Positions 1-55,314 of a DNA stretch of 55,314 bases are shown in pieces. Source of the DNA: Pseudomonadota bacterium. GTDB taxonomy: Bacteria; Myxococcota_A; Bradymonadia; UBA4248. The stretch is taken from NCBI GenBank assembly GCA_017464085.1, contig JAFUEE010000185.1, positions 1 to 55,314 of the forward strand. Reading direction: 5' to 3'. The notes below the pieces were generated by a model. That model searched no databases and was not told where the DNA came from. It saw only the letters and a list, made by a program, of their open reading frames with translations. The number at the start of each line of letters is the position of its first letter. Position 1 is the first letter of the stretch. The translations under genes were made by a program, and so were the position numbers.

Positions 1-92
1 GAAGTAGGAACGTGACACGTGAGTCTGTTGCTGAATTTCGAAGCGTGATTTGCCTCTGATGTCCTCCATGTCGGGGGTGGGGGGAGCGGTTT

Positions 93-170
93 GGGTGGGG
101 GAAACCCTTTCTTTTGTGCCAAAAGAAAGGGTTTTCCCCCACACCCCCTTCCCAAAGAAAGGCAATATTT
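93..170 (+). repeat. Dispersed palindromic repeat, copy 1
   Basis: Arms at 93-116 and 121-145 pair as an imperfect hairpin: GGGTGGGGGAAACCC then TTTCTTTTG, the spacer TGCC, then AAAAGAAAGGG and TTTTCCCCCACACC. A conserved tail with AAAGAAAGGCAATATTT follows at 154-170. The same arrangement recurs in inverted orientation at 39721-39800, and a degraded part is seen near 18310-18350. Both full copies lie outside genes. Function is unknown. Confidence 0.7.
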
Positions 171-333
171 GAGGGGGGATTTTGGTTTGGTTTGGTTTGG
201 TTTGGTGTGTTGGTGTGGTTTGGAGGGGGAACACGTTCTTATGTTTATCGCAAATGTCAGGATAATCCCAGAACTTGTTGGATAAAGGATTATCCATTGT
301 GAGCGCTTTGGATAAAAGACACTCCAGAGGGAC

Positions 334-361
334 AAAAAAAGGCAGCCGGGAGGCTGCCTTT
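334..361 (-). terminator. Rho-independent terminator of the MlaC-like gene
   Basis: The arms AAAGGCAGCC (338-347) and GGCTGCCTTT (352-361) are perfectly complementary around a 4-nt loop. On the minus strand the stem is followed by a run of seven T. It lies 20 bases after the stop of the minus-strand gene at 381-1031. Confidence 0.9.
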
Positions 362-380
362 GGAAAGCGGTTGGTGTGGG

Positions 381-1031
381 TTATTTTTTGAGCTTTTCGA
401 TTTCGGCGCGCATGTCTTTCATGAGGCCGTCAATGCCTTTCTGATCGAGTTTTTTGGTATATTTCTTCTGATATGTCTGCGCGAGGCTTGATCCGTCGAC
501 GAGGACGTCTTTGATCTGCCAAGTGTCCTGAGCCGCCTGCATGACGAACTCGAGTTCTGTCTCGACATCTTTTTGCCTTGTGAAACAGGAGACCGTGGCA
601 GAGGATTTTGTCTTGATGACTCTGTCCCATTCGATGTTGTAGTTTTCCTTGAAGGATTTGTCGGAGAGTTTTTTGAGGTATGTGAGTTCGATGAGTTCTT
701 TGAAGAGCGCTTTGAATTCAGTCTGTTTGGCGTTGTCGATTTGGTTCCATTTGGCGCCGAGGGCGCGTTCTGCATAATCATCATAGTTGACGAGTGCGTT
801 GACGAGCGCGCGGATCTGATCGTTTCTTTCAGCAGAAGGCGTGGCCTTGTTGAGTGCGAGTGCCTTGGCGTATGCATCTTTTGCGAAGGTCATCGGCTCG
901 GGGAGCTTTGAAAAGTCAATCTCGGCGTTTGCGGGCGCGCTTGGCGCATCCTGGGCATAGAGCACGGCAGGGCAGGAGAGGCAGAGCATGAGGGGGACGA
1001 GAAGTCTGGACAACGGGTTGAGATATTTCAT
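381..1031 (-). CDS. MlaC/Ttg2D-family phospholipid-binding periplasmic protein
   Basis: The protein of 216 residues has a signal peptide (MKYLNPLSRLL, a hydrophobic core, then VLYAQDA) and a mature part typical of the MlaC/Ttg2D (toluene tolerance, PF05494) family. Family signs are the central YDDYAERALG-like segment, the following KTEFKALFKELIELTYLKKL helix, and the C-terminal DVLVDGSSLAQTY region. Members carry phospholipids between outer and inner membrane with an MCE-type ABC transporter. No mlaE/F/D genes lie beside it, so the partner transporter must be elsewhere. I chose the start at 1031 because GGAG stands 7 bases before that ATG and the signal peptide begins there; an upstream ATG at 1079 adds 16 residues that would spoil it. 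A strong terminator follows. Confidence 0.88.
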   Translation of the reverse strand: MKYLNPLSRLLVPLMLCLSCPAVLYAQDAPSAPANAEIDFSKLPEPMTFAKDAYAKALALNKATPSAERNDQIRALVNALVNYDDYAERALGAKWNQIDNAKQTEFKALFKELIELTYLKKLSDKSFKENYNIEWDRVIKTKSSATVSCFTRQKDVETELEFVMQAAQDTWQIKDVLVDGSSLAQTYQKKYTKKLDQKGIDGLMKDMRAEIEKLKK

Positions 1032-1099
1032 GGTATTTTCTCCGGCATTGGCGAGATTCGGTGGATTTTCGAGCGCCATTCGGCGTCATGAGTATGAGA

Positions 1100-1471
1100 T
1101 CAAGCAAGTAGTATGCCATGCCGAGGGGGTAGCGTCGTATTTTGGGAGAGGCCGAGGGCGGTCATGTCCGCCCCGGTCTCTCCCGAAATAGACGCGCAGG
1201 GGGCGGCTTCCCCCTGCCAGGAAAAAATCATGTAATGTAAGGTTGTGTATATATTGTGTATCGCGTGTGAATGGGGAAATATTTTTTTATAATGGGGTGT
1301 ATGGAAATTAATTTTCAAAACATATCAGGTGAGATGGTTTTGAGAGCGTTGAGAGGGAAAAAAAGTCATATCCTCTAAAAAAACCGTGTATTTTCAAAGC
1401 AAAGTGTGAGATTAAAAGAATAGTGTCGTTATCAGGCTTTTGAGATTTCAGGGACGATTTCGGGAGATGCC
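1100..1471. other. Divergent intergenic region with hairpins upstream of pilM
   Basis: This region separates the minus-strand MlaC-like gene from pilM. It holds a long imperfect hairpin (about 1139-1188, arms GGGAGAGGCCGAGGGCGG and CCGCCCCGGTCTCTCCC) and a second, GCAGGGGG/CCCCCTGC (1197-1218). A TATAAT hexamer at 1288-1293 could be the -10 box of a pilM promoter, but the hexamer 17 bases upstream (GTGTGA) is a poor -35. No gene is seen. Confidence 0.45.
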
Positions 1472-2527
1472 ATGGCGAAGGGCAAATTGTTATTAGGGCT
1501 TGATATTGGGTCGAGCAGCGTGAAGATGTGCCTTTTAAAGGACGTTCGCAACACGTATGAGATCGACTTGATTGATCGTGAGGAGATACCGTCGGACGCG
1601 ATTGTGGAGGGATCGATACTGGATCGTTCGAGTGTATCCCGGAAGATTCGCGCGATGCTTGCCCGCAACAAGGTCCGTCAGAAGCAGTGTGCGATTGCGA
1701 TATCGGGCTACAGTGTGATTGTGAAGCGGCTCCGGTTGGCGAACATGTCCGACGAGGAGCTTGCGATGAGCATCAAGTGGGAGGTCGAGCAGCACATTCC
1801 CTATGATTCGAATGAAGTTGTCTATGACACGGTTGTTCTTGGGCGCAGTCCGCAGCAGAATTCGATGGATATTCTGCTTGTCGCGAGCAAGCGCGATGCG
1901 GTGAACGACTATATTTCAGTGGCGAAAGATGCCGGTCTTGATGTGAAGATTGTGGATGTGGCGAGTTTTGCGCTGCAGAATATGGTGGAGACCGTATATG
2001 GGGAGGCTGGCATAGGGGATTGCACGGGGGTGATCAATATCGGCGCGTCGGTGACCTCTATGACGATGATGACGGATGGAGTGACGGCATTTACGCGCGA
2101 CATCACGATCGGGGGCAACCAGATAACGGAGGAGATTCAGAAGAAGCTCGGGATCACGCGTGAGGAAGCCGAGAATTTCAAGACGGGGAATGTGCTTGAA
2201 GGCGGCGCGATGATACCGCGTGAGGTCGAGGATATCACGTGTCAGGTGAGTGAGATGATCGCGAATGAGATCAAGCGGTCGATATCATTCTTTTACGAGA
2301 CGACGGGGCGCGAGTCGATCGATCGCCTGCTCGTGTGCGGCGGTGTGGTCAAGAATGCATCCACGCTCAGGATACTCGAGGAAACGCTTGGGGAGAACAT
2401 CGTGCTTGCGAATCCGTTTATGAATCTCTCTTACAACACGAGGCTCTATTCTCCGGAATCGCTTGAGAGTCTCGCTTTGGAATCGGCTGTCGCGCTTGGT
2501 CTTGCGCTGCGCAGAAATGTGGAATGA
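1472..2527 (+). CDS. pilM: Type IV pilus inner-membrane assembly protein PilM
   Basis: The protein has 351 residues, the usual PilM length. It is the cytoplasmic actin-like (FtsA-fold) ATPase that binds the N-terminal tail of PilN and anchors the PilMNOP alignment complex. The phosphate-1 loop LGLDIGSSSVK sits near residues 8-18, phosphate-2 (INIGASVTSM) near 189-198, and the adenosine motif LLVCGGVVKNA near 287-297. The start is set by GGGAG just upstream. It heads the operon pilM-N-O-P-Q, with pilN 22 bases downstream. Confidence 0.97.
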   Translation: MAKGKLLLGLDIGSSSVKMCLLKDVRNTYEIDLIDREEIPSDAIVEGSILDRSSVSRKIRAMLARNKVRQKQCAIAISGYSVIVKRLRLANMSDEELAMSIKWEVEQHIPYDSNEVVYDTVVLGRSPQQNSMDILLVASKRDAVNDYISVAKDAGLDVKIVDVASFALQNMVETVYGEAGIGDCTGVINIGASVTSMTMMTDGVTAFTRDITIGGNQITEEIQKKLGITREEAENFKTGNVLEGGAMIPREVEDITCQVSEMIANEIKRSISFFYETTGRESIDRLLVCGGVVKNASTLRILEETLGENIVLANPFMNLSYNTRLYSPESLESLALESAVALGLALRRNVE

Positions 2528-2549
2528 TGCTGGATAAGGATATCAGGTA

Positions 2550-3269
2550 ATGATCATAAGAATCAATCTTCACCCGGCCAAAAAGCCGAAGGTGAAAACA
2601 AATCCCGGCGTGTATGTCGTTCTTGCCGGCGTTGTGGTTATGGTGATCATCATTGCCGGTTTTTTGCTTCAGGCAGGGGAGATCAATTCAGAGACCAAGC
2701 GGTTCAAAAGCCGCAATGCGGAAGTTCAGAATCAGATTACCGAGGTGCAGGGGCGTATTCAGGATGTCGGCGTGATGCAGGGCAAGATCAAGGAGCTCAA
2801 CGAGCGTCAGATTATTCTTGCGCGTCTCGCGAGCATCCGCCAGGGGCCTCAGTATGTCCTCAATGAGTTTGGGCGGATATTGTCCAATCCGAAGGATGTT
2901 CTTGCGCGCAAGGAGGCTGTCGAGCTCGAGTGGACGCTTGCATGGGATCCGGACTCGATTTTTCTGAAGACGTTCAAGGAAAGCGATGGGGGCATGATTG
3001 AAGTGACGGGTACCGCGCGGAATATGGACGACATCTATGAATTCTGGACCCGTATGAAGACGAGCCCTATCCTTCGCAACATCAAGTTCGTGGAGAGCAA
3101 GGACAGCAGGGAAGCATCTGCAGACACGGCGCAGTCGTTCCAGTTCACGGCGAATGCCAACTTCAACTATCAGACAAAAGAGGGGCTTGCCCTGGTCGAT
3201 TCCTTGACGCAGACGAATGACGTTGCGAGCGAGGAAAGCAAGGCGCCTGATGAAACTGGCGTGAAATAG
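2550..3269 (+). CDS. pilN: Type IV pilus assembly protein PilN
   Basis: This 239-residue bitopic membrane protein begins with MIIRINLHPAKKPK, the local version of the INLLP motif that docks PilN into PilM. One membrane segment follows (about residues 22-42), then a periplasmic coiled coil (about 45-90) and an alpha/beta domain. It pairs with PilO to form the periplasmic ring that links PilM to PilP and PilQ. Order and spacing within the operon are canonical. The C-terminal 40 residues are acidic and probably disordered. Confidence 0.95.
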   Translation: MIIRINLHPAKKPKVKTNPGVYVVLAGVVVMVIIIAGFLLQAGEINSETKRFKSRNAEVQNQITEVQGRIQDVGVMQGKIKELNERQIILARLASIRQGPQYVLNEFGRILSNPKDVLARKEAVELEWTLAWDPDSIFLKTFKESDGGMIEVTGTARNMDDIYEFWTRMKTSPILRNIKFVESKDSREASADTAQSFQFTANANFNYQTKEGLALVDSLTQTNDVASEESKAPDETGVK

Positions 3270-3279
3270 GGGGGGACGG

Positions 3280-3930
3280 ATGGCAAAAGAACTGCAGAAA
3301 CTGAATGTGCAGAATATTCCGTTCGGCGGATATGTATTTATCGGGGTTCTGATGATCGTCGGCGCGATCGCTGTCGGCTATCTGGGCATTTATGAGCCGT
3401 CGCAGGAAGACCTGGTGCGCGCGGAGCAGGCGTTGCATAACAGCGAGCAGACGCTGGAGGATCTCGAGTATAAAGAGGCTGAGTGCAACCTGTATTCTAA
3501 AGAGAAAGACCGGCTGGAGAAGCGCCTTCGGGATCTGAGCGCGAAGCTCCCGAACACGGATGAAGATCTGAACCTTTTCTTCAAGAGTGTGGATACGCGC
3601 GCGCGGTCTTCGCGCGTGTCTCGCTGGATCTTGTTCAAGCCGGACGGGCGTGTGCCTAAGGGGGAGGTGGACGCGATTCAGATCAGGATGGAGTTTGTGG
3701 CGACGTATGAGGCCGCGCTGATGTTTTTCTGGGAGCTGACAAGCATGGGCGATGGTGTCAAAATCAACAACCGAGAGCCCTTGATCAACATCCGCGATGT
3801 GTCGATACAGCGCGAGAACAGTTCGGGTAAGGAAAGTTTGACGACGCTTGTGAAGGTGAGTTGCATCGCGGAGACGTATCTCTATACAGGTCGTGCGGTC
3901 GATGAGAACGCCCAGGCTCAAAACCGGTAG
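3280..3930 (+). CDS. pilO: Type IV pilus assembly protein PilO
   Basis: The protein has 216 residues, with a single transmembrane segment near residues 17-38 (FGGYVFIGVLMIVGAIAVGY), a periplasmic coiled coil (about 45-100), and a C-terminal ferredoxin-like domain, as in PilO. It forms a heterodimer with PilN. The gene starts 10 bases after pilN behind a G-rich ribosome binding site and is followed by pilP 22 bases later. The identification rests on topology and on its fixed place between pilN and pilP. Confidence 0.94.
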   Translation: MAKELQKLNVQNIPFGGYVFIGVLMIVGAIAVGYLGIYEPSQEDLVRAEQALHNSEQTLEDLEYKEAECNLYSKEKDRLEKRLRDLSAKLPNTDEDLNLFFKSVDTRARSSRVSRWILFKPDGRVPKGEVDAIQIRMEFVATYEAALMFFWELTSMGDGVKINNREPLINIRDVSIQRENSSGKESLTTLVKVSCIAETYLYTGRAVDENAQAQNR

Positions 3931-3952
3931 TGCTTGTTCAGAGGATTAAGGC

Positions 3953-4528
3953 ATGAGAAAATTAGCGACCATTCTTTTTGGGCTTTGTGTCTGTTTTTCT
4001 GTCAGCACATTCTTGGGGTGTTCGTTTGAGGACAACATCAGTGTTCGGCGTGTCAAGAAGACGAGCGATCTCAAGGTGAAGCAGAGCGAATTCGACAGGG
4101 AGGCGCTCGAGATGACGGAGGACAACTGGCGTCCGGTGCAGGCGCCCGAGCAGATCCTTCAGTCCCGGAACCCGTTCCGAGGTTTTTCGGATATTCTCGT
4201 CGCGGACGCGATCATGCGCCAGCAGATTCAGGAGGAGCATTCGGATGCACAGCTTCCAGAACAGCTTTATCCGACGCGGGATTATCGCGTGATCGGGGTG
4301 ATCACGGGGACTGCTGACCCAAAGGTATATATCGTGGATCCAGCCGGCAACCGTTTTATCCTGAGGCGCGGTTCTCTGATCGGAAACAGCAATGGCAGCA
4401 TCTCGAGCATCAGAAGGGATGGCATTGAAGTGTATGAGCGCGTCGCAGACAAAGGGCAGTATATTGAGCTTCCGCTTTATGAGGAAGCTCCGTCGGATAA
4501 AAAAAGCATACAGCTTAGCTTGCAATAA
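3953..4528 (+). CDS. pilP: Type IV pilus lipoprotein PilP
   Basis: The protein of 191 residues starts with a lipoprotein signal peptide ending in the lipobox FLGC (cysteine near residue 23). A flexible linker follows, then the PilP beta-sandwich with YRVIGVITGTADPKVYIVD and the FILRRGSLIGN segment near residues 110-150. PilP links the inner-membrane PilMNO complex to the PilQ secretin. It lies directly upstream of pilQ. Confidence 0.94.
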   Translation: MRKLATILFGLCVCFSVSTFLGCSFEDNISVRRVKKTSDLKVKQSEFDREALEMTEDNWRPVQAPEQILQSRNPFRGFSDILVADAIMRQQIQEEHSDAQLPEQLYPTRDYRVIGVITGTADPKVYIVDPAGNRFILRRGSLIGNSNGSISSIRRDGIEVYERVADKGQYIELPLYEEAPSDKKSIQLSLQ

Positions 4529-4579
4529 ACAGAAAGCTTTTAGGAAATAGCGCAGCCTGCAGTGATTAAGGAGTGATCA

Positions 4580-7500
4580 ATGAAACAAGGTTCGAAAGCG
4601 GCAAGACGCTTGGCTGTGATGAGCGCGGCATTTTGTATCTGCAGCACAGCAGCCTGGGATTCTTCCCAGAGCCACAGCGATAATAGTATAACAAGTCTGA
4701 ATTACTCGCAGGAGAGCACGAAGACGCTTGTTGAAATCGGAGTTGAAGCGGATCCGACATTTTCAGTCTATACGTTGAAAAATCCGGAGCGTGTGGTTGT
4801 AGAAATCTTGGATTGCGCATCAAGCGTCAGGCAGTCGCCTATACAGGTGCGCAACGGCGTGATTGATACGGCGGCTGTGAGCGTGACGCATGCAAACAAT
4901 TACAGCACCTGTCGCGTCATACTCGGGCTTGAGCAGGCTGCGGCCTATTCTGTTGATTCGACGAAAGATCGCATCATCGTGTCAGTGGATGGTGTTCCTC
5001 AGATGAATGGTCGCGAGTATGCCGAGGCGTATGAGACGATGAAGCAGTCTCAGGAAGCGGCGCTTGCATCTGCGCGTTCGATGGTTGAGCGTGAGCAGGC
5101 GGAAACGGCTCGTGCCCGTGCGGAAGCGGAAGCGGCGCGTGCGGAAGCGGCGCAGGCTTATGACCGTGAACAGGCGGCGCTTGCGCAGCTTGAGAAGGCA
5201 TATCGGGAAGCGGAGTCGCGCGTGCTCGCGATGGAGGCGCTTGACAGCGCTCAGGCGGAACTCGCAAAAGCCAAAAAAGACATGGCGGCGCTGGAGCTTG
5301 CCAGGAATGAGGCGCTTGAACGCGCGCAGACAGCAAATGCTCGCCTGGCACAGATTGAAACGGCGCGCGTGAATGCCGACAGCAGTGCTGCGCATGCGCA
5401 TGCGGAGCTCGAAGCGGCGCGTGCGCAGGCAGATGCGCTCGAAGCCGAGCATGCTCGGCAGATGGCGCGCATGGGCGCGGAACTTGAGGCAGCGAATGCG
5501 AAAGTCGCTTCGCTGGAATCGGCGCGCGCGGCTGCGGATCGCAATGCGGCGACAACCGGCAGCGAGCTTGAAGCTGCGCGTTCCCGCATGTCAGAGCTTG
5601 AATCGGCGCGAGCGCAGGCAGAAGCGCTCCAGGCAGAGCATACGCGTCAGATGGCGCGCATGGGCGCGGAACTTGAGGCAGCGAACGCGAAAGTCGCCTC
5701 GCTCGAATCGGCGCGTGCCGTGGAGTCTCAGAAAACCAATAGTGAGCTTTCTTCCGCACGCGCACGCCTTGCGGAACTTGAGGCCGCTCGTGCTGAAGCT
5801 TCCCAGGCAAACGCGGAACTTCAGAATATGCGCGCCCGGGTGTCCGAGCTTGAAGCAGGGCGCGTCAGGGATGCCGCGCGTGCGAGCGCTGAACTGAGTG
5901 CAGCAAAACAGCGCGTCTCAGAATTGGAAGCGATGCGTTCAACGGAAATCGCACGGATATCCTCTGAACTGGATGATGCAAATGCGCGCGTTGCGGCGCT
6001 GGAGAATGCGCGCAGCCAGGATGTTGCCAGAAAAACGGCGGAATTGGCGCAGGCTCAGGGACGTGTGGCTGAACTGGAGGCCGAGCGCGCGAAAGCGCGG
6101 ACGGAGGCAGAAAATTACGCTCGGACGCAGTCTGAACTGGCAGCTCGGAACGCTGAGCTCTCTGAGCAGGTCGCGCGTCGAGATGCTCAGGCAGCCGAAA
6201 ATGAAAAGCAGCGCTCCATGCTGGCGGCGGAAAATGCCGAACTTCTCAAGCGGATTGCCAGTCAGGAAGCCGAGATGGCACGTCTGAATAAAGAAGTATC
6301 CGCAGGCGGGGCGGCAAGACGCAAGGTCAAACAGCTTGAGGCGCAGCAGCAGAGCCTGACGGCCGCCCAGGAAGCGCAGCTCGCGGAACTGAAGGCACAG
6401 GCGCGCCAGGGCAGGCATGCGCTGGAACAGCTGCATGACATTCAGAGTGAAAATGCATCGCTTCGGGCACAGCTGGAGCGTTCTCAGGCGCAGCTTGCTG
6501 CAACGACTGCCGGGCGCTCTGATCAGCCGGCTGTGGCTTCCGTGGCGACGACAGAGGCGCGCAAGGATATGCCTGTGATCGCCTCGGTAGCGACGACGGC
6601 GCCGATTGACGATACCATTGGCATGCAGCAGGCTCAGAATTTTGGAGCCGCACCGAAGGCGCCCATCGATGACCATGCTGCCGCTGCGGCCAGCGTGCGG
6701 GATATCCGCTTCAGAAACCGCCCCGATGGGGACGGGATGGAAGTCGTGCTGAAGCTTTCCGCACCGGTGGACAAGGTGGAGAATGTGGATGGCGGTTCTC
6801 AGAAGAGCATCCTGCGCATTGCAGGCGCTGTCCTGCCCGATGATTTCAATAAGAAATATGACACGTCCGCATTCAATCAGGGGGTCCGTTTTGTCGATTC
6901 CACGCAGGCAAAGGGCGGAATCGAGCTGATCGCGCAATCGACGGCAAAGACGGTCGATACGATTGAGCAGGACGGGGATACGATTACGTGGAGTATCCGT
7001 CCGCTCCGAGAGACAGGGACGGCTTATCGGGCGATGTATGATCGCCGCCGTTCGGCGCATCTTTCGAGCGCGGAGCCGGCTCCGGCGGCCTTGCCGGTGT
7101 CTCAGACATCTTATGGTGCTGCGGCAAACCTCAAGGACACGCCGCTCGCGAAGCGCAAGATCACGCTCGATATCCATGATGCGGACATAAACGATCTTCT
7201 TCGCCTGCTCTCGGATGAAATCAACACGAGCATCGTCGTGAGCCCGGATGTCAGCGGCAATATCACGCTCTCGCTCAAGAGCGTCCCGCTCGATCAGGCG
7301 CTCGATATCATCATGCGCATGCATGACCTCGGGATGCGCTATGAGGGCAATGTGATCTGGATCGCCAAGGCAGAGGCGTTCCGCGCGGAAGAAGAGCGCG
7401 CCGCGCAGGCGGCTGAAGTCCGCGAGCGCCTGGAGCCGCTTGAGGTTCGCCTCATTCCCGTAAACTATGCGCTTGCCGACGATCTCAAGACGAATGTCCA

Positions 7501-8476
7501 GTCCTTGATGAGCAGCCGTGGCTCGATCAATATCGATCAGCGCACGAACACGCTCATCCTGAAAGATGTGGCCGCCAACCTGGATGCTGCCGAGATACTT
7601 GTCAGCAATCTCGACACGCAGACGCCGCAGATCCTGATTGAAGCCAGAATCGTCGAAACACAGGCCAATTTCACCAAGGAAATCGGTATCCAGTGGGGCG
7701 GTGACGGCGTCGCGAGCGCTGCGACAGGCAACGCGACGGGCATTGTCTTTCCTTCGACGATCGGTATCGCCGGCGGCTCCACGAGCGACAACAATATGGG
7801 CACGTCGAAGACTCCGAATTTCGCGGTCAACCTTCCCGCATCTGTCGGTACGGGTACCGGTGGCGCGCTCGGTGTGACGCTCGGTTCCCTGGGCGGCACC
7901 ATAAACCTCAATCTCCGGCTCAGCTCGCTTGAGGAAAAAGGCTTCCTAAAGATTGTCTCTGCGCCGCGAATCATGACGCTCGACAACATTCAGGCCAGCA
8001 TTGAGTCTGGCACGAGCATCCCGATCAGCGTCGTCAGTGCCGCAGGTGCGCAGACCGTCTTCGTCGATGCGAAATTGAACCTTCAGGTCACGCCGCATGT
8101 CACGCGCGACGGCAATGTCTATCTCAAGATCAATATCTCGAAGAATGAGCCGGACTTTGGTAATACGGGCGCCAGCGGCGATCCCTCGATCATCCGCAAG
8201 GAAGCGCGCACGGAGCTCCTGATTCCGGATGGCGACACGACAGTCATCGGCGGCATCTATTCGCGGAACACGTCGCAGTCCATGAGCAGCATCCCGTTCT
8301 GGGGTTCGATCCCCATCCTGGGCTATCTCTTCAGGAATCAGTCCGAAACGGACAACCGCAGCGAGCTTCTCATCTTTATCACGCCGAGGATCATCAACCG
8401 CGATGCATCGATCTCGGCCTCCGGCCATGGTTCGTTTATCCCGCCGGTAGAACGCACGGAAGAAAAAGAGAAATAA
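4580..8476 (+). CDS. pilQ: Type IV pilus secretin PilQ with a very long coiled-coil insertion
   Basis: This is the outer-membrane secretin channel for the pilus, 1298 residues, several hundred longer than usual PilQ proteins. In order it has a signal peptide, a first AMIN domain (about residues 38-137), an Ala/Glu/Arg-rich coiled coil (about 142-640), a second AMIN-like domain (about 702-812), an STN domain (about 858-931), a secretin N0/N1 domain (about 950-1027) and the secretin barrel (about 1027-1282), ending with the typical PFWGSIPILGYLFR and ELLIFITPRII segments. The coiled coil contains a near-identical internal duplication (DNA 5459-5526 and 5649-5716). The start has a strong site, AAGGAGTGATCA, before the ATG. 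The insert probably spans periplasm or peptidoglycan, which is inference. Confidence 0.95.
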   Translation: MKQGSKAARRLAVMSAAFCICSTAAWDSSQSHSDNSITSLNYSQESTKTLVEIGVEADPTFSVYTLKNPERVVVEILDCASSVRQSPIQVRNGVIDTAAVSVTHANNYSTCRVILGLEQAAAYSVDSTKDRIIVSVDGVPQMNGREYAEAYETMKQSQEAALASARSMVEREQAETARARAEAEAARAEAAQAYDREQAALAQLEKAYREAESRVLAMEALDSAQAELAKAKKDMAALELARNEALERAQTANARLAQIETARVNADSSAAHAHAELEAARAQADALEAEHARQMARMGAELEAANAKVASLESARAAADRNAATTGSELEAARSRMSELESARAQAEALQAEHTRQMARMGAELEAANAKVASLESARAVESQKTNSELSSARARLAELEAARAEASQANAELQNMRARVSELEAGRVRDAARASAELSAAKQRVSELEAMRSTEIARISSELDDANARVAALENARSQDVARKTAELAQAQGRVAELEAERAKARTEAENYARTQSELAARNAELSEQVARRDAQAAENEKQRSMLAAENAELLKRIASQEAEMARLNKEVSAGGAARRKVKQLEAQQQSLTAAQEAQLAELKAQARQGRHALEQLHDIQSENASLRAQLERSQAQLAATTAGRSDQPAVASVATTEARKDMPVIASVATTAPIDDTIGMQQAQNFGAAPKAPIDDHAAAAASVRDIRFRNRPDGDGMEVVLKLSAPVDKVENVDGGSQKSILRIAGAVLPDDFNKKYDTSAFNQGVRFVDSTQAKGGIELIAQSTAKTVDTIEQDGDTITWSIRPLRETGTAYRAMYDRRRSAHLSSAEPAPAALPVSQTSYGAAANLKDTPLAKRKITLDIHDADINDLLRLLSDEINTSIVVSPDVSGNITLSLKSVPLDQALDIIMRMHDLGMRYEGNVIWIAKAEAFRAEEERAAQAAEVRERLEPLEVRLIPVNYALADDLKTNVQSLMSSRGSINIDQRTNTLILKDVAANLDAAEILVSNLDTQTPQILIEARIVETQANFTKEIGIQWGGDGVASAATGNATGIVFPSTIGIAGGSTSDNNMGTSKTPNFAVNLPASVGTGTGGALGVTLGSLGGTINLNLRLSSLEEKGFLKIVSAPRIMTLDNIQASIESGTSIPISVVSAAGAQTVFVDAKLNLQVTPHVTRDGNVYLKINISKNEPDFGNTGASGDPSIIRKEARTELLIPDGDTTVIGGIYSRNTSQSMSSIPFWGSIPILGYLFRNQSETDNRSELLIFITPRIINRDASISASGHGSFIPPVERTEEKEK

Positions 8477-8490
8477 GGAGAAATATATAT

Positions 8491-9201
8491 ATGAAAAAGA
8501 TCATCTTCTGCCTGATTTCGCTCGGATTTGCCGGCCTGCTGCTGTCGGGGTGTGTGAATGACAACCAGTACATCGTCCTCAAGGGGCTGGTGCCTGGGCC
8601 TCTGAGCGAATGCGATGCGACAAATGAAAGCCAGACCTATCTGTATGCCGTGGGGCCTTGCGCCTGGAAGAAGGAAGCTGAGATGCTTTTGAGTGCGCAG
8701 GTGATGAATTTCGTGACCGGGGAAGTGCCTTGGTCCTCCTCCGGCGGCGGCTCCGGCACGACGTTCGAAGGGGAGCTGGTCAATCCGGGCACGATCTATC
8801 TGGACAATATCACGATCGAATGCAAAAGCGTGGATGGGGAGCCGTCTGCATGTGATGGCTCTGAGCCGGTGAAGATAAGCTCCAATTTTCCGATCAAGGG
8901 AAGCGGCGGCGGCATTTGCATAAATTTTGACCTCAACTCTATCCTCGATCTCAGCCAGTGGACTGGGCAGCGGGTCATTTTTGATATCTATGGCAATTAT
9001 CACGATGCGAGCCGGATCTCGGGGACGACAAGCCATCTGGATTTCACGGTGGACCTTACGGGGGACGAAGGCAAGGAATGCGTGACCTTTGTCGATGAGA
9101 ATGCCGAGAAAGAGAAGGAGGAGGAGCCTGCTGTCGTGCCGGATGATCCGAACGCGGGCAAGGAGGAGGCTGACGAATCCGGTGGCGAAGACGGCATTTG
9201 A
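8491..9201 (+). CDS. Lipoprotein of unknown function, last gene of the pil operon
   Basis: The protein has 236 residues. The N-terminus is a clear lipoprotein signal with the lipobox LLSGC (cysteine at residue 21). The mature part is beta-rich, has several cysteines and no family I recognise; the tail after about residue 205 is acidic (Glu/Asp/Lys-rich). It begins 14 bases after pilQ with AAGGAG before the ATG, so it is almost certainly co-transcribed with the pilus genes. It might act as a pilotin or secretin-associated lipoprotein, but only its position suggests that. Confidence 0.75.
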   Translation: MKKIIFCLISLGFAGLLLSGCVNDNQYIVLKGLVPGPLSECDATNESQTYLYAVGPCAWKKEAEMLLSAQVMNFVTGEVPWSSSGGGSGTTFEGELVNPGTIYLDNITIECKSVDGEPSACDGSEPVKISSNFPIKGSGGGICINFDLNSILDLSQWTGQRVIFDIYGNYHDASRISGTTSHLDFTVDLTGDEGKECVTFVDENAEKEKEEEPAVVPDDPNAGKEEADESGGEDGI

Positions 9202-9263
9202 TTGCCCGGAAGGGCGTTGAGGCTGCCAAAAAGCCGGAGCGTATGCCGCATCATGGCATTCAG

Positions 9264-9289
9264 GAGACGCGCGTTTGCGCGTCTCTTTT
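9264..9289 (+). terminator. Terminator of the pil operon
   Basis: The arms GAGACGCGC (9264-9272) and GCGCGTCTC (9277-9285) pair perfectly around GTTT and are followed by TTTT. It lies 63 bases after the last gene of the pilus operon. Confidence 0.85.
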
Positions 9290-9342
9290 CGTCTGCGCGT
9301 CTTCCTTAAGGGCATTTGCAGGCGGCATAGCGACGGATTGCA

Positions 9343-9368
9343 GGCCGTATGCGCTTTGCGCATAGGCC
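9343..9368 (+). repeat. Bulged TAT/ATA hairpin element 1
   Basis: The left arm GGCC-G-TATGCGC and the right arm GCGCATA-GGCC pair perfectly except for one extra G beside TAT. It belongs to the dispersed hairpin family described in the findings. Confidence 0.85.
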
Positions 9369-9372
9369 GGCG

Positions 9373-9407
9373 GCATGGCGTATCGGGCGTCAGGCCGATA
9401 GCCATGC
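9373..9407 (+). repeat. Bulged TAT/ATA hairpin element 2
   Basis: The left arm GCATGGC-G-TATCGG and the right arm CCGATA-GCCATGC are complementary apart from the unpaired G next to TAT; the loop has 8 nt. It stands immediately next to element 1 but has an entirely different stem sequence. Confidence 0.85.
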
Positions 9408-9607
9408 GTCAAAAAATATAAGAGCCGTATGCGCTTGCACATCGGGGAGTGTCTGCCCGCATCGCGTCATCGGAAGGGCGGCGGCGAAAATAAAATTGTA
9501 TGATGGCATGGTGCAAAAAAAGCGCAACTATTTGAGGAAGTGTGGTAATATGCGCCCGCTTTTGTTCTGGCCATAGTGGCCGGAGGCTAACTTTAACAGG
9601 AGAAGTC

Positions 9608-10300
9608 ATGGAATACACGCAGGAAGTCAAGAACATGTGTGTGGTTAAAAAGGGCCCGAATCACGGTCCGGCACCCATTCCCGAAGAGGGCAAATGGGTT
9701 CAGTCCAAGGAAATCAAGGATATTTCCGGCATGACGCACGGCATCGGCTGGTGCGCGCCTCAGCAGGGTGCCTGCAAGCTTTCGCTCAACGTCAAGGACG
9801 GCATCATTGAAGAAGCGCTCGTCGAGACGATCGGCTGCTCCGGCATGACGCATTCAGCTGCCATGGCATCTGAAATCCTGATCGGCAAGACGATCCTTGA
9901 AGCCCTCAATACAGACCTCGTCTGTGACGCGATCAATACCGCCATGCGCGAACTCTTCCTGCAGATCGTGTACGGCCGCACCCAGAGCGCTTTCAGTGAA
10001 GGCGGCCTCCTCGTCGGCGCCGGCCTCGAAGACCTCGGCAAAGGCCTCCGCAGCCAGGTCGGCACGATGTACGCCACCAAGCTCAAAGGGCCCCGCTATC
10101 TCGAAATGGCCGAAGGCTATGTCACGCGCTGCGCCCTCGACGAAGATGATGAGATCTGCGGTTATGAATTCGTCCACTTCGGCAAGATGATGCAGTGGAT
10201 CAAAGACGGCATGAGCGCAGAAGATGCCCTCAAGAAAGCCACCGGCCACTATGGCCGCTTTGAGAATGCCAAGAAATACATTGACCCGCGCAAAGACTAA
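9608..10300 (+). CDS. NifU/IscU-like iron-sulfur scaffold protein, partner of the GGGtGRT protein
   Basis: The protein has 230 residues and resembles the NifU N-terminal/IscU scaffold family. Cysteines that could hold a cluster are in GWCAPQQGACKL (about residues 47-58), IGCSGMTHSAAM (about 76-87) and DLVC (about 105). The last 80 residues are not typical IscU and look specific to this subfamily. The start at 9608 has AGGAGAAG in front; an in-frame GTG at 9542 lacks such a site. The stop is 15 bases before the GGGtGRT gene. In anaerobes these two genes travel together without iscS, which suggests a dedicated Fe-S or maturation role; that role is unproven. Confidence 0.85.
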   Translation: MEYTQEVKNMCVVKKGPNHGPAPIPEEGKWVQSKEIKDISGMTHGIGWCAPQQGACKLSLNVKDGIIEEALVETIGCSGMTHSAAMASEILIGKTILEALNTDLVCDAINTAMRELFLQIVYGRTQSAFSEGGLLVGAGLEDLGKGLRSQVGTMYATKLKGPRYLEMAEGYVTRCALDEDDEICGYEFVHFGKMMQWIKDGMSAEDALKKATGHYGRFENAKKYIDPRKD

Positions 10301-10315
10301 GAGGAGATTTTAACT

Positions 10316-11314
10316 ATGGCACTTTTTGAAAGCTACGAACGTCGTATTCCTCAGATCGAAAAAGTTTGCGCGCAGTACGGCATCAAGGATCTTGCTGACG
10401 CCAAGGCGATTTGCGAAGCCAAGGGTATCGATGCCTATCAGATCGCGAAAGACATTCAGCCGATCTGCTTCGAAAACGTCTGCTGGGCGTATGTTCTCGG
10501 CATCGCGATCGCCATCAAATCAGGCTGCACCAAAGCCGCCGACGCCGCCAAGAAAATCGGCGAAGGCCTCCAGGCATTCTGCATTCCCGGCTCCGTTGCC
10601 GATGACCGCAAGGTCGGACTCGGCCACGGCAACCTCGCGAGCATGCTCCTGAGCGAAGATACCAAGTGCTTCGCATTCCTCGCCGGCCACGAGTCGTTCG
10701 CCGCCGCCGAAGGCGCGATCGGTATCGCCCGCAACGCGAACAAGGTCCGCAAGAATCAGCTCCGCGTCATCCTCAACGGCCTCGGCAAAGATGCCGCCAT
10801 GATCATCAGCCGCATCAACGGGTTCACATACGTTCAGACGCAGTTCGACTATGCCACCGGCAAAGTCGCGATCGTCCGTGAAAAAGCCTACAGCGATGGC
10901 GAGCGCGCGAAAGTCCGCTGCTATGGCTGCGACGATGTCCGCGAAGGCGTCGCGATCATGCACATGGAAGGCGTCGATGTCTCGATCACCGGCAACTCCA
11001 CAAACCCGACACGTTTCCAGCACCCCGTTGCCGGCACCTATAAGAAAGAATGTGTCGAGCAGGGCAAAAAATACTTCTCCGTCGCTTCTGGCGGCGGCAC
11101 GGGCCGTACGCTTCATCCCGATAACATGGCTGCCGGTCCCGCGTCTTACGGCATGACAGACACGATGGGCCGTATGCACAGCGATGCTCAGTTCGCCGGC
11201 TCCTCCTCGGTGCCTGCGCACGTCGAGATGATGGGCTTCCTCGGCATGGGCAACAACCCCATGGTCGGCGCCACCGTTACCGCAGCCGTCAAGGTTGAAG
11301 AGGCTATGAAGTAA
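10316..11314 (+). CDS. GGGtGRT protein (conserved, function unknown)
   Basis: The 332-residue protein carries the diagnostic SGGGTGRTLHPDN motif (about residues 258-270), followed by the conserved C-terminal stretch with GMTDTMGRMHSDAQFAGSS and GFLGMGNNPMVGA. This family (PF14057) is named after the motif and has no established activity. The N-terminal half has several cysteines (for example in ENVCWAYVLG and CYGCDD). A clear AGGAG stands before the ATG. Co-expression with the upstream Fe-S scaffold gene is likely from the 15-base gap. Confidence 0.93.
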   Translation: MALFESYERRIPQIEKVCAQYGIKDLADAKAICEAKGIDAYQIAKDIQPICFENVCWAYVLGIAIAIKSGCTKAADAAKKIGEGLQAFCIPGSVADDRKVGLGHGNLASMLLSEDTKCFAFLAGHESFAAAEGAIGIARNANKVRKNQLRVILNGLGKDAAMIISRINGFTYVQTQFDYATGKVAIVREKAYSDGERAKVRCYGCDDVREGVAIMHMEGVDVSITGNSTNPTRFQHPVAGTYKKECVEQGKKYFSVASGGGTGRTLHPDNMAAGPASYGMTDTMGRMHSDAQFAGSSSVPAHVEMMGFLGMGNNPMVGATVTAAVKVEEAMK

Positions 11315-11321
11315 TCGTCTC

Positions 11322-11344
11322 GCTATTGGCCTCCGGCCAATACG
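11322..11344 (+). repeat. TAT/ATA hairpin element 3
   Basis: GCTATTGGCC, TCC, GGCCAATACG form a short hairpin with the family's CTAT and ATACG edges, directly after the GGGtGRT stop codon. Confidence 0.7.
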
Positions 11345-11353
11345 TTCGCCTTT

Positions 11354-11394
11354 AACGCCGCTATGCCGTTGGCATACGCGGCGTTTTGTTTATT
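11354..11394 (+). terminator. Bulged hairpin element 4, probable terminator of the GGGtGRT operon
   Basis: The arms AACGCCGC-TATGCC (11354-11367) and GGCATA-C-GCGGCGTT (11371-11385) pair perfectly except for one unpaired base beside the ATA. TTGTTTATTT follows, so this member of the hairpin family could also stop transcription of the two-gene operon. Confidence 0.75.
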
Positions 11395-11397
11395 TGG

Positions 11398-11430
11398 GCG
11401 CGGCTATTTGCTGCGCAAATACGCCCGCGC
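11398..11430 (+). repeat. TAT/ATA hairpin element 5
   Basis: The left arm GCGCGGC-TATTTGC and the right arm GCAAATA-CGCCCGCGC form a hairpin; here the bulge beside ATA is 2 nt rather than 1. A separate stem, CCGAGGGC/GCCCTCGG, follows at about 11434-11460. Confidence 0.75.
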
Positions 11431-11473
11431 TTGCCGAGGGCGCGCTTCGCTTGCCCTCGGCTTATTTATGTCT

Positions 11474-11611
11474 GTGTTCAACAAGCGTGGATAGGGAAAA
11501 TTGCCATGTATTATCGGCAATCGAGCAACAACAGTCTCTTGCATAAAAGCTATAGCTTTTATCATGCGCACTACTGCCTGCCTTCTATTGCCTACTGCCT
11601 TGTATTTCATA
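11474..11611 (+). repeat. Dispersed repeat of about 140 bp, copy 1, with heptamer units
   Basis: This stretch matches the reverse complement of 41078-41226 closely. Shared blocks are TGTTCAACAAGC, CCATGTATTATCGGCAATCG, CAGTCTC, GCATAAAAGCTAT and TTATCATGCGCACTACTGCC, then CTTCTATTGCCTACTGCCTT. Its 3' part consists of heptamer-like CTACTGC/CTATTGC units. Both copies are intergenic. Confidence 0.85.
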
Positions 11612-11695
11612 TCCACAGATGTTGATCAGAGCCTTATTCATTGCCCTTTATATATCGTGCGCGCCGTAATGGCTCGATGATTTGTGAGGATATCG

Positions 11696-12223
11696 ATGTC
11701 AGACTGGAAAATCGGAAATCGAAAGTTGATGCTTCATACACCGATATGGGATGTGTATGAAACGGATAAGGAAACGCCTGACGGTAAAGCGGCCAGGTTC
11801 GTATCGCTGAAGGCACCGAATTGGTGCACGGCGGTGATACGCCATGCCGATACAGGCGAATTTATAATGGTTCGCGAATTTCGCCATGGCCTGAATGCGT
11901 GGGTGTACGAATTTCCGTGCGGTACTGCAGAGCCTGGCGAAAGCCCCGAAGACGCGGTTTTGCGCGAAGTCCGTGAGGAGACTGGCTATGCGGATGCGCG
12001 AATCGTCCAAAAACTGTTCACGGGCTGTCCGAATCCCGCGTTTATGGATAATTCGATGAACGGCTTTTATATTGAAGTGCACGGCGAACGCGCTTGCCAG
12101 CATCTCGACAGCACTGAGTTCATTCAGGTCGTCAGCGTCAGGGATCCCGGCGAATATCTCGATGAACGCGCTTCCATTGCCGTCCTGCTCGCTTGGGAGC
12201 GGTATAAGGCTCTGCGGGGATAA
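11696..12223 (+). CDS. NUDIX hydrolase
   Basis: The protein has 175 residues with a complete Nudix box near residues 79-101 (G, five residues, E, then REVREETGY). Members cleave nucleoside diphosphates linked to another group X. The lengths before and after the box and the preceding AVIRHADTGEFIMVREFRHG strand resemble ADP-ribose/ADP-sugar pyrophosphatases. Substrate cannot be fixed from sequence. The ATG at 11696 is preceded by GAGGATATCG; an in-frame GTG at 11684 lies within that site and is less likely. Confidence 0.85.
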   Translation: MSDWKIGNRKLMLHTPIWDVYETDKETPDGKAARFVSLKAPNWCTAVIRHADTGEFIMVREFRHGLNAWVYEFPCGTAEPGESPEDAVLREVREETGYADARIVQKLFTGCPNPAFMDNSMNGFYIEVHGERACQHLDSTEFIQVVSVRDPGEYLDERASIAVLLAWERYKALRG

Positions 12224-12235
12224 GCGCGTGAGGCA

Positions 12236-13432
12236 TCAGGATGCGGTGGGCAGCACCAATAGGATGAACGCAAAGAATAGTGCGATGACGGCAGCAATCG
12301 CGAGAAGTATGAGGAGGACTTTGATAAAGCCCGTCACAAAGCTCTTCAGTGCGCTGGCTTTACGGCCGGTGCGCTTTGTGATCTCGACTTCTTTCATATA
12401 ATTTGCGATGAATGTTTTAGCCTGGTTTGCCGACTCTGTGTGAATGAGGACGACTTTGTTGCTGTCTTTCTGAGGGTCGTGGTAGCCGATGCGTATGGCC
12501 GGGGAAGCGTTCGAGCCCAAAAGCGCGCCGCCGATGGCGCCGACGATGCCGCCGAGCACGCCGCCGACAGCTGCGCCTGCAAGCGCGCTTGCGATGCCGC
12601 TTGGCGGAACGAAATCAATTGAATGGATGCATGTATAATGGAGTTTGACAGGCCCGGCATAGCCCGGGGAGATGCTGATCCCGTGTGTATGAATTTTCAG
12701 CGTGACATGCCCTTCTTTGATCGGCACTTCAAAATTGTTGTAAGCGGAAGCATATTTGCCCGAAAGTGCCGGATGTGACCAGACGGCGCTGCCTATGTTC
12801 AGGGACGTAGCCTTTGGGACTGCTGGTACCTGCTTGCGCGCCTGTTCGAGAGACTTTTTATACTTCTTTTCCAGGCGATTTTTTTCCCGGCTGTATCGAT
12901 GCGAATCAAGCCTCGCGAGTTCGGTGCAGACGGTCAGGCGGCGCGCGATATCGGTATCATCCAGCTTTTGATAGATGCATTCCAGCTCGTGGATCATGTT
13001 GGCCTTGAACTGTTTATGATTTGGATTCAGGCTCAGGATTTCGCCGCAAATTTTGATCTTATCCCTATGCTGGTCTTCTGGGATATAATTATACTTTTCT
13101 ATAAGTTCGTTGATTCTTTGGTTTTTAGCATAATATTTATCTGTTGTTTTAGAAAGCTTGATAAAAACTTCATCGTTTGCGACGCTGCGGTATCTGTCGA
13201 CCAAGTCTTTTGCCGCATCGATATCATTGCTATTGATATAATCTTTGATACCTTTGAGGATAAATTCTTTGTCCCTCTGATAGTCTCTGCGCAGATCTGC
13301 CGGATTGGATATCTGTGGTTGTGGGGCTTGAGAGGGTGAAGACGCTCGCGGGTCAGACGGCTGATAGCCAGTCTGGTATCCGGTGTAAGCTTGATGACTT
13401 GAAGGGGATGGCTTGTTCTGCGCGCTCTGCAT
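12236..13432 (-). CDS. Membrane protein with a probable PH-like domain, paralogue of the gene at 20287
   Basis: The 398-residue protein is a paralogue of the product of 20287-21678. Both share an N-terminal helical region with the IKDYINSNDIDAAKDLVDRYRSVANDEVF-type segment (here about residues 63-92), then a domain starting VTLKIHTHGISI, a glycine-rich hydrophobic hairpin (AGAAVGGVLGGIVGAIGG) and a final helix, EVEITKRTGR. This one ends with a C-terminal membrane segment. The strand order and closing helix suggest a PH/GRAM-like fold, which is inference. I place the start at 13432; a longer frame from 13486 would begin inside a perfect hairpin. No function is known. Confidence 0.75.
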   Translation of the reverse strand: MQSAQNKPSPSSHQAYTGYQTGYQPSDPRASSPSQAPQPQISNPADLRRDYQRDKEFILKGIKDYINSNDIDAAKDLVDRYRSVANDEVFIKLSKTTDKYYAKNQRINELIEKYNYIPEDQHRDKIKICGEILSLNPNHKQFKANMIHELECIYQKLDDTDIARRLTVCTELARLDSHRYSREKNRLEKKYKKSLEQARKQVPAVPKATSLNIGSAVWSHPALSGKYASAYNNFEVPIKEGHVTLKIHTHGISISPGYAGPVKLHYTCIHSIDFVPPSGIASALAGAAVGGVLGGIVGAIGGALLGSNASPAIRIGYHDPQKDSNKVVLIHTESANQAKTFIANYMKEVEITKRTGRKASALKSFVTGFIKVLLILLAIAAVIALFFAFILLVLPTAS

Positions 13433-13463
13433 CGATATTGTCCAGCGAAAATCGGTATCCAAT

Positions 13464-13497
13464 AAAGCTATCGCATGCAGACGCATGCGATAGCTTT
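13464..13497. repeat. Perfect 15-bp inverted repeat
   Basis: AAAGCTATCGCATGC (13464-13478) and GCATGCGATAGCTTT (13483-13497) pair without mismatch around AGAC. It stands between the divergent genes at 12236 and 13668, so it may be an operator or a hairpin in a leader. No T-run follows on either strand. Confidence 0.8.
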
Positions 13498-13667
13498 GCA
13501 GACATAGCCCATTGCTTGCAAATCCACAACTTGAATTTGCTGCTGCCCCCTGTTACGGCCAGAGTTCAAATTTTCATATTACATGATAAATACTCGCCAA
13601 AGCAGATCTTTGACGCTATATTGATGAGAGGAACATGGCGTTCCTGTCTGGAAACTGGAGGCTGGCT

Positions 13668-14606
13668 ATGGCTGGTAAGGTGAAAAATGCCAAACAAGGA
13701 ACGAAAGACAGCATCTTTACGCATCTGTTTTCGATTCCGCAATACCAACTAAAGCTGTATCGGACGCTGCATCCGGAAGACAAGGCTGTCAAAGTTTCGG
13801 ACATTGAGACGATTACCAGACGTTGTGTTGTGGCGCAGCACGAACATAATGACCTCGGGATTCTCGTCAAGAACCGGCTTATGATTCTTGTCGAAGCGCA
13901 AAGCTCATGGTCGCCAAATATCGTTCTCAGGCTCATGTCGTATGCAGTTCAGAGTTTGATGGATTATTTTCAGTCGCGCGAAGTTTTTCTTTACAGCAAC
14001 AGCAAAGTGACATGCCCCAAGCCAGAATTGTATGTCATCTATACAGGAGACAGGCAGGCTCAGCCTGAAACGCTTTCGTTTAAAGACCTGTTTTTCGAGA
14101 ACGACAGCACATGCGACCTCGAAGCCACTGCACATGTCATTTATTATAGAGAAGGCAACGCAGATATCATCAATCAGTACATCATGTTTTGTCGCGTTTT
14201 TAACGAGCAAATCAAAAAATATGGTTATACTGAACAGGCGCTCAAGGATACGTTGTGTATTTGCAGAGACAAACAAATTCTTCTAAAATATATTCTTCAG
14301 AGGGAGGCAGAAATAATGAACATCATGACCGCGTTATTTGATCAGGATTATGTCACGAGAATGTATGGTGTAGACCAGAAGAGAGAAGGCCTGAAAGAAG
14401 GTATGGAAGCAGGCCTGAAAGCAGGCCTGAAAGCAGGCATGAAAGAAGGCATGAAAGAAGGTAAGAAAGAAGGTATGAAAGAAGGCATGAAGGAAGGCAA
14501 ACGAGAAACAGCAATGAATCTGCTCAAGATGGGTATGTCTGCGGATGTGGTTGCCAAAGCCACAGGATTGAGTGTAGAAGAAATAGAAGACTTGCGCCAA
14601 AAGTGA
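13668..14606 (+). CDS. Rpn-family recombination-promoting nuclease/putative transposase
   Basis: The 312-residue protein belongs to the Rpn / PD-(D/E)XK nuclease family transposase group. It starts with KDSIFTHLFSIPQY, has the nuclease core HNDLGILVKNRLMILVEAQSSW (catalytic D and E-x-Q, about residues 60-82), and a C-terminal tail of GMKE/GLKA/GKKE repeats (about residues 240-280) ending in ETAMNLLKMGMSADVVAKATG, a helix pair that resembles a small DNA-binding element. Start 13668 has GGAGG six bases upstream; ATG 13635 is an alternative with AGAGG three bases upstream. Downstream, its 3' end is present twice more (14613-15038). Confidence 0.82.
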   Translation: MAGKVKNAKQGTKDSIFTHLFSIPQYQLKLYRTLHPEDKAVKVSDIETITRRCVVAQHEHNDLGILVKNRLMILVEAQSSWSPNIVLRLMSYAVQSLMDYFQSREVFLYSNSKVTCPKPELYVIYTGDRQAQPETLSFKDLFFENDSTCDLEATAHVIYYREGNADIINQYIMFCRVFNEQIKKYGYTEQALKDTLCICRDKQILLKYILQREAEIMNIMTALFDQDYVTRMYGVDQKREGLKEGMEAGLKAGLKAGMKEGMKEGKKEGMKEGMKEGKRETAMNLLKMGMSADVVAKATGLSVEEIEDLRQK

Positions 14607-14612
14607 GCGTAA

Positions 14613-15038
14613 AAATAATGAACATCATGACCGCATTATTTGATCAGGATTATGTCACGAGATGGTGTAGACCAGAAGAGAGATGGTATGAAAGAAGGCA
14701 AACGAGAAACCGCAACGAATTTGCTCCGAATGGGTATGTCTGCGGATGTGGTTGCCAAAGCCACAGGATTGAGTGCAGAAGAAATAGAAGACTTGCGCCA
14801 AAAGTGAGCGTAAAACTAATGAATATCATGACCGCGTTATTTGATCAGGATTATGTCACGAGAATGTATGGTGTAGACCAGAAGAGAGAAGGCCTGAAAG
14901 AAGGTATGAAAGCGGGCCTGAAAGAAGGCAAACGAGAAACAGCAATGAATCTGCTCAAGATGGGTATGTCTGCGGATGTGGTTGCCAAAGCCACAGGATT
15001 AAGTGCAGAAGAAATAGAGGACTTGCGCCATCAATAGG
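14613..15038 (+). pseudogene. Two further partial copies of the Rpn gene 3' end
   Basis: The DNA encoding MNIMTALFDQDYVTR through VAKATGLSAEEIEDLR occurs three times in a row: within the intact gene (14312-14606), at 14613-14806 and at 14815-15038. Copy 2 lacks five bases (AATGT after GTCACGAG) and much of the GMKE repeat, so it is frameshifted. Copy 3 is in frame again. One open frame (14603-15037) runs through both, but its middle is out-of-frame sequence, so I treat it as decayed duplication rather than a gene. The copies differ mainly in the number of GMKE/GLKA repeats. Confidence 0.8.
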
Positions 15039-15188
15039 CTTTTGCCGAAACGCTGGGGCCGCGCCAGAAAGAAGTTCTTCCCCCTGTGTCAGGCGATAGA
15101 CATGCGCCGACTTATCCACATACGCATACCCATTGTTTCGGATATCTGAAAATGCCCGAATGCCTATCGGGAATATGCGATCTGCCAT
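15038..15188 (-). pseudogene. 5' remnant of an AAA-ATPase-like (DUF1703-type) gene, frameshifted and truncated
   Basis: On the minus strand from 15188 the frame reads ADRIFPIGIRAFSDIRNNGY then AYVDKSAHVYRLTQGEE, the typical N-terminus of AAA-ATPase-like (PF09820) proteins, behind a good site, GGAGGTACCC. After that a one-base shift is needed to continue: the next frame gives FFLARPQRFGKSLL, the family's Walker A region. Homology stops at about 15040, where the repeated Rpn 3' end begins. The gene was thus cut just after its P-loop. Full-length relatives lie at 16445 and 22180. Confidence 0.82.
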
Positions 15189-15442
15189 CGGGTACCTCCA
15201 TCATTGGAAGGAACGGAGATTCCTCCAAATCCGTGACAGGATAGCGCACGTAAATGAGAATGGCAAAGGGATTTGCGTTTTTTGGGGGTTATGGTTTGTG
15301 GGGGATTCGCAGGCGTTGTGCTGTGCAATATTGAATGTTGAGTGTGATGAAAAAATATGCTAATTTCATCCTTAAGGAATTTGCTTCGGATTCTTGTGAT
15401 TTGAGGTGTGTTCTGAATTTGGATTGTAAAGGAGTTTGTGTG

Positions 15443-16132
15443 ATGAGTGAAGATAAGTGGATTTTAAGCTTTGTCATGTTTACATTGTTCCTGGTGTACT
15501 ATCCATGCATTTGTTTGGGGGCAACGAGTAATTATGCGGAAATGCAAGAGATTCAAACTAATGCTAATCAGATTGAAGAAGGGAGAAGAAGGATAAATGA
15601 TGATGTGATAATAGAAATGAATTGCGAGGAGAGATGCTTTTATGATGGGGTGAATGATATTAAGATAGAATACAGTTCCCTTGATTTGCATGATGAATTG
15701 AATTTAATTGATAATATTGTTATAATCAATGATAGGTCTGATGATAATCAAGATCAAGTTGCAGAATTAATTGATGGTATAGTGATTTATGGTACTTTGT
15801 GTTGTGATGGTACATATTCGTCTGCATCTGGGCGAGGTGCATGTTCATGGCATGGCGGTGTAATGGGCGGACGAACATGTAACTCAAGAGGTAATAGTAA
15901 TTCGCATCGTAAAAGTAGCTCTAGCAGCTCTAGCCGTAAAAGCAGCTCTAGCCGTAAAAGCAGCTCTTGCCGTAAAAGCAGCTCTAGCCGTAAAAGCAGC
16001 TCTAGCCGTAAAAGTAGCTCTAGCCGTAAAAGCAGCTCTAGCCGTAAAAGCAGCTCTAGCCGTAAAAGCAGCTCCGGTAAGAAACGTTCAAAACGTTCCG
16101 GTAGGAAAAGTAGTTCTCGTAGAAGACGATAA
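15443..16132 (+). CDS. Exported DUF3761-like protein with an RKSSSS repeat tail
   Basis: The protein has 229 residues. The chosen ATG has AAAGGAG eight bases upstream and starts a signal peptide (MSEDKWILSF, a hydrophobic core, CLGATSN). The middle is acidic. Near residues 117-137 it carries CCDGTYSSASGRGACSWHGG, the cysteine/histidine signature of DUF3761-type small exported proteins. After that come about nine six-residue repeats (RKSSSS, 18 bp each, 15905-16075) and a very basic end (KKRSKRSGRK...RRRR). The tail could bind nucleic acid, lipopolysaccharide or peptidoglycan, but that is inference. DNA is AT-rich compared with the core genes. Confidence 0.7.
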   Translation: MSEDKWILSFVMFTLFLVYYPCICLGATSNYAEMQEIQTNANQIEEGRRRINDDVIIEMNCEERCFYDGVNDIKIEYSSLDLHDELNLIDNIVIINDRSDDNQDQVAELIDGIVIYGTLCCDGTYSSASGRGACSWHGGVMGGRTCNSRGNSNSHRKSSSSSSSRKSSSSRKSSSCRKSSSSRKSSSSRKSSSSRKSSSSRKSSSSRKSSSGKKRSKRSGRKSSSRRRR

Positions 16133-16249
16133 AGTGAAGCAAAATAATATTTGGGGATGTTTCTAGATATCTGATGTGTTATATCTTATTACTGAATTTT
16201 GGGATATCGGTCTTATAACTGCTATGCGTAAATATTCTCTTTGGTTTCG

Positions 16250-16400
16250 GTAGTAATGACTTCTTCGACTTGCAAAATTCACTATTGACAAAGCTTATTG
16301 AAAATCGATTTGCGATGATTTTTGTTTCTGTTAAGTCGAAATTGCCGTTGATGATTACTTCAATCACTGAGATTATTTGCCCAGATTGACAAGTATTTAG
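16250..16400 (-). pseudogene. Remnant of a second EcsC-family gene
   Basis: On the minus strand the frame with IISVIEVIINGNFDL then TETKIIANRFSISFVNSEF aligns with the C-terminus of the intact EcsC protein at 19532 (IPVVGAIVSGGFDF, then AETKVIANRAYTNFVNGDF). Just upstream the match LVNLGK is present but in another frame, so a frameshift separates the two pieces. No start or N-terminal half is left. The remnant lies between the DUF3761 gene and the AAA-ATPase gene. Confidence 0.75.
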
Positions 16401-16444
16401 ATCAGAAGTTTTGGTGAAACAATAGCTCACGTATTCTGACTGTG

Positions 16445-18211
16445 TCAGGACATGCCACCTTCAAACTGTATCGCTTGGGCGATACAGCGTTTTGCAAAGA
16501 AAGAGATGCCGATGCCAGTCACATGAAGGAAGCCTTCTGCAAACAGTTCATCGGCGTAATGTCTGTTCTGAATTTGATTGAAGGCTTCGCTTAGCTTGGG
16601 GCGCAAGTCGGAAAAGTGGTTTGCGTATTTAAATTCAAGTACGAGCGCGCGGTCGTTTTGGTAGTCTCTTATGACGATATCGGGACGGCCGTTGCCGCTC
16701 TCCCGGTTCGATTTGACTTCGATATCGGGAATGCAAGACAGAATGCCGGTCATGATTCCGTGATAGAATGCTTCCTTTCGGTCGTGATAGCTGATTGTCG
16801 ATATCAGAAGGCTGTTGAGATATGATGTGATGGTTTCGGTGTTGCCCTTCCAAAGTGCTTGCAAGAAATCGTCAAGATTGGTCTTACGGATATTATCCAT
16901 CATAAATGCAGAAATAAACTGCGGAAAGATGCTTCTTACCTCTCTATTGACAATCTTTAGTTCGGATATTAATTGCTCATTGGCATCATTATAGCTTCGG
17001 ATTGCTTTCAGATATCCGGCATAGAGCAAGAAAGTCCAGATAACATCTGGCAGTCTTTCGAGGTCGCGATAGGTGATGAATTCATAGATTGGCTTTTCGA
17101 CCGTGTTTCCGGCCAGAAGATTCTCCACATCCGAGCGACATTCGGGGTGTTTGCGTATGAGTTCATTGATGATTGCATTGCCGCTTGAATTGCTCCAATA
17201 ACTTTGATAGGGGCCAATGCCATTGCCTGTGCGGCCATTCTGGATCATTCGCTTCTCTGCCAATATTGCGGCCACGCATAAGACCATGCAATAGGGGTTA
17301 AATACTTTATTTTCGCCAAAAATATAGCCATCATACCATCGCTCGATTTCCGGGTATTCGTCATCAAGTTCGTAGTAGTGAAGCATTTGCTGGACTTCGT
17401 CGTGATCAAATCCAAAAAACTCTTTGCCGTCATTGGTCAGTATGGAATGAACGACGGGATTGTTGAAGCCTGTAAAGATGGATTCCTTGGATATGCGCAA
17501 ACACCCGGTGAGAAGTGCTCTGGTGAAATTGCCATTTGTTTTGAGCGATGCGCCGAGTAATGAGCGCATGATGGGGAGGACTTCGTCATAATAGCCAAAT
17601 TGGTGCGCCCACTGCAGTGGTGTGTCATATTCGTCGATCAGGATGATGGGTTTAATGCCCGTGTCGCGGTAAATCCAGTCTGCGAGGTTTACGAAGGCAT
17701 TGGCTGTGTTGGATGCATCAAGTTTTCTGTCAAGTATCTGGGCAAATAAAGATTTTTCTTCATCTCTGAGGTGGGCGCTGTTCAGAAGATAATCGTGCCT
17801 TCGCGCGGCATTGGACAGTGTACTCTTGAGCCAGAGCGAGAAATCCTTAAAATTTACCTGGTTGCAATCTTTAAGTGTGTACCAGATGACTGGATATTGC
17901 CCCATTTGTGCAAGGATTTCAGGTTCGGCAGTCATAATTTTACGCCCTTCGAAGAAGGGGCGCTTATCTATCAGGTGGCCGTTGCGATCGTATTCTTTTT
18001 CGACAAAAGCTCTGATCGTCGAGAGCATCAAGGTTTTGCCAAACCGTCTCGGGCGCGTGTACATGATGACTTGGTTGCTGTCGCTCAGAAATTCTCGGAT
18101 AAACCATGTCTTATCGTCGTAATAGATGCGATCCCTTACATACTCGCAATAGTCTTCTCGTGTCGAACCTGTTTTGAGCTTGATTTCTTCGAGCTTGTTC
18201 CAGTCTGTCAT
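16445..18211 (-). CDS. AAA-ATPase-like protein with a C-terminal PD-(D/E)XK nuclease domain (DUF1703)
   Basis: The 588-residue protein has the AAA-ATPase-like (PF09820) domain with Walker A RPRRFGKT (about residues 53-60) and Walker B IILIDEYD (about 190-197). The C-terminal DUF1703 nuclease-like domain contains GRPDIVIRD and LVLEFKYA (about residues 510-535), giving D and E-x-K. Such genes are common, often in several copies, in gut anaerobes and deltaproteobacteria; their role is not established, though defence or selfish-element roles have been proposed. GGAGGGATTCCC precedes the ATG. A paralogue lies at 22180 and a truncated one at 15038. Confidence 0.85.
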   Translation of the reverse strand: MTDWNKLEEIKLKTGSTREDYCEYVRDRIYYDDKTWFIREFLSDSNQVIMYTRPRRFGKTLMLSTIRAFVEKEYDRNGHLIDKRPFFEGRKIMTAEPEILAQMGQYPVIWYTLKDCNQVNFKDFSLWLKSTLSNAARRHDYLLNSAHLRDEEKSLFAQILDRKLDASNTANAFVNLADWIYRDTGIKPIILIDEYDTPLQWAHQFGYYDEVLPIMRSLLGASLKTNGNFTRALLTGCLRISKESIFTGFNNPVVHSILTNDGKEFFGFDHDEVQQMLHYYELDDEYPEIERWYDGYIFGENKVFNPYCMVLCVAAILAEKRMIQNGRTGNGIGPYQSYWSNSSGNAIINELIRKHPECRSDVENLLAGNTVEKPIYEFITYRDLERLPDVIWTFLLYAGYLKAIRSYNDANEQLISELKIVNREVRSIFPQFISAFMMDNIRKTNLDDFLQALWKGNTETITSYLNSLLISTISYHDRKEAFYHGIMTGILSCIPDIEVKSNRESGNGRPDIVIRDYQNDRALVLEFKYANHFSDLRPKLSEAFNQIQNRHYADELFAEGFLHVTGIGISFFAKRCIAQAIQFEGGMS

Positions 18212-18218
18212 GGGAATC

Positions 18219-18255
18219 CCTCCTCTGCGTCAGATTATCTGACAGCAGAGGGGAG
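18219..18255. promoter_or_regulatory. Inverted repeat upstream of the AAA-ATPase gene
   Basis: CTCCTCTGC-GTCAGAT and ATCTGAC-A-GCAGAGGGGAG form a long, nearly perfect inverted repeat 8 to 45 bases upstream of the minus-strand start at 18211. It could be an operator or a leader hairpin; the position close to the ribosome binding site favours regulation. Confidence 0.5.
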
Positions 18256-18498
18256 TGTAGCATGATTGCAAGGGAATTGCGAGTAGAGATGGCTGGGCTG
18301 TTTGTTGGTTTTGTGTTTGGCGTGGGAAAACCCTTTCCTAAAGAAAGGCGATGATGATAGGGGGCGGGGCTTTATGGTTATGAATTAGGTTATAATGTTG
18401 TCTGGTATAATAGAAGTGATTTGCGAAGTGTTTTGTGTTTTTTAATATCATCAAGAAATTGAATAATCATCCCGATGAATATCTATATTTAAGAGCAT
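18256..18498. other. AT-rich intergenic stretch with a degraded palindrome copy
   Basis: No gene is seen. Near 18310-18350 the sequence GTGGGAAAACCC followed by TTTCCTAAAGAAAGGCGAT resembles one half of the dispersed palindrome at 93-170 and 39721-39800. Confidence 0.45.
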
Positions 18499-19464
18499 TT
18501 AGTTTAATGGATGATGTATGTCATCCGAGGTTGATAAAATGACTTGCACATTCTGAGGCGGATCATTGGAATCCCCCAAGCTGTAGTGCGATGACTCTGT
18601 GTTCGGTGTGCGAACGCTCGAGGTTAGATTTCTATTTGGAGTTGATTGGTCTGGATTTCCAGAATCTCCTAAGCTGTAGTGCGATGATTCTGTGTTCGAT
18701 GTGGGAACGCTCAAGGTTAGATTTCTATTTGGAGTTGATTGATCTGGATTTCCAGCATCGGAGCATCGTTGAACACAATTATGAGCTATCCTTATCATGG
18801 CTACTTGAATGACACAAGGAATAGTTGTTTTATAAGAAGGTCCGGTAAGATCTATGGCAGTCCAAATACCTGTGATTACCCAACCTATAGGACCAAGAAA
18901 AGCTCCTAATGCTCGAGTAATAGCTGCATTGGTGGCTAAAGATAAGCCATGTCCCAAGATCAATCTGGCTATGGCGTTTGCAACAATTACACTGATCTGA
19001 AAAGTTGTGAAACCGCCTGCCTTTAATAAGGCTTGCGCTGACATGGTGGCAATACTAGCATAAAGCTCCTCACTGGGAAGATTTTGTATGATTGTTTGTC
19101 TTTCTGCTTGAGTCATATGATCCCAGGCTTCTTGAAAAACATGATTTATAATTTGTTCTTCTATTATGGAGACTTTTGAATACCTATTATAGTTCACATG
19201 GAGCTTATCGGCAACATTACATACTACCTTGCGGTATGATATTCCTTCTCTACGAAAGAAGTTAGCAATGCTATTTCCGCCAAATGCGCGTATTTCGTCT
19301 GCAATAAGATCGGGGTATAAGTGAGGCTCATTAGGAAAGGCTTTATAAAAGGAATCACTCTTGAGAGAATTACTACGTTTCCTCAATAAATATTCTAAGA
19401 GAGGCATGAGCTCTTCATCTGTTGCGCTACGCAGTATGGGGTTTAAATCAGGATCGTAGCCCAT
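18499..19464 (-). CDS. YaaW/UPF0174-like (DUF3944) protein with a duplicated C-terminal segment
   Basis: The protein has 321 residues. Its start (YDPDLNPILRSATDEELMPL, then LEYLLRK) is typical of the YaaW/UPF0174 family with a DUF3944 N-terminus. The middle (about residues 155-230) is hydrophobic with GHGLSLATNAAITRALGAFL and GPIGWVITGIWTAIDLTGPSY, suggesting membrane association. The C-terminal 80 residues are polar, with two copies of a 31-residue unit beginning GNPDQSTPNRNLT (DNA 18661-18753 and 18568-18660). GAGGAAA stands 7 bases before the ATG. It is the last gene of the operon 20287-19532-18499; the family has no defined function. Confidence 0.78.
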   Translation of the reverse strand: MGYDPDLNPILRSATDEELMPLLEYLLRKRSNSLKSDSFYKAFPNEPHLYPDLIADEIRAFGGNSIANFFRREGISYRKVVCNVADKLHVNYNRYSKVSIIEEQIINHVFQEAWDHMTQAERQTIIQNLPSEELYASIATMSAQALLKAGGFTTFQISVIVANAIARLILGHGLSLATNAAITRALGAFLGPIGWVITGIWTAIDLTGPSYKTTIPCVIQVAMIRIAHNCVQRCSDAGNPDQSTPNRNLTLSVPTSNTESSHYSLGDSGNPDQSTPNRNLTSSVRTPNTESSHYSLGDSNDPPQNVQVILSTSDDIHHPLN

Positions 19465-19490
19465 AGATATTTCCTCTTTATGTTATCGGT

Positions 19491-19524
19491 TCACGCAGAG
19501 CGGCTTCAACGCCGCTCTGCGTGA
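19491..19524. promoter_or_regulatory. Hairpin between the EcsC and YaaW-like genes
   Basis: TCACGCAGAGCGGC (19491-19504) and GCCGCTCTGCGTGA (19511-19524) pair perfectly over 14 bp. On the minus strand no T-run follows, so this is more likely an mRNA processing or stability element, or a partial attenuator, than a full terminator. Confidence 0.65.
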
Positions 19525-19531
19525 GAATGAA

Positions 19532-20263
19532 TTACTCTTCTTCAAATTCGGCATCAAAGATATCGGAATCATCTAATCTTTCGCCCTGCGAAAAATCACC
19601 ATTGACGAAGTTAGTATATGCGCGGTTAGCAATGACTTTGGTTTCTGCGAAATCGAAACCGCCGCTGACGATTGCGCCAACGACAGGTATCATTTTGCCG
19701 AGATTGACGAGACCTTTGGAGCCGAATTTCGTGATGAAACGGAAGCCGACTTTTTGATTTATTTTTATGATGACTTTTCCTGGAATTTTCTTGATTCCTG
19801 CTTGTGCACACTTTGTGGCGAATTTAATACCGACGTGCTTGACAATATTGCTTGTTGAAAGTCCCACGAGGCAGCAGTATATAAGCGTTTTGACTTGATC
19901 ACTGTGGATATCGTAACCAGCCATATATGCAGTGCAAGCAATCATTCGCATTTGTACATAGAGAACACTGCTGATGTTTGCGGGAATGGTGACAGGAAGG
20001 GTAATGAGCCCTCCAAAGCCAGTAATGAAGCCAGATGCTGTGCACTTTGCAATCTGCTTGTTCTGCATAGATTTTATTGCGCGTTTGATGGCATCGCTCA
20101 GCTCACAATCGTTTGATGCGGCAATCCGTTGAGGATCAAGACCGAGCAAGTAATCTTTAGCTAAATCTTCGACGGGACAGATGGGGCCTTTGCCGTTTAC
20201 TGCCAGTTCATAGATTTTGTCTAAGACGTTGATTGCATTGTGTTCGTTGAGTTTTTCTGTCAT
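19532..20263 (-). CDS. EcsC-family protein
   Basis: The 243-residue protein matches the EcsC family (PF12787). It shows IPANISSVLYVQMRMIACTA and the glycine-rich FITGFGGLITLPV hydrophobic stretch (about residues 75-110), then the conserved GFRFITKFGSKGLVNLGKMI and PVVGAIVSGGFDFAETKVIA segments near the C-terminus. Family members are membrane-associated; their biochemical activity is not known. The start at 20263 has AAAGGAGACAAAC in front; an upstream ATG at 20305 lies inside the preceding gene and is unlikely. Only 23 bases separate it from the PH-like gene, so both are co-transcribed. Confidence 0.85.
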   Translation of the reverse strand: MTEKLNEHNAINVLDKIYELAVNGKGPICPVEDLAKDYLLGLDPQRIAASNDCELSDAIKRAIKSMQNKQIAKCTASGFITGFGGLITLPVTIPANISSVLYVQMRMIACTAYMAGYDIHSDQVKTLIYCCLVGLSTSNIVKHVGIKFATKCAQAGIKKIPGKVIIKINQKVGFRFITKFGSKGLVNLGKMIPVVGAIVSGGFDFAETKVIANRAYTNFVNGDFSQGERLDDSDIFDAEFEEE

Positions 20264-20286
20264 GTTTGTCTCCTTTATGGTATGCT

Positions 20287-21678
20287 TTACTTTGCCCACT
20301 CGCATGCTTTGCTGAAGCCTATGAGGGAGAATTTATATTTTTTCTGTTTGTTGCCATTTGGAATTGTAAATTCAAGGGATGATGCTTTTATCATATCTTT
20401 GATGAAAATTCCGTCAGCATTAATGATAATGGCGTCTCCCTTAAGAATGCAATTGATATTGGCTGATTGTTTTCGGTCAAATTTTGCCGAAATCGTTTTA
20501 CAATTGGAGATACCTGTTCCTAGTAGTTCAATACTGGCACTAGCAGCTTCTGAACCTTGAATGATCAAAGTGCTGTTATCAGTACCTTTAATGGCGCATT
20601 TATTGGTGTCAATTGCAGTCCAGGAACTACTGTTTAGAGCAATATCCGCTACTGGCGTTGGGGATGCAGTTTCTGGCGTAAGTTTGGACTGCTTTTCGGT
20701 TTCGATGGTGTTTTGTTGGGAATTGGATGTGTTCGATGGACTGCTACAAAGTGCAGGTAATACGACTATTATGAAGAGTGATATACCTACGATTGTTAAT
20801 ACTCTTTTGACTAAGTTGATCTCAGATTTTGGAGGGCGATGTGTACGTTTTGTGAGTTCTATCTCTTTATTGTAACGGTTAATAATCTTTGATACATCCT
20901 TTTCATTTGAAAAGCCAATGAGTATTACATCAGATTTGGATGTGTCAATATTCCAATATTGAATCTTTAAGTATGCATTGATTGATCCCAGTCCAGCGCT
21001 TGCTCCATCAATAGCGTCTCCTATACCGCCTAAAGCGTATCCGATGGCTCCTAAGGCAACTGCAGCCACGATGCTTTCTTTAATATCGGTATCTTTGGTA
21101 AGATATGAAATTTGTGAATGATGAATCCTATAGATGTCTTTTTTATGCTTAATACTTATGCCATGCGTATGCACTCTGACGATAACTCTTTCATTCATAA
21201 AAGGAAATTTTGGATTTTGATAATTGAGAACACCTTCAAATGAGTCATCCTTGATTCGTCCGAGACGAAGATCTGAGTCAATCTTTTTTCGCAAACCAAG
21301 GGCATATTCGCATTGAATAAGTTCTGACTGGAATTTTTCGTTCTTGGGATCAAGCTTCAAAATGGATTGGCATATCTTATATCTCTCTTGATGTTTGGTG
21401 GAGTCTGTAATTTCATATTTTGTAATTAGTGCTTCTAATGATGATGAATCTTCTTTTCGATTATATACTTCTTTGGATAGAACTCGGAAGGTTTCGTCGC
21501 TTGCAACTGAAGAATATTTTTCAACAAGCGAGTTGGCATAATCGATGTCTTTTCTATTTATGGCGTCCTTGATTTCTTTGATAATGTTGTCTCTGTCTTG
21601 CTCATACTCATCCCTTAATAAGGAGGTTTCTACTTGATGAGCATCGTATTGCTTTTTAACGTTTTTAATTATGTCCAT
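20287..21678 (-). CDS. Membrane protein with a probable PH-like domain, first gene of the EcsC operon
   Basis: The 463-residue protein is a paralogue of 12236-13432. In order: a helical N-terminal region (about residues 1-140) with a KDIDYANSLVEKYSSVASDE segment, a domain starting VIVRVHTHGISIKHKKDIYR (about 165-185), a glycine-rich hydrophobic hairpin (VALGAIGYALGGIGDAIDG), a KEIELTKRTHR helix, a membrane segment (about 310-330), and an extra Ser/Thr-rich linker plus a C-terminal beta-rich domain (about 365-463) that the paralogue lacks. If the single membrane segment spans the inner membrane, the last domain would be outside. CCAGGAGAGACTT precedes the ATG at 21678. Function unknown. Confidence 0.75.
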   Translation of the reverse strand: MDIIKNVKKQYDAHQVETSLLRDEYEQDRDNIIKEIKDAINRKDIDYANSLVEKYSSVASDETFRVLSKEVYNRKEDSSSLEALITKYEITDSTKHQERYKICQSILKLDPKNEKFQSELIQCEYALGLRKKIDSDLRLGRIKDDSFEGVLNYQNPKFPFMNERVIVRVHTHGISIKHKKDIYRIHHSQISYLTKDTDIKESIVAAVALGAIGYALGGIGDAIDGASAGLGSINAYLKIQYWNIDTSKSDVILIGFSNEKDVSKIINRYNKEIELTKRTHRPPKSEINLVKRVLTIVGISLFIIVVLPALCSSPSNTSNSQQNTIETEKQSKLTPETASPTPVADIALNSSSWTAIDTNKCAIKGTDNSTLIIQGSEAASASIELLGTGISNCKTISAKFDRKQSANINCILKGDAIIINADGIFIKDMIKASSLEFTIPNGNKQKKYKFSLIGFSKACEWAK

Positions 21679-22179
21679 AAGTCTCTCCTGGTGGAACCTA
21701 GACAAACGAGTTACACGTGAACCCTGCTTAATTAACTCTTAATTAATGCCCTGCTTAATTAATTCTTAATTAATCATGACATTAATCCGATTAATAAACT
21801 AATCTCACGAAAATCGCGCCATCCGTAAATGCCGCCTTTCATGAGATGTATGCGCCATATAACACATCGTTTGCCGGATGTCACATCGATTTTTAATCAT
21901 GATACAGCCTTCTGATTGGAAATTGTGTGAAATTTGCGTATCGCACGCGTCATAGGTGAGTTTAGATGACCTAAACCTTACCTAGTTTAAAAAAAAAAAA
22001 AAAAAATCAACCTTTCATTACAAAATAACTAAAAAGTTATCGAGCACCTAAATCGGAAGATTGCCCGAGGCGAGTGACACTAGGGCGAGCGTTGGCAAGC
22101 CGGTGTGAGCGACCTCGTGGGATGAAGGCGCGTAGGATACGTCAGGTGCGCCAATCAGGTTGGGGGCGCTTTAATGTGC
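21679..22179. promoter_or_regulatory. Intergenic control region upstream of the EcsC operon
   Basis: Two 27-bp direct repeats (21722-21748 and 21749-21775, 25 of 27 identical), each with two TTAATTAA palindromes, lie 44-97 bases upstream of the operon start and may bind a regulator or act as UP-like elements. A run of 18 A is at 21989-22006, and a small hairpin ATAACT/AGTTAT at 22026-22041. From about 22050 the sequence becomes GC-richer and shows a weak inverted repeat (CGAGG...CCTCG). No gene, tRNA or recognisable RNA is seen. Confidence 0.5.
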
Positions 22180-23967
22180 TCAATCTGGCTGTACGCGCCT
22201 TGCGGCGCACCATTTCTTGCAGAAGCAGATGGCGTATGCGATGACTTTGCGGGCTGTGGGTTCGTCGCGAAGCACTGCGCGCACATATTTTCTGTCTGTA
22301 ATCTGCTTTGCGGCTTCATCGAGTTTGGTGGCTACGCAGGCATCGATGATGTCGAACTCATCTGCTTCGGGATGGGATTTCATCGCTTGCTCGAGGGCTT
22401 TTGGGGTGACGCATTTCACCTCGATGAGGATGCCTTTGTCCTCTGTGAGCGCGACGATATCTGGCCTGCCTTCGCCATATTCATCATTCGAGCGGACGCG
22501 GGTCACGTTGCCGAGCAGGCCCACGAGCATGCCGTGATAGAAAGCTTCGTTGTAATCAAATACGCTTGTGCTGTCGTTTAAAACGATGCGCAGTTCTCGT
22601 TCGAGCGTTTCGATATCGCCTGATGTCATGGCTTTGATCAGCGTTTGCGCGGGGTAGCAGCGCAGTTGGATGTCGTTCCACCAGTGGCGCATGGCTGAGG
22701 TCATGACGCTCTTGATTTCTGCATTCGGAATTGCGACTTCCGCTTCGAGGAGGTTGTCGCTGTTTCTCATGATCCTGACAGCTTTGAGATATCCGGTGAA
22801 GAGCAGGAAACTCCAGATTGAATCCGGTCTCGTTTTCAGATCGCGATACGAAAGGTCTTTATAAACAGGTACGCGCTTCGTATCACCGTTCATGAGCTTT
22901 GCGAGCGCTTCGCGATACATCGGGTGCGAATCGATCATGTCGTCAATGATGTCGTTGCTGCTGGTCATGACCCAATAGGGCTGAATCGCATCGTTGCCAT
23001 AGCCATTGACCAGTCCGCGTATGGCATTTAGAAGACTCCACGGGTTGAATACTTTTCTGCCGCTGTAGGTATAGCCGTCATACCAAGCTTCGATGTCTTG
23101 ATAGCGATCTTCCAAGCCGTAATAGGCCAGCATGGCTTTTACCTCGGGTTCTGTAAATCCCCAGAATTCATCAGGAATACCATCCAAAACCGTGATTACG
23201 CCGGGGTTGTTCATGCCGGTAAAGATGGATTCTTTTGCCACGCGCATGCAACCGGTGATGATGCCATACGCGAGGTTATCGTTTGATTTGAAGCCTGCTG
23301 ATATAAAATTGCCCACGAGACGAACGGTGCTTTCATAAAGATTCGAGCCCGGATGGTGATTGTCATAGATGGCGGCTTGCTGAAGCGGCACATCGTATTC
23401 ATCGATGAGAATGACGACTTTGCGGTGGGTCGTGCGATTGAGCCAAGCTGACATGCTGTCCAGAAAGCCCATGATTTCCGATTCTGTAGGCGTTTTTTCA
23501 AGATAATGCTGGAATTCGGCTTGTTCTCCTGGAAGCAGTGACTGGTTCTGGTGAAGATCGAGATGTTCTCGGCAGGCTTGATAAATCGCAGAGCGCATCT
23601 GATCGCAGATCAGGGCATAGCTGTCGCCTTTGACATCCTTGAGCGAGAGGAAAATCACGGGATATTGCCCCATGTGCGCGAGCACGCGATCGCTGCTTTG
23701 CATTACCTTGAGGCCTTCGAAATATCGGCGGTTATCGACGATATTGCCTTCTCGGTCGTAGGCGAATTCAAAGAAAGCCTTGAGCGTTTTGAGCATCAGG
23801 GTTTTGCCAAATCTGCGCGGGCGCGTGCAGACACAAATCTTGTCGCCGTTTTCGATCAGATGGCGGATAAAGCCTGTTTTATCGACATAATAGCAACCCT
23901 CGTCTTTAAAGACTGTAAAGCTTTCGGACTGTGCGCGAAATGGAATCAGCTTTTCTGGGGTGCTCAT
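22180..23967 (-). CDS. AAA-ATPase-like protein with a C-terminal PD-(D/E)XK nuclease domain (DUF1703), second copy
   Basis: The protein has 595 residues and the same architecture as 16445-18211: N-terminal FTVFKDEGCYYVDKTGFI, Walker A RPRRFGKT (about residue 49), Walker B VVILIDEYDVPL (about 190), and a C-terminal nuclease-like core with GRPDIVALTEDKGILIEVKC. The chosen ATG at 23967 has AAAGGAGACACTC upstream; the open frame continues to 24240 but that extension lies in GC-rich hairpins and lacks family similarity. The GC content is higher than in the other copy, so the two probably arrived separately. A role in defence or as a selfish element is possible but unproven. Confidence 0.85.
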   Translation of the reverse strand: MSTPEKLIPFRAQSESFTVFKDEGCYYVDKTGFIRHLIENGDKICVCTRPRRFGKTLMLKTLKAFFEFAYDREGNIVDNRRYFEGLKVMQSSDRVLAHMGQYPVIFLSLKDVKGDSYALICDQMRSAIYQACREHLDLHQNQSLLPGEQAEFQHYLEKTPTESEIMGFLDSMSAWLNRTTHRKVVILIDEYDVPLQQAAIYDNHHPGSNLYESTVRLVGNFISAGFKSNDNLAYGIITGCMRVAKESIFTGMNNPGVITVLDGIPDEFWGFTEPEVKAMLAYYGLEDRYQDIEAWYDGYTYSGRKVFNPWSLLNAIRGLVNGYGNDAIQPYWVMTSSNDIIDDMIDSHPMYREALAKLMNGDTKRVPVYKDLSYRDLKTRPDSIWSFLLFTGYLKAVRIMRNSDNLLEAEVAIPNAEIKSVMTSAMRHWWNDIQLRCYPAQTLIKAMTSGDIETLERELRIVLNDSTSVFDYNEAFYHGMLVGLLGNVTRVRSNDEYGEGRPDIVALTEDKGILIEVKCVTPKALEQAMKSHPEADEFDIIDACVATKLDEAAKQITDRKYVRAVLRDEPTARKVIAYAICFCKKWCAARRVQPD

Positions 23968-24140
23968 GAGTGTCTCCTTTGCTCTATTCTGCCATAAGCG
24001 AGCGATACAAAAGCGCATGTGATATGGCCTTGTGGCGCGCTGGGGCGTTGCGGGGCAGGGCCCCGCAGAGGGGGCAGCCGCGTATCGCGCTTGTGGCGCG
24101 ATAGCGGCGCGGGGGAGGCTTCCCCCGTCATAAAAATATA
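23968..24140. other. Hairpin-rich intergenic region
   Basis: Three hairpins are visible: TGCGGGGC/GGCCCCGCA (24049-24067), the TAT/ATA element at 24077-24108, and GGGGGA/TCCCCC (24111-24126). None has a T-run on the relevant side. No gene is seen. Confidence 0.6.
24077..24108 (+). repeat. Bulged TAT/ATA hairpin element 6
   Basis: The left arm GCCGC-G-TATCGCGC and the right arm GCGCGATA-GCGGC pair perfectly except for the single G next to TAT. Confidence 0.85.
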
Positions 24141-24524
24141 TTATTTGCCCGGATAATCTTTGGTCGCGATGATATTGACGCCGGTGTTTGCGACATTCTC
24201 GACGATGATGTCGCCGATTTTGACCGGCGCTTTGGCGCATGTCTTGTGAATGACATCCATGACATCGAATATCGCAGATTTGGGGATATCTGCGGATGTC
24301 TTGACGGGCACTTTGACGGGGTCTTTTTTGAGATCGGAGGGATCGTTGACGACGCGGACCGTGCTCGTGACGATGCGCATGGGGCAGATGACCTCTTTAC
24401 GCGCATAGGTGTCGCCGATCTTGCATGAGTTGCCCGCGACGCTGACGACAGCGCCGTTTTCCATCGTGACGGTAATCTGGCAGCCCATGGGGCAGCCGAT
24501 GCATGTGAGTTCTTTCGTTTCCAT
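24141..24524 (-). CDS. DUF1667 protein, likely redox subunit of a glycerol-3-phosphate-dehydrogenase-like complex
   Basis: The protein has 127 residues. DUF1667 members carry CIGCPMGC (here residues 8-15) and further cysteines (SCKIG and VICPMR, about residues 33 and 47), which could bind an Fe-S cluster. It is found with GlpA-like and NAD(P)/FAD oxidoreductase genes in anaerobes, as here. Its ATG shares one base with the stop codon of the upstream gene (TAATG), indicating translational coupling. Its exact role is not established. Confidence 0.88.
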   Translation of the reverse strand: METKELTCIGCPMGCQITVTMENGAVVSVAGNSCKIGDTYARKEVICPMRIVTSTVRVVNDPSDLKKDPVKVPVKTSADIPKSAIFDVMDVIHKTCAKAPVKIGDIIVENVANTGVNIIATKDYPGK

Positions 24525-25792
24525 TATGCCTGCTCCGGTTCGATCGCGATCGTCAGTTCTGCGTTGGGATATTCGGCAAGCTGGGTTTTATTAAGGATGA
24601 CCTGTTCCATCTCGCCAGGTGCCATGATGCGTTTTTTCTTGTGCTGGATGCGCGTGCCGTTGATATAAACATTGATATATTGATCTTTATATACCTGGGT
24701 GACGCGGAAGCGGACGATTGTCTTGTCGGCCATGCGGACGGTGTCGATGGTCGTGGGGACGGTGTAGCGCACGCCGGGGCCGGTTTTGACGCGGATGTCG
24801 GCATTTTCGGTGTGTTTGGCGTGTCCGGCGGCGTAAGCGGCTGCGCTCTGTCCGGCGCGGCCGGCTTCTTCCGAGACGTAGTCGACGAGATCATGGACGT
24901 GAAGGACGTTGCCGCAGGCGAAAACGCCGGGGATGCTCGTCTCGAAGTTTTCGCTGACGAACGGGCCGCTCGTGACCGGGTTGATATCGATGCCTGCGCT
25001 GCGCGAGAGCTCGTTTTCGGGGATGAGGCCTGTCGAGAGCATGAGCGTGTCGCAGTCATAGTGGATTTCGGTGCCTGGGATAGGCTTGCTGCTGCTGTCC
25101 ACTTTGGCGATGGTGACGCCTTCGACGCGTTCCTTGCCCTGGATATCGACGACGGTGTGGGAGAGGAGCAGTGGGATGTCGTAATCGTTGAGGCACTGGA
25201 CGATATTGCGCTTGAGGCCGCCGGAATAGGGCATGAGCTCTGCGACGCAGAGGACTTTCGCGCCTTCGAGCGTCATCCGGCGAGCCATGATCAGGCCGAT
25301 GTCGCCGCTGCCGAGGATGACGATGCGTTTGCCGGGCATATAGCCATCGATGTTGACGAGGCGCTGCGCTGTGCCAGCGGAATAGATGCCGGCCGGACGG
25401 AAGCCGGGGATATTGAGCGCGCCGCGCGGGCGCTCGCGGCAGCCCATTGCGAGGATCACGGCCTTGGCTTTGATGCTGAACATGCCGTCCGTGCGGTTCA
25501 TCGCGGTCACCGTCTTGTCGGGCGCGATGTCCATGACCATCGTGTTGAGCTTGTATTCGATATGTTTTTCGAGCACTTTGTCGATGAAGCGCGCGGCATA
25601 TTCGGGGCCGGTCAGTTCCTCTTTGAACGTGTGCAGGCCGAAGCCGTTATGGATGCACTGGTTGAGGATGCCGCCGAGCTCCCTGTCGCGTTCCAGAATG
25701 AGTATGCGCTCGCAGCCGGCGTCTCTGGCTGCGGATGCTGCAGCGAGTCCGGCAGGGCCGCCGCCGACGATGACGATATCGTATGAATTCAT
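24524..25792 (-). CDS. NAD(P)/FAD-dependent oxidoreductase
   Basis: The 422-residue flavoprotein has an N-terminal FAD-binding motif IVIVGGGPAGLAAASAA (about residues 6-22) and a second dinucleotide fold KRIVILGSGDIGLIMARRM (about 155-173) for NAD(P)H. CGNVLHVHDLVDYVSEE near residue 295 is the terminal FAD-binding segment. It lies between the GlpA-like gene (3 bases upstream) and the DUF1667 gene (overlap), so it probably takes electrons from the dehydrogenase, like GlpB in function but with a disulfide-reductase-like fold. AGGAG stands before the ATG. Confidence 0.9.
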   Translation of the reverse strand: MNSYDIVIVGGGPAGLAAASAARDAGCERILILERDRELGGILNQCIHNGFGLHTFKEELTGPEYAARFIDKVLEKHIEYKLNTMVMDIAPDKTVTAMNRTDGMFSIKAKAVILAMGCRERPRGALNIPGFRPAGIYSAGTAQRLVNIDGYMPGKRIVILGSGDIGLIMARRMTLEGAKVLCVAELMPYSGGLKRNIVQCLNDYDIPLLLSHTVVDIQGKERVEGVTIAKVDSSSKPIPGTEIHYDCDTLMLSTGLIPENELSRSAGIDINPVTSGPFVSENFETSIPGVFACGNVLHVHDLVDYVSEEAGRAGQSAAAYAAGHAKHTENADIRVKTGPGVRYTVPTTIDTVRMADKTIVRFRVTQVYKDQYINVYINGTRIQHKKKRIMAPGEMEQVILNKTQLAEYPNAELTIAIEPEQA

Positions 25793-25795
25793 GGG

Positions 25796-27223
25796 TTACT
25801 CCTGTTCAGTGACCAGTGTGCTTTTGCCGCCTGATTTTGTCAATTCTTCCATCGGGATGCCGAGCTCGCGGTGCAGGATCGCCATGACGCGGTGCATGCA
25901 GAACCCTGCCTGGCAGCGCCCCATGCCTGCGCGCGTGCGGCGCTTGACCCCGTCGAGGCTTCGCGCGCCCAGCGGGCGGTGTATCGCATCCAGGATCTCC
26001 CCTTCGGTGACGGATTCGCAGCGGCAGATGATCGTGCCGTAAGCGGGATTTTTCTGGATCAGGGCGTTATGCGCCTCGGGGCTGAGCTCGGACGTGCAGA
26101 CGACGTCTTTGCGCGTGCCGATCCAGTTTGTTTTTTCCGAAAGCCCGAGCTTGTCGCGGAGCATTTGGGCGACATGGCGTCCGATCGCGGGCGCGGAAGT
26201 GAGGCCTGGCGATTCGATGCCGGCGCAGTCGATGAAATTCGGCGCGTCTTCGGGTTCGCCGATGATGAAGTCGTGACCGTCCTCATGTGCGCGGAGGCCG
26301 GCAAATGAGGTGATGACCTGCCTGAGCGGCACGCCGGAGACGTTCTGGGCTGCGCCAGAGAGCACTTTGTCGAGGCCGGCGCGCGTCGTCGCGGTCGATT
26401 CCGGATCGTCGATGTCTTCGGCGGTCGGGCCGACCATCAGGTTGCCGTGAATCGTGGGGGTGACGAGGATGCCTTTGCCCATCTTTGTCGGCTGCGGGAA
26501 AATCGTGCAGCTCACGTGTTTGCCGGCAGCTTTGTCGAGCAGGCAATATTCGCCTCGGCGTGGCGTGATGTGGAGCTTGTGCGCGCTGACTTTGTTGTGG
26601 AGATCTGCGGCGTAGATGCCGGCTGCGTTCACGACGCAGCGCGCGGTCAGCTCTCCGGCGTTCGTCTGGATATGGTAGATGCCGTCAGAATCCCGGCGGA
26701 TATCGCGCACTTCTGTGTCAAACTTGAACTCGACGCCGTTGACGTTCGCATTTTCCGCGAGCGCGATCGTCAGTTTGAACGGGCAGATGATCCCGCTGTC
26801 TGGCGCGTACAGCGCGGCAACGGCTTTTTCGGAGATATGCGATTCCATGCGGCGGAGTTCCTCGCGTTCCACGATGCGGATATTGTTCACGCCGTTGCGT
26901 TTGCCGCGTTCGAGGAGTTCGTCCAGGCCGGAGCGGAAGGTTTCGTCCGTGCAGATAACGAGTGCGCCGTTGCGCTTGAACGGGATATCCAGATCTCGCG
27001 CGAGATCGGGCATCATCGCGCTGCCCTCGACATTGAAGCGCGCCTTGTTCGAGCCGATGGCCGCATCAAACCCGGCGTGCACGATGCCGGAATTTGCCTT
27101 CGATGTTCCGCAGCATACGTCCTCGGAACGCTCCAGGACGCATATATCCGCCCCATACCTCGATAATTCGCGCGCCACAGCGCATCCGGTCACGCCGGCG
27201 CCAATAATTACGATATCCTTCAT
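25796..27223 (-). CDS. GlpA-like FAD-dependent dehydrogenase with a C-terminal [2Fe-2S] domain
   Basis: The 475-residue protein combines a DAO-type FAD domain (IVIIGAGVTGCAVARELSRYG at the N-terminus, SKANSGIVHAG near residue 40) with a C-terminal BFD-like [2Fe-2S] domain (CRCESVTEGEI near residue 398 and RCQAGFC near 435). This is the architecture of anaerobic glycerol-3-phosphate dehydrogenase-like proteins; the substrate could also be another 2-hydroxy acid. It starts the trio with the FAD/NAD oxidoreductase and DUF1667. AAAGGAG lies 11 bases before the ATG. No glpK or glpF is nearby. Confidence 0.88.
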   Translation of the reverse strand: MKDIVIIGAGVTGCAVARELSRYGADICVLERSEDVCCGTSKANSGIVHAGFDAAIGSNKARFNVEGSAMMPDLARDLDIPFKRNGALVICTDETFRSGLDELLERGKRNGVNNIRIVEREELRRMESHISEKAVAALYAPDSGIICPFKLTIALAENANVNGVEFKFDTEVRDIRRDSDGIYHIQTNAGELTARCVVNAAGIYAADLHNKVSAHKLHITPRRGEYCLLDKAAGKHVSCTIFPQPTKMGKGILVTPTIHGNLMVGPTAEDIDDPESTATTRAGLDKVLSGAAQNVSGVPLRQVITSFAGLRAHEDGHDFIIGEPEDAPNFIDCAGIESPGLTSAPAIGRHVAQMLRDKLGLSEKTNWIGTRKDVVCTSELSPEAHNALIQKNPAYGTIICRCESVTEGEILDAIHRPLGARSLDGVKRRTRAGMGRCQAGFCMHRVMAILHRELGIPMEELTKSGGKSTLVTEQE

Positions 27224-27372
27224 TCTGAGATCTGCTCCTTTGGGTCAGAGAAAAGAAACCGCATGTATGATGCCATGACATCGCCCCGTCTGCAATCATC
27301 AAAATGATTGCCAGCCATGCCTTTGGGGGATATTGCGTGCGCGCGGCCTATGCCTGCGGCATGCGTCCGCGC

Positions 27373-27408
27373 CTGCCGGCTATCGCCCAGCGGGCGATAC
27401 GCCGGCAG
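27373..27408 (+). repeat. Bulged TAT/ATA hairpin element 7
   Basis: The left arm CTGCCGGC-TATCGCCC and the right arm GGGCGATA-C-GCCGGCAG pair perfectly except for the single base beside ATA. A weaker relative (GCGCGGCCTATGCC/GGCATGCGTCCGCGC) is directly upstream at about 27340-27371. The remainder of 27224-27558 shows no gene. Confidence 0.8.
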
Positions 27409-27558
27409 AATGGTCGTGCGTCCCTGCTGAATGCTGTGCGCTTGCGCGGCTTTGATATCATCGGGCATTGAGTTTTGATTGCATTGTTCCGTTAGGGCTT
27501 GTACTTGAATGTGTGTGTGCTTGTCGCACTGTGTGGTTTTTTAATGTTCGGTGAGCGT

Positions 27559-28566
27559 ATGGAAGCTAAAAAACTGAGAATCAAAAATTTTTTCTTGCTG
27601 ATCATTGCAGGGCTGATCAATGCCTTTGGCGTGACGATTTTTCTGTATCCGGTCAAGCTGTACGACTCGGGCGTGTCGGGCACCTCGATGCTTTTGGCGC
27701 AGATCACGCCGGAATTTCTGCCGCTGTCATTTTTTCTGATCGTGATCAACGTGCCGCTGTTTATCTTTGGCTATCGCCGGCTTGGCATGCAGTTTACGAT
27801 ATATTCGATATTTGCGGTCACGGTCTATTCGCTCGGCGCCTGGCTGATCACCGATGTTCTGCCGGTGGATGTTTCGATGGCATCGCCGCTTGCGGGCGAA
27901 GACCTTCTGCTTTGCGCCATATTTGGCGGCCTGATTTCCGGGCTTGGCTCGGGGCTGACCATCCGCTTTGGCGGTGCGATCGACGGGATCGAGGTCTTGG
28001 CCGTTATTTTCGCGAAGAAGCTCGGGCTGACAGTCGGCACGTTTGTGATGATCTATAATGCAATTTTGTATATCGTATGCGGGGCGATGCTTCACAGCTG
28101 GATCTTGCCGCTTTATTCGATTGTGACGTATGCGGCGGCGCTCAAGACCATAGATTTCGTCGTGGAGGGCATCGACCGGGCCAAAGCGGCCACGATCATC
28201 ACCTCTAGGCCGGACGAGGTCTGCAGTGCGCTTGCAGGGCATTTTAAGACCGGCATGACGCGCATCACGGCGAAAGGCGGTTACTCTGGCGAAGACAAGA
28301 CGATGATCTATTTCGTGATGAACCGCTTTCAGATCACGCGCATGAAAGCGATCGTGCAAGAACAGGATCCGTGTGCTTATATCGCGATCAGCGAGATCGC
28401 GGATGTGTTCAGGTCGAATACAAGTATAAAAACTGCATGCGAGTCCGATGGCGCGGCGGCTTCGTCATGTGCTGTTGCGCAAAAGTCTGAGCAAGCTCAG
28501 GATGCGGCAGCAGTGCAGGCGGTGGCGCCTGTTCCAGAAAAAGCGCCAGCCAAAGAAGAGAGCTGA
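27559..28566 (+). CDS. YitT-family membrane protein (DUF161/DUF2179)
   Basis: The protein has 335 residues with about five hydrophobic segments in the first 190 (for example FFLLIIAGLINAFGVTIFL), as in YitT-family transporters, followed by a cytoplasmic DUF2179 domain (about residues 200-285, with ATIITSRPDEVCSALAG and KTMIYFVMNRFQITRMKAIV). The last 50 residues are an Ala/Pro/Glu-rich extension not usual in the family. The start is uncertain: ATG 27559 follows GGTGAGCGT, while ATG 27544 and TTG 27499 in the same frame lack clear sites. Substrate is unknown. Confidence 0.85.
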   Translation: MEAKKLRIKNFFLLIIAGLINAFGVTIFLYPVKLYDSGVSGTSMLLAQITPEFLPLSFFLIVINVPLFIFGYRRLGMQFTIYSIFAVTVYSLGAWLITDVLPVDVSMASPLAGEDLLLCAIFGGLISGLGSGLTIRFGGAIDGIEVLAVIFAKKLGLTVGTFVMIYNAILYIVCGAMLHSWILPLYSIVTYAAALKTIDFVVEGIDRAKAATIITSRPDEVCSALAGHFKTGMTRITAKGGYSGEDKTMIYFVMNRFQITRMKAIVQEQDPCAYIAISEIADVFRSNTSIKTACESDGAAASSCAVAQKSEQAQDAAAVQAVAPVPEKAPAKEES

Positions 28567-28621
28567 ACGCGAGTCAGGCGCGTTGGCTTGGGGCGTTTGG
28601 CGCGCCAGGCGGCGCGCATAA

Positions 28622-28651
28622 AAAAATCCCCCGGAGGTTCGGGGGATTTTT
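28622..28651. terminator. Bidirectional terminator
   Basis: AAAAATCCCCC (28622-28632) and GGGGGATTTTT (28641-28651) form a strong stem with A/T tails on both sides. It serves the convergent genes ending at 28566 (plus) and 28660 (minus). Confidence 0.92.
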
Positions 28652-28659
28652 ACTGTCCG

Positions 28660-29562
28660 TTACGGCAGAAGATGTGAGGCGCCCGGGAGGCTCTGTCCGT
28701 TGACTACTGGGCCGACGGGCACGAAAGGCGGAGCAAATGTCGGGATATTGCCGGTGGACATGACCATATTGATGGTCTGTGTGGATACCCAGATGAGGAA
28801 GCCCATCGAGAGGGAAGTCGCGATGGCCTCGAAGATTGTCTTGTGGATATCGTCATGGCATTTTTCAGCGACGCCGTTATCGAAGTTGTTGAGCATGGCT
28901 TTTTTGAGTTTTTCCGGGGTCGTGATGTCCGCGAGGCCGGTTGCCGGGCATGCGATGAGCGGCCAGGTGATGTTGGGCATCGGGGGGGCGACGGGGCCGG
29001 GGAATGCGGCGAATGCGGGATACCACGGGAAGCCGGGGATCATGACGCTGTCGACATAATTTTTGAGGCACTGGTTGACACCCTTGCCGACGGCATCGCG
29101 CCATTTGCTATAGTGTTTGCCCATCGCGAATTCAGCGTGCCCGGGATAGGTTTTGAAGAGCTTGAAGAAATCGGTTTTTGTGCCGAGGCAGCCCTTTGAG
29201 CCGACGGCGCAGGGGCCGTTCACCTTGAGGTTGCTGAATGTGAGCGTGAGTCGCCAGATATTGAAAGCATAAGAGACGGCATCGATCTGGGTGCTGATGA
29301 ACTTTTTGTAGGTCTGTGTCATCTCCTTTGCGGTATCGAAGTGATACTTGTGATTATCCTGAGTGGCAAAGTAGGTGACGAGCCCATCTGCTGCGGGATA
29401 GCCCTGTCCCCAGTTGCTTGCGCCGACGCCGTCGTGATAATTCTTGGCTTCTTCGAAGCCTTTGGCTGCTGGCGCTTTCCAACTGTCTTTAGGCGGCATC
29501 ACATGCTGCTTGGATGCTACAGATAAATCGGCCAATACTTTGATAAAAGTTACGTTCGCCAT
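28660..29562 (-). CDS. Conserved-looking protein of unknown function
   Basis: The protein has 300 residues. I do not recognise a family. There is no signal peptide. The first half is polar (KNYHDGVGASNWGQGYPAAD, then VTYFATQDNHKYHF). The second half has proline-rich parts (PWYPAFAAFPGPVAPPMPNI) and a single hydrophobic segment near residues 245-265 (ATSLSMGFLIWVSTQTINMV), ending in a Pro/Gly-rich tail. It contains five cysteines. GGAG stands 5 bases before the ATG. It is a single-gene unit with its own terminator. The proline-rich close and lack of signal are reminiscent of phage-tail-like structural proteins, but that is only an impression. Confidence 0.65.
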   Translation of the reverse strand: MANVTFIKVLADLSVASKQHVMPPKDSWKAPAAKGFEEAKNYHDGVGASNWGQGYPAADGLVTYFATQDNHKYHFDTAKEMTQTYKKFISTQIDAVSYAFNIWRLTLTFSNLKVNGPCAVGSKGCLGTKTDFFKLFKTYPGHAEFAMGKHYSKWRDAVGKGVNQCLKNYVDSVMIPGFPWYPAFAAFPGPVAPPMPNITWPLIACPATGLADITTPEKLKKAMLNNFDNGVAEKCHDDIHKTIFEAIATSLSMGFLIWVSTQTINMVMSTGNIPTFAPPFVPVGPVVNGQSLPGASHLLP

Positions 29563-29933
29563 GGTAACTCCTTTCGCGAAGCGGGTATTACAACACACAC
29601 AAAATACACCAGAAATAGTCTATATGCAAATTCGTTTCCCGTCTATGACTTTTCCATGTCGTTCGCTTTTTTTGCGCGCATGCGGCCATTTTGTCTGGGC
29701 GCGAGTCGCTCTGGCTGGGGATTTGCGACCCCATTGTGCGCGCATCAAAAGGCTTTCGCCGTATGCCGCAAGGCATAGGCGAAATCGGCCGGCGTGGCGG
29801 AGACAGCCGGCCCTGCTTGAAAAATCGTACCATCTTACAGCACGTGAAAATCATAGACAATAGACGATGGCTGCATTTTCGCGTATGTTATAAGCGTATT
29901 CGGGTCGTTTGTGCCTGTAGCTAGGGGATTGTG
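29563..29933. other. Intergenic region with hairpins
   Basis: No gene is supported. The TAT/ATA hairpin at 29754-29784 and a second stem (CGGCCGGC/GCCGGCC, about 29786-29812) are present. Short frames across these palindromes are not convincing. Confidence 0.5.
29754..29784 (+). repeat. Bulged TAT/ATA hairpin element 8
   Basis: The left arm TTTCGCC-G-TATGCC and the right arm GGCATA-GGCGAAA pair perfectly except for the single G beside TAT; the loop is GCAA. Confidence 0.88.
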
Positions 29934-32039
29934 ATGACTGTACAGCTCTCATATTCTGTTGGCGATGTGGTTGAATTCGCTGACAAAGCCAAATTCCATC
30001 TCGGCGTTGTGGTCGCGGTGGATGAAAAGACTTCCAAAATCAGGGTGGTGAATGTTTCCGGGCGAGAGCTCGTGCTGCCGCCCAAGCAGATCATGCATAA
30101 GCTTGGCGCGCGTATCGCGACACAGCTGCCGCTGAGCAATATCCAGAACGAACTGCTCTCGATAGATTCACGGGCGACGCAGGTGATGCCGCAGTGTGAT
30201 GTCGAGGCGCTCTGGCAGCTTGTCGGGCAGGATTATGATGAGATCTCGGTCGATGATTTGACGGCGTATGCTTTCGATGCGCCGGATGCAGTCCGAAAGC
30301 TCGCGATGATCCGCACGCTTCGCGAGGATAAGGTCTTTTTCAAGGCGATTTCGCCCCAGGTATGCGCGCCACGGCCTGAAAGCGTCGTGCTTGACCTTCA
30401 GAAGCAGCAGGCGCTGAAGGCGCAAAAAGAGGCTTATCGTGCGCGCTTTGTCGAGGAAGCGGCTGGAATGCTGCGGATGAGCGAGGCTGAACGGCTTCAG
30501 GCTTTGGAGGAGGGCAGCCTGCCGTCTGCGGATGTCATCGATGCGTGGAAAATTGTCGAGCAATATGCCGTGCTCGGGAGCGATGCTGATGATAAGGCTG
30601 AAGCGGAACTCCTTCTGGAGCGCGTGCAGAAGCGCATTGATCGCGGCTTTGCAGGAACCGCTCACCTGAGGGCGCGCGCGTTTTTGCGCGAATGCGGCTA
30701 CTGGGCGCCCGGCACGAATGTCGCGCTTCTGAAATATGAGATTCCTGTTGAATTTTCTTCGGAAGCTGATGATGAGGCGCTTCGCATTTATCAGGGCTCG
30801 GTGCCGACGGAAGGCAGGACAGACCTGACACATCTCGAACTGTTCTCCATTGATGACTCGGACACGCTCGATATCGATGACGCGCTTTCGATCGAGCGGC
30901 TTGAGGGTGGCGCGTTGAGGCTTGGCGTGCATATCGCTGCGCCGGCTGCAGCGGTCGAATTTGGGTGCGCGCTTGAACGGGAAGCGAGAGGACGGGCGAC
31001 GTCGATTTATCTGCCAGAACAGCGCATTCCCATGATGCCGGCGATACTCAGCGAAAATGCGCTCAGCCTGATGCCGATGCAAAAGCGAAACGCGCTGTCA
31101 TTTATGATCACCTTTGACGCGGATTTTAACATCACGCATCAAAATATCGTGCCTTCTGTCGTCTGTTCTCGCCATCGGCTTTCGTATGACACCGTGGAGA
31201 GCCTCATCGAGAATGGAAATGATGCCCTTTCGGATGATATACGCCTGATACAGGAAATTACTGAATTTTCTGCGGCTAATCGCCGTTCGCGCGGCGCGGT
31301 CGATATCGATATCCCCGAATATAAGCTCACGTTTGATGCATCGTCCGGACAGTATGCGCTTCATCCGATTGATACCGCCATGATGAGCCGTCAGCTCGTC
31401 TCGGAATGCATGATCCTTGCGAATGCATTGGCGGCGGAATTCTGTGATGCGCATGATATTCCGGCGGTTTATCGCATCCAGCCAGCGCCGGTAAATATGC
31501 CGCGCCAGGAGACGCTTGATGAGTTGCCGAATGATCTGAGCCGTGCGTATGCCGTGAGGCGCTGCATGATGCCTGCGGCTGCATCTCTGACCCCCGGGCT
31601 TCATGCGGGGCTTGGCTTGGACAAATACCTTCAGGCGACGAGCCCGCTGAGGCGTTATGCGGATCTGCTCTGCCATTATCAGCTCGAGCATTATTTCGTG
31701 CACCAGACGCCTCGGTTTGATTCAGAGGCGTTCAACACCATTCTTGCGGAGACTGACCTGGGGCTGTCGCATGCCAGGTCCGCTTCGCATGAGGCGTATC
31801 AGACCGCGACACTGATGTATTTGAAACAGCTCGGCAATGTGCCGATTGAGGCCATGATTGTGCAGTATCCGTCCGACCGCGGTGATATCGCGCAAGTCGT
31901 GCTCGTCGAAACGCAGCTTCGCGCCACAGTCGCGACGAAAGGCCGGCTGCCCATTGGCACGATATGCACCGTCAGCATCGACAATGTGCGCCCGGAAGAG
32001 GGATCGCTCCTTCTGCAGTTCAGAGATGTCGTTTCATGA
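29934..32039 (+). CDS. RNB-domain exoribonuclease (RNase II/R family)
   Basis: The protein has 701 residues. The N-terminal 280 residues start with a small beta-domain (VQLSYSVGDVVEFADKAK...VVVAVDEKTSKIRVV) followed by helices. The RNB catalytic domain spans about residues 295-610, with the metal-binding aspartates in FSIDDSDTLDIDDALS, the HIAAPAAAVEFG segment, and RRSRGAVDIDIPE and YLQATSPLRRYADLL further on. A short C-terminal S1-like part follows. The layout resembles the short RNase II type of cyanobacteria/plastids more than E. coli RNase R. AGGGGA precedes the ATG at 29934. The stop overlaps the next start as ATGA, so the two are translationally coupled. Confidence 0.9.
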   Translation: MTVQLSYSVGDVVEFADKAKFHLGVVVAVDEKTSKIRVVNVSGRELVLPPKQIMHKLGARIATQLPLSNIQNELLSIDSRATQVMPQCDVEALWQLVGQDYDEISVDDLTAYAFDAPDAVRKLAMIRTLREDKVFFKAISPQVCAPRPESVVLDLQKQQALKAQKEAYRARFVEEAAGMLRMSEAERLQALEEGSLPSADVIDAWKIVEQYAVLGSDADDKAEAELLLERVQKRIDRGFAGTAHLRARAFLRECGYWAPGTNVALLKYEIPVEFSSEADDEALRIYQGSVPTEGRTDLTHLELFSIDDSDTLDIDDALSIERLEGGALRLGVHIAAPAAAVEFGCALEREARGRATSIYLPEQRIPMMPAILSENALSLMPMQKRNALSFMITFDADFNITHQNIVPSVVCSRHRLSYDTVESLIENGNDALSDDIRLIQEITEFSAANRRSRGAVDIDIPEYKLTFDASSGQYALHPIDTAMMSRQLVSECMILANALAAEFCDAHDIPAVYRIQPAPVNMPRQETLDELPNDLSRAYAVRRCMMPAAASLTPGLHAGLGLDKYLQATSPLRRYADLLCHYQLEHYFVHQTPRFDSEAFNTILAETDLGLSHARSASHEAYQTATLMYLKQLGNVPIEAMIVQYPSDRGDIAQVVLVETQLRATVATKGRLPIGTICTVSIDNVRPEEGSLLLQFRDVVS

Positions 32040-33259
32040 GAATGCGTTTTGCCTTTATATTCCTGGCCCTGCTTTGTGCGCTTTCAGCTTGCGGCAAAGG
32101 CAGCTCTGAGGCTCAAAAGCAGACGGTGACTATTGATGCCGCATTTGTGCCCGAGAATACGCCTGCTTCAGCTGCGGCGGCGCTGACAGAGGCTGAGCGT
32201 CTTTGCTCGGAAAAACGTTTCGCGGAAGCCAGGCGCTCGCTCTATCATGCGATGCTCGTCTATGGAAGTTCGGATGCGCTTGAAAAGGCTTACGCATTTG
32301 CGATCGAGCATGATCCGGATCTGACGGCCATGCCTGTGCAGATGACTGTCGGGGAGGATCTGACGCAGCTCAGGAAACTAGGAGGCGGCAGCTCTCTGGT
32401 CTATAAGTTCCTCAAGGACAAGGAAACTGTCGCGGCATTCAAGCCGTTTCAGAAGCGCTATCAGTCGAACTATCGCGCGGAAATCGCCGCATATCGGCTC
32501 TGCCCGGTGATGAAATGCGGATTTGATGTGCCGGTCAACTTGCCGGTCTATTTCGATTTCGATGATTTTTCCCGGCTCTATGCGCGCAATTCCAAGAATC
32601 CGCAGAAGGAATTCAAGGAGATCATTCCCACGCGTCGGAGCGACGGTTCCTATATCGTCGAGGGCACGCGCAAATCATGGATTCCTGATTTTGCCGATTT
32701 TCCGATAGAGTTTTCGGACATCTGGAAGCCATGGCTCAATCCGGGCGTGACCAAAGAAGCGCTCAAGGCGGAGGCCGTTTCGCTGCTTCCTGAGTTTGAG
32801 AAACGCCATGCATCCGGCAAAAAGCTCGTCTCCAAGCTCGAGCCGCATCTCAAGGGGCTCAACCTTTATGCCCTGGGGAGACAGATATCGAACCTCATCG
32901 TGTTTGATTTTTTGATCAACAATTGGGACAGATTCAGCGGGTCTGAGAAACTTTATGGTGTGAACTGCCAGATTTCGCATGGGCGCTTCATGTCGATCGA
33001 CAATGGCGCATCCTTTTCGCCGAGCGCCAAGGAAAAGCCCGAGCGGCATCTCCATGAAATCAGCCGTTTTTCGCGGCTGACTTATGAGGCGATCAAGCGC
33101 TTTGGGGAGTGGGATATGTACGCCTATCTGTTTCCGAATCCGTCCCAGTTTGAGCGCGCGAAGTTCGAGATGTTTCAGGCGCAGTGCCAGAAATTTTTAG
33201 AATATGTCGAGTCCTGCATCGCCAGGAATGGCGAAGCGGAAACATTTTTCTTTGAGTGA
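32036..33259 (+). CDS. Lipoprotein with a Fam20C-like secretory kinase domain
   Basis: The 407-residue protein has a lipoprotein signal with lipobox LSAC (cysteine at residue 19) and then a kinase-like domain of the Fam20/HipA-type fold. Visible key positions: a Gly-rich segment (116-118), the FKP motif (lysine 136, expected to hold ATP), the RAEIAAYRL helix (glutamate near 150), NNWDR with the putative catalytic D298, and DNG with the metal-binding D322. These match the order ALFKP...AEIAAFHL...NMDRH...LDNG of animal Fam20C. The lipobox places it outside the cytoplasm, so it may phosphorylate exported proteins or glycans. It overlaps the RNase gene by 4 bp and lies 3 bp before pilD. Confidence 0.8.
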   Translation: MRMRFAFIFLALLCALSACGKGSSEAQKQTVTIDAAFVPENTPASAAAALTEAERLCSEKRFAEARRSLYHAMLVYGSSDALEKAYAFAIEHDPDLTAMPVQMTVGEDLTQLRKLGGGSSLVYKFLKDKETVAAFKPFQKRYQSNYRAEIAAYRLCPVMKCGFDVPVNLPVYFDFDDFSRLYARNSKNPQKEFKEIIPTRRSDGSYIVEGTRKSWIPDFADFPIEFSDIWKPWLNPGVTKEALKAEAVSLLPEFEKRHASGKKLVSKLEPHLKGLNLYALGRQISNLIVFDFLINNWDRFSGSEKLYGVNCQISHGRFMSIDNGASFSPSAKEKPERHLHEISRFSRLTYEAIKRFGEWDMYAYLFPNPSQFERAKFEMFQAQCQKFLEYVESCIARNGEAETFFFE

Positions 33260-33262
33260 TCT

Positions 33263-34465
33263 ATGAACGAAACTTTGCCTGGCCTGCTCCCTGTGCTGTA
33301 TGTCTTCTGCACGTTGTTTGCCGCATGTCTCGGGTCGTTTGCCAATGTGGTGATCTACCGCGTGCCCAATCACCTTTCGATTGCATGGCCGCCCAGCCAT
33401 TGCCCGAAATGTGATTCGCGGATCAAGCCGTATGACAACATTCCGATACTTTCCTGGCTGATTCTTCGCGGCAAATGCCGCAACTGCAAGGCGCCGATTT
33501 CGCCGCAGTATGTGATTATCGAGGCGGTGTGCGCGATTTTTGGCTTTTTCCTCTGCCGTCAGATTTTTGAGCCAAATCTTGGCTATCTGCTTCTGGACGG
33601 CGTGTTTTGGCGTTTGCTGCTTCTGTTTGCGTCGCTGTCGATTTTTCTGGTCGGTTCGCTGGCGCTAGCAGTCATGGATATCAAGACGACGGAGCTTCCG
33701 CCGGAAGTCGCGCTGCCGATCGGTGCGATCGGTCTTCTGACGGCTTTTGTCATTCCCGAAAGCTGGCCCTACAGCGCGATTGTTGGCAATGTCTCCGGTC
33801 TGGATGCTGTGCTCGGCGGCCTGATCGGCGGCGGTCTGGTCGTCACGATTATTGGCGTTTATTACCTGCTGACAAAGCGAATCGGCATGGGGGGCGGCGA
33901 TATCTGGATGATGGTCATGGTCGGGGCATGCCTCGGCTGGGAATGCCTGCCCTTTATATTTTTAGCGTCCAGCGTGCAGGGCATCATCGCGGCCGTGATC
34001 GCGATCGCATTCGGGAAGAAACAGCAGACCGAAGATCAGCAGGGGCTGTTCAGAAATCAGGTCGTGGCAGAAGTCGAGGCGGAGCTCTTGAAGAAAGACC
34101 TGCCCGATGCCGGCGCACCCGAAATGCCTGATGGCTCGAAAGCTAAAGGCGCTGAAACGTCTGAAGGCGCAGAAGCTGAAACGCCTGACGATGCGAAATC
34201 CGAAAAATCAGAGCGAGCAAACTCCGAAACGTCAGAAAGCGAGGAAATAAAGGACGAGGCGCGCGGAAGCGAGGCACGCGAGTCTTCTGAAGAAGCGAAG
34301 CGCGCGGATGCAGGCGAAGCGGCGGAGCCTGAAACAGGCAAGCTCGCGGTGCCTTATGGGCCGTTTATCGCGCTTGCGGCGATTGAATATGTGTTCTTTG
34401 GAAAGTATCTTCTGCCGCTGATCAGCGGCGGCGTGCTCACGCCGTGGGGATTTATTGTATTTTAA
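33263..34465 (+). CDS. pilD: Prepilin peptidase/N-methyltransferase PilD
   Basis: The 400-residue membrane aspartyl protease (A24 family) cleaves and methylates type IV prepilins, serving the pilus system at 1472-8476. It has the N-terminal domain with two CxxC pairs (CPKCDSRIKPYDNIPILSWL and CRNCKAPI) and the two catalytic aspartates in VMDIKTTELP (about residue 140) and GMGGGDIWMM (about 213). Family size is about 250-290; the excess is a Glu/Ser/Lys-rich acidic insert (about residues 270-365) before the last membrane segment. The gene follows the Fam20-like gene by 3 bases. The last 14 bases overlap the convergent gene on the other strand. Confidence 0.95.
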   Translation: MNETLPGLLPVLYVFCTLFAACLGSFANVVIYRVPNHLSIAWPPSHCPKCDSRIKPYDNIPILSWLILRGKCRNCKAPISPQYVIIEAVCAIFGFFLCRQIFEPNLGYLLLDGVFWRLLLLFASLSIFLVGSLALAVMDIKTTELPPEVALPIGAIGLLTAFVIPESWPYSAIVGNVSGLDAVLGGLIGGGLVVTIIGVYYLLTKRIGMGGGDIWMMVMVGACLGWECLPFIFLASSVQGIIAAVIAIAFGKKQQTEDQQGLFRNQVVAEVEAELLKKDLPDAGAPEMPDGSKAKGAETSEGAEAETPDDAKSEKSERANSETSESEEIKDEARGSEARESSEEAKRADAGEAAEPETGKLAVPYGPFIALAAIEYVFFGKYLLPLISGGVLTPWGFIVF

Positions 34466-35261
34466 AGCGTTCCGGTTCGATCTGGTCTGGCGGAATCTCG
34501 ATCTGCCGCTCGAGCTCATGCGAGAGCGCGCAGATCTGGAACTCTGTGGGCCAGAGATAGGTGCGCCCTTTCCAGAGCACGCGGCCGGTCTCGAAAGCGC
34601 GCGAGACATCGCAGAGCCGCGACGCGCCAGACATGAGGTCTCGCTTTGCTGCGCGGAAGATTCGCTCCATTTCTGCGTCTGCGAACACGAAATATTCTGA
34701 AAAGATATAGGCCGTATGAAAATATTCGGGGATTTCGGAGATGAGTGCGGCGCCCAGTGCGCAGGCCATGTGTTTGATCATCCCGAAGACGTTGCGCAGG
34801 AGGCCGCTTGAAGCGAAGTCCTGCCCGGGGAGGCGGTATGGTCCGGGCATTTCCCCCGGGCGCTGCAGCCTGAGGTGTTCGACGCAGAATGCGGGAAAGC
34901 TCGCGTGCAGCCTGTCGATATGGATGTAATCGAGCCAGATGACGGCCTGGAGCAGCAGTTCGGAGGCAGCGCCGGTTTGTGTCCAGACCTCAAGCGTATG
35001 GCGTTGCGCGCAATCGTGCGTGCATTCGATCCAGATGCGCGAAAACCCGCATGCTTTCCAGCGCGTCAGGCAGCCGGTGTCCGCGAGCATGCGCGCGAGG
35101 TCGTCTGCTGACCATCGGCCGCAGAATGTGTCATTGGGCGCATGGCGCGTGTCTTGCGGATCATAGAAGTCGCCGACGCAGTCGTCTGGCCTGGTCGGGT
35201 GCAGCGACACGCCGCTGAGCATATCGCTGAGGGCTCTGTATCTTCGATGCGGCGTGTCCAT
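34452..35261 (-). CDS. Protein of unknown function
   Basis: The protein has 269 residues; I do not recognise a family. It has no signal peptide or membrane segment and is rich in aromatic residues and histidine (SRIWIECTHDCAQRHTLEVW, IWLDYIHIDRLHASF). GGGGA lies just upstream of the ATG. Codon use and the length of the open frame, free of low-complexity sequence, support a real gene. Its 3' end overlaps pilD tail-to-tail by 14 bp. Downstream of the BRCT gene on the same strand, it is separated from it by two hairpin elements. Confidence 0.68.
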   Translation of the reverse strand: MDTPHRRYRALSDMLSGVSLHPTRPDDCVGDFYDPQDTRHAPNDTFCGRWSADDLARMLADTGCLTRWKACGFSRIWIECTHDCAQRHTLEVWTQTGAASELLLQAVIWLDYIHIDRLHASFPAFCVEHLRLQRPGEMPGPYRLPGQDFASSGLLRNVFGMIKHMACALGAALISEIPEYFHTAYIFSEYFVFADAEMERIFRAAKRDLMSGASRLCDVSRAFETGRVLWKGRTYLWPTEFQICALSHELERQIEIPPDQIEPERFKIQ

Positions 35262-35273
35262 ATCGTCCCCAAA

Positions 35274-35304
35274 ACGCGCCGTATGCCGGACGGCATAGGC
35301 GCGT
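35274..35304 (+). repeat. Bulged TAT/ATA hairpin element 9
   Basis: The left arm ACGCGCC-G-TATGCC and the right arm GGCATA-GGCGCGT pair perfectly except for the extra G. Confidence 0.88.
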
Positions 35305-35311
35305 GCCCGAA

Positions 35312-35339
35312 GCGCGGCGTATGCGCAGCATAGCCGCGC
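35312..35339 (+). repeat. Bulged TAT/ATA hairpin element 10
   Basis: The left arm GCGCGGC-G-TATGC and the right arm GCATA-GCCGCGC pair perfectly except for the extra G; the loop is GCA. It lies 7 bases after element 9. Confidence 0.88.
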
Positions 35340-35358
35340 CCCGCAAAAAATGTGATGA

Positions 35359-36207
35359 TTAAAGGATATTTTCTTCGGGATCGTACACGAAGGAAAGGCA
35401 GTAGATATCTAGCCCGAAAGCCCAGATGTGGCGCAGTGAGCGGACGAGATCCTCGTAGTTTTCCTTTTCTTGCGGGAGCCAGTGTTCGGGCGGCTGTTTT
35501 GGGGAGCGCAGCAGGGCTTCGAAGCCGGCTTCGTCGAGGACAGTGATCTTGCGGCCGCCGTCCTTGAGGTTCTGGACTTTGTCGTGCTTGGTGCCGCCAG
35601 TGCCTTTCGACCCCAGTATGAGATAGTCGATGTTGTGCGAGATGGAGTTCTGCGTCTCGATGCCGACATCGATGAGCGCGTGTTCGGCCTCGGAGCGCGC
35701 CATGTTTGAGAGCCTGCCGGCGATGACTGCGGTCTTTGTGTCTTTGAACGAGTCGTTGCCTGTGGCGTCGAGCAGGAGCGCCTCGACCTGGTTGATGTCG
35801 AGGAAGCCCCAGTCGATTTCGGGCACCGGGGATGTGAATCCGCCGATCTCGCTGCGGATGAAATCCTTGTTGAATTCGGGATGGCCGAGGTGATCGAATG
35901 TCGGGAGGAGGATATCGTCCCTGCGTCCCTCTGTGATGATGCGGAAACGGCGCTGTCCGGCATCGCGCATGATGATGATGAGCGCGACGGCTTCCGCGAG
36001 TGTCGTGAGCTGCGCGGGCGGGTTCATGATGAGCGTTTCCAGGGCTTTTTCCCAGCCGTCCATCACATCTGGCAGCAGCCCCAGGGCATGCTGCGAATAG
36101 TCGCCGAGCCTCTGGTATCGCTCCATCAGCGTCATGTCGCGCGACCCAAGGACATTCAGTGTATCCTCGATAAATCCAGAATAGATATCATACGCGATGA
36201 GTGTCAT
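35359..36207 (-). CDS. BRCT-domain protein beside pckG
   Basis: The protein has 282 residues. Residues about 155-230 form a BRCT domain like that at the end of bacterial DNA ligase: KTAVIAGRLSNMARSEAEHA, SHNIDYLILGSKGTGGTKHD, and KITVLDEAGFEALL. The N-terminal 150 residues have no recognised domain; no ligase or nuclease motifs are visible. GGAAGG stands before the ATG. It starts 29 bases after pckG on the same strand, so the two are probably co-transcribed. Function unknown; BRCT domains bind phosphopeptides or DNA ends. Confidence 0.75.
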   Translation of the reverse strand: MTLIAYDIYSGFIEDTLNVLGSRDMTLMERYQRLGDYSQHALGLLPDVMDGWEKALETLIMNPPAQLTTLAEAVALIIIMRDAGQRRFRIITEGRRDDILLPTFDHLGHPEFNKDFIRSEIGGFTSPVPEIDWGFLDINQVEALLLDATGNDSFKDTKTAVIAGRLSNMARSEAEHALIDVGIETQNSISHNIDYLILGSKGTGGTKHDKVQNLKDGGRKITVLDEAGFEALLRSPKQPPEHWLPQEKENYEDLVRSLRHIWAFGLDIYCLSFVYDPEENIL

Positions 36208-36236
36208 TTCTTGCCTTCCTTGGCCTGAGTGAGGGA

Positions 36237-37994
36237 TCAGCCGAGCCGTGAGATCTGGCCGTTCAGTTCGTCCATGAATGCATCCGGCATGCGGATTTTT
36301 GCGAAGATGGCTGCCATGCGCTGGAATTTGGCGCGATAAGCCTCGATCCTGACCGTGAACTGCGCGTCGTAGTCTTCGCGCGAATAATCTTTGCCGAGCG
36401 CGGATCTGAAGAGCGGGACGAGGTCATCATATTTGGGGATGAAGCCGACGGGTGTTTCGATGGCCTCGACATCGCCGTGCACGCGTTTTTCAGCCCAGAG
36501 GAGCCAGACTTTTTTGTCGAGCTTGTGGTTGAGGAATTTGCCGTCTTTTTTGAGGAAGTAGTTTGTCGCGAAGACCTTGGGGGTATGATCGACTTTTTGT
36601 GCGAGCGCGAGGTGATCGGCGACGTATTTCGCGAGCGGCAGCGGCATGAAGTCGAGGTTTGCGTAGGGGTTGTGCTTTCGCACGCCTTCCTGTCCGAGCG
36701 TAGCGGCGGTCGTTTCGCTCTCGATGCATGCGCCGAGGAGCACGCCATGCGTCCAGGATCTGGCTTCGAGGACCGGGACGCTCGTGTCGGAATCGCGTCC
36801 GCCATAGAAGATGGCGTCGAGGCGCACGCCTTTGGGATCATGCAGGACGGGGTCGCGGTTCGCGAGCGCCTCCAGGCTGATCGTATAGCGCGCATTTTTG
36901 TGCGAGACGGGGACATCTTTCATGTCTGGGGTCCATCGGCCGGTGTAATGCTTGCCGCCGGATGCGGGCGGCTCGACATTGCTTCCCGTCCAATAGGGGA
37001 CGCCGTCATCCGATATCAGGACGTTCGAGAAGATGCATTCGCCTTCGTGCGTGAGTACGTTGAAGATTTCGGGATCGTCGATGGCGTTGACGTTTTCGAT
37101 GATGCCGAAGATGCCGCGCTCGACGTTGACGGCGCGGAGCTCGCGGTCAAAGACGCGCGCATAGATGATGTCGTCGCCGACGATGCTCTGCCCGGGGATC
37201 ATGGCCGTGGAGGTCTTGCCGCAGGCGGAGGGGTAGGCGCCTGCAAAATAGGTGATGCGTCCGTTGGGGCCATGCGCGCCCATCAGGAACATGTGTTCCG
37301 CCAGCCAGCCTTCGCGGTGCGCGCGCGCGATCGCAAGGCGGAAGGCCAGTTTCTTGAGTCCCACCGAGTTTCCGGCGTACTGGTTGTTGATCGTGAACAC
37401 GCGGTTCTGCGCAAGGTCCACATAGATCCTGCGCTTGTCTACGTTTTTGGAGACGCCGTCGACGAGCTCCCCTGCGCTGTGGACGAACACGAAGAAATCG
37501 TCTTTGTCCCTGGCATTTCTGAATGCCTCATAGCCGCGCCTGTAGAGCAGGTCTTCGGAATGCGCGACGTATGCGGAATCGGTGAGCTGAAGCGCGAGGA
37601 TCGAGAACGGGGAGTTTGTCGGCCCGAGGCAGCAGAAGCGGACGAACATCTCTTTGCCGGCCATGATGCCGTCCATCAGGGGCTCGATTTCCGCAAGCCC
37701 TTCATCCCGGTCCATATATGCGGTTTCAAATCCGAAGTCAGCCGGTTCTGTGAGCAGGAGCTTGGTATGCGCCTTGTCGCGTGCCTGATCCTGGATTCCG
37801 TCATAATGATAGGTGTGTCCGGCCATCGGCAGCTTGTGCTCTTCGCCGCCTTCGAGCGCGCGCGTGCGCAGCAGGGCGGCATCTTCATCGCTGTCGTCCA
37901 TGATCGTGACTTTGGCAGGCTTGCAGAGCGCCGTGTAGTGGTTGATGACCTCGATGACGCGGGCATTGTTGAGTGCTTCTAGTTTCTTGTCCAT
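36237..37994 (-). CDS. pckG: Phosphoenolpyruvate carboxykinase (GTP)
   Basis: The 585-residue enzyme converts oxaloacetate and GTP to phosphoenolpyruvate, GDP and CO2 at the start of gluconeogenesis; in anaerobes it can run in reverse. The kinase-1a/P-loop GAYPSACGKTSTAMIPG (about residues 252-268) has the cysteine of the GTP-dependent family. YFAGAYPSACGKTS, GGRDSDTSVPVLEARSW and the PYANLDFMPLPLAKYV block near the C-terminal third are all typical. Length fits the family (about 600). AAGGAA and GAGAG precede the ATG. Confidence 0.95.
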   Translation of the reverse strand: MDKKLEALNNARVIEVINHYTALCKPAKVTIMDDSDEDAALLRTRALEGGEEHKLPMAGHTYHYDGIQDQARDKAHTKLLLTEPADFGFETAYMDRDEGLAEIEPLMDGIMAGKEMFVRFCCLGPTNSPFSILALQLTDSAYVAHSEDLLYRRGYEAFRNARDKDDFFVFVHSAGELVDGVSKNVDKRRIYVDLAQNRVFTINNQYAGNSVGLKKLAFRLAIARAHREGWLAEHMFLMGAHGPNGRITYFAGAYPSACGKTSTAMIPGQSIVGDDIIYARVFDRELRAVNVERGIFGIIENVNAIDDPEIFNVLTHEGECIFSNVLISDDGVPYWTGSNVEPPASGGKHYTGRWTPDMKDVPVSHKNARYTISLEALANRDPVLHDPKGVRLDAIFYGGRDSDTSVPVLEARSWTHGVLLGACIESETTAATLGQEGVRKHNPYANLDFMPLPLAKYVADHLALAQKVDHTPKVFATNYFLKKDGKFLNHKLDKKVWLLWAEKRVHGDVEAIETPVGFIPKYDDLVPLFRSALGKDYSREDYDAQFTVRIEAYRAKFQRMAAIFAKIRMPDAFMDELNGQISRLG

Positions 37995-38106
37995 TCTCTC
38001 ATTCCTTTATATCTCACTGTCAGTCGGCGGTTTTCCGCCGTCGATCACGCATCGTTGGGCTGCGTCCTGTTCAATGGACTCTTCTGCCCGCATTATTCCT
38101 TGCAGA

Positions 38107-38724
38107 TTACAGCGGCCCGCGCTCTTTCGAGTGGTAGGCGCGCGATTCCGCGTCCTGCTTGATGTAGATTTTGCAATCTTTTTCTTCGCCGTGGTCCAGG
38201 CGGCATTCGCGCGAGAGGCGGCCGTCTTCCAGATAGACTTTCCACGGCCCTTCTTCGTACCCTTCGACGTAATCGCCTTCAGCCATGAGGCCGCCGGTCT
38301 GGTAATAGAGCTTGACTGCTCCATGGATCTGGTTGTTTTTGTAATGCTTGATGCTTCGCGGCTTTCCGTTCACATAATACTGCGTCCATTCGCCTTCGCG
38401 CATGCCGTCGGCCATCGTGCCTTCCGTCTCGATGCCGCCTTCGTTGTGGTACGCGGCCCACTTGCCGTTGAGCTTGTCAGCCTTGTATTCCGCGCGTTTG
38501 CGAAGATGCCCGTTCGCATCGTATTCCAGCCAGGTTCCCACGCGGCCATCCATGCCGACGCAATAAAACTCGGGGTAGGCGGAATTTGTGATCTCGACGC
38601 GGCGCGTCTGCTCAGGGCAGACCATCTGGGCAGCTTCCGCGTATTTCTGCGGTTTTTCCGGCTGCCGCGCACATCCACACAATGATAAAATAACGACACA
38701 TGACAACAATAAAATCTTCAGCAT
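38107..38724 (-). CDS. MORN-repeat lipoprotein
   Basis: The protein has 205 residues, with a lipoprotein signal and lipobox LCGC (cysteine at residue 18). The mature part has about five MORN/YwqK-type repeats (GTWLEYDANGHLRKRAEY, GKWAAYHNEGGIETEGTM, GEWTQYYVNGKPRSIKHY and so on) from about residues 63 to 175. Such proteins are common on the surface of deltaproteobacteria and Bacteroidota; the automatic label toxin-antitoxin antitoxin often given to YwqK repeats has no support here. AGGAG is present before the ATG. Confidence 0.82.
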   Translation of the reverse strand: MLKILLLSCVVILSLCGCARQPEKPQKYAEAAQMVCPEQTRRVEITNSAYPEFYCVGMDGRVGTWLEYDANGHLRKRAEYKADKLNGKWAAYHNEGGIETEGTMADGMREGEWTQYYVNGKPRSIKHYKNNQIHGAVKLYYQTGGLMAEGDYVEGYEEGPWKVYLEDGRLSRECRLDHGEEKDCKIYIKQDAESRAYHSKERGPL

Positions 38725-38831
38725 CCTTGCTCCTGCGACCGCCTGAACTGGCCAGACACATCTATTCTAAATCAGTGCGTTCCTGCAAGCAATTATGTTT
38801 GCGCATCTCGCATGCGGTTATATATTTGCGG

Positions 38832-38862
38832 ATGCGCCTATGCCTGTCGGCATACGGCGCAT
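38832..38862 (+). repeat. Bulged TAT/ATA hairpin element 11
   Basis: The left arm ATGCGCC-TATGCC and the right arm GGCATA-C-GGCGCAT pair perfectly except for the extra C beside ATA; the loop is TGTC. Confidence 0.88.
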
Positions 38863-38866
38863 GCGT

Positions 38867-38902
38867 GCGCATCGCTATTGCCTGCGGCAATACGCGCTGC
38901 GC
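38867..38902 (+). repeat. Bulged TAT/ATA hairpin element 12
   Basis: The left arm GCGCATCGC-TATTGCC and the right arm GGCAATA-C-GCGCTGCGC pair with one mismatch plus the single extra base beside ATA. It is 5 bases from element 11. Confidence 0.8.
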
Positions 38903-38934
38903 GTCGTTTATGGTTATCAGCTGGGAGAGTGGCT

Positions 38935-39594
38935 ATGCATCTGGAGTATATTGCGCACGCGACGTTTTTGCTGACCTTGTCGGACGGCAGGCGCCTGATC
39001 CTCGACCCGTATCAGGGCATGACGTTCACCGGGCGCTTCAATTATCCGCCATTTGTGACAGCCGCAGATTTTGCGCTCATCACGCACGAGCATATCGATC
39101 ACAATTACCTGGGCGATCTCACGGACATTCCGGTTGTCGTCCGCAATGCCTGGCAGGATGCGCGTCTCAGGGTCACGTCGCAGTTCGTCTGGCATGACAA
39201 GTTCCAGGGGACGAAGTTCGGCGGCGGTGTCTCGATGAAATTCATCGAGGCCGACGGGGTGCGGCTCTGCCACATGGGGGACTGCGGGGAGATGCTTTCG
39301 GATGCGCAGGTTGCGGAGATGGGCGATATCGATGTCCTGCTCATTCCCGTGGGCGGTTTCTATACGATTGACGGGCACGAGGCGGCGGCGCTTGCGCGGC
39401 GCATCCATGCGCGCACCGTCATTCCGTGTCATTACAGGACTTCGCTGTGCAGCCTGCCGATCACGGGTCCCGAAGAATTTCTCTCCCATTTCGGGCAGGC
39501 CTGCCGCATGGCTTCATGCCGCGTATCGCTGGATGCGCTGCCTGCCGGTGTCGTCGTCGTGCCCCCGAGGTTTGGGAAAGTCAGTAGGCAGTAG
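38935..39594 (+). CDS. MBL-fold metal-dependent hydrolase (UlaG/YtnP-like)
   Basis: The 219-residue protein has a metallo-beta-lactamase fold. It starts with HLEYIAHATFLL, has LILDPY and the metal motif THEHIDHNYLGDL (H-x-E/H-x-D-H, about residues 49-61), then a GDCGEM aspartate/cysteine segment (about residue 111) and HYRTS near 167. This is the reduced form seen in UlaG-like hydrolases of unknown substrate. ATG 38935 has GGGAGAG upstream; earlier in-frame starts run through hairpin elements 11 and 12 and are unlikely. The stop lies within the first heptamer units. Confidence 0.85.
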   Translation: MHLEYIAHATFLLTLSDGRRLILDPYQGMTFTGRFNYPPFVTAADFALITHEHIDHNYLGDLTDIPVVVRNAWQDARLRVTSQFVWHDKFQGTKFGGGVSMKFIEADGVRLCHMGDCGEMLSDAQVAEMGDIDVLLIPVGGFYTIDGHEAAALARRIHARTVIPCHYRTSLCSLPITGPEEFLSHFGQACRMASCRVSLDALPAGVVVVPPRFGKVSRQ

Positions 39595-39673
39595 GCAGTT
39601 GTCAGTGGGCAGTTGTCAGTGGGCAATGGGCAGTGGGCAGTGGGCAGTTGTCAGTTGTCAGTTGTCAGTGGGC
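39583..39673 (+). repeat. Heptamer tandem array 1
   Basis: About 13 seven-base units follow one another: AGTAGGC twice, then a mixture of AGTTGTC, AGTGGGC and AATGGGC. Related arrays are in 11573-11611, 41078-41118 and 55227-55296. The array begins inside the last codons of the MBL gene. Confidence 0.85.
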
Positions 39674-39720
39674 AGAGAAAAGCGCACTTGCGATTGGAAG
39701 CGCAGAGTGTAAAAAAACAA

Positions 39721-39800
39721 AATATGCCTTTCTTTCTGGAGGGGGTTGTGGGGGACCCTGCTTTCTTTTGGCACAATAGAAAGAGGTTCCCCCACAAAAA
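39721..39800 (-). repeat. Dispersed palindromic repeat, copy 2
   Basis: Read on the minus strand it matches 93-170: GTGGGGGAACCTCTTTCTAT, TGTGCCAAAAGAAAGCAGGG and TCCCCCACAACCCCC, then AGAAAGAAAGGCATATTTTG. It lies after the stop of the lipoprotein gene at 39815 and may have taken over a terminator role, as a T-run follows on the minus strand near 39796-39802. Confidence 0.7.
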
Positions 39801-39814
39801 AATCCCTCCAAAAA

Positions 39815-40960
39815 TCAAATGCACTTGCCGTTATAGCAGATCTGGTTTTGCTCGCAGGATTCTGAGCCGCATTTGCATTTGTCTTCGTAGGGGCAGACCC
39901 AGGCTTTGAGGGATTTGCCGCTTTCGAAGCCTGGCAGTGATTTGACGGTTTGGCATTCAAAGTCGCCATCTTCGGGTTTGAGGATGGGGGGATTGTCGAG
40001 GCCGTGGCAGTAGAGTTTGCCGCCCGGGCAGGTGAAGGTGTCGAAGACGAAGGGGGGCATGCCATCGATATAGATGGGCAGGCTGTCGGCAAAGAGTGCG
40101 GCGCGATTTTCCGGGGTCAGCTCGGGCAGTTTTGAGGTGTCGGGCTGGCATTTGCCGCCCAGGCAGAGTTCCGTGCGGATGCATGTGGTGTTGGCGCATG
40201 CGCAGAATTCCTGGTCGCATGCGAAGTCGCCGGCTTTGTCTGCGCCGAGCTCGCTGAACAGCTTGAGGCCGTCAGTCCTGTCGAGGACGCATTCGCCGAA
40301 TGGCTTGTCTGTTTCCGGGGAGACGACGATGCCGCCGACCGTGACTGGATCTGTGTAATAGGGGCCGTAATAGCGCCCGTCAGGGGAGGTGCAGCCTTCG
40401 GGGAGCGTGCACATGACGGAGTGTCTGCATTCCCACATATCTGGGACGCACTTGAAGCCTTTGCCGGATTGCGGCACCTCGAGTGGCTTGAGCTTGCATT
40501 TGCCTTCTGCGCCTTTGCCTGAGGCACCCGGGCAGATACATTTGTCGCCTTTTTGCTTGGCGCCTTCGGGGCAGACTGGCGTATGGAATTTGAGTTTTGA
40601 ACGCTCCTGGGCGGCAGCCATGCCGTGATCGGCATCTGCTTCATCGTCAGCGGCGGTGTCTTTGGAGCCGTCTTCTGGCTGGGCTGCGTCAGCCTCTGGT
40701 TTTGATCCTTCATCGGGTTTCGCGTCATCTGCTGGTTTCGCGTCATCTGCTGGTTTCGCGTCATCTGCTGGTTTCGCGTCATCTGCTGGTTTTGCGTCAT
40801 CTGCTGGTTTTGCGTCATCCTGTGTTCCGGCGGCTGCGTTGGCATCCAACAGGGCTTCTGGTTTGGTCGAGGTATCTTTGGCTTCTTCCGATGGCTTTTT
40901 GCAGCCGGAAAGGCCGAAGAGGGCGATACAGAGCGCAGCGATTGCAAGGTTGTGTTTCAT
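39815..40960 (-). CDS. Cysteine-rich lipoprotein with DDAKPA repeats
   Basis: The 381-residue protein has a lipoprotein signal with lipobox LSGC (cysteine at residue 20). Residues about 45-80 are five to six perfect DDAKPA hexapeptides (18-bp DNA units, about 40725-40820), an extended linker. The rest holds about 25 cysteines in small EGF-like or knottin-like modules (CVPDMWECRHSVMC, CDQEFCACANTTC, CKCGSESCEQNQICYNGKC). Such surface lipoproteins are typical of Myxococcota-like genomes. GGAG precedes the ATG at 40960. No enzymatic domain is seen. Confidence 0.8.
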   Translation of the reverse strand: MKHNLAIAALCIALFGLSGCKKPSEEAKDTSTKPEALLDANAAAGTQDDAKPADDAKPADDAKPADDAKPADDAKPADDAKPDEGSKPEADAAQPEDGSKDTAADDEADADHGMAAAQERSKLKFHTPVCPEGAKQKGDKCICPGASGKGAEGKCKLKPLEVPQSGKGFKCVPDMWECRHSVMCTLPEGCTSPDGRYYGPYYTDPVTVGGIVVSPETDKPFGECVLDRTDGLKLFSELGADKAGDFACDQEFCACANTTCIRTELCLGGKCQPDTSKLPELTPENRAALFADSLPIYIDGMPPFVFDTFTCPGGKLYCHGLDNPPILKPEDGDFECQTVKSLPGFESGKSLKAWVCPYEDKCKCGSESCEQNQICYNGKCI

Positions 40961-41077
40961 GGCTAAACTCCTCATTGGGGATGAAGTCGTATGCGCAATG
41001 CTGTTCATTGCGGGGAAAACGCGACGATTATAGTGCAAGTGCGCGCAGAGCGCTTTTTATTTTTTGGCTATGTTACA

Positions 41078-41226
41078 AGGCAGTAGGCAATACAAGGCAG
41101 TAGGCAATAGAAGGTAGGCAGTAGTGCGCATGATAAAGGCAATAGCTTTTATGCGGAGAGACTGTCGATGCTCGATTGCCGATAATACATGGCATTTTGG
41201 AACCATCTCCATGCTTGTTGAACAGA
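41078..41226 (-). repeat. Dispersed repeat of about 140 bp, copy 2, with heptamer units
   Basis: It is the inverted counterpart of 11474-11611; the heptamer part here has more GGCAGTA/GGCAATA units than copy 1. The match ends at TGTTGAACAGA. Confidence 0.85.
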
Positions 41227-41229
41227 GCT

Positions 41230-41417
41230 TTCATTTTTGCAAAGCGGTATCGCTTGGAGCGACAGGGCATTTCATTTTTGCAAAGCGCTGTCGCTTGGAG
41301 CGACAGGGCATTTCATTTTTGCAGAGCGGTATCGCTTGGAGCGACAGGGAATTTCATTTTTGTAAAGCGATGTTGCTTGGAGCGACAGGGCATTTCATTT
41401 TTGCAAAGCGGTATCGG
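41230..41417 (+). repeat. 41-bp tandem repeat, about 4.5 copies
   Basis: The unit begins TTTCATTTTTGCAAAGCGGT and continues ATCGCTTGGAGCGACAGGGCA. Copies differ by one to four bases (for example GCAGAGCGGT, GTAAAGCGATGT). Each unit contains the small inverted repeat TCGCTTGGAGCGA. Unit length is not a multiple of three, which argues against coding. Confidence 0.88.
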
Positions 41418-41516
41418 ACGGGGGCAGTCATTTGGGAGGCACAGGGATTTAAGTTTGCCTATGGGCGCAAGGCGTGCTTAAATGGTCAAGGTGTGTGTTT
41501 ATGCGTGAGGTGAGTG

Positions 41517-42344
41517 ATGAAGAAGCTATTGGGTGTGTTTGCAGGAATATGTTTGTGTGTATGTGCCGGCGAAGGGAGAGCCGAAGAGGTGCTGTCTGAG
41601 CTTTCGGATGCTGGGCACAAGGCGTTTGATGACCTGATTGAGGGACGTGCTTTGTTGGATCGGTGTGAGGCCGGAGAGAAGCCCTGTCCGATCAAGCTTT
41701 CGGAGCTTCACAAGAAGATACGCGCAGAATATGCCGAGAACACAGGATGTGAAGCGGCGTTTCGGTATCATTTTTATGAGATAGATTGCGGCGCGGATGG
41801 CAAGCCGGATCTTTTGCTCCAATATCGCGGCACGTGCATTTATGATCGCGGTGCGGAAGAAGCGTCAGGGCGCGATATTCTGATTTATCGGGATGATGCG
41901 GGCGGTTATCGCGTCGGAAGCGATGTGGAATTTTGGGAGAGAAGTTCGTTTGAGTTCACGGATCGCTCGTTTTACAGCGCTTATGGATCATGCGGCGCGG
42001 ATTGTTTCATCAGCGAGACAGGCTTTTTGGACAGTTCATGCGAGCGGCAGAAGGTCAGCTATGTGTCCCATGATGGGGATGATGATGAGACATTGCGCGT
42101 GGAGACATTCCGGGATGTGTATGTGCTTTTGAACCTCATGATTGATGGCAAGGGGTATTACCGGTTTTTATATGGCGTTGAGGACAGCGAAGTTTTGGCT
42201 TTGCGCCGGACGGCGGCACGGATAGAGCGCTTTTTGCCAAAGGCATTCCGGACGACTTCGGGAATCGCTTCGAAAATACTGACCGAGGGGGAAGTGGACC
42301 GTTTGATTGAAGCTGCGAAGGCGGCGCGCAGGGGCGGCAGGTGA
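41517..42344 (+). CDS. Exported protein of unknown function
   Basis: The 275-residue protein has a signal peptide (MKKLLGVFAGICLCVCAGEGRAEE). The mature part is acidic/aromatic with several cysteines (RCEAGEKPCPIKL, TGCEAAFRYHFYEIDCGADG, CGADCFISETGFLDSSC) and no family I recognise. Its EIDCGADGKPDLLLQYRG segment resembles a calcium-binding DxDxNxxxD-like loop of the kind seen in FG-GAP/VCBS-type repeats, but only one is present. GAGGTGA lies just before the ATG at 41517. Confidence 0.68.
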   Translation: MKKLLGVFAGICLCVCAGEGRAEEVLSELSDAGHKAFDDLIEGRALLDRCEAGEKPCPIKLSELHKKIRAEYAENTGCEAAFRYHFYEIDCGADGKPDLLLQYRGTCIYDRGAEEASGRDILIYRDDAGGYRVGSDVEFWERSSFEFTDRSFYSAYGSCGADCFISETGFLDSSCERQKVSYVSHDGDDDETLRVETFRDVYVLLNLMIDGKGYYRFLYGVEDSEVLALRRTAARIERFLPKAFRTTSGIASKILTEGEVDRLIEAAKAARRGGR

Positions 42345-42364
42345 TTCCAGGCGCGGGGGCATGT

Positions 42365-42440
42365 AAAAAAACGCCCTGCGTATCTGCCTGCGGCAGATAG
42401 CAGGGCGCCGGGCGCGTATCTGCCGCAGGCAGATAGCGCC
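42365..42440 (-). terminator. Tandem TAT/ATA hairpins 13 and 14; the first is the terminator of the RNA methyltransferase gene
   Basis: Element 13 is CGCCCTGC-G-TATCTGCC (42372-42388) with GGCAGATA-GCAGGGCG (42392-42407). Element 14 is GGCGC-G-TATCTGCC (42411-42424) with GGCAGATA-GCGCC (42428-42440). Both share the inner stem and the single extra G. On the minus strand element 13 is followed by seven T (42371-42365), making a good terminator for the gene ending at 42470. Confidence 0.85.
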
Positions 42441-42469
42441 GGGGATTGTAAGAAAACCCGCGAAAGGCG

Positions 42470-43810
42470 TCATTTATGGCGCAGGAGCGCGAGCGCTTCG
42501 ACGTGTCTGGTGTAGGGCATCATGTCGAAGGCCTCGATGCGCTCGATGACGTAGCCGGGGAGCGCGGCGATGTTCTGCGCCATCGTGTCGGGGTTGCAGC
42601 TCATGTAGAGGAGCGTGTCGACGCGCGAGGCGGAGAGGTTTTGTATGACTTTTGGGCTGAGGCCTTTGCGCGGGGGATCGAGGAGGATGACGTTCGGTCG
42701 CGGCCAGTCTGGCCAATCCTGTTCGAGGTCGAGCGTTTCGAAATGCGTCTGGAATGGGTCATTTTGTGAGATCTGCCGGGCGGCCTGTATGGCGGACGGG
42801 CTGAATTCGGCGCCATAGAGCGCTTGGAGTGGGGAGAGGATGCGTCCGAAAGCGCCTGCGCCGCAGTAGAGGTCCCAGGCGATTTTGGGTCTGGTCGGGA
42901 GCCAGTCTTTGGCGGAGAGATAGATTTTGGCAGCCATGTCTGAATTGAGCTGCGTGAAGCCGGAAGCGGTGAAAAGTGACACGGTGCTGCCGTGGTGTTC
43001 TGTCAGGTGAGTGACGCCGGTGAGTGTTTGGGAGGGGGCGATGCGGAGGGCGTTGTTTGGGGAGTCGTTGAGCGAATAGGAGACGCCTTTGACGGACGCA
43101 TTTTCGAGGAGCGCGTCTGCGAGACCGTGCAGCCATGCAGGCTCACCGGATTGCGCGCTTTTGCAGACGAGGTCGATGAGGACGTGTCCGGCATCGTTTG
43201 CGAAGAGCGAGACGTATCTGAGCGCGCCATTCGGCTGATTGACGTTTTTCCAGGCAGGTATCTGAAGCGCGTTGGCCGTTTTGGCGACGAACGCGATGAT
43301 ATGGTTGAGGGGGGAGCGCAGGATGATGCACTGCTTTGTGGGGAGGATGTCGTGCGAGCGTGGCTTGTAGGAGCCGAGGACGAGTCGTCCGCGCATTTCG
43401 GCCACGACGAGATCGGTGCGGTTTCGGTAGCGCAGGGGTTCGTCAGCCGGATGAAACAGCAGCTTGTGGATGTAGTTGATGCCAGCTTTTTTGAGCGCGT
43501 CGAGGACGATGTTTGTCTTGAGCTCGGCCTGCAGTGCCGGGGAGATGTGCATGAGCGGGCATCCGGCGCATGCGCCTGCGCATGGCCATGCATAGGGGCA
43601 GGGGGAGGTGACGCGGCTCGGGGCGGGCACCAGGAGCGCGTCACAGCGCCCCCATGCCTTGGGTTCATGGGGGCTTTTGTGCTCGATGTGGTATCTGATT
43701 TTTTCCCCGATGAGCGCGCCGGGAATGGCGACTTTGAGCGAGCCTTTTGGTGTCTCTTGTATGAGTATGCCGTTGAGGTCGCTGTCGAATTCGGTGATGA
43801 TGCCTTCCAC
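42470..43810 (-). CDS. RlmD/RlmC/TrmA-family RNA (uracil-C5) methyltransferase
   Basis: The 446-residue enzyme has an N-terminal TRAM domain (about 1-55), a [4Fe-4S] cysteine cluster CPYAWPCAGACAGCP (about residues 71-85), the SAM-binding motif WDLYCGAGAFGRIL (about 305-318), and LLDPPRKGLSP (about 375). The catalytic cysteine is in LLYMSCNPDTMAQN (about 402-415). This family makes m5U in 23S rRNA (747/1939) or tRNA (54); the Fe-S cluster favours 23S rRNA, but the exact site is not decidable here. It starts 9 bases after the AAA ATPase gene and so shares its transcript. Confidence 0.92.
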   Translation of the reverse strand: MEGIITEFDSDLNGILIQETPKGSLKVAIPGALIGEKIRYHIEHKSPHEPKAWGRCDALLVPAPSRVTSPCPYAWPCAGACAGCPLMHISPALQAELKTNIVLDALKKAGINYIHKLLFHPADEPLRYRNRTDLVVAEMRGRLVLGSYKPRSHDILPTKQCIILRSPLNHIIAFVAKTANALQIPAWKNVNQPNGALRYVSLFANDAGHVLIDLVCKSAQSGEPAWLHGLADALLENASVKGVSYSLNDSPNNALRIAPSQTLTGVTHLTEHHGSTVSLFTASGFTQLNSDMAAKIYLSAKDWLPTRPKIAWDLYCGAGAFGRILSPLQALYGAEFSPSAIQAARQISQNDPFQTHFETLDLEQDWPDWPRPNVILLDPPRKGLSPKVIQNLSASRVDTLLYMSCNPDTMAQNIAALPGYVIERIEAFDMMPYTRHVEALALLRHK

Positions 43811-43819
43811 GTCAGATCC

Positions 43820-46800
43820 TTAATTGAGATAGTCGTTGCCTTCCTCGTATCTGCGCATGACGCGTCCGGCGGCGGAGGCTTCGCTGACGCCTGTATCGTA
43901 GAGGATTTCGCTGGAGAGGAGGACGCCGTTGGTGGCGGCAGTGAACGCCGCGGTGAGTACGGCGTTCTTGATTTCGCCGCCGCTCATCTCGAGTTCGGAG
44001 AGCCATTCGTAATCGATGGGCTCAGCCGTGACGATTTCGGGCGGGCACATGTAGCGCCACAGGCGTTCGCGTTCCGGCTTTTTGGGCATCGGGAAATAGA
44101 TTTTGTAAGTGATACGGCGTTCGAAGGCGGGGTCGATGGCATTTTTGAGGTTTGTCGTCAGGATGCTGACGCCTTCATATCGTTCGACGAGCTGGAGCAG
44201 GACGTTGACGCTCATGTTCGAGTATCGGTCGTTTGATTTTGAGACATTGGACGTACGCTTTGTGAACAGTGAGTCAGCTTCGTCGAAGAGCAGGAGCTGC
44301 ATGTCCGGTCGAGCCTGTTCGAATATTGTCGTGAGGTTTTTCTCGGTTTCGCCGATGTATTTGTCGACCATGTTGGCGATGTTGATGCGCATGAGGGAGA
44401 GCCCGAGCTCGTGTGCGATGGCTTCGGCGCTGTGTGTTTTGCCTGTGCCGGGGTCTCCGTCGAAGAGCGCGATGACGCCAGTGCCTCGTCGTATGCGTTT
44501 GGAAAGGCCCCATTCGTAGAGGACGCGGCGGCGGTTCTGTGCGGAGCCGATAATTTTTTTGATGCGCTCCATGATATCGTCGCTGACGATGACATCGGAA
44601 AGATCGACCTCAGGGTCGGTGACGAACGCGAGATTGCCGATATTCTTGATGACCTGTACGGCGGCTGCGCGTTCGAGCGTGCGGTTGCTGACCGGAATGT
44701 CTGTTTCGCCGGCTTCAGTCTGATAGTAAGCGAGTTTTGTGGCTTTCTGGATCTGTATGGGCTGGAGCGCGAGCCGCTGGCTGAGCGCGCGGACATCGAC
44801 ATCGGAGTCGTTGAGGTGCGGCAGGTGGAGATGCTGAGTCCAGAATGCGGCGGCATTGTCTTTGAGGTTGGCGTCCATCTTTGCCTTGAAAGTGATGTAT
44901 GGATCGATGGCGGGGACGGTCTTGACCGCGAGCTCGACGCAGAGCGCGCAGATGACCGGGCGCAGCGAGAGCTGTCGCGCGAGTATCGTGGCAGAGCGAT
45001 CCTCGATGAGGAGCGGTCCGACATCGCGGATGCACACGATGGCGTTCATCAGCATGGCATCGATAAAGACGGATCTGAGGTATTCTTCGCAGTCGGAGGG
45101 ATGCAGGCCATTAAGCTGCGAGCCCTGGATGAGGATGAACGGCCTGGAGAGCTTGGATGCAGCAATCTTGATGAACGTGGTGCGACCGCTTCCCGGGAGG
45201 CCTTCGACGAGGAATGCCAGTGAGGGGATGAAGTTGAGGTTTTCGCGCTCGAGGTTTGGCTGCTGGTTGGGCAGGGGGCGTTCGAGGTAATTTCGGATGA
45301 TGTCGATGGTCTTCTGGTGCGACGGATCGAGGAAAGTGTCTTCAGAGAAATGCGGGAACTGGAGTTCGGCATATTGCGTGGCGGCGGCAGACAGCGAGCG
45401 GATGCCGGAAAAGAGCTTGATGATCTGCTCCGCGACGACGAGCTCATAGTAGAGCGGCTGTACGGGGGTGTTGTTTGAGGCGATGCGTATCAGGCCGGCA
45501 TTGACCATGGGGGAGGAGGGTGAAAGCCTGGACAGGACGTGTATGCGCTCGGCCTGCGTGCCGCATACGAACCGCATGATGGTGCCTGCGCTCATGTAGA
45601 CGACGGTGGGCTGGTCCCAGTTGGCGCGCAATGCGGACTTGAAAGTGGGATCGAGTTCGAGGCCTGCGAGGATCCAGAGCAGGAGCAGGTCGATATCGTC
45701 GAGGCTGAAGCGCTCGCGAAGCTCGTTGTCGCGCAGGATGACGTTCTGTGCGCGCGCGGCTTCGAAATCTACCTTGAGGATTTCGTGGAAGCGGTCGATG
45801 AAGCAGATGTAGAGCGGCTTTGATTCGGGGCCGCCGAACGCGCCACGGTCGATGTATGGCAAGGCGCGCGCCCAGTCGCCGAGCAGAGCCGTGATGCGCG
45901 AGACATGGTTGGTGATGTGGAGGTATGCGAGCTGGCGTGGATCATCGGTATTTGCGATGAACGGAACGATTTCCGGGGTGAAGATATCGAAAATCGCTTC
46001 GAGCGCGAGGTCGGTAGTTTCCTCGGCTTCGATTTCGTCTGTGTCCGGATTTGGGGCCGGTGCCGGCTCCGGTGCAGGGCGGCCGCGATAGATTGCGGCA
46101 TGCAGGTTCATCGGGGCGTTGTAGACTGTGCGTGTGAGCAGTTCAGGCTTCTGCTGGAGCAGTGCGGCAAGCGCCTGGATGCGCTCAGCGGAGAGCGGCG
46201 CGTCGAGCGGGACAGCGGTCGGCAGATGGCGAAGGAATTCCGGGCGAAACTCTGGGCGATTGTGTGGCGGAATCGCCATCCGTTGGCGGTACGCGACGTG
46301 GACGGCGTGCGGGATTTTGCGTCCATGAGGCCGGGCCGGCAGCGAGCGTCCGGGATCGGACGAATTCAAAAAGAAGTCTTTGAAGATGTGAGGGTAGAGC
46401 AGTTTTTTCTGCTCTGTTTCGGGGCGCGCCGGCTCTGCGGGGAGCGTGCGCGGCACGAAGACATCGGAATGCTCGACCGGTTGAGGAGGCTCGGATTTCT
46501 GTCGTTTGATTCCTTTTTTGCGCGTCAGTCTGGGCAATGCGTCTGTGGGTTCGATATGTTCTATGACGAATAGCGATCTGGCATTTTCGGCGGTAGGCGG
46601 TGCGCTGTTCTGGAGCGCTTGGGGTTCGGGAATATCGTCATCGGTGCTTTCTGCCGGCAAGGAGGCTGTTGTTTCGGTGTCCGTGGTATCAGTCCCGGGG
46701 CGTCTGGTGCCTCTTTTGCGCGTAAGTTTCGGGGCCGGTTCCTGAGCTTCCGTGGCAGCCAGCGCATCCGTGGCAGCGGGATCCTCGGGTGCCTGCGGCA

Positions 46801-47089
46801 GTCCAGGGCTGAGCGTATCAGAGGATGCGGTTTCGTCATCTGCCATTGGTGCTGTCTTGCGCGAAGCCCGTCTGTGCTTTTTGGGCGCGTCGTCGGATAT
46901 TTTTTCTGCCGTCTCAGCGTCTTTGGTGCTTGTCGCCACAGCGGTTTGCGTTTCTGCGTCTTTGGCGGCTGATTTTGATTTTCGGGGACGTTTGGTTGTT
47001 TGGGTCGATTCTGAGGGAACTGCGGATGCGCCGGCAGTCGAGTCCATGGATTCGTCAGATGGGGCAGATACACTTTTTTTAGTAGCCAT
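43820..47089 (-). CDS. Large protein with two AAA+ ATPase modules
   Basis: The protein has 1089 residues. Residues 1-230 are Ser/Thr/Pro/Lys-rich and probably disordered. The middle (about 260-600) is alpha-helical and unassigned. A first P-loop EGLPGSGRTT (about 628-637) belongs to a degenerate AAA module; the second module has a canonical Walker A DGDPGTGKTHS (about 877-887), Walker B LLLFDEADSLF (about 930-940), sensor-1 ILTTNLKNAID and arginine finger region AFERRITYKI. Two-module ATPases of this kind occur beside contractile injection systems, yet no sheath, tube or baseplate gene is present here. GAGG lies 7 bases before the ATG. Substrate unknown. Confidence 0.8.
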   Translation of the reverse strand: MATKKSVSAPSDESMDSTAGASAVPSESTQTTKRPRKSKSAAKDAETQTAVATSTKDAETAEKISDDAPKKHRRASRKTAPMADDETASSDTLSPGLPQAPEDPAATDALAATEAQEPAPKLTRKRGTRRPGTDTTDTETTASLPAESTDDDIPEPQALQNSAPPTAENARSLFVIEHIEPTDALPRLTRKKGIKRQKSEPPQPVEHSDVFVPRTLPAEPARPETEQKKLLYPHIFKDFFLNSSDPGRSLPARPHGRKIPHAVHVAYRQRMAIPPHNRPEFRPEFLRHLPTAVPLDAPLSAERIQALAALLQQKPELLTRTVYNAPMNLHAAIYRGRPAPEPAPAPNPDTDEIEAEETTDLALEAIFDIFTPEIVPFIANTDDPRQLAYLHITNHVSRITALLGDWARALPYIDRGAFGGPESKPLYICFIDRFHEILKVDFEAARAQNVILRDNELRERFSLDDIDLLLLWILAGLELDPTFKSALRANWDQPTVVYMSAGTIMRFVCGTQAERIHVLSRLSPSSPMVNAGLIRIASNNTPVQPLYYELVVAEQIIKLFSGIRSLSAAATQYAELQFPHFSEDTFLDPSHQKTIDIIRNYLERPLPNQQPNLERENLNFIPSLAFLVEGLPGSGRTTFIKIAASKLSRPFILIQGSQLNGLHPSDCEEYLRSVFIDAMLMNAIVCIRDVGPLLIEDRSATILARQLSLRPVICALCVELAVKTVPAIDPYITFKAKMDANLKDNAAAFWTQHLHLPHLNDSDVDVRALSQRLALQPIQIQKATKLAYYQTEAGETDIPVSNRTLERAAAVQVIKNIGNLAFVTDPEVDLSDVIVSDDIMERIKKIIGSAQNRRRVLYEWGLSKRIRRGTGVIALFDGDPGTGKTHSAEAIAHELGLSLMRINIANMVDKYIGETEKNLTTIFEQARPDMQLLLFDEADSLFTKRTSNVSKSNDRYSNMSVNVLLQLVERYEGVSILTTNLKNAIDPAFERRITYKIYFPMPKKPERERLWRYMCPPEIVTAEPIDYEWLSELEMSGGEIKNAVLTAAFTAATNGVLLSSEILYDTGVSEASAAGRVMRRYEEGNDYLN

Positions 47090-47276
47090 TTGAAGACCTC
47101 ACGAAAAACAATGAAGGCGCGAAAGTTCGCGCCCAGAATCAAAAATGCGTGCTGATCTTTTTTGGGGCGGGGGAAGTGTCCCCCTGCGCGTCTATGTGCT
47201 CCCCAGGGCAGCAAGTCAGCTGCCCTGTCTGCGCGCATACGCCGCTACCCCCTCCGGCGCATGATCGCAGCCTGGA

Positions 47277-49334
47277 TCACTTGCGGTCTGTGATGACGAA
47301 CTCGACGCGTCTGTTGAGCGCGCGAGCTTTTGATGTCTTGGCGGGATCGAGCGGTTTGTCAGGGCCGTATCCGATCGCGCTCAGGCGTTCGGAGGCGATG
47401 CCTTTGCCGATCAGGTAATCGACGACAGCCTGAGCTCTCTGCCGGCTCAGGACGATATTATGCTCGTACTTGCCTGTATCGTCGGTATGGCCTTCGACGG
47501 AGATATGCTTGATTCCCGGGTTTGCGAGTATGGACTGAGCGATCTGGTCGAGGAGGGAGTTGGATTTCTTCTTGATGGTCGCCTTATTGTTGTCGAAGTA
47601 GATTTTGTCTTTGATTTCGATTTTGTCTTCGAGGACGAAGACGATCTGCTTGCCCTTGTCGGGGCATCCGTCGTCATCTTTGACGCCGTTGATGATTTCG
47701 GCTTCGTTGGGGCATTGGTCGGCGCCTCTGCAGACGTGTGCATATTTGTCGAGGAGTCCCTGATCGGAGACCCATGGATCGCAGATGCCGTCGTGATCGT
47801 TATCGGGATCCGGGCAGCCGTCTTCGTCTTCGAAGTTATCGAAGTCTTCAGGTTCGTTGGGGCATTTGTCGTTGCCGGAGCAGAAATAGAGGTCTGAGAG
47901 CCCGAGTTCTTCGACGAACGGGGAGCAGATGCCGTCGGCATCGGTATCGGCGTTGGGGCATCCGTTGAACTCGTCAGTGCCCTGAAGCAGCGGGCATTTG
48001 TCAGTCATGCGGCATTCGAAGCGGTTGGCAAGCGCTTCATCTTCGATCCATCCGTCGCACCATTTGTCGCCGTCGGTATCTGGATTGGGGCATCCGTTGA
48101 AGAGCTCGCTGCCGGCGTTATTGGGGCATTCGTCAGACATCTGGCAGGCATATTTCTCGGCGATTGCGGGATCGATGACCCAAGGATCGCACCATTTGTC
48201 GCTGTCGCTGTCAGGGTTGGGGCATCCGTTGAATTCGTCGAGGCCTTCGATATCTGGGCATTCATCTGTGCGCTTGCAAGAGAAGGCTTCAGCGAGGCTG
48301 TCGCTGTCGATCCAGGGATCGCACCAGCTGTCGTGGTCGCTGTCGGGATCGGGGCAACCGCTGAATTCTTCGGAGCCTGCGATATTGGGGCATTTGTCTT
48401 TGTAGTCGAGGATGCCGTCTTCATCGGAATCGACCGCGACGGGGCTGTATTCGAGGCCGAACAGGACGCGGTATTTGGGGTTCTTGACGGCGTCATCGAT
48501 GCCGGCGCCTGCACCGGCGGAGATGTTGAAGCCGACTGGGGTGCGGAATTTGAGGCCGAGCAGGTATTCCGCCTGATTCTGGTTGTCATCGAAGGCCTTG
48601 TCGCTCAGCGGTGTCTCCCCGTAGATCTCCCCTTTGAGGTCGAGCCAGTTTGGAATGACGTGATAGACGACGCCGAAGCCGTAATTGAAGGCATGCGAGT
48701 TCGTGTAGTCGAGGAATTCCGTTGTCGGGCGGATCGTGAAGCCTGCATTGAGCATCATCTCGACGGGGCCGGCTTCATAATCGAAAGTGAGGTAAGGGCG
48801 TCCCCAGAGCGGGTATTCGCCGAGGTAAGCTTCATGCTTGCCGGTGGGCATGGAGATGATGGCGCCGATGCCCATGCCGAAGCCGTGGAATCTCTCGCGC
48901 TTCAGGATTGTGGCTTTGAGGCGGACCTGCAGGTCGCCCATCCATCCTGTTTCGGCGGAGGGTGCGCTGTCGGCCTGGTCTTTCCAGGTGCTGTTGTATC
49001 CTTCATAGGGGATGAAGGGTGCGGCGATGCCGACCTCGAGAACATCGAGGATGCCGAGAGCGACACTGAGGTTCATCGTGACGAGGTGTTCGAGCCTGGC
49101 TTCCTCCCCCTGGATGGTCGTGAACCTGAGCGGGGTGTTGGCATAATCGGTCATCAGGCTGATATCATAGTCGAGGTGGCCGAGTGTTTTTGAAGATTCG
49201 ACGCTGAAAACGCCTTCAGTTCCGGAAATCGAGTAAAACTGGCGGACATCGAAGCCGCCATCTGCAGCAGCCTGTGATGCGCCGCATACGGAAAGAAGGG
49301 CGGCCAAGAGGCAACGGGTCAGGTTTTTTTTCAT
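47277..49334 (-). CDS. OmpA-family outer-membrane protein with TSP3 repeats
   Basis: The 685-residue protein has a signal peptide (MKKNLTRCLLAALLSVCGAS, then QAAADG), an N-terminal beta-rich membrane part (about 25-310), six or so calcium-binding TSP3-like repeats (about 315-565; units such as DSDGDKWCDPW followed by DECPNNAGSELFNGCPNPD) and a C-terminal OmpA peptidoglycan-binding domain (about 575-683; EGHTDDTGKYEHNIVLSRQR). The repeats are longer than standard TSP3 because a WCDPWI-type insert recurs. The ATG 49334 has GGAG 11 bases upstream. It likely tethers the outer membrane to peptidoglycan and exposes a rigid stalk. It follows lysC by 71 bases. Confidence 0.9.
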   Translation of the reverse strand: MKKNLTRCLLAALLSVCGASQAAADGGFDVRQFYSISGTEGVFSVESSKTLGHLDYDISLMTDYANTPLRFTTIQGEEARLEHLVTMNLSVALGILDVLEVGIAAPFIPYEGYNSTWKDQADSAPSAETGWMGDLQVRLKATILKRERFHGFGMGIGAIISMPTGKHEAYLGEYPLWGRPYLTFDYEAGPVEMMLNAGFTIRPTTEFLDYTNSHAFNYGFGVVYHVIPNWLDLKGEIYGETPLSDKAFDDNQNQAEYLLGLKFRTPVGFNISAGAGAGIDDAVKNPKYRVLFGLEYSPVAVDSDEDGILDYKDKCPNIAGSEEFSGCPDPDSDHDSWCDPWIDSDSLAEAFSCKRTDECPDIEGLDEFNGCPNPDSDSDKWCDPWVIDPAIAEKYACQMSDECPNNAGSELFNGCPNPDTDGDKWCDGWIEDEALANRFECRMTDKCPLLQGTDEFNGCPNADTDADGICSPFVEELGLSDLYFCSGNDKCPNEPEDFDNFEDEDGCPDPDNDHDGICDPWVSDQGLLDKYAHVCRGADQCPNEAEIINGVKDDDGCPDKGKQIVFVLEDKIEIKDKIYFDNNKATIKKKSNSLLDQIAQSILANPGIKHISVEGHTDDTGKYEHNIVLSRQRAQAVVDYLIGKGIASERLSAIGYGPDKPLDPAKTSKARALNRRVEFVITDRK

Positions 49335-49405
49335 GTGTAAGTATCTCCTCTGGGGTAAACCGAGATAAAAAGACACGGCATTATACCCGAAACGCCTGCA
49401 TAACA

Positions 49406-50605
49406 CTAATTTTTAATGCACGCGTGCAGAGCATCAGACGCGGCTGCGACGTCGACGTCGCGAACGACGAACGTGACAGCGTTCGGCTGAATGAACATCG
49501 CGAGGGGGGTGATATTTTTTTCAGCGAGCAGTGCCTGATATTTTGCGGGGATGGCAGGGAAGCGCCCGAGGTCGTGGCCGACGGCGGTGACGTTTTTGAC
49601 ATCGGCGCGCAGGATGCCGGAGGCGCCGTTTCCGAGCGCGGCGCGGAGCGCGTCTTCGTCTGTGCAGTTCCAGATGTCGAGTAGCGCTTCGGCATGGCTG
49701 TGCGAGAGCGACATATCCATGAGCTTGATGCCGTCAGTTTTCTGGAGCGTGCCGAGCCATGATGCCGGGGAGGGGACATCGAGCGAGACGTACATGGTCT
49801 TTTTTGCAGTGACGATCGCGAGCGGTCGGAGCTCGGCCTGCTGGAGCGCGTAGTCGGGCCATCCGTCCGGTCGGATGAACGTCCCCGTGGAGGCCGGGTC
49901 ATGGGATTTTTTTGCATACAGTGCGATCTGATGCCTGTGCGCGTACGATATGGCCTCGTCGTGGAGGACTTTTGCGCCGTGCTGGGCCATTTCGAGCATT
50001 TCGGCGCTCGAGAGCTGTTCGAGTTTCTGTGCGGAGAGGACGACTTTGGGGTCTGCGGAATAGACGCCGTCGACGTCGCTGTAGATCTCGCAAGCCTGCG
50101 CGGAGAGGGCGCCTGCGAGCGCGATCGCGGTCATATCGGATCCCCCGCGGCCGAGCGTCGTGATCTCATTTTTGTAGCTGGTGCCCTGGAAGCCTGCGAC
50201 GATGACGATTTTTCCGCGTTCGAGCTCGTCCTGAATGCGGAATGGGCGCACGGAGATGATGCGCGCGTGGGCGTGAGAATCGTTGGTGACGATGCCGGAC
50301 TGGCTTCCTGTGAAGCTGATGGACATGGCGCCGTGCTTCTGAATGGCGATCGAGAGGAGTGCCATGGTCGTGCGCTCTCCGGTGCTCAGGAGCATGTCGA
50401 GCTCGCGGGCGGGCGGCTCCGGGGTGATCTGCCTGGCGCGCCTGAGGAGCTCGTCGGTGGCGTTGCCCATGGCGGAGACGACGACGACGACGCCGAAGCC
50501 TTCGGACTGTTTCTGCACGACGCGCTGTGCGACCGCCTCGAGCTTTTCGAGCGTCGCGACCGAGCTGCCCCCGTATTTCTGAATGATGATCGGTCTCTGA
50601 GTCAT
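49406..50605 (-). CDS. lysC: Aspartate kinase
   Basis: The 399-residue enzyme phosphorylates aspartate, the first step to lysine, threonine, methionine and diaminopimelate. The N-terminal [20 protein letters not shown] is the signature, with [19 protein letters not shown] (about residues 150-168) and [17 protein letters not shown] (about 173-189). The C-terminal 130 residues form the ACT domains for feedback control. Length fits the single-subunit class. AAGG stands before the ATG. Confidence 0.95.
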
Positions 50606-50634
50606 GGTGCGGCCTTATGAAGAGTGCGCAGCAC

Positions 50635-50668
50635 GCGCGGCGCGTATTGCCGCAGGCGATAGCGGCGC
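50635..50668 (+). repeat. TAT/ATA hairpin element 15
   Basis: CGCGCGG-CGC-G-TATTGCC and GGCGATA-GCGGCGCG form a hairpin with one G-T pair and the extra G beside TAT. It lies between lysC and the hslO terminator. Confidence 0.7.
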
Positions 50669-50669
50669 G

Positions 50670-50713
50670 AAAAAAAAGCCGGCGTATTTTGCGATGCGCA
50701 AAAAAGCCGGCTT
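50670..50713 (-). terminator. Terminator of hslO
   Basis: AAGCCGGC...TTTTGCG (50676-50693) and CGCAAAA...GCCGGCTT (50697-50713) form a long stem with a small internal loop; on the minus strand a run of seven T follows. It stands 10 bases after the hslO stop. Confidence 0.85.
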
Positions 50714-50723
50714 CTCCAGGGTG

Positions 50724-51602
50724 TCAGTTTCGAGCGAGTATGTGCGTGCGTCCGCAGCGCGGGCACTGGATGTCGAGCGTCTGCGTGCCGTTCCAGAGCT
50801 CCTCTTTCTGATCGGAGGGGAGGTTGTCGATCATGGCCCTGATCTTTTCGAGGTTGCAGCTGCAGCCATAGAAGAAGACGGCTTCGTGCATGAGCTTGAG
50901 GTCGCCGATCATGGCGCCGACGGGCGTGCCTTTGGCGGCTGCGAATTTGGCCTTGATGCGGCGTGCGGCTTCGGAAAGCCGGGGCTCGTCGGGCGTTTCG
51001 GGCGCGGGCGCTTCGCGCGTGAGTTCGTGGAAGAGCGCGAGAAGGTCGGATTCCGTGAGATTTTTGACGATATCCCAGTCGGCATCCGGGGAGCTGAGCG
51101 CCATGACGGCCTCGTTGCCTTTGATCGCGATGCGGGCGGGCAGCTGGTCGGACTCGTCGAAGTACTGCTCGACGAGGAAATGTGTGGATTCGGCGCAAGG
51201 GATGAGGGAGGACTGCCGGACCGGTGCGTCAGCGGCCACGCGCTGGACGGCAAAGCTGCCGATGGGGTCTTTGGCTGTTTCGGGCGGGAGGTGCGTGAAA
51301 CGCGCGCAGACCATGCCCTCGGGCTCGACCGCGCAGAATATGCCCCACGGCCTGAGGGGGAGGCGAATCGTCCAGCCCCAGGCATCGCGTTCGACCTGTG
51401 ATTCTGCGGCAAGCGTCGCGGCCGCGATCAGATCGTCCACTTCGCGCTGCTCTGCGGCGGAAAGCATGTGCTGCGCCATTGCGCAGTCCTTGAAATATTG
51501 GTCACGGGAGGCAAACAGCTGATCCAGGGCGGATGTGTACACCCAGGAGATGTTCTTGTTTTCCCAGAAAAAGCGTCGGTACAACGCAAGCGGTCTGTCC
51601 AT
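50724..51602 (-). CDS. hslO: Hsp33-family redox-regulated chaperone
   Basis: The 292-residue protein matches Hsp33. It has the AADAPVRQSSLIPCAESTHF and EQYFDESDQLPARIAI segments of the N-terminal domain, and the C-terminal zinc switch with CSC (about residue 249) and CPRC (about 283), spaced by a 30-residue LEKIRAMIDNLPSDQKEEL helix. Oxidation of those cysteines releases zinc and activates holdase function in this family. No close ribosome binding site is obvious (AAGG lies 14 bases upstream), so the start could be slightly off. Confidence 0.88.
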   Translation of the reverse strand: MDRPLALYRRFFWENKNISWVYTSALDQLFASRDQYFKDCAMAQHMLSAAEQREVDDLIAAATLAAESQVERDAWGWTIRLPLRPWGIFCAVEPEGMVCARFTHLPPETAKDPIGSFAVQRVAADAPVRQSSLIPCAESTHFLVEQYFDESDQLPARIAIKGNEAVMALSSPDADWDIVKNLTESDLLALFHELTREAPAPETPDEPRLSEAARRIKAKFAAAKGTPVGAMIGDLKLMHEAVFFYGCSCNLEKIRAMIDNLPSDQKEELWNGTQTLDIQCPRCGRTHILARN

Positions 51603-52446
51603 AGATAATGCGATTGCCTTAATTTCAATGAAGTGGTCAGCCTGCCGGGCTCAGGCGGAAGAAGTTTGAGGCTGAAATAAGAAGGAATTCAGAGAAAGGG
51701 TGTATAGGAAGGATAATTTGGAATGGAAAAATTGGAAGGATTTCTGACTTCTCCCGCCTCAGCCCGGCAAATTGACAAAGACATGCGGCGCTGAGCCGCA
51801 ACAGCCGCATAGGCTACACGGGATTTTCCGAAAATGCAATATGAAAAGCGCTGCATATTGCGGGGAGGCGGCGCGCGGGCAGCGGATTGCGGTAAAGAAA
51901 TGGCCTGTCATGAGTATGGATTTGGAGACGGTGCGCGGGCAGCGGATTGAGTCGGACGGAGGGACTGTTGAAAGGCATTGTTCGGCTGAAATGCGCGCGT
52001 GTTTGGAAATTGAGTGTTGGCTGTGTGAGGCTGCGAGATGCGGAATGGTGCGGAGGGCGCACGCCCGGCTGTTCGGTTGGACGTATGCGCTTGGGGAGGG
52101 GCTTGCGGACAGAATACTTGAGAATATCATTATATATATTTAGAAATATATAAATCTTTTGGGGTAAGGCTGAGAGATGATGAAATGATTGAGAGATGTG
52201 TTTTATGAAATTTATATATTAATAAATGATTATGTGATTTGAAAAGTGTTCTGCACATTGAGAAATCTCTCGTCCAGTCCGCTGTGAGTTGTATTGCTAC
52301 ATGCAACCACATGTGCCTGTGTGTCGTTATAAATTTATGTTATATAACATGCTTGACAATATATATATGACGGTCTAAAGACCGAGAGCTTGCGCTTTGT
52401 GAGACGAATTCGCGCGGGCATCACACTGCTTTCGGAGAGTTGAGGT
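51603..52446. other. Long intergenic region with promoter elements
   Basis: No convincing gene. A 17-bp direct repeat GCGCGGGCAGCGGATTG occurs at 51873-51889 and 51933-51949, exactly 60 bases apart, within a doubtful 123-codon frame (51772-52143). The stretch from 52130 is very AT-rich with ATATATTT/AAATATAT (about 52133-52150). The control elements of the gene at 52447 are listed separately. Confidence 0.55.
52337..52394 (+). promoter_or_regulatory. Promoter and palindromic operator candidates of the amidohydrolase gene
   Basis: TTGACA at 52353-52358 is a perfect -35 hexamer; TAAAGA at 52376-52381, 17 bases on, is a moderate -10. A perfect palindrome ATGTTATATAACAT (52337-52350) ends two bases before the -35, and CGGTCT-AA-AGACCG (52371-52384) covers the -10. 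Both are good places for a regulator. Confidence 0.6.
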
Positions 52447-54882
52447 ATGAAGGGATCGAAGGTTTTGTTCTGTGCTGGCCTGATAAGCCTGTTGGGTTTG
52501 ATGGGATGTGTCGAGGAAACTGGGACACCAAATGACAGGAAGTGCGATCCTGCAACATATAAGCAGTCATGCGAGAATGGCACGAAGCTGTACTGCAATT
52601 CGACGACCCGGATGCTCGATGTGGAATTCTGCACGTGCAACGCGACCGGGACGGATTGCGCCGTGCCGTCAGGAGCGTGCGATCATGCGACATATCAGCC
52701 GGCATGCAACGGAAACAGCCTGATCACATGCGATGCGACGGGGAATTATCAGGCGACGCTCTGCCAGAACGGCTGTGAGGCTGGCGCCTGCAAGCCCTCC
52801 GATCCCACAAAGGACTGCGATCCGGCGACGTTCAAGCCTGTATGCGCCAATGGCGTGCTGACGAGCTGCAATGCGAATGGCACTTATAAAACTGAGAGCT
52901 GTGCCAATGGCTGTAATGATGCAGGCAATGCTTGCGCAGGTGGCACGACACCGCCGCCGCGTCCTGAAACATGCCCGAACGGCCCGGGTTCCAAAAAGGC
53001 TGGGGAGACCTATAACCAGTTTGTCTATACCGGGTGCGCCTGCGATGAGGCGACTTACCAGAAGACATGCGGCACCGTGGACGGAAAGTCGGTCGCCTAT
53101 ACATGCTATAAAGGCGATGAAGAGTACCTGCCGTGCGACAAATGCCGCATTGAGAATAACCGCTATGAGTGCGGAGATGCGCCTGAGCAGCCTGGCCCTG
53201 TCTCGCTTGAGCGCGGCAATGTTACGCCTGTCAATACCGAATACGCGGAACTCGGCATCAAGAAAGAGCAGAGGGAGATGGAGAAGCTCGAAAAATCTGG
53301 CGACGAGCAGGTCATCCATACCGGCGACAAGTTCACGACTGAAGCCTGCGGCGCGCTCCCTGCCGGAGGTTCCGATGTGTGTTCGCGCACGGGGTCTTCG
53401 ACATCCAAATATGTCATTCAGGGCGATATCCTGACCAAGGACAAAATCTATACGGGCGGCTCGGTCGTCGTCGAGGGCAACAAGATCACGTATGTCGGCT
53501 GCAGCCCCGACACATCGAACGCGACGGTCATCACTTGCCCGAATGCCGTCGTGAGTGCCGGCCTGATCAACGCGCATGAGCACATCACCTATGACAACGC
53601 GACGCCGAACCCGGACGGCTGGGGGGCGGAACGCTATGAGCACCGCAATCACTGGCGCAAAGGCCTTGCCGGGCATAAGATGGTTCCCGGGCCTTCGACG
53701 AAAGATGCAGAAGTTGCCGAACTCCGCCACCTGATGGGCGGCGCGACTTCGATTTTTGGCTCGGGCAAATACGCCGGGCTCCTTCGCAATGTCGATAAGG
53801 AAAAAATCAACAACAACCCCAAGGGGTTCCCGGAATACCAGACGTTCCCGGTCGGTGACAGCGGCGGCAAGGTCTGCAATGATTCAACAACCGCCTGCGG
53901 ATGCGGCAGCTACAACTATAAGATCAATAAAAACTACTATTTTGGGCCGCACATCGGCGAAGGGATCAATGATTACGGCATCAACGAGTTCATGTGCCTG
54001 CAGCAGCAGGGGCTGTTCTCTAACAAGCTCGCGGTCATTCACGGCGTGGCTGCGACGCCTGCGATCATCCGCGACCTCGCGAAAGCCGGTTCCACGCTGA
54101 TCTGGTCGCCGCGCTCCAATGTCTCGCTGTATGGCGACACCGCCCGCGTGACTGTCTATGACAACATGGGCGTCACGATCGCGCTCGGCACCGACTGGAT
54201 TTACTCTGGTTCGGGCAACATGCTCCGCGAATATCAGTGCGCCGATTTCCTCAATGCCTATTACTTCGACCACCATTTCTCAGACTATGACCTCTGGATG
54301 ATGGGCACGTGGAATGCTGCGGTCGCGCTTGGCCTCGATCCCGTGATCGGCGACCTGGCTGCCGGCAAGATGGCTGATATCGCGGTCTTTGCGAAGAATA
54401 ATCGCTCGGAGCATCGCGCAGTCCTTGAAGCGGAAAACAAAGATGTCGCGCTCGTGATGATCGACGGCAAGCTCGCGATGGGCGATGCCAACATCATGAC
54501 GAGCGGTCAGGCCGTGACCGTCGGTCAGGTGAACAAGAAGGTCGATACGAAAGCTACCGGCGCGGGGGCTGATTTCAATACGATCAACAAGACCGCGAAA
54601 TATGCCCTCTTCTTCGAGGGGACGCCGAAGAACGAGCCGACATGCGTGCCGATGCGCACGCGCGTGAAAGATACGACAGACAAGGGCACGACGCTCTACG
54701 ATGGCGAATATTCCGATCCGAAAGATCAGGACGGCGACGGCATTCCCGACAGCGTCGATAACTGCCCGACGGTCTTCAACCCCGTCCGCCCCGAAGACAA
54801 AGACAAGAGCAACAAGTATGGCCAGGGCGACTGGGATGGCGACGGCATCGGCGATGTCTGCGATCCGACGCCGATCGGGTGA
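52447..54882 (+). CDS. Surface lipoprotein with an amidohydrolase domain, cysteine-rich stalk and TSP3-type end
   Basis: The 811-residue protein has lipobox LMGC (cysteine at residue 21). Residues about 30-245 are four to five repeats of a Cys-rich module (CDPATYKQSCENGTKLYCN-like). The amidohydrolase/metal-dependent hydrolase domain spans about 310-680 with the metal set H377-x-H379 (AHEHIT), H502 (GPHIGEG), H532 (VIHGVA) and D583 (LGTDW), close to the chlorohydrolase/deaminase group (LAAGKMADIAVF near 640). The C-terminus has TSP3-like calcium motifs (DQDGDGIPDSVDNCP, DWDGDGIGDVCD). All metal ligands are present, so it is probably active at the cell surface; substrate unknown. Confidence 0.88.
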   Translation: MKGSKVLFCAGLISLLGLMGCVEETGTPNDRKCDPATYKQSCENGTKLYCNSTTRMLDVEFCTCNATGTDCAVPSGACDHATYQPACNGNSLITCDATGNYQATLCQNGCEAGACKPSDPTKDCDPATFKPVCANGVLTSCNANGTYKTESCANGCNDAGNACAGGTTPPPRPETCPNGPGSKKAGETYNQFVYTGCACDEATYQKTCGTVDGKSVAYTCYKGDEEYLPCDKCRIENNRYECGDAPEQPGPVSLERGNVTPVNTEYAELGIKKEQREMEKLEKSGDEQVIHTGDKFTTEACGALPAGGSDVCSRTGSSTSKYVIQGDILTKDKIYTGGSVVVEGNKITYVGCSPDTSNATVITCPNAVVSAGLINAHEHITYDNATPNPDGWGAERYEHRNHWRKGLAGHKMVPGPSTKDAEVAELRHLMGGATSIFGSGKYAGLLRNVDKEKINNNPKGFPEYQTFPVGDSGGKVCNDSTTACGCGSYNYKINKNYYFGPHIGEGINDYGINEFMCLQQQGLFSNKLAVIHGVAATPAIIRDLAKAGSTLIWSPRSNVSLYGDTARVTVYDNMGVTIALGTDWIYSGSGNMLREYQCADFLNAYYFDHHFSDYDLWMMGTWNAAVALGLDPVIGDLAAGKMADIAVFAKNNRSEHRAVLEAENKDVALVMIDGKLAMGDANIMTSGQAVTVGQVNKKVDTKATGAGADFNTINKTAKYALFFEGTPKNEPTCVPMRTRVKDTTDKGTTLYDGEYSDPKDQDGDGIPDSVDNCPTVFNPVRPEDKDKSNKYGQGDWDGDGIGDVCDPTPIG

Positions 54883-54924
54883 TTAAATTAGGGTCGTTCT
54901 GAGGGGAACGTTCTTGCTTTGGTT

Positions 54925-54958
54925 GCGCGGCTATCGGCCAATAGCCGATACGCCGCGC
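54925..54958 (+). repeat. Bulged TAT/ATA hairpin element 16
   Basis: The left arm GCGCGGC-TATCGGC and the right arm GCCGATA-C-GCCGCGC pair perfectly apart from the extra base beside ATA. Confidence 0.88.
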
Positions 54959-54963
54959 GTTGG

Positions 54964-54996
54964 CACACGCCTATGCCTTGCGGCATACGGCGTGTG
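54964..54996 (+). repeat. Bulged TAT/ATA hairpin element 17
   Basis: The left arm CACACGCC-TATGCC and the right arm GGCATA-C-GGCGTGTG pair perfectly apart from the extra base; the loop is TTGC. Confidence 0.88.
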
Positions 54997-55000
54997 TGTC

Positions 55001-55024
55001 GCGGCTATGCTGCGCATACGCCGC
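55001..55024 (+). repeat. Bulged TAT/ATA hairpin element 18
   Basis: The left arm GCGGC-TATGC and the right arm GCATA-C-GCCGC pair perfectly apart from the extra base; the loop is TGC. Confidence 0.85.
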
Positions 55025-55086
55025 TCGTGCCGAGGGCATCGATGATGCCCCCGGTTACCCAGATAGCGCCCCGTCGGGGCGCATGG

Positions 55087-55116
55087 GCGCGGCTATCGCG
55101 TTGCGATACGCCGCGC
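55087..55116 (+). repeat. Bulged TAT/ATA hairpin element 19
   Basis: The left arm GCGCGGC-TATCGC and the right arm GCGATA-C-GCCGCGC pair perfectly apart from the extra base; the loop is GTT. Confidence 0.88.
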
Positions 55117-55226
55117 GTTGACCGCCGTGGGTTACGCTTCGCTCACCCGCGGCTGATTTCAAGCGCCCCGTCGGGGCGCTGGCGGTTGCGCCGCGATGCG
55201 GCGCGCTTGATTTTGAGGGCGCTTAC

Positions 55227-55296
55227 TACTGCCTATTGCCTATTGCCTATTGCCTATTGCCTATTGCCTATTGCCTATTGCCTATTGCCTATTGTC
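55227..55296 (+). repeat. Heptamer tandem array 2
   Basis: Nine perfect GCCTATT units (55231-55293), preceded by ACT and followed by GTC. On the other strand the unit is GGCAATA, as in the array at 41078-41118. Confidence 0.92.
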
Positions 55297-55314
55297 TCAA
55301 AATCCCTTGAAAAC

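Follow-up and report, generated by a model that had tools for sequence, protein, structure and literature searches.

The putative kinase gene and its neighbours

In the 55,314-nucleotide stretch of gut-bacterial DNA analysed here (the window), a gene coding for a kinase-like lipoprotein lies between the genes of an RNB-domain ribonuclease and of a type IV prepilin peptidase (Table 1). The start of the kinase gene overlaps the stop of the RNB gene by ATGA, and from this overlap co-transcription of the two genes is inferred to be likely. The prepilin peptidase gene begins 3 bases downstream of the kinase gene. A scan for promoters and terminators gave matches no commoner than expected by chance. 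The order RNB-kinase is kept in the family to which the window belongs and, loosely, in a sister family (L036). A prepilin peptidase gene follows the kinase gene at loci L003, L005, L035, L038, L039 and L040; it is not adjacent to the kinase gene in L037, nor in the sister family. The other paralogue types of the kinase family have different neighbours. On the other side of the RNB gene, and adjoining it, a conserved 312-aa protein of unknown family, without any Pfam match, is encoded on the minus strand (28663-29598); it is 64-86% identical in L003, L005 and L035.

A sequence-only reading of the locus had named both neighbours, including the ATGA overlap, and these were confirmed by Pfam. Its hint of a link with pilus proteins is weak, and a functional link is not supported. 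The prepilin peptidase was rejected as a partner of the kinase, the partnership being unproven, because this adjacency is confined to the window's own family whereas that of the RNB gene is broader. The prepilin peptidase of the window is also unusual in having an acidic loop rich in Ser and Glu, about 90 residues long, which precedes its last helices and is much shorter in relatives. This loop was considered as an S-x-E substrate and rejected, because among relatives it varies or is short, and because it probably lies in the cytoplasm.

The open reading frame of the kinase gene contains a longer in-frame start at 31964. The start at 32036 is nevertheless likely to be the one used, in view of the signal peptide and of the start of the relative L003. 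The 407-residue product, referred to below as the window protein, thus has the N-terminus MRMRFAFIFLALLCALSAC-GKG, a lipoprotein signal peptide. The lipidated residue, Cys19 (codon 32090-32092), is followed by Gly at +2 and not by an Asp retention signal, from which an outer-membrane destination is inferred to be probable. The L003 orthologue is 80% identical and shows the same overlap with its own RNB gene. Comparison with this orthologue gave a dN/dS of 0.10, as compared to 0.08-0.10 for the neighbouring genes, showing that the gene is under purifying selection. The reading frame, the lipobox and the residue numbering proposed earlier (K136, the glutamate, which is E149, D298 and D322) all held. 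Used as a single query, the window protein found zero matches in the PDB, nothing above cut-off in Pfam and NCBIfam, and no match in PHROGs.

Table 1. Coordinates of the genes, of the parts of the window protein and of the pseudokinase paralogues
Feature	Coordinates	Strand	Basis
RNB-domain ribonuclease (RNase II/R type)	29931..32039	+	Pfam PF00773, E 2.6e-79
Kinase-like lipoprotein gene	32036..33259	+	ORF, 407 aa + stop (stop inside coordinates)
Its product, a Fam20-related exported lipoprotein kinase	32036..33259	+	31-member alignment, AlphaFold2 model, profile and Foldseek matches to Fam20
Lipoprotein signal peptide and lipobox LSAC	32036..32092	+	sequence; export signals family-wide
Three N-terminal helices, TPR-like, residues 46-91	32171..32308	+	AlphaFold2 helices 46-58, 62-76, 80-91
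GGG (116-118), glycine-rich loop, invariant	32381..32389	+	31-row alignment
K136, ATP/ion-pair lysine, aligns with human Fam20C K285	32441..32443	+	alignments
E149, ion-pair glutamate, aligns with human Fam20C E311	32480..32482	+	alignments, family profile
Near-invariant cysteines C156 and C161, probably paired in a disulfide (inferred)	32501..32518	+	31-row alignment
N296-W-D298-R299, catalytic motif; D298 aligns with Fam20C D458	32921..32932	+	alignments, family profile
N310, invariant Asn past catalytic Asp; candidate metal ligand replacing Fam20 E306 (inferred)	32963..32965	+	alignments
D322-N-G; D322, metal-binding aspartate, aligns with Fam20C D478	32999..33007	+	alignments, family profile
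Type IV prepilin peptidase	33263..34465	+	A24_N_bact 6.8e-33, Peptidase_A24 7.9e-14
G043 pseudokinase paralogues	L074:3164-6043; L086:2891-4447; L087:3-1931		comparison of active-site columns

Active-site residues and predicted fold

Among the invariant columns of the 31-row alignment are G116-G118, K136, E149, D291, N296, D298, R299, G308, N310, D322 and N323. Seven of these residues (K136, E149, D291, N296, D298, R299 and D322) remain invariant across the 31 homologues at identities down to about 30%, and are kept in 50/50 intact bacterial rows of a wider set. This set comprised 53 bacterial rows, the three exceptions being pseudokinases. The motifs FKP, RAEIAAYRL, NNWDR and DNG, pointed out by the earlier reading, were confirmed in that order. 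They are not due to chance, because they are invariant in 31 homologues, the gene has a dN/dS of 0.10 and the predicted fold is that of a kinase.

The animal Fam20 group (PF06702), which acts on secreted proteins and on sugars, comprises the protein kinase Fam20C, the xylose kinase Fam20B and the pseudokinase Fam20A. In human Fam20C, K285 and E311 form an ion pair, D458 is catalytic, D478 is the metal-binding aspartate, and E306 comes from a loop specific to Fam20; in Fam20A this glutamate is replaced by Gln (PMC4421793). The window protein shares with animal Fam20 the kinase core, the K/E ion pair in FKP...AEIAA, and FDFL..N.DR then DNG..F in the same order. In contrast, the Fam20-specific loop is missing from the bacterial proteins compared, and the position of E306, which lies five residues ahead of the ion-pair Glu, holds Ser144 in the window protein and is variable elsewhere in the family. 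Instead, every intact bacterial member in the comparison carries an Asn a short way past the catalytic Asp, at D+12 for most of the window clade and mostly at D+5 to D+8 in a bridge group described below. We infer that this Asn would be the usual catalytic-loop metal ligand, and that animals would use E306 in its place. Fam20 proteins also have four conserved disulfides (PMC5865150), none of which is present in the window protein. Its only conserved cysteines, C156 and C161, fall where the Fam20 rows have no cysteine. The lipid anchor and the TPR-like N-terminus further distinguish the window protein from animal Fam20; in homologues of the window kinase, weak matches to TPR_19 (Pfam) were found.

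The AlphaFold2 model of the window protein, built on the alignment, showed a kinase fold with high confidence (pLDDT 91.5, pTM 0.88). When this model was compared to the PDB with Foldseek, six Fam20C chains came on top (4e-8 to 4e-7), followed by PI4K-II (1e-5) and then by PI3K, HipT and HipA. TM-scores to Fam20C were only 0.44-0.46, with high rmsd; the model therefore predicts a common topology with differing details. With the model of a bridge-group member, the 28 best PDB matches were all Fam20 chains.

The sequence-only reading had assigned to the protein the Fam20C pattern of lysine, glutamate, catalytic aspartate and metal aspartate, and would have been refuted by a predicted fold without the kinase core or by loss of D298 or D322 in close homologues. 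The order of the four residues held, the kinase core is present in the predicted model with Fam20C as best match, and neither aspartate is ever lost among close homologues. The claim is thus not refuted, and the Fam20C pattern holds only in part: because E306 and its loop are absent, we call the window protein a relative of Fam20 and not Fam20C.

Relationship to Fam20 and distribution of the family

Homology of the window family to Fam20 is shown by profile searches. The profile of the window family (A1), searched against all PDB sequences at E up to 10, returned five sequences, all of them Fam20, with human Fam20C at 3.3e-6 and the motifs in register. The window protein itself scored 13.9 bits against the Pfam Fam20C model, below the gathering cut-off of 26.8. 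In other classes of the phylum there is a second group, shorter than the first (A2, the bridge group), whose members exceed this cut-off, with up to 59.6 bits and E-values reaching 4.6e-16. Searched against the PDB, the A2 profile matched Fam20C (6.7e-39), hydra Fam20B (5.5e-32), Fam20A (7e-32) and worm Fam20 (2e-26), the next unrelated chain appearing only at 0.28. Profile-profile alignment of A1 with A2 (hhalign) gave 2.9e-41. These searches tie the family to Fam20 specifically, and not to HipA, CotH or Hanks kinases. Matches to Pfam Fam20C above cut-off were found in 32/379 genomes of the phylum and in none of 14 well-known control genomes, the only genomes beyond the phylum that were examined.

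In a tree of 56 rows, the window falls within a well-supported clade (100/100). In the same tree, which is unrooted, animal Fam20 stands beside six bacterial rows with a support of 100/99, on a long branch; these rows (L066, L069 and L076-L079) are all of one family. The animal rows were only the stretches aligned in the A2-profile search of the PDB, and no outgroup was included. An ancient gene transfer behind this grouping is therefore no more than a possibility.

A single-sequence search detected homologues in 98/379 genomes of the phylum, which we infer to be Myxococcota, and a profile search did so in 36/57 genomes of the class. A genome usually holds two to four of them; that of the window carries its second copy on a different contig. 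Relatives include metagenome-assembled genomes from water-buffalo rectum and goat omasum, and one bin that we take, from its label, to come from termite gut. Two anatomies were distinguished. Members of the window type (also L051-L053) are lipoproteins of about 400-600 aa; those of the other type have 570-1,200 aa and a single transmembrane segment preceding the kinase domain. Several of the latter carry an N-terminal zinc ribbon (CPGC...CPKC). In L041, L044, L045, L047, L049 and L088, the zinc ribbon is followed by a long linker, presumably in the cytoplasm, after which come a single transmembrane segment and then the kinase domain. A DUF72 gene follows the long family member in L044, L045 and L047. 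Another lipoprotein (L050:6962-9100) has a formylglycine-generating-enzyme-like domain (FGE-sulfatase, 6.9e-9) ahead of its Fam20-related domain.

A crude scan detected a lipobox or a transmembrane/signal segment in 47/57 members, as compared to 52/164 for the remaining genes of these loci. On inspection by eye, a lipobox or a Tat-like start was seen in nearly all of the ten others, and one is cut by a contig end. From the sequences, we infer that nearly all members are exported from the cytoplasm, a further likeness to animal Fam20 that rests on prediction alone for the bacterial side. The window protein belongs to a large family of exported bacterial proteins, inferred to be kinases, that seems not to have been described before.

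Pseudokinase paralogues, another likeness to animal Fam20, were found in one related genome, G043. It has three paralogues (L074, L086 and L087) in which the equivalents of K136, E149 and D322 are all lost together, and two of them lack D298 as well. An intact copy, L088, is found alongside. By analogy, this set recalls the Fam20A/Fam20C pairing; there are no data on a partnership.

Proposed function and its alternatives

The export signal, the conserved active site and the predicted kinase fold of the window protein are shown. Our best reading, which we hold with moderate confidence, is that of a phosphotransferase related to Fam20 that is lipid-anchored outside the cytoplasm and probably has envelope or secreted proteins as substrates; activity, metal use, a protein substrate, the exact location and the nucleotide source are all inferred. 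The earlier interpretation as an extracytoplasmic, Fam20C-like lipoprotein kinase is thus supported overall, apart from the pilus link and the full Fam20C pattern. In our model, the protein would be exported by Sec, lipidated and transferred to the outer membrane, and its domain would fold outside the cytoplasm, as a catalytically complete kinase with a putative C156-C161 disulfide. K136 and E149 would hold the ATP phosphates, D298 would serve as catalytic base, and D322 together with N310 would bind metals. The TPR-like N-terminus may position a protein partner. Most likely, a nucleoside triphosphate would donate its phosphate to Ser/Thr of a protein that is secreted or belongs to the envelope.

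The chief weakness of this model is the nucleotide source. The sequence-only reading had noted that ATP is scarce outside the cytoplasm, and this remains a problem since the source is not identified. To our knowledge, there is no ATP pool outside the Gram-negative inner membrane; lysed neighbours, the gut lumen or exported ATP may be candidates. The absence of E306, indispensable in Fam20C, also counts against the best reading, as do the low score of the window protein against Pfam Fam20C, the modest TM-scores to Fam20C and the lack of its substrate residues. None of the residues distinguishing Fam20B and Fam20C substrates (PMC5865150) is kept in the window protein. The Lys/Arg position is occupied by A325, which is neither, and therefore the substrate cannot be read from the sequence.

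The main rival, which remains possible, is an exported glycan or lipid-headgroup kinase that would act, as Fam20B does, on a sugar of the envelope, of an exopolysaccharide or of a glycoprotein. In its favour, Fam20B activity is older than that of Fam20C in animals (PMC5865150), hydra Fam20B is among the matches of the bridge profile (5.5e-32), and PI4K-type kinases are the next fold matches after Fam20. However, the sugar-binding His (DRH) and Lys (DNAK) of Fam20B are F300 and A325 in the window protein, no glycan gene is adjacent, and the TPR-like helices suggest a protein partner. That the kinase fold would serve another reaction, such as AMPylation, or a nucleotide-binding regulator with little phosphotransfer, appears unlikely. 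Kinase-fold proteins with other chemistry are known (PMC7948968), the E306 essential to Fam20 is missing and there are clear pseudokinases among the paralogues. Yet no canonical catalytic residue varies within the window clade, the real pseudokinases of the family have lost K and E along with the metal D, and none of the intact bacterial members compared lacks the Asn that follows the catalytic Asp.

Least likely of all, and very improbable in our view, is a HipA-, CotH- or SCO1664-type kinase whose likeness to Fam20 would merely be that of the general kinase clan. SCO1664 (TIGR03843), PI3/PI4 kinases and HipA belong to the same broad clan; these families are cytoplasmic. HipT/HipA and PI4K do appear lower in the fold list, and TIGR03843 weakly matches some relatives. 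However, these fold matches are weaker than those to Fam20, the profile searches return Fam20 only, and the profile matches are far below curated cut-offs: TIGR03843 reached 12.9 bits as compared to a cut-off of 172.4, and HipA_2 was matched at just 0.055 in 2/31 members and not by the window protein. CotH spore-coat kinases are bacterial and described as similar to Fam20C. Like them (PMC12189002), the window protein is predicted to be an atypical bacterial kinase on an external structure. Unlike them, it is an exported lipoprotein rather than a spore-coat protein, and the CotH profile is unmatched at E up to 1. A Hanks-type identity was rejected, the window protein having no match to the Pkinase model. 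The window's own genome (G000, 4.3 Mb) contains about 70 matches to Hanks-type protein kinases.

FAM20 has been placed in a eukaryote- or Metazoa-specific cluster (PMC9758233). In the open-access literature searched, which excluded preprints and subscription papers, Fam20 is treated as animal or eukaryotic and no bacterial Fam20 proteins were described; the only bacterial comparisons were the distant link to CotH and certain Legionella families placed together with FAM20/CotH. Some bridge proteins may already carry the label Fam20C in public databases, by way of Pfam. A bolder reading, possible at most since its tree has a long branch and no outgroup, is that of a phylum-wide system of phosphorylation by exported proteins, in which active kinases would be partnered by pseudokinases like Fam20C/Fam20A in animals, and from which animal Fam20 would have arisen by gene transfer, the catalytic-loop Asn being swapped for the E306 loop. 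Exported bacterial relatives throughout the phylum would offer a route to the origin of the animal secretory kinases. The exported family also makes it testable whether Gram-negative bacteria phosphorylate proteins or glycans beyond the cytoplasm, in a place where ATP should be scarce.
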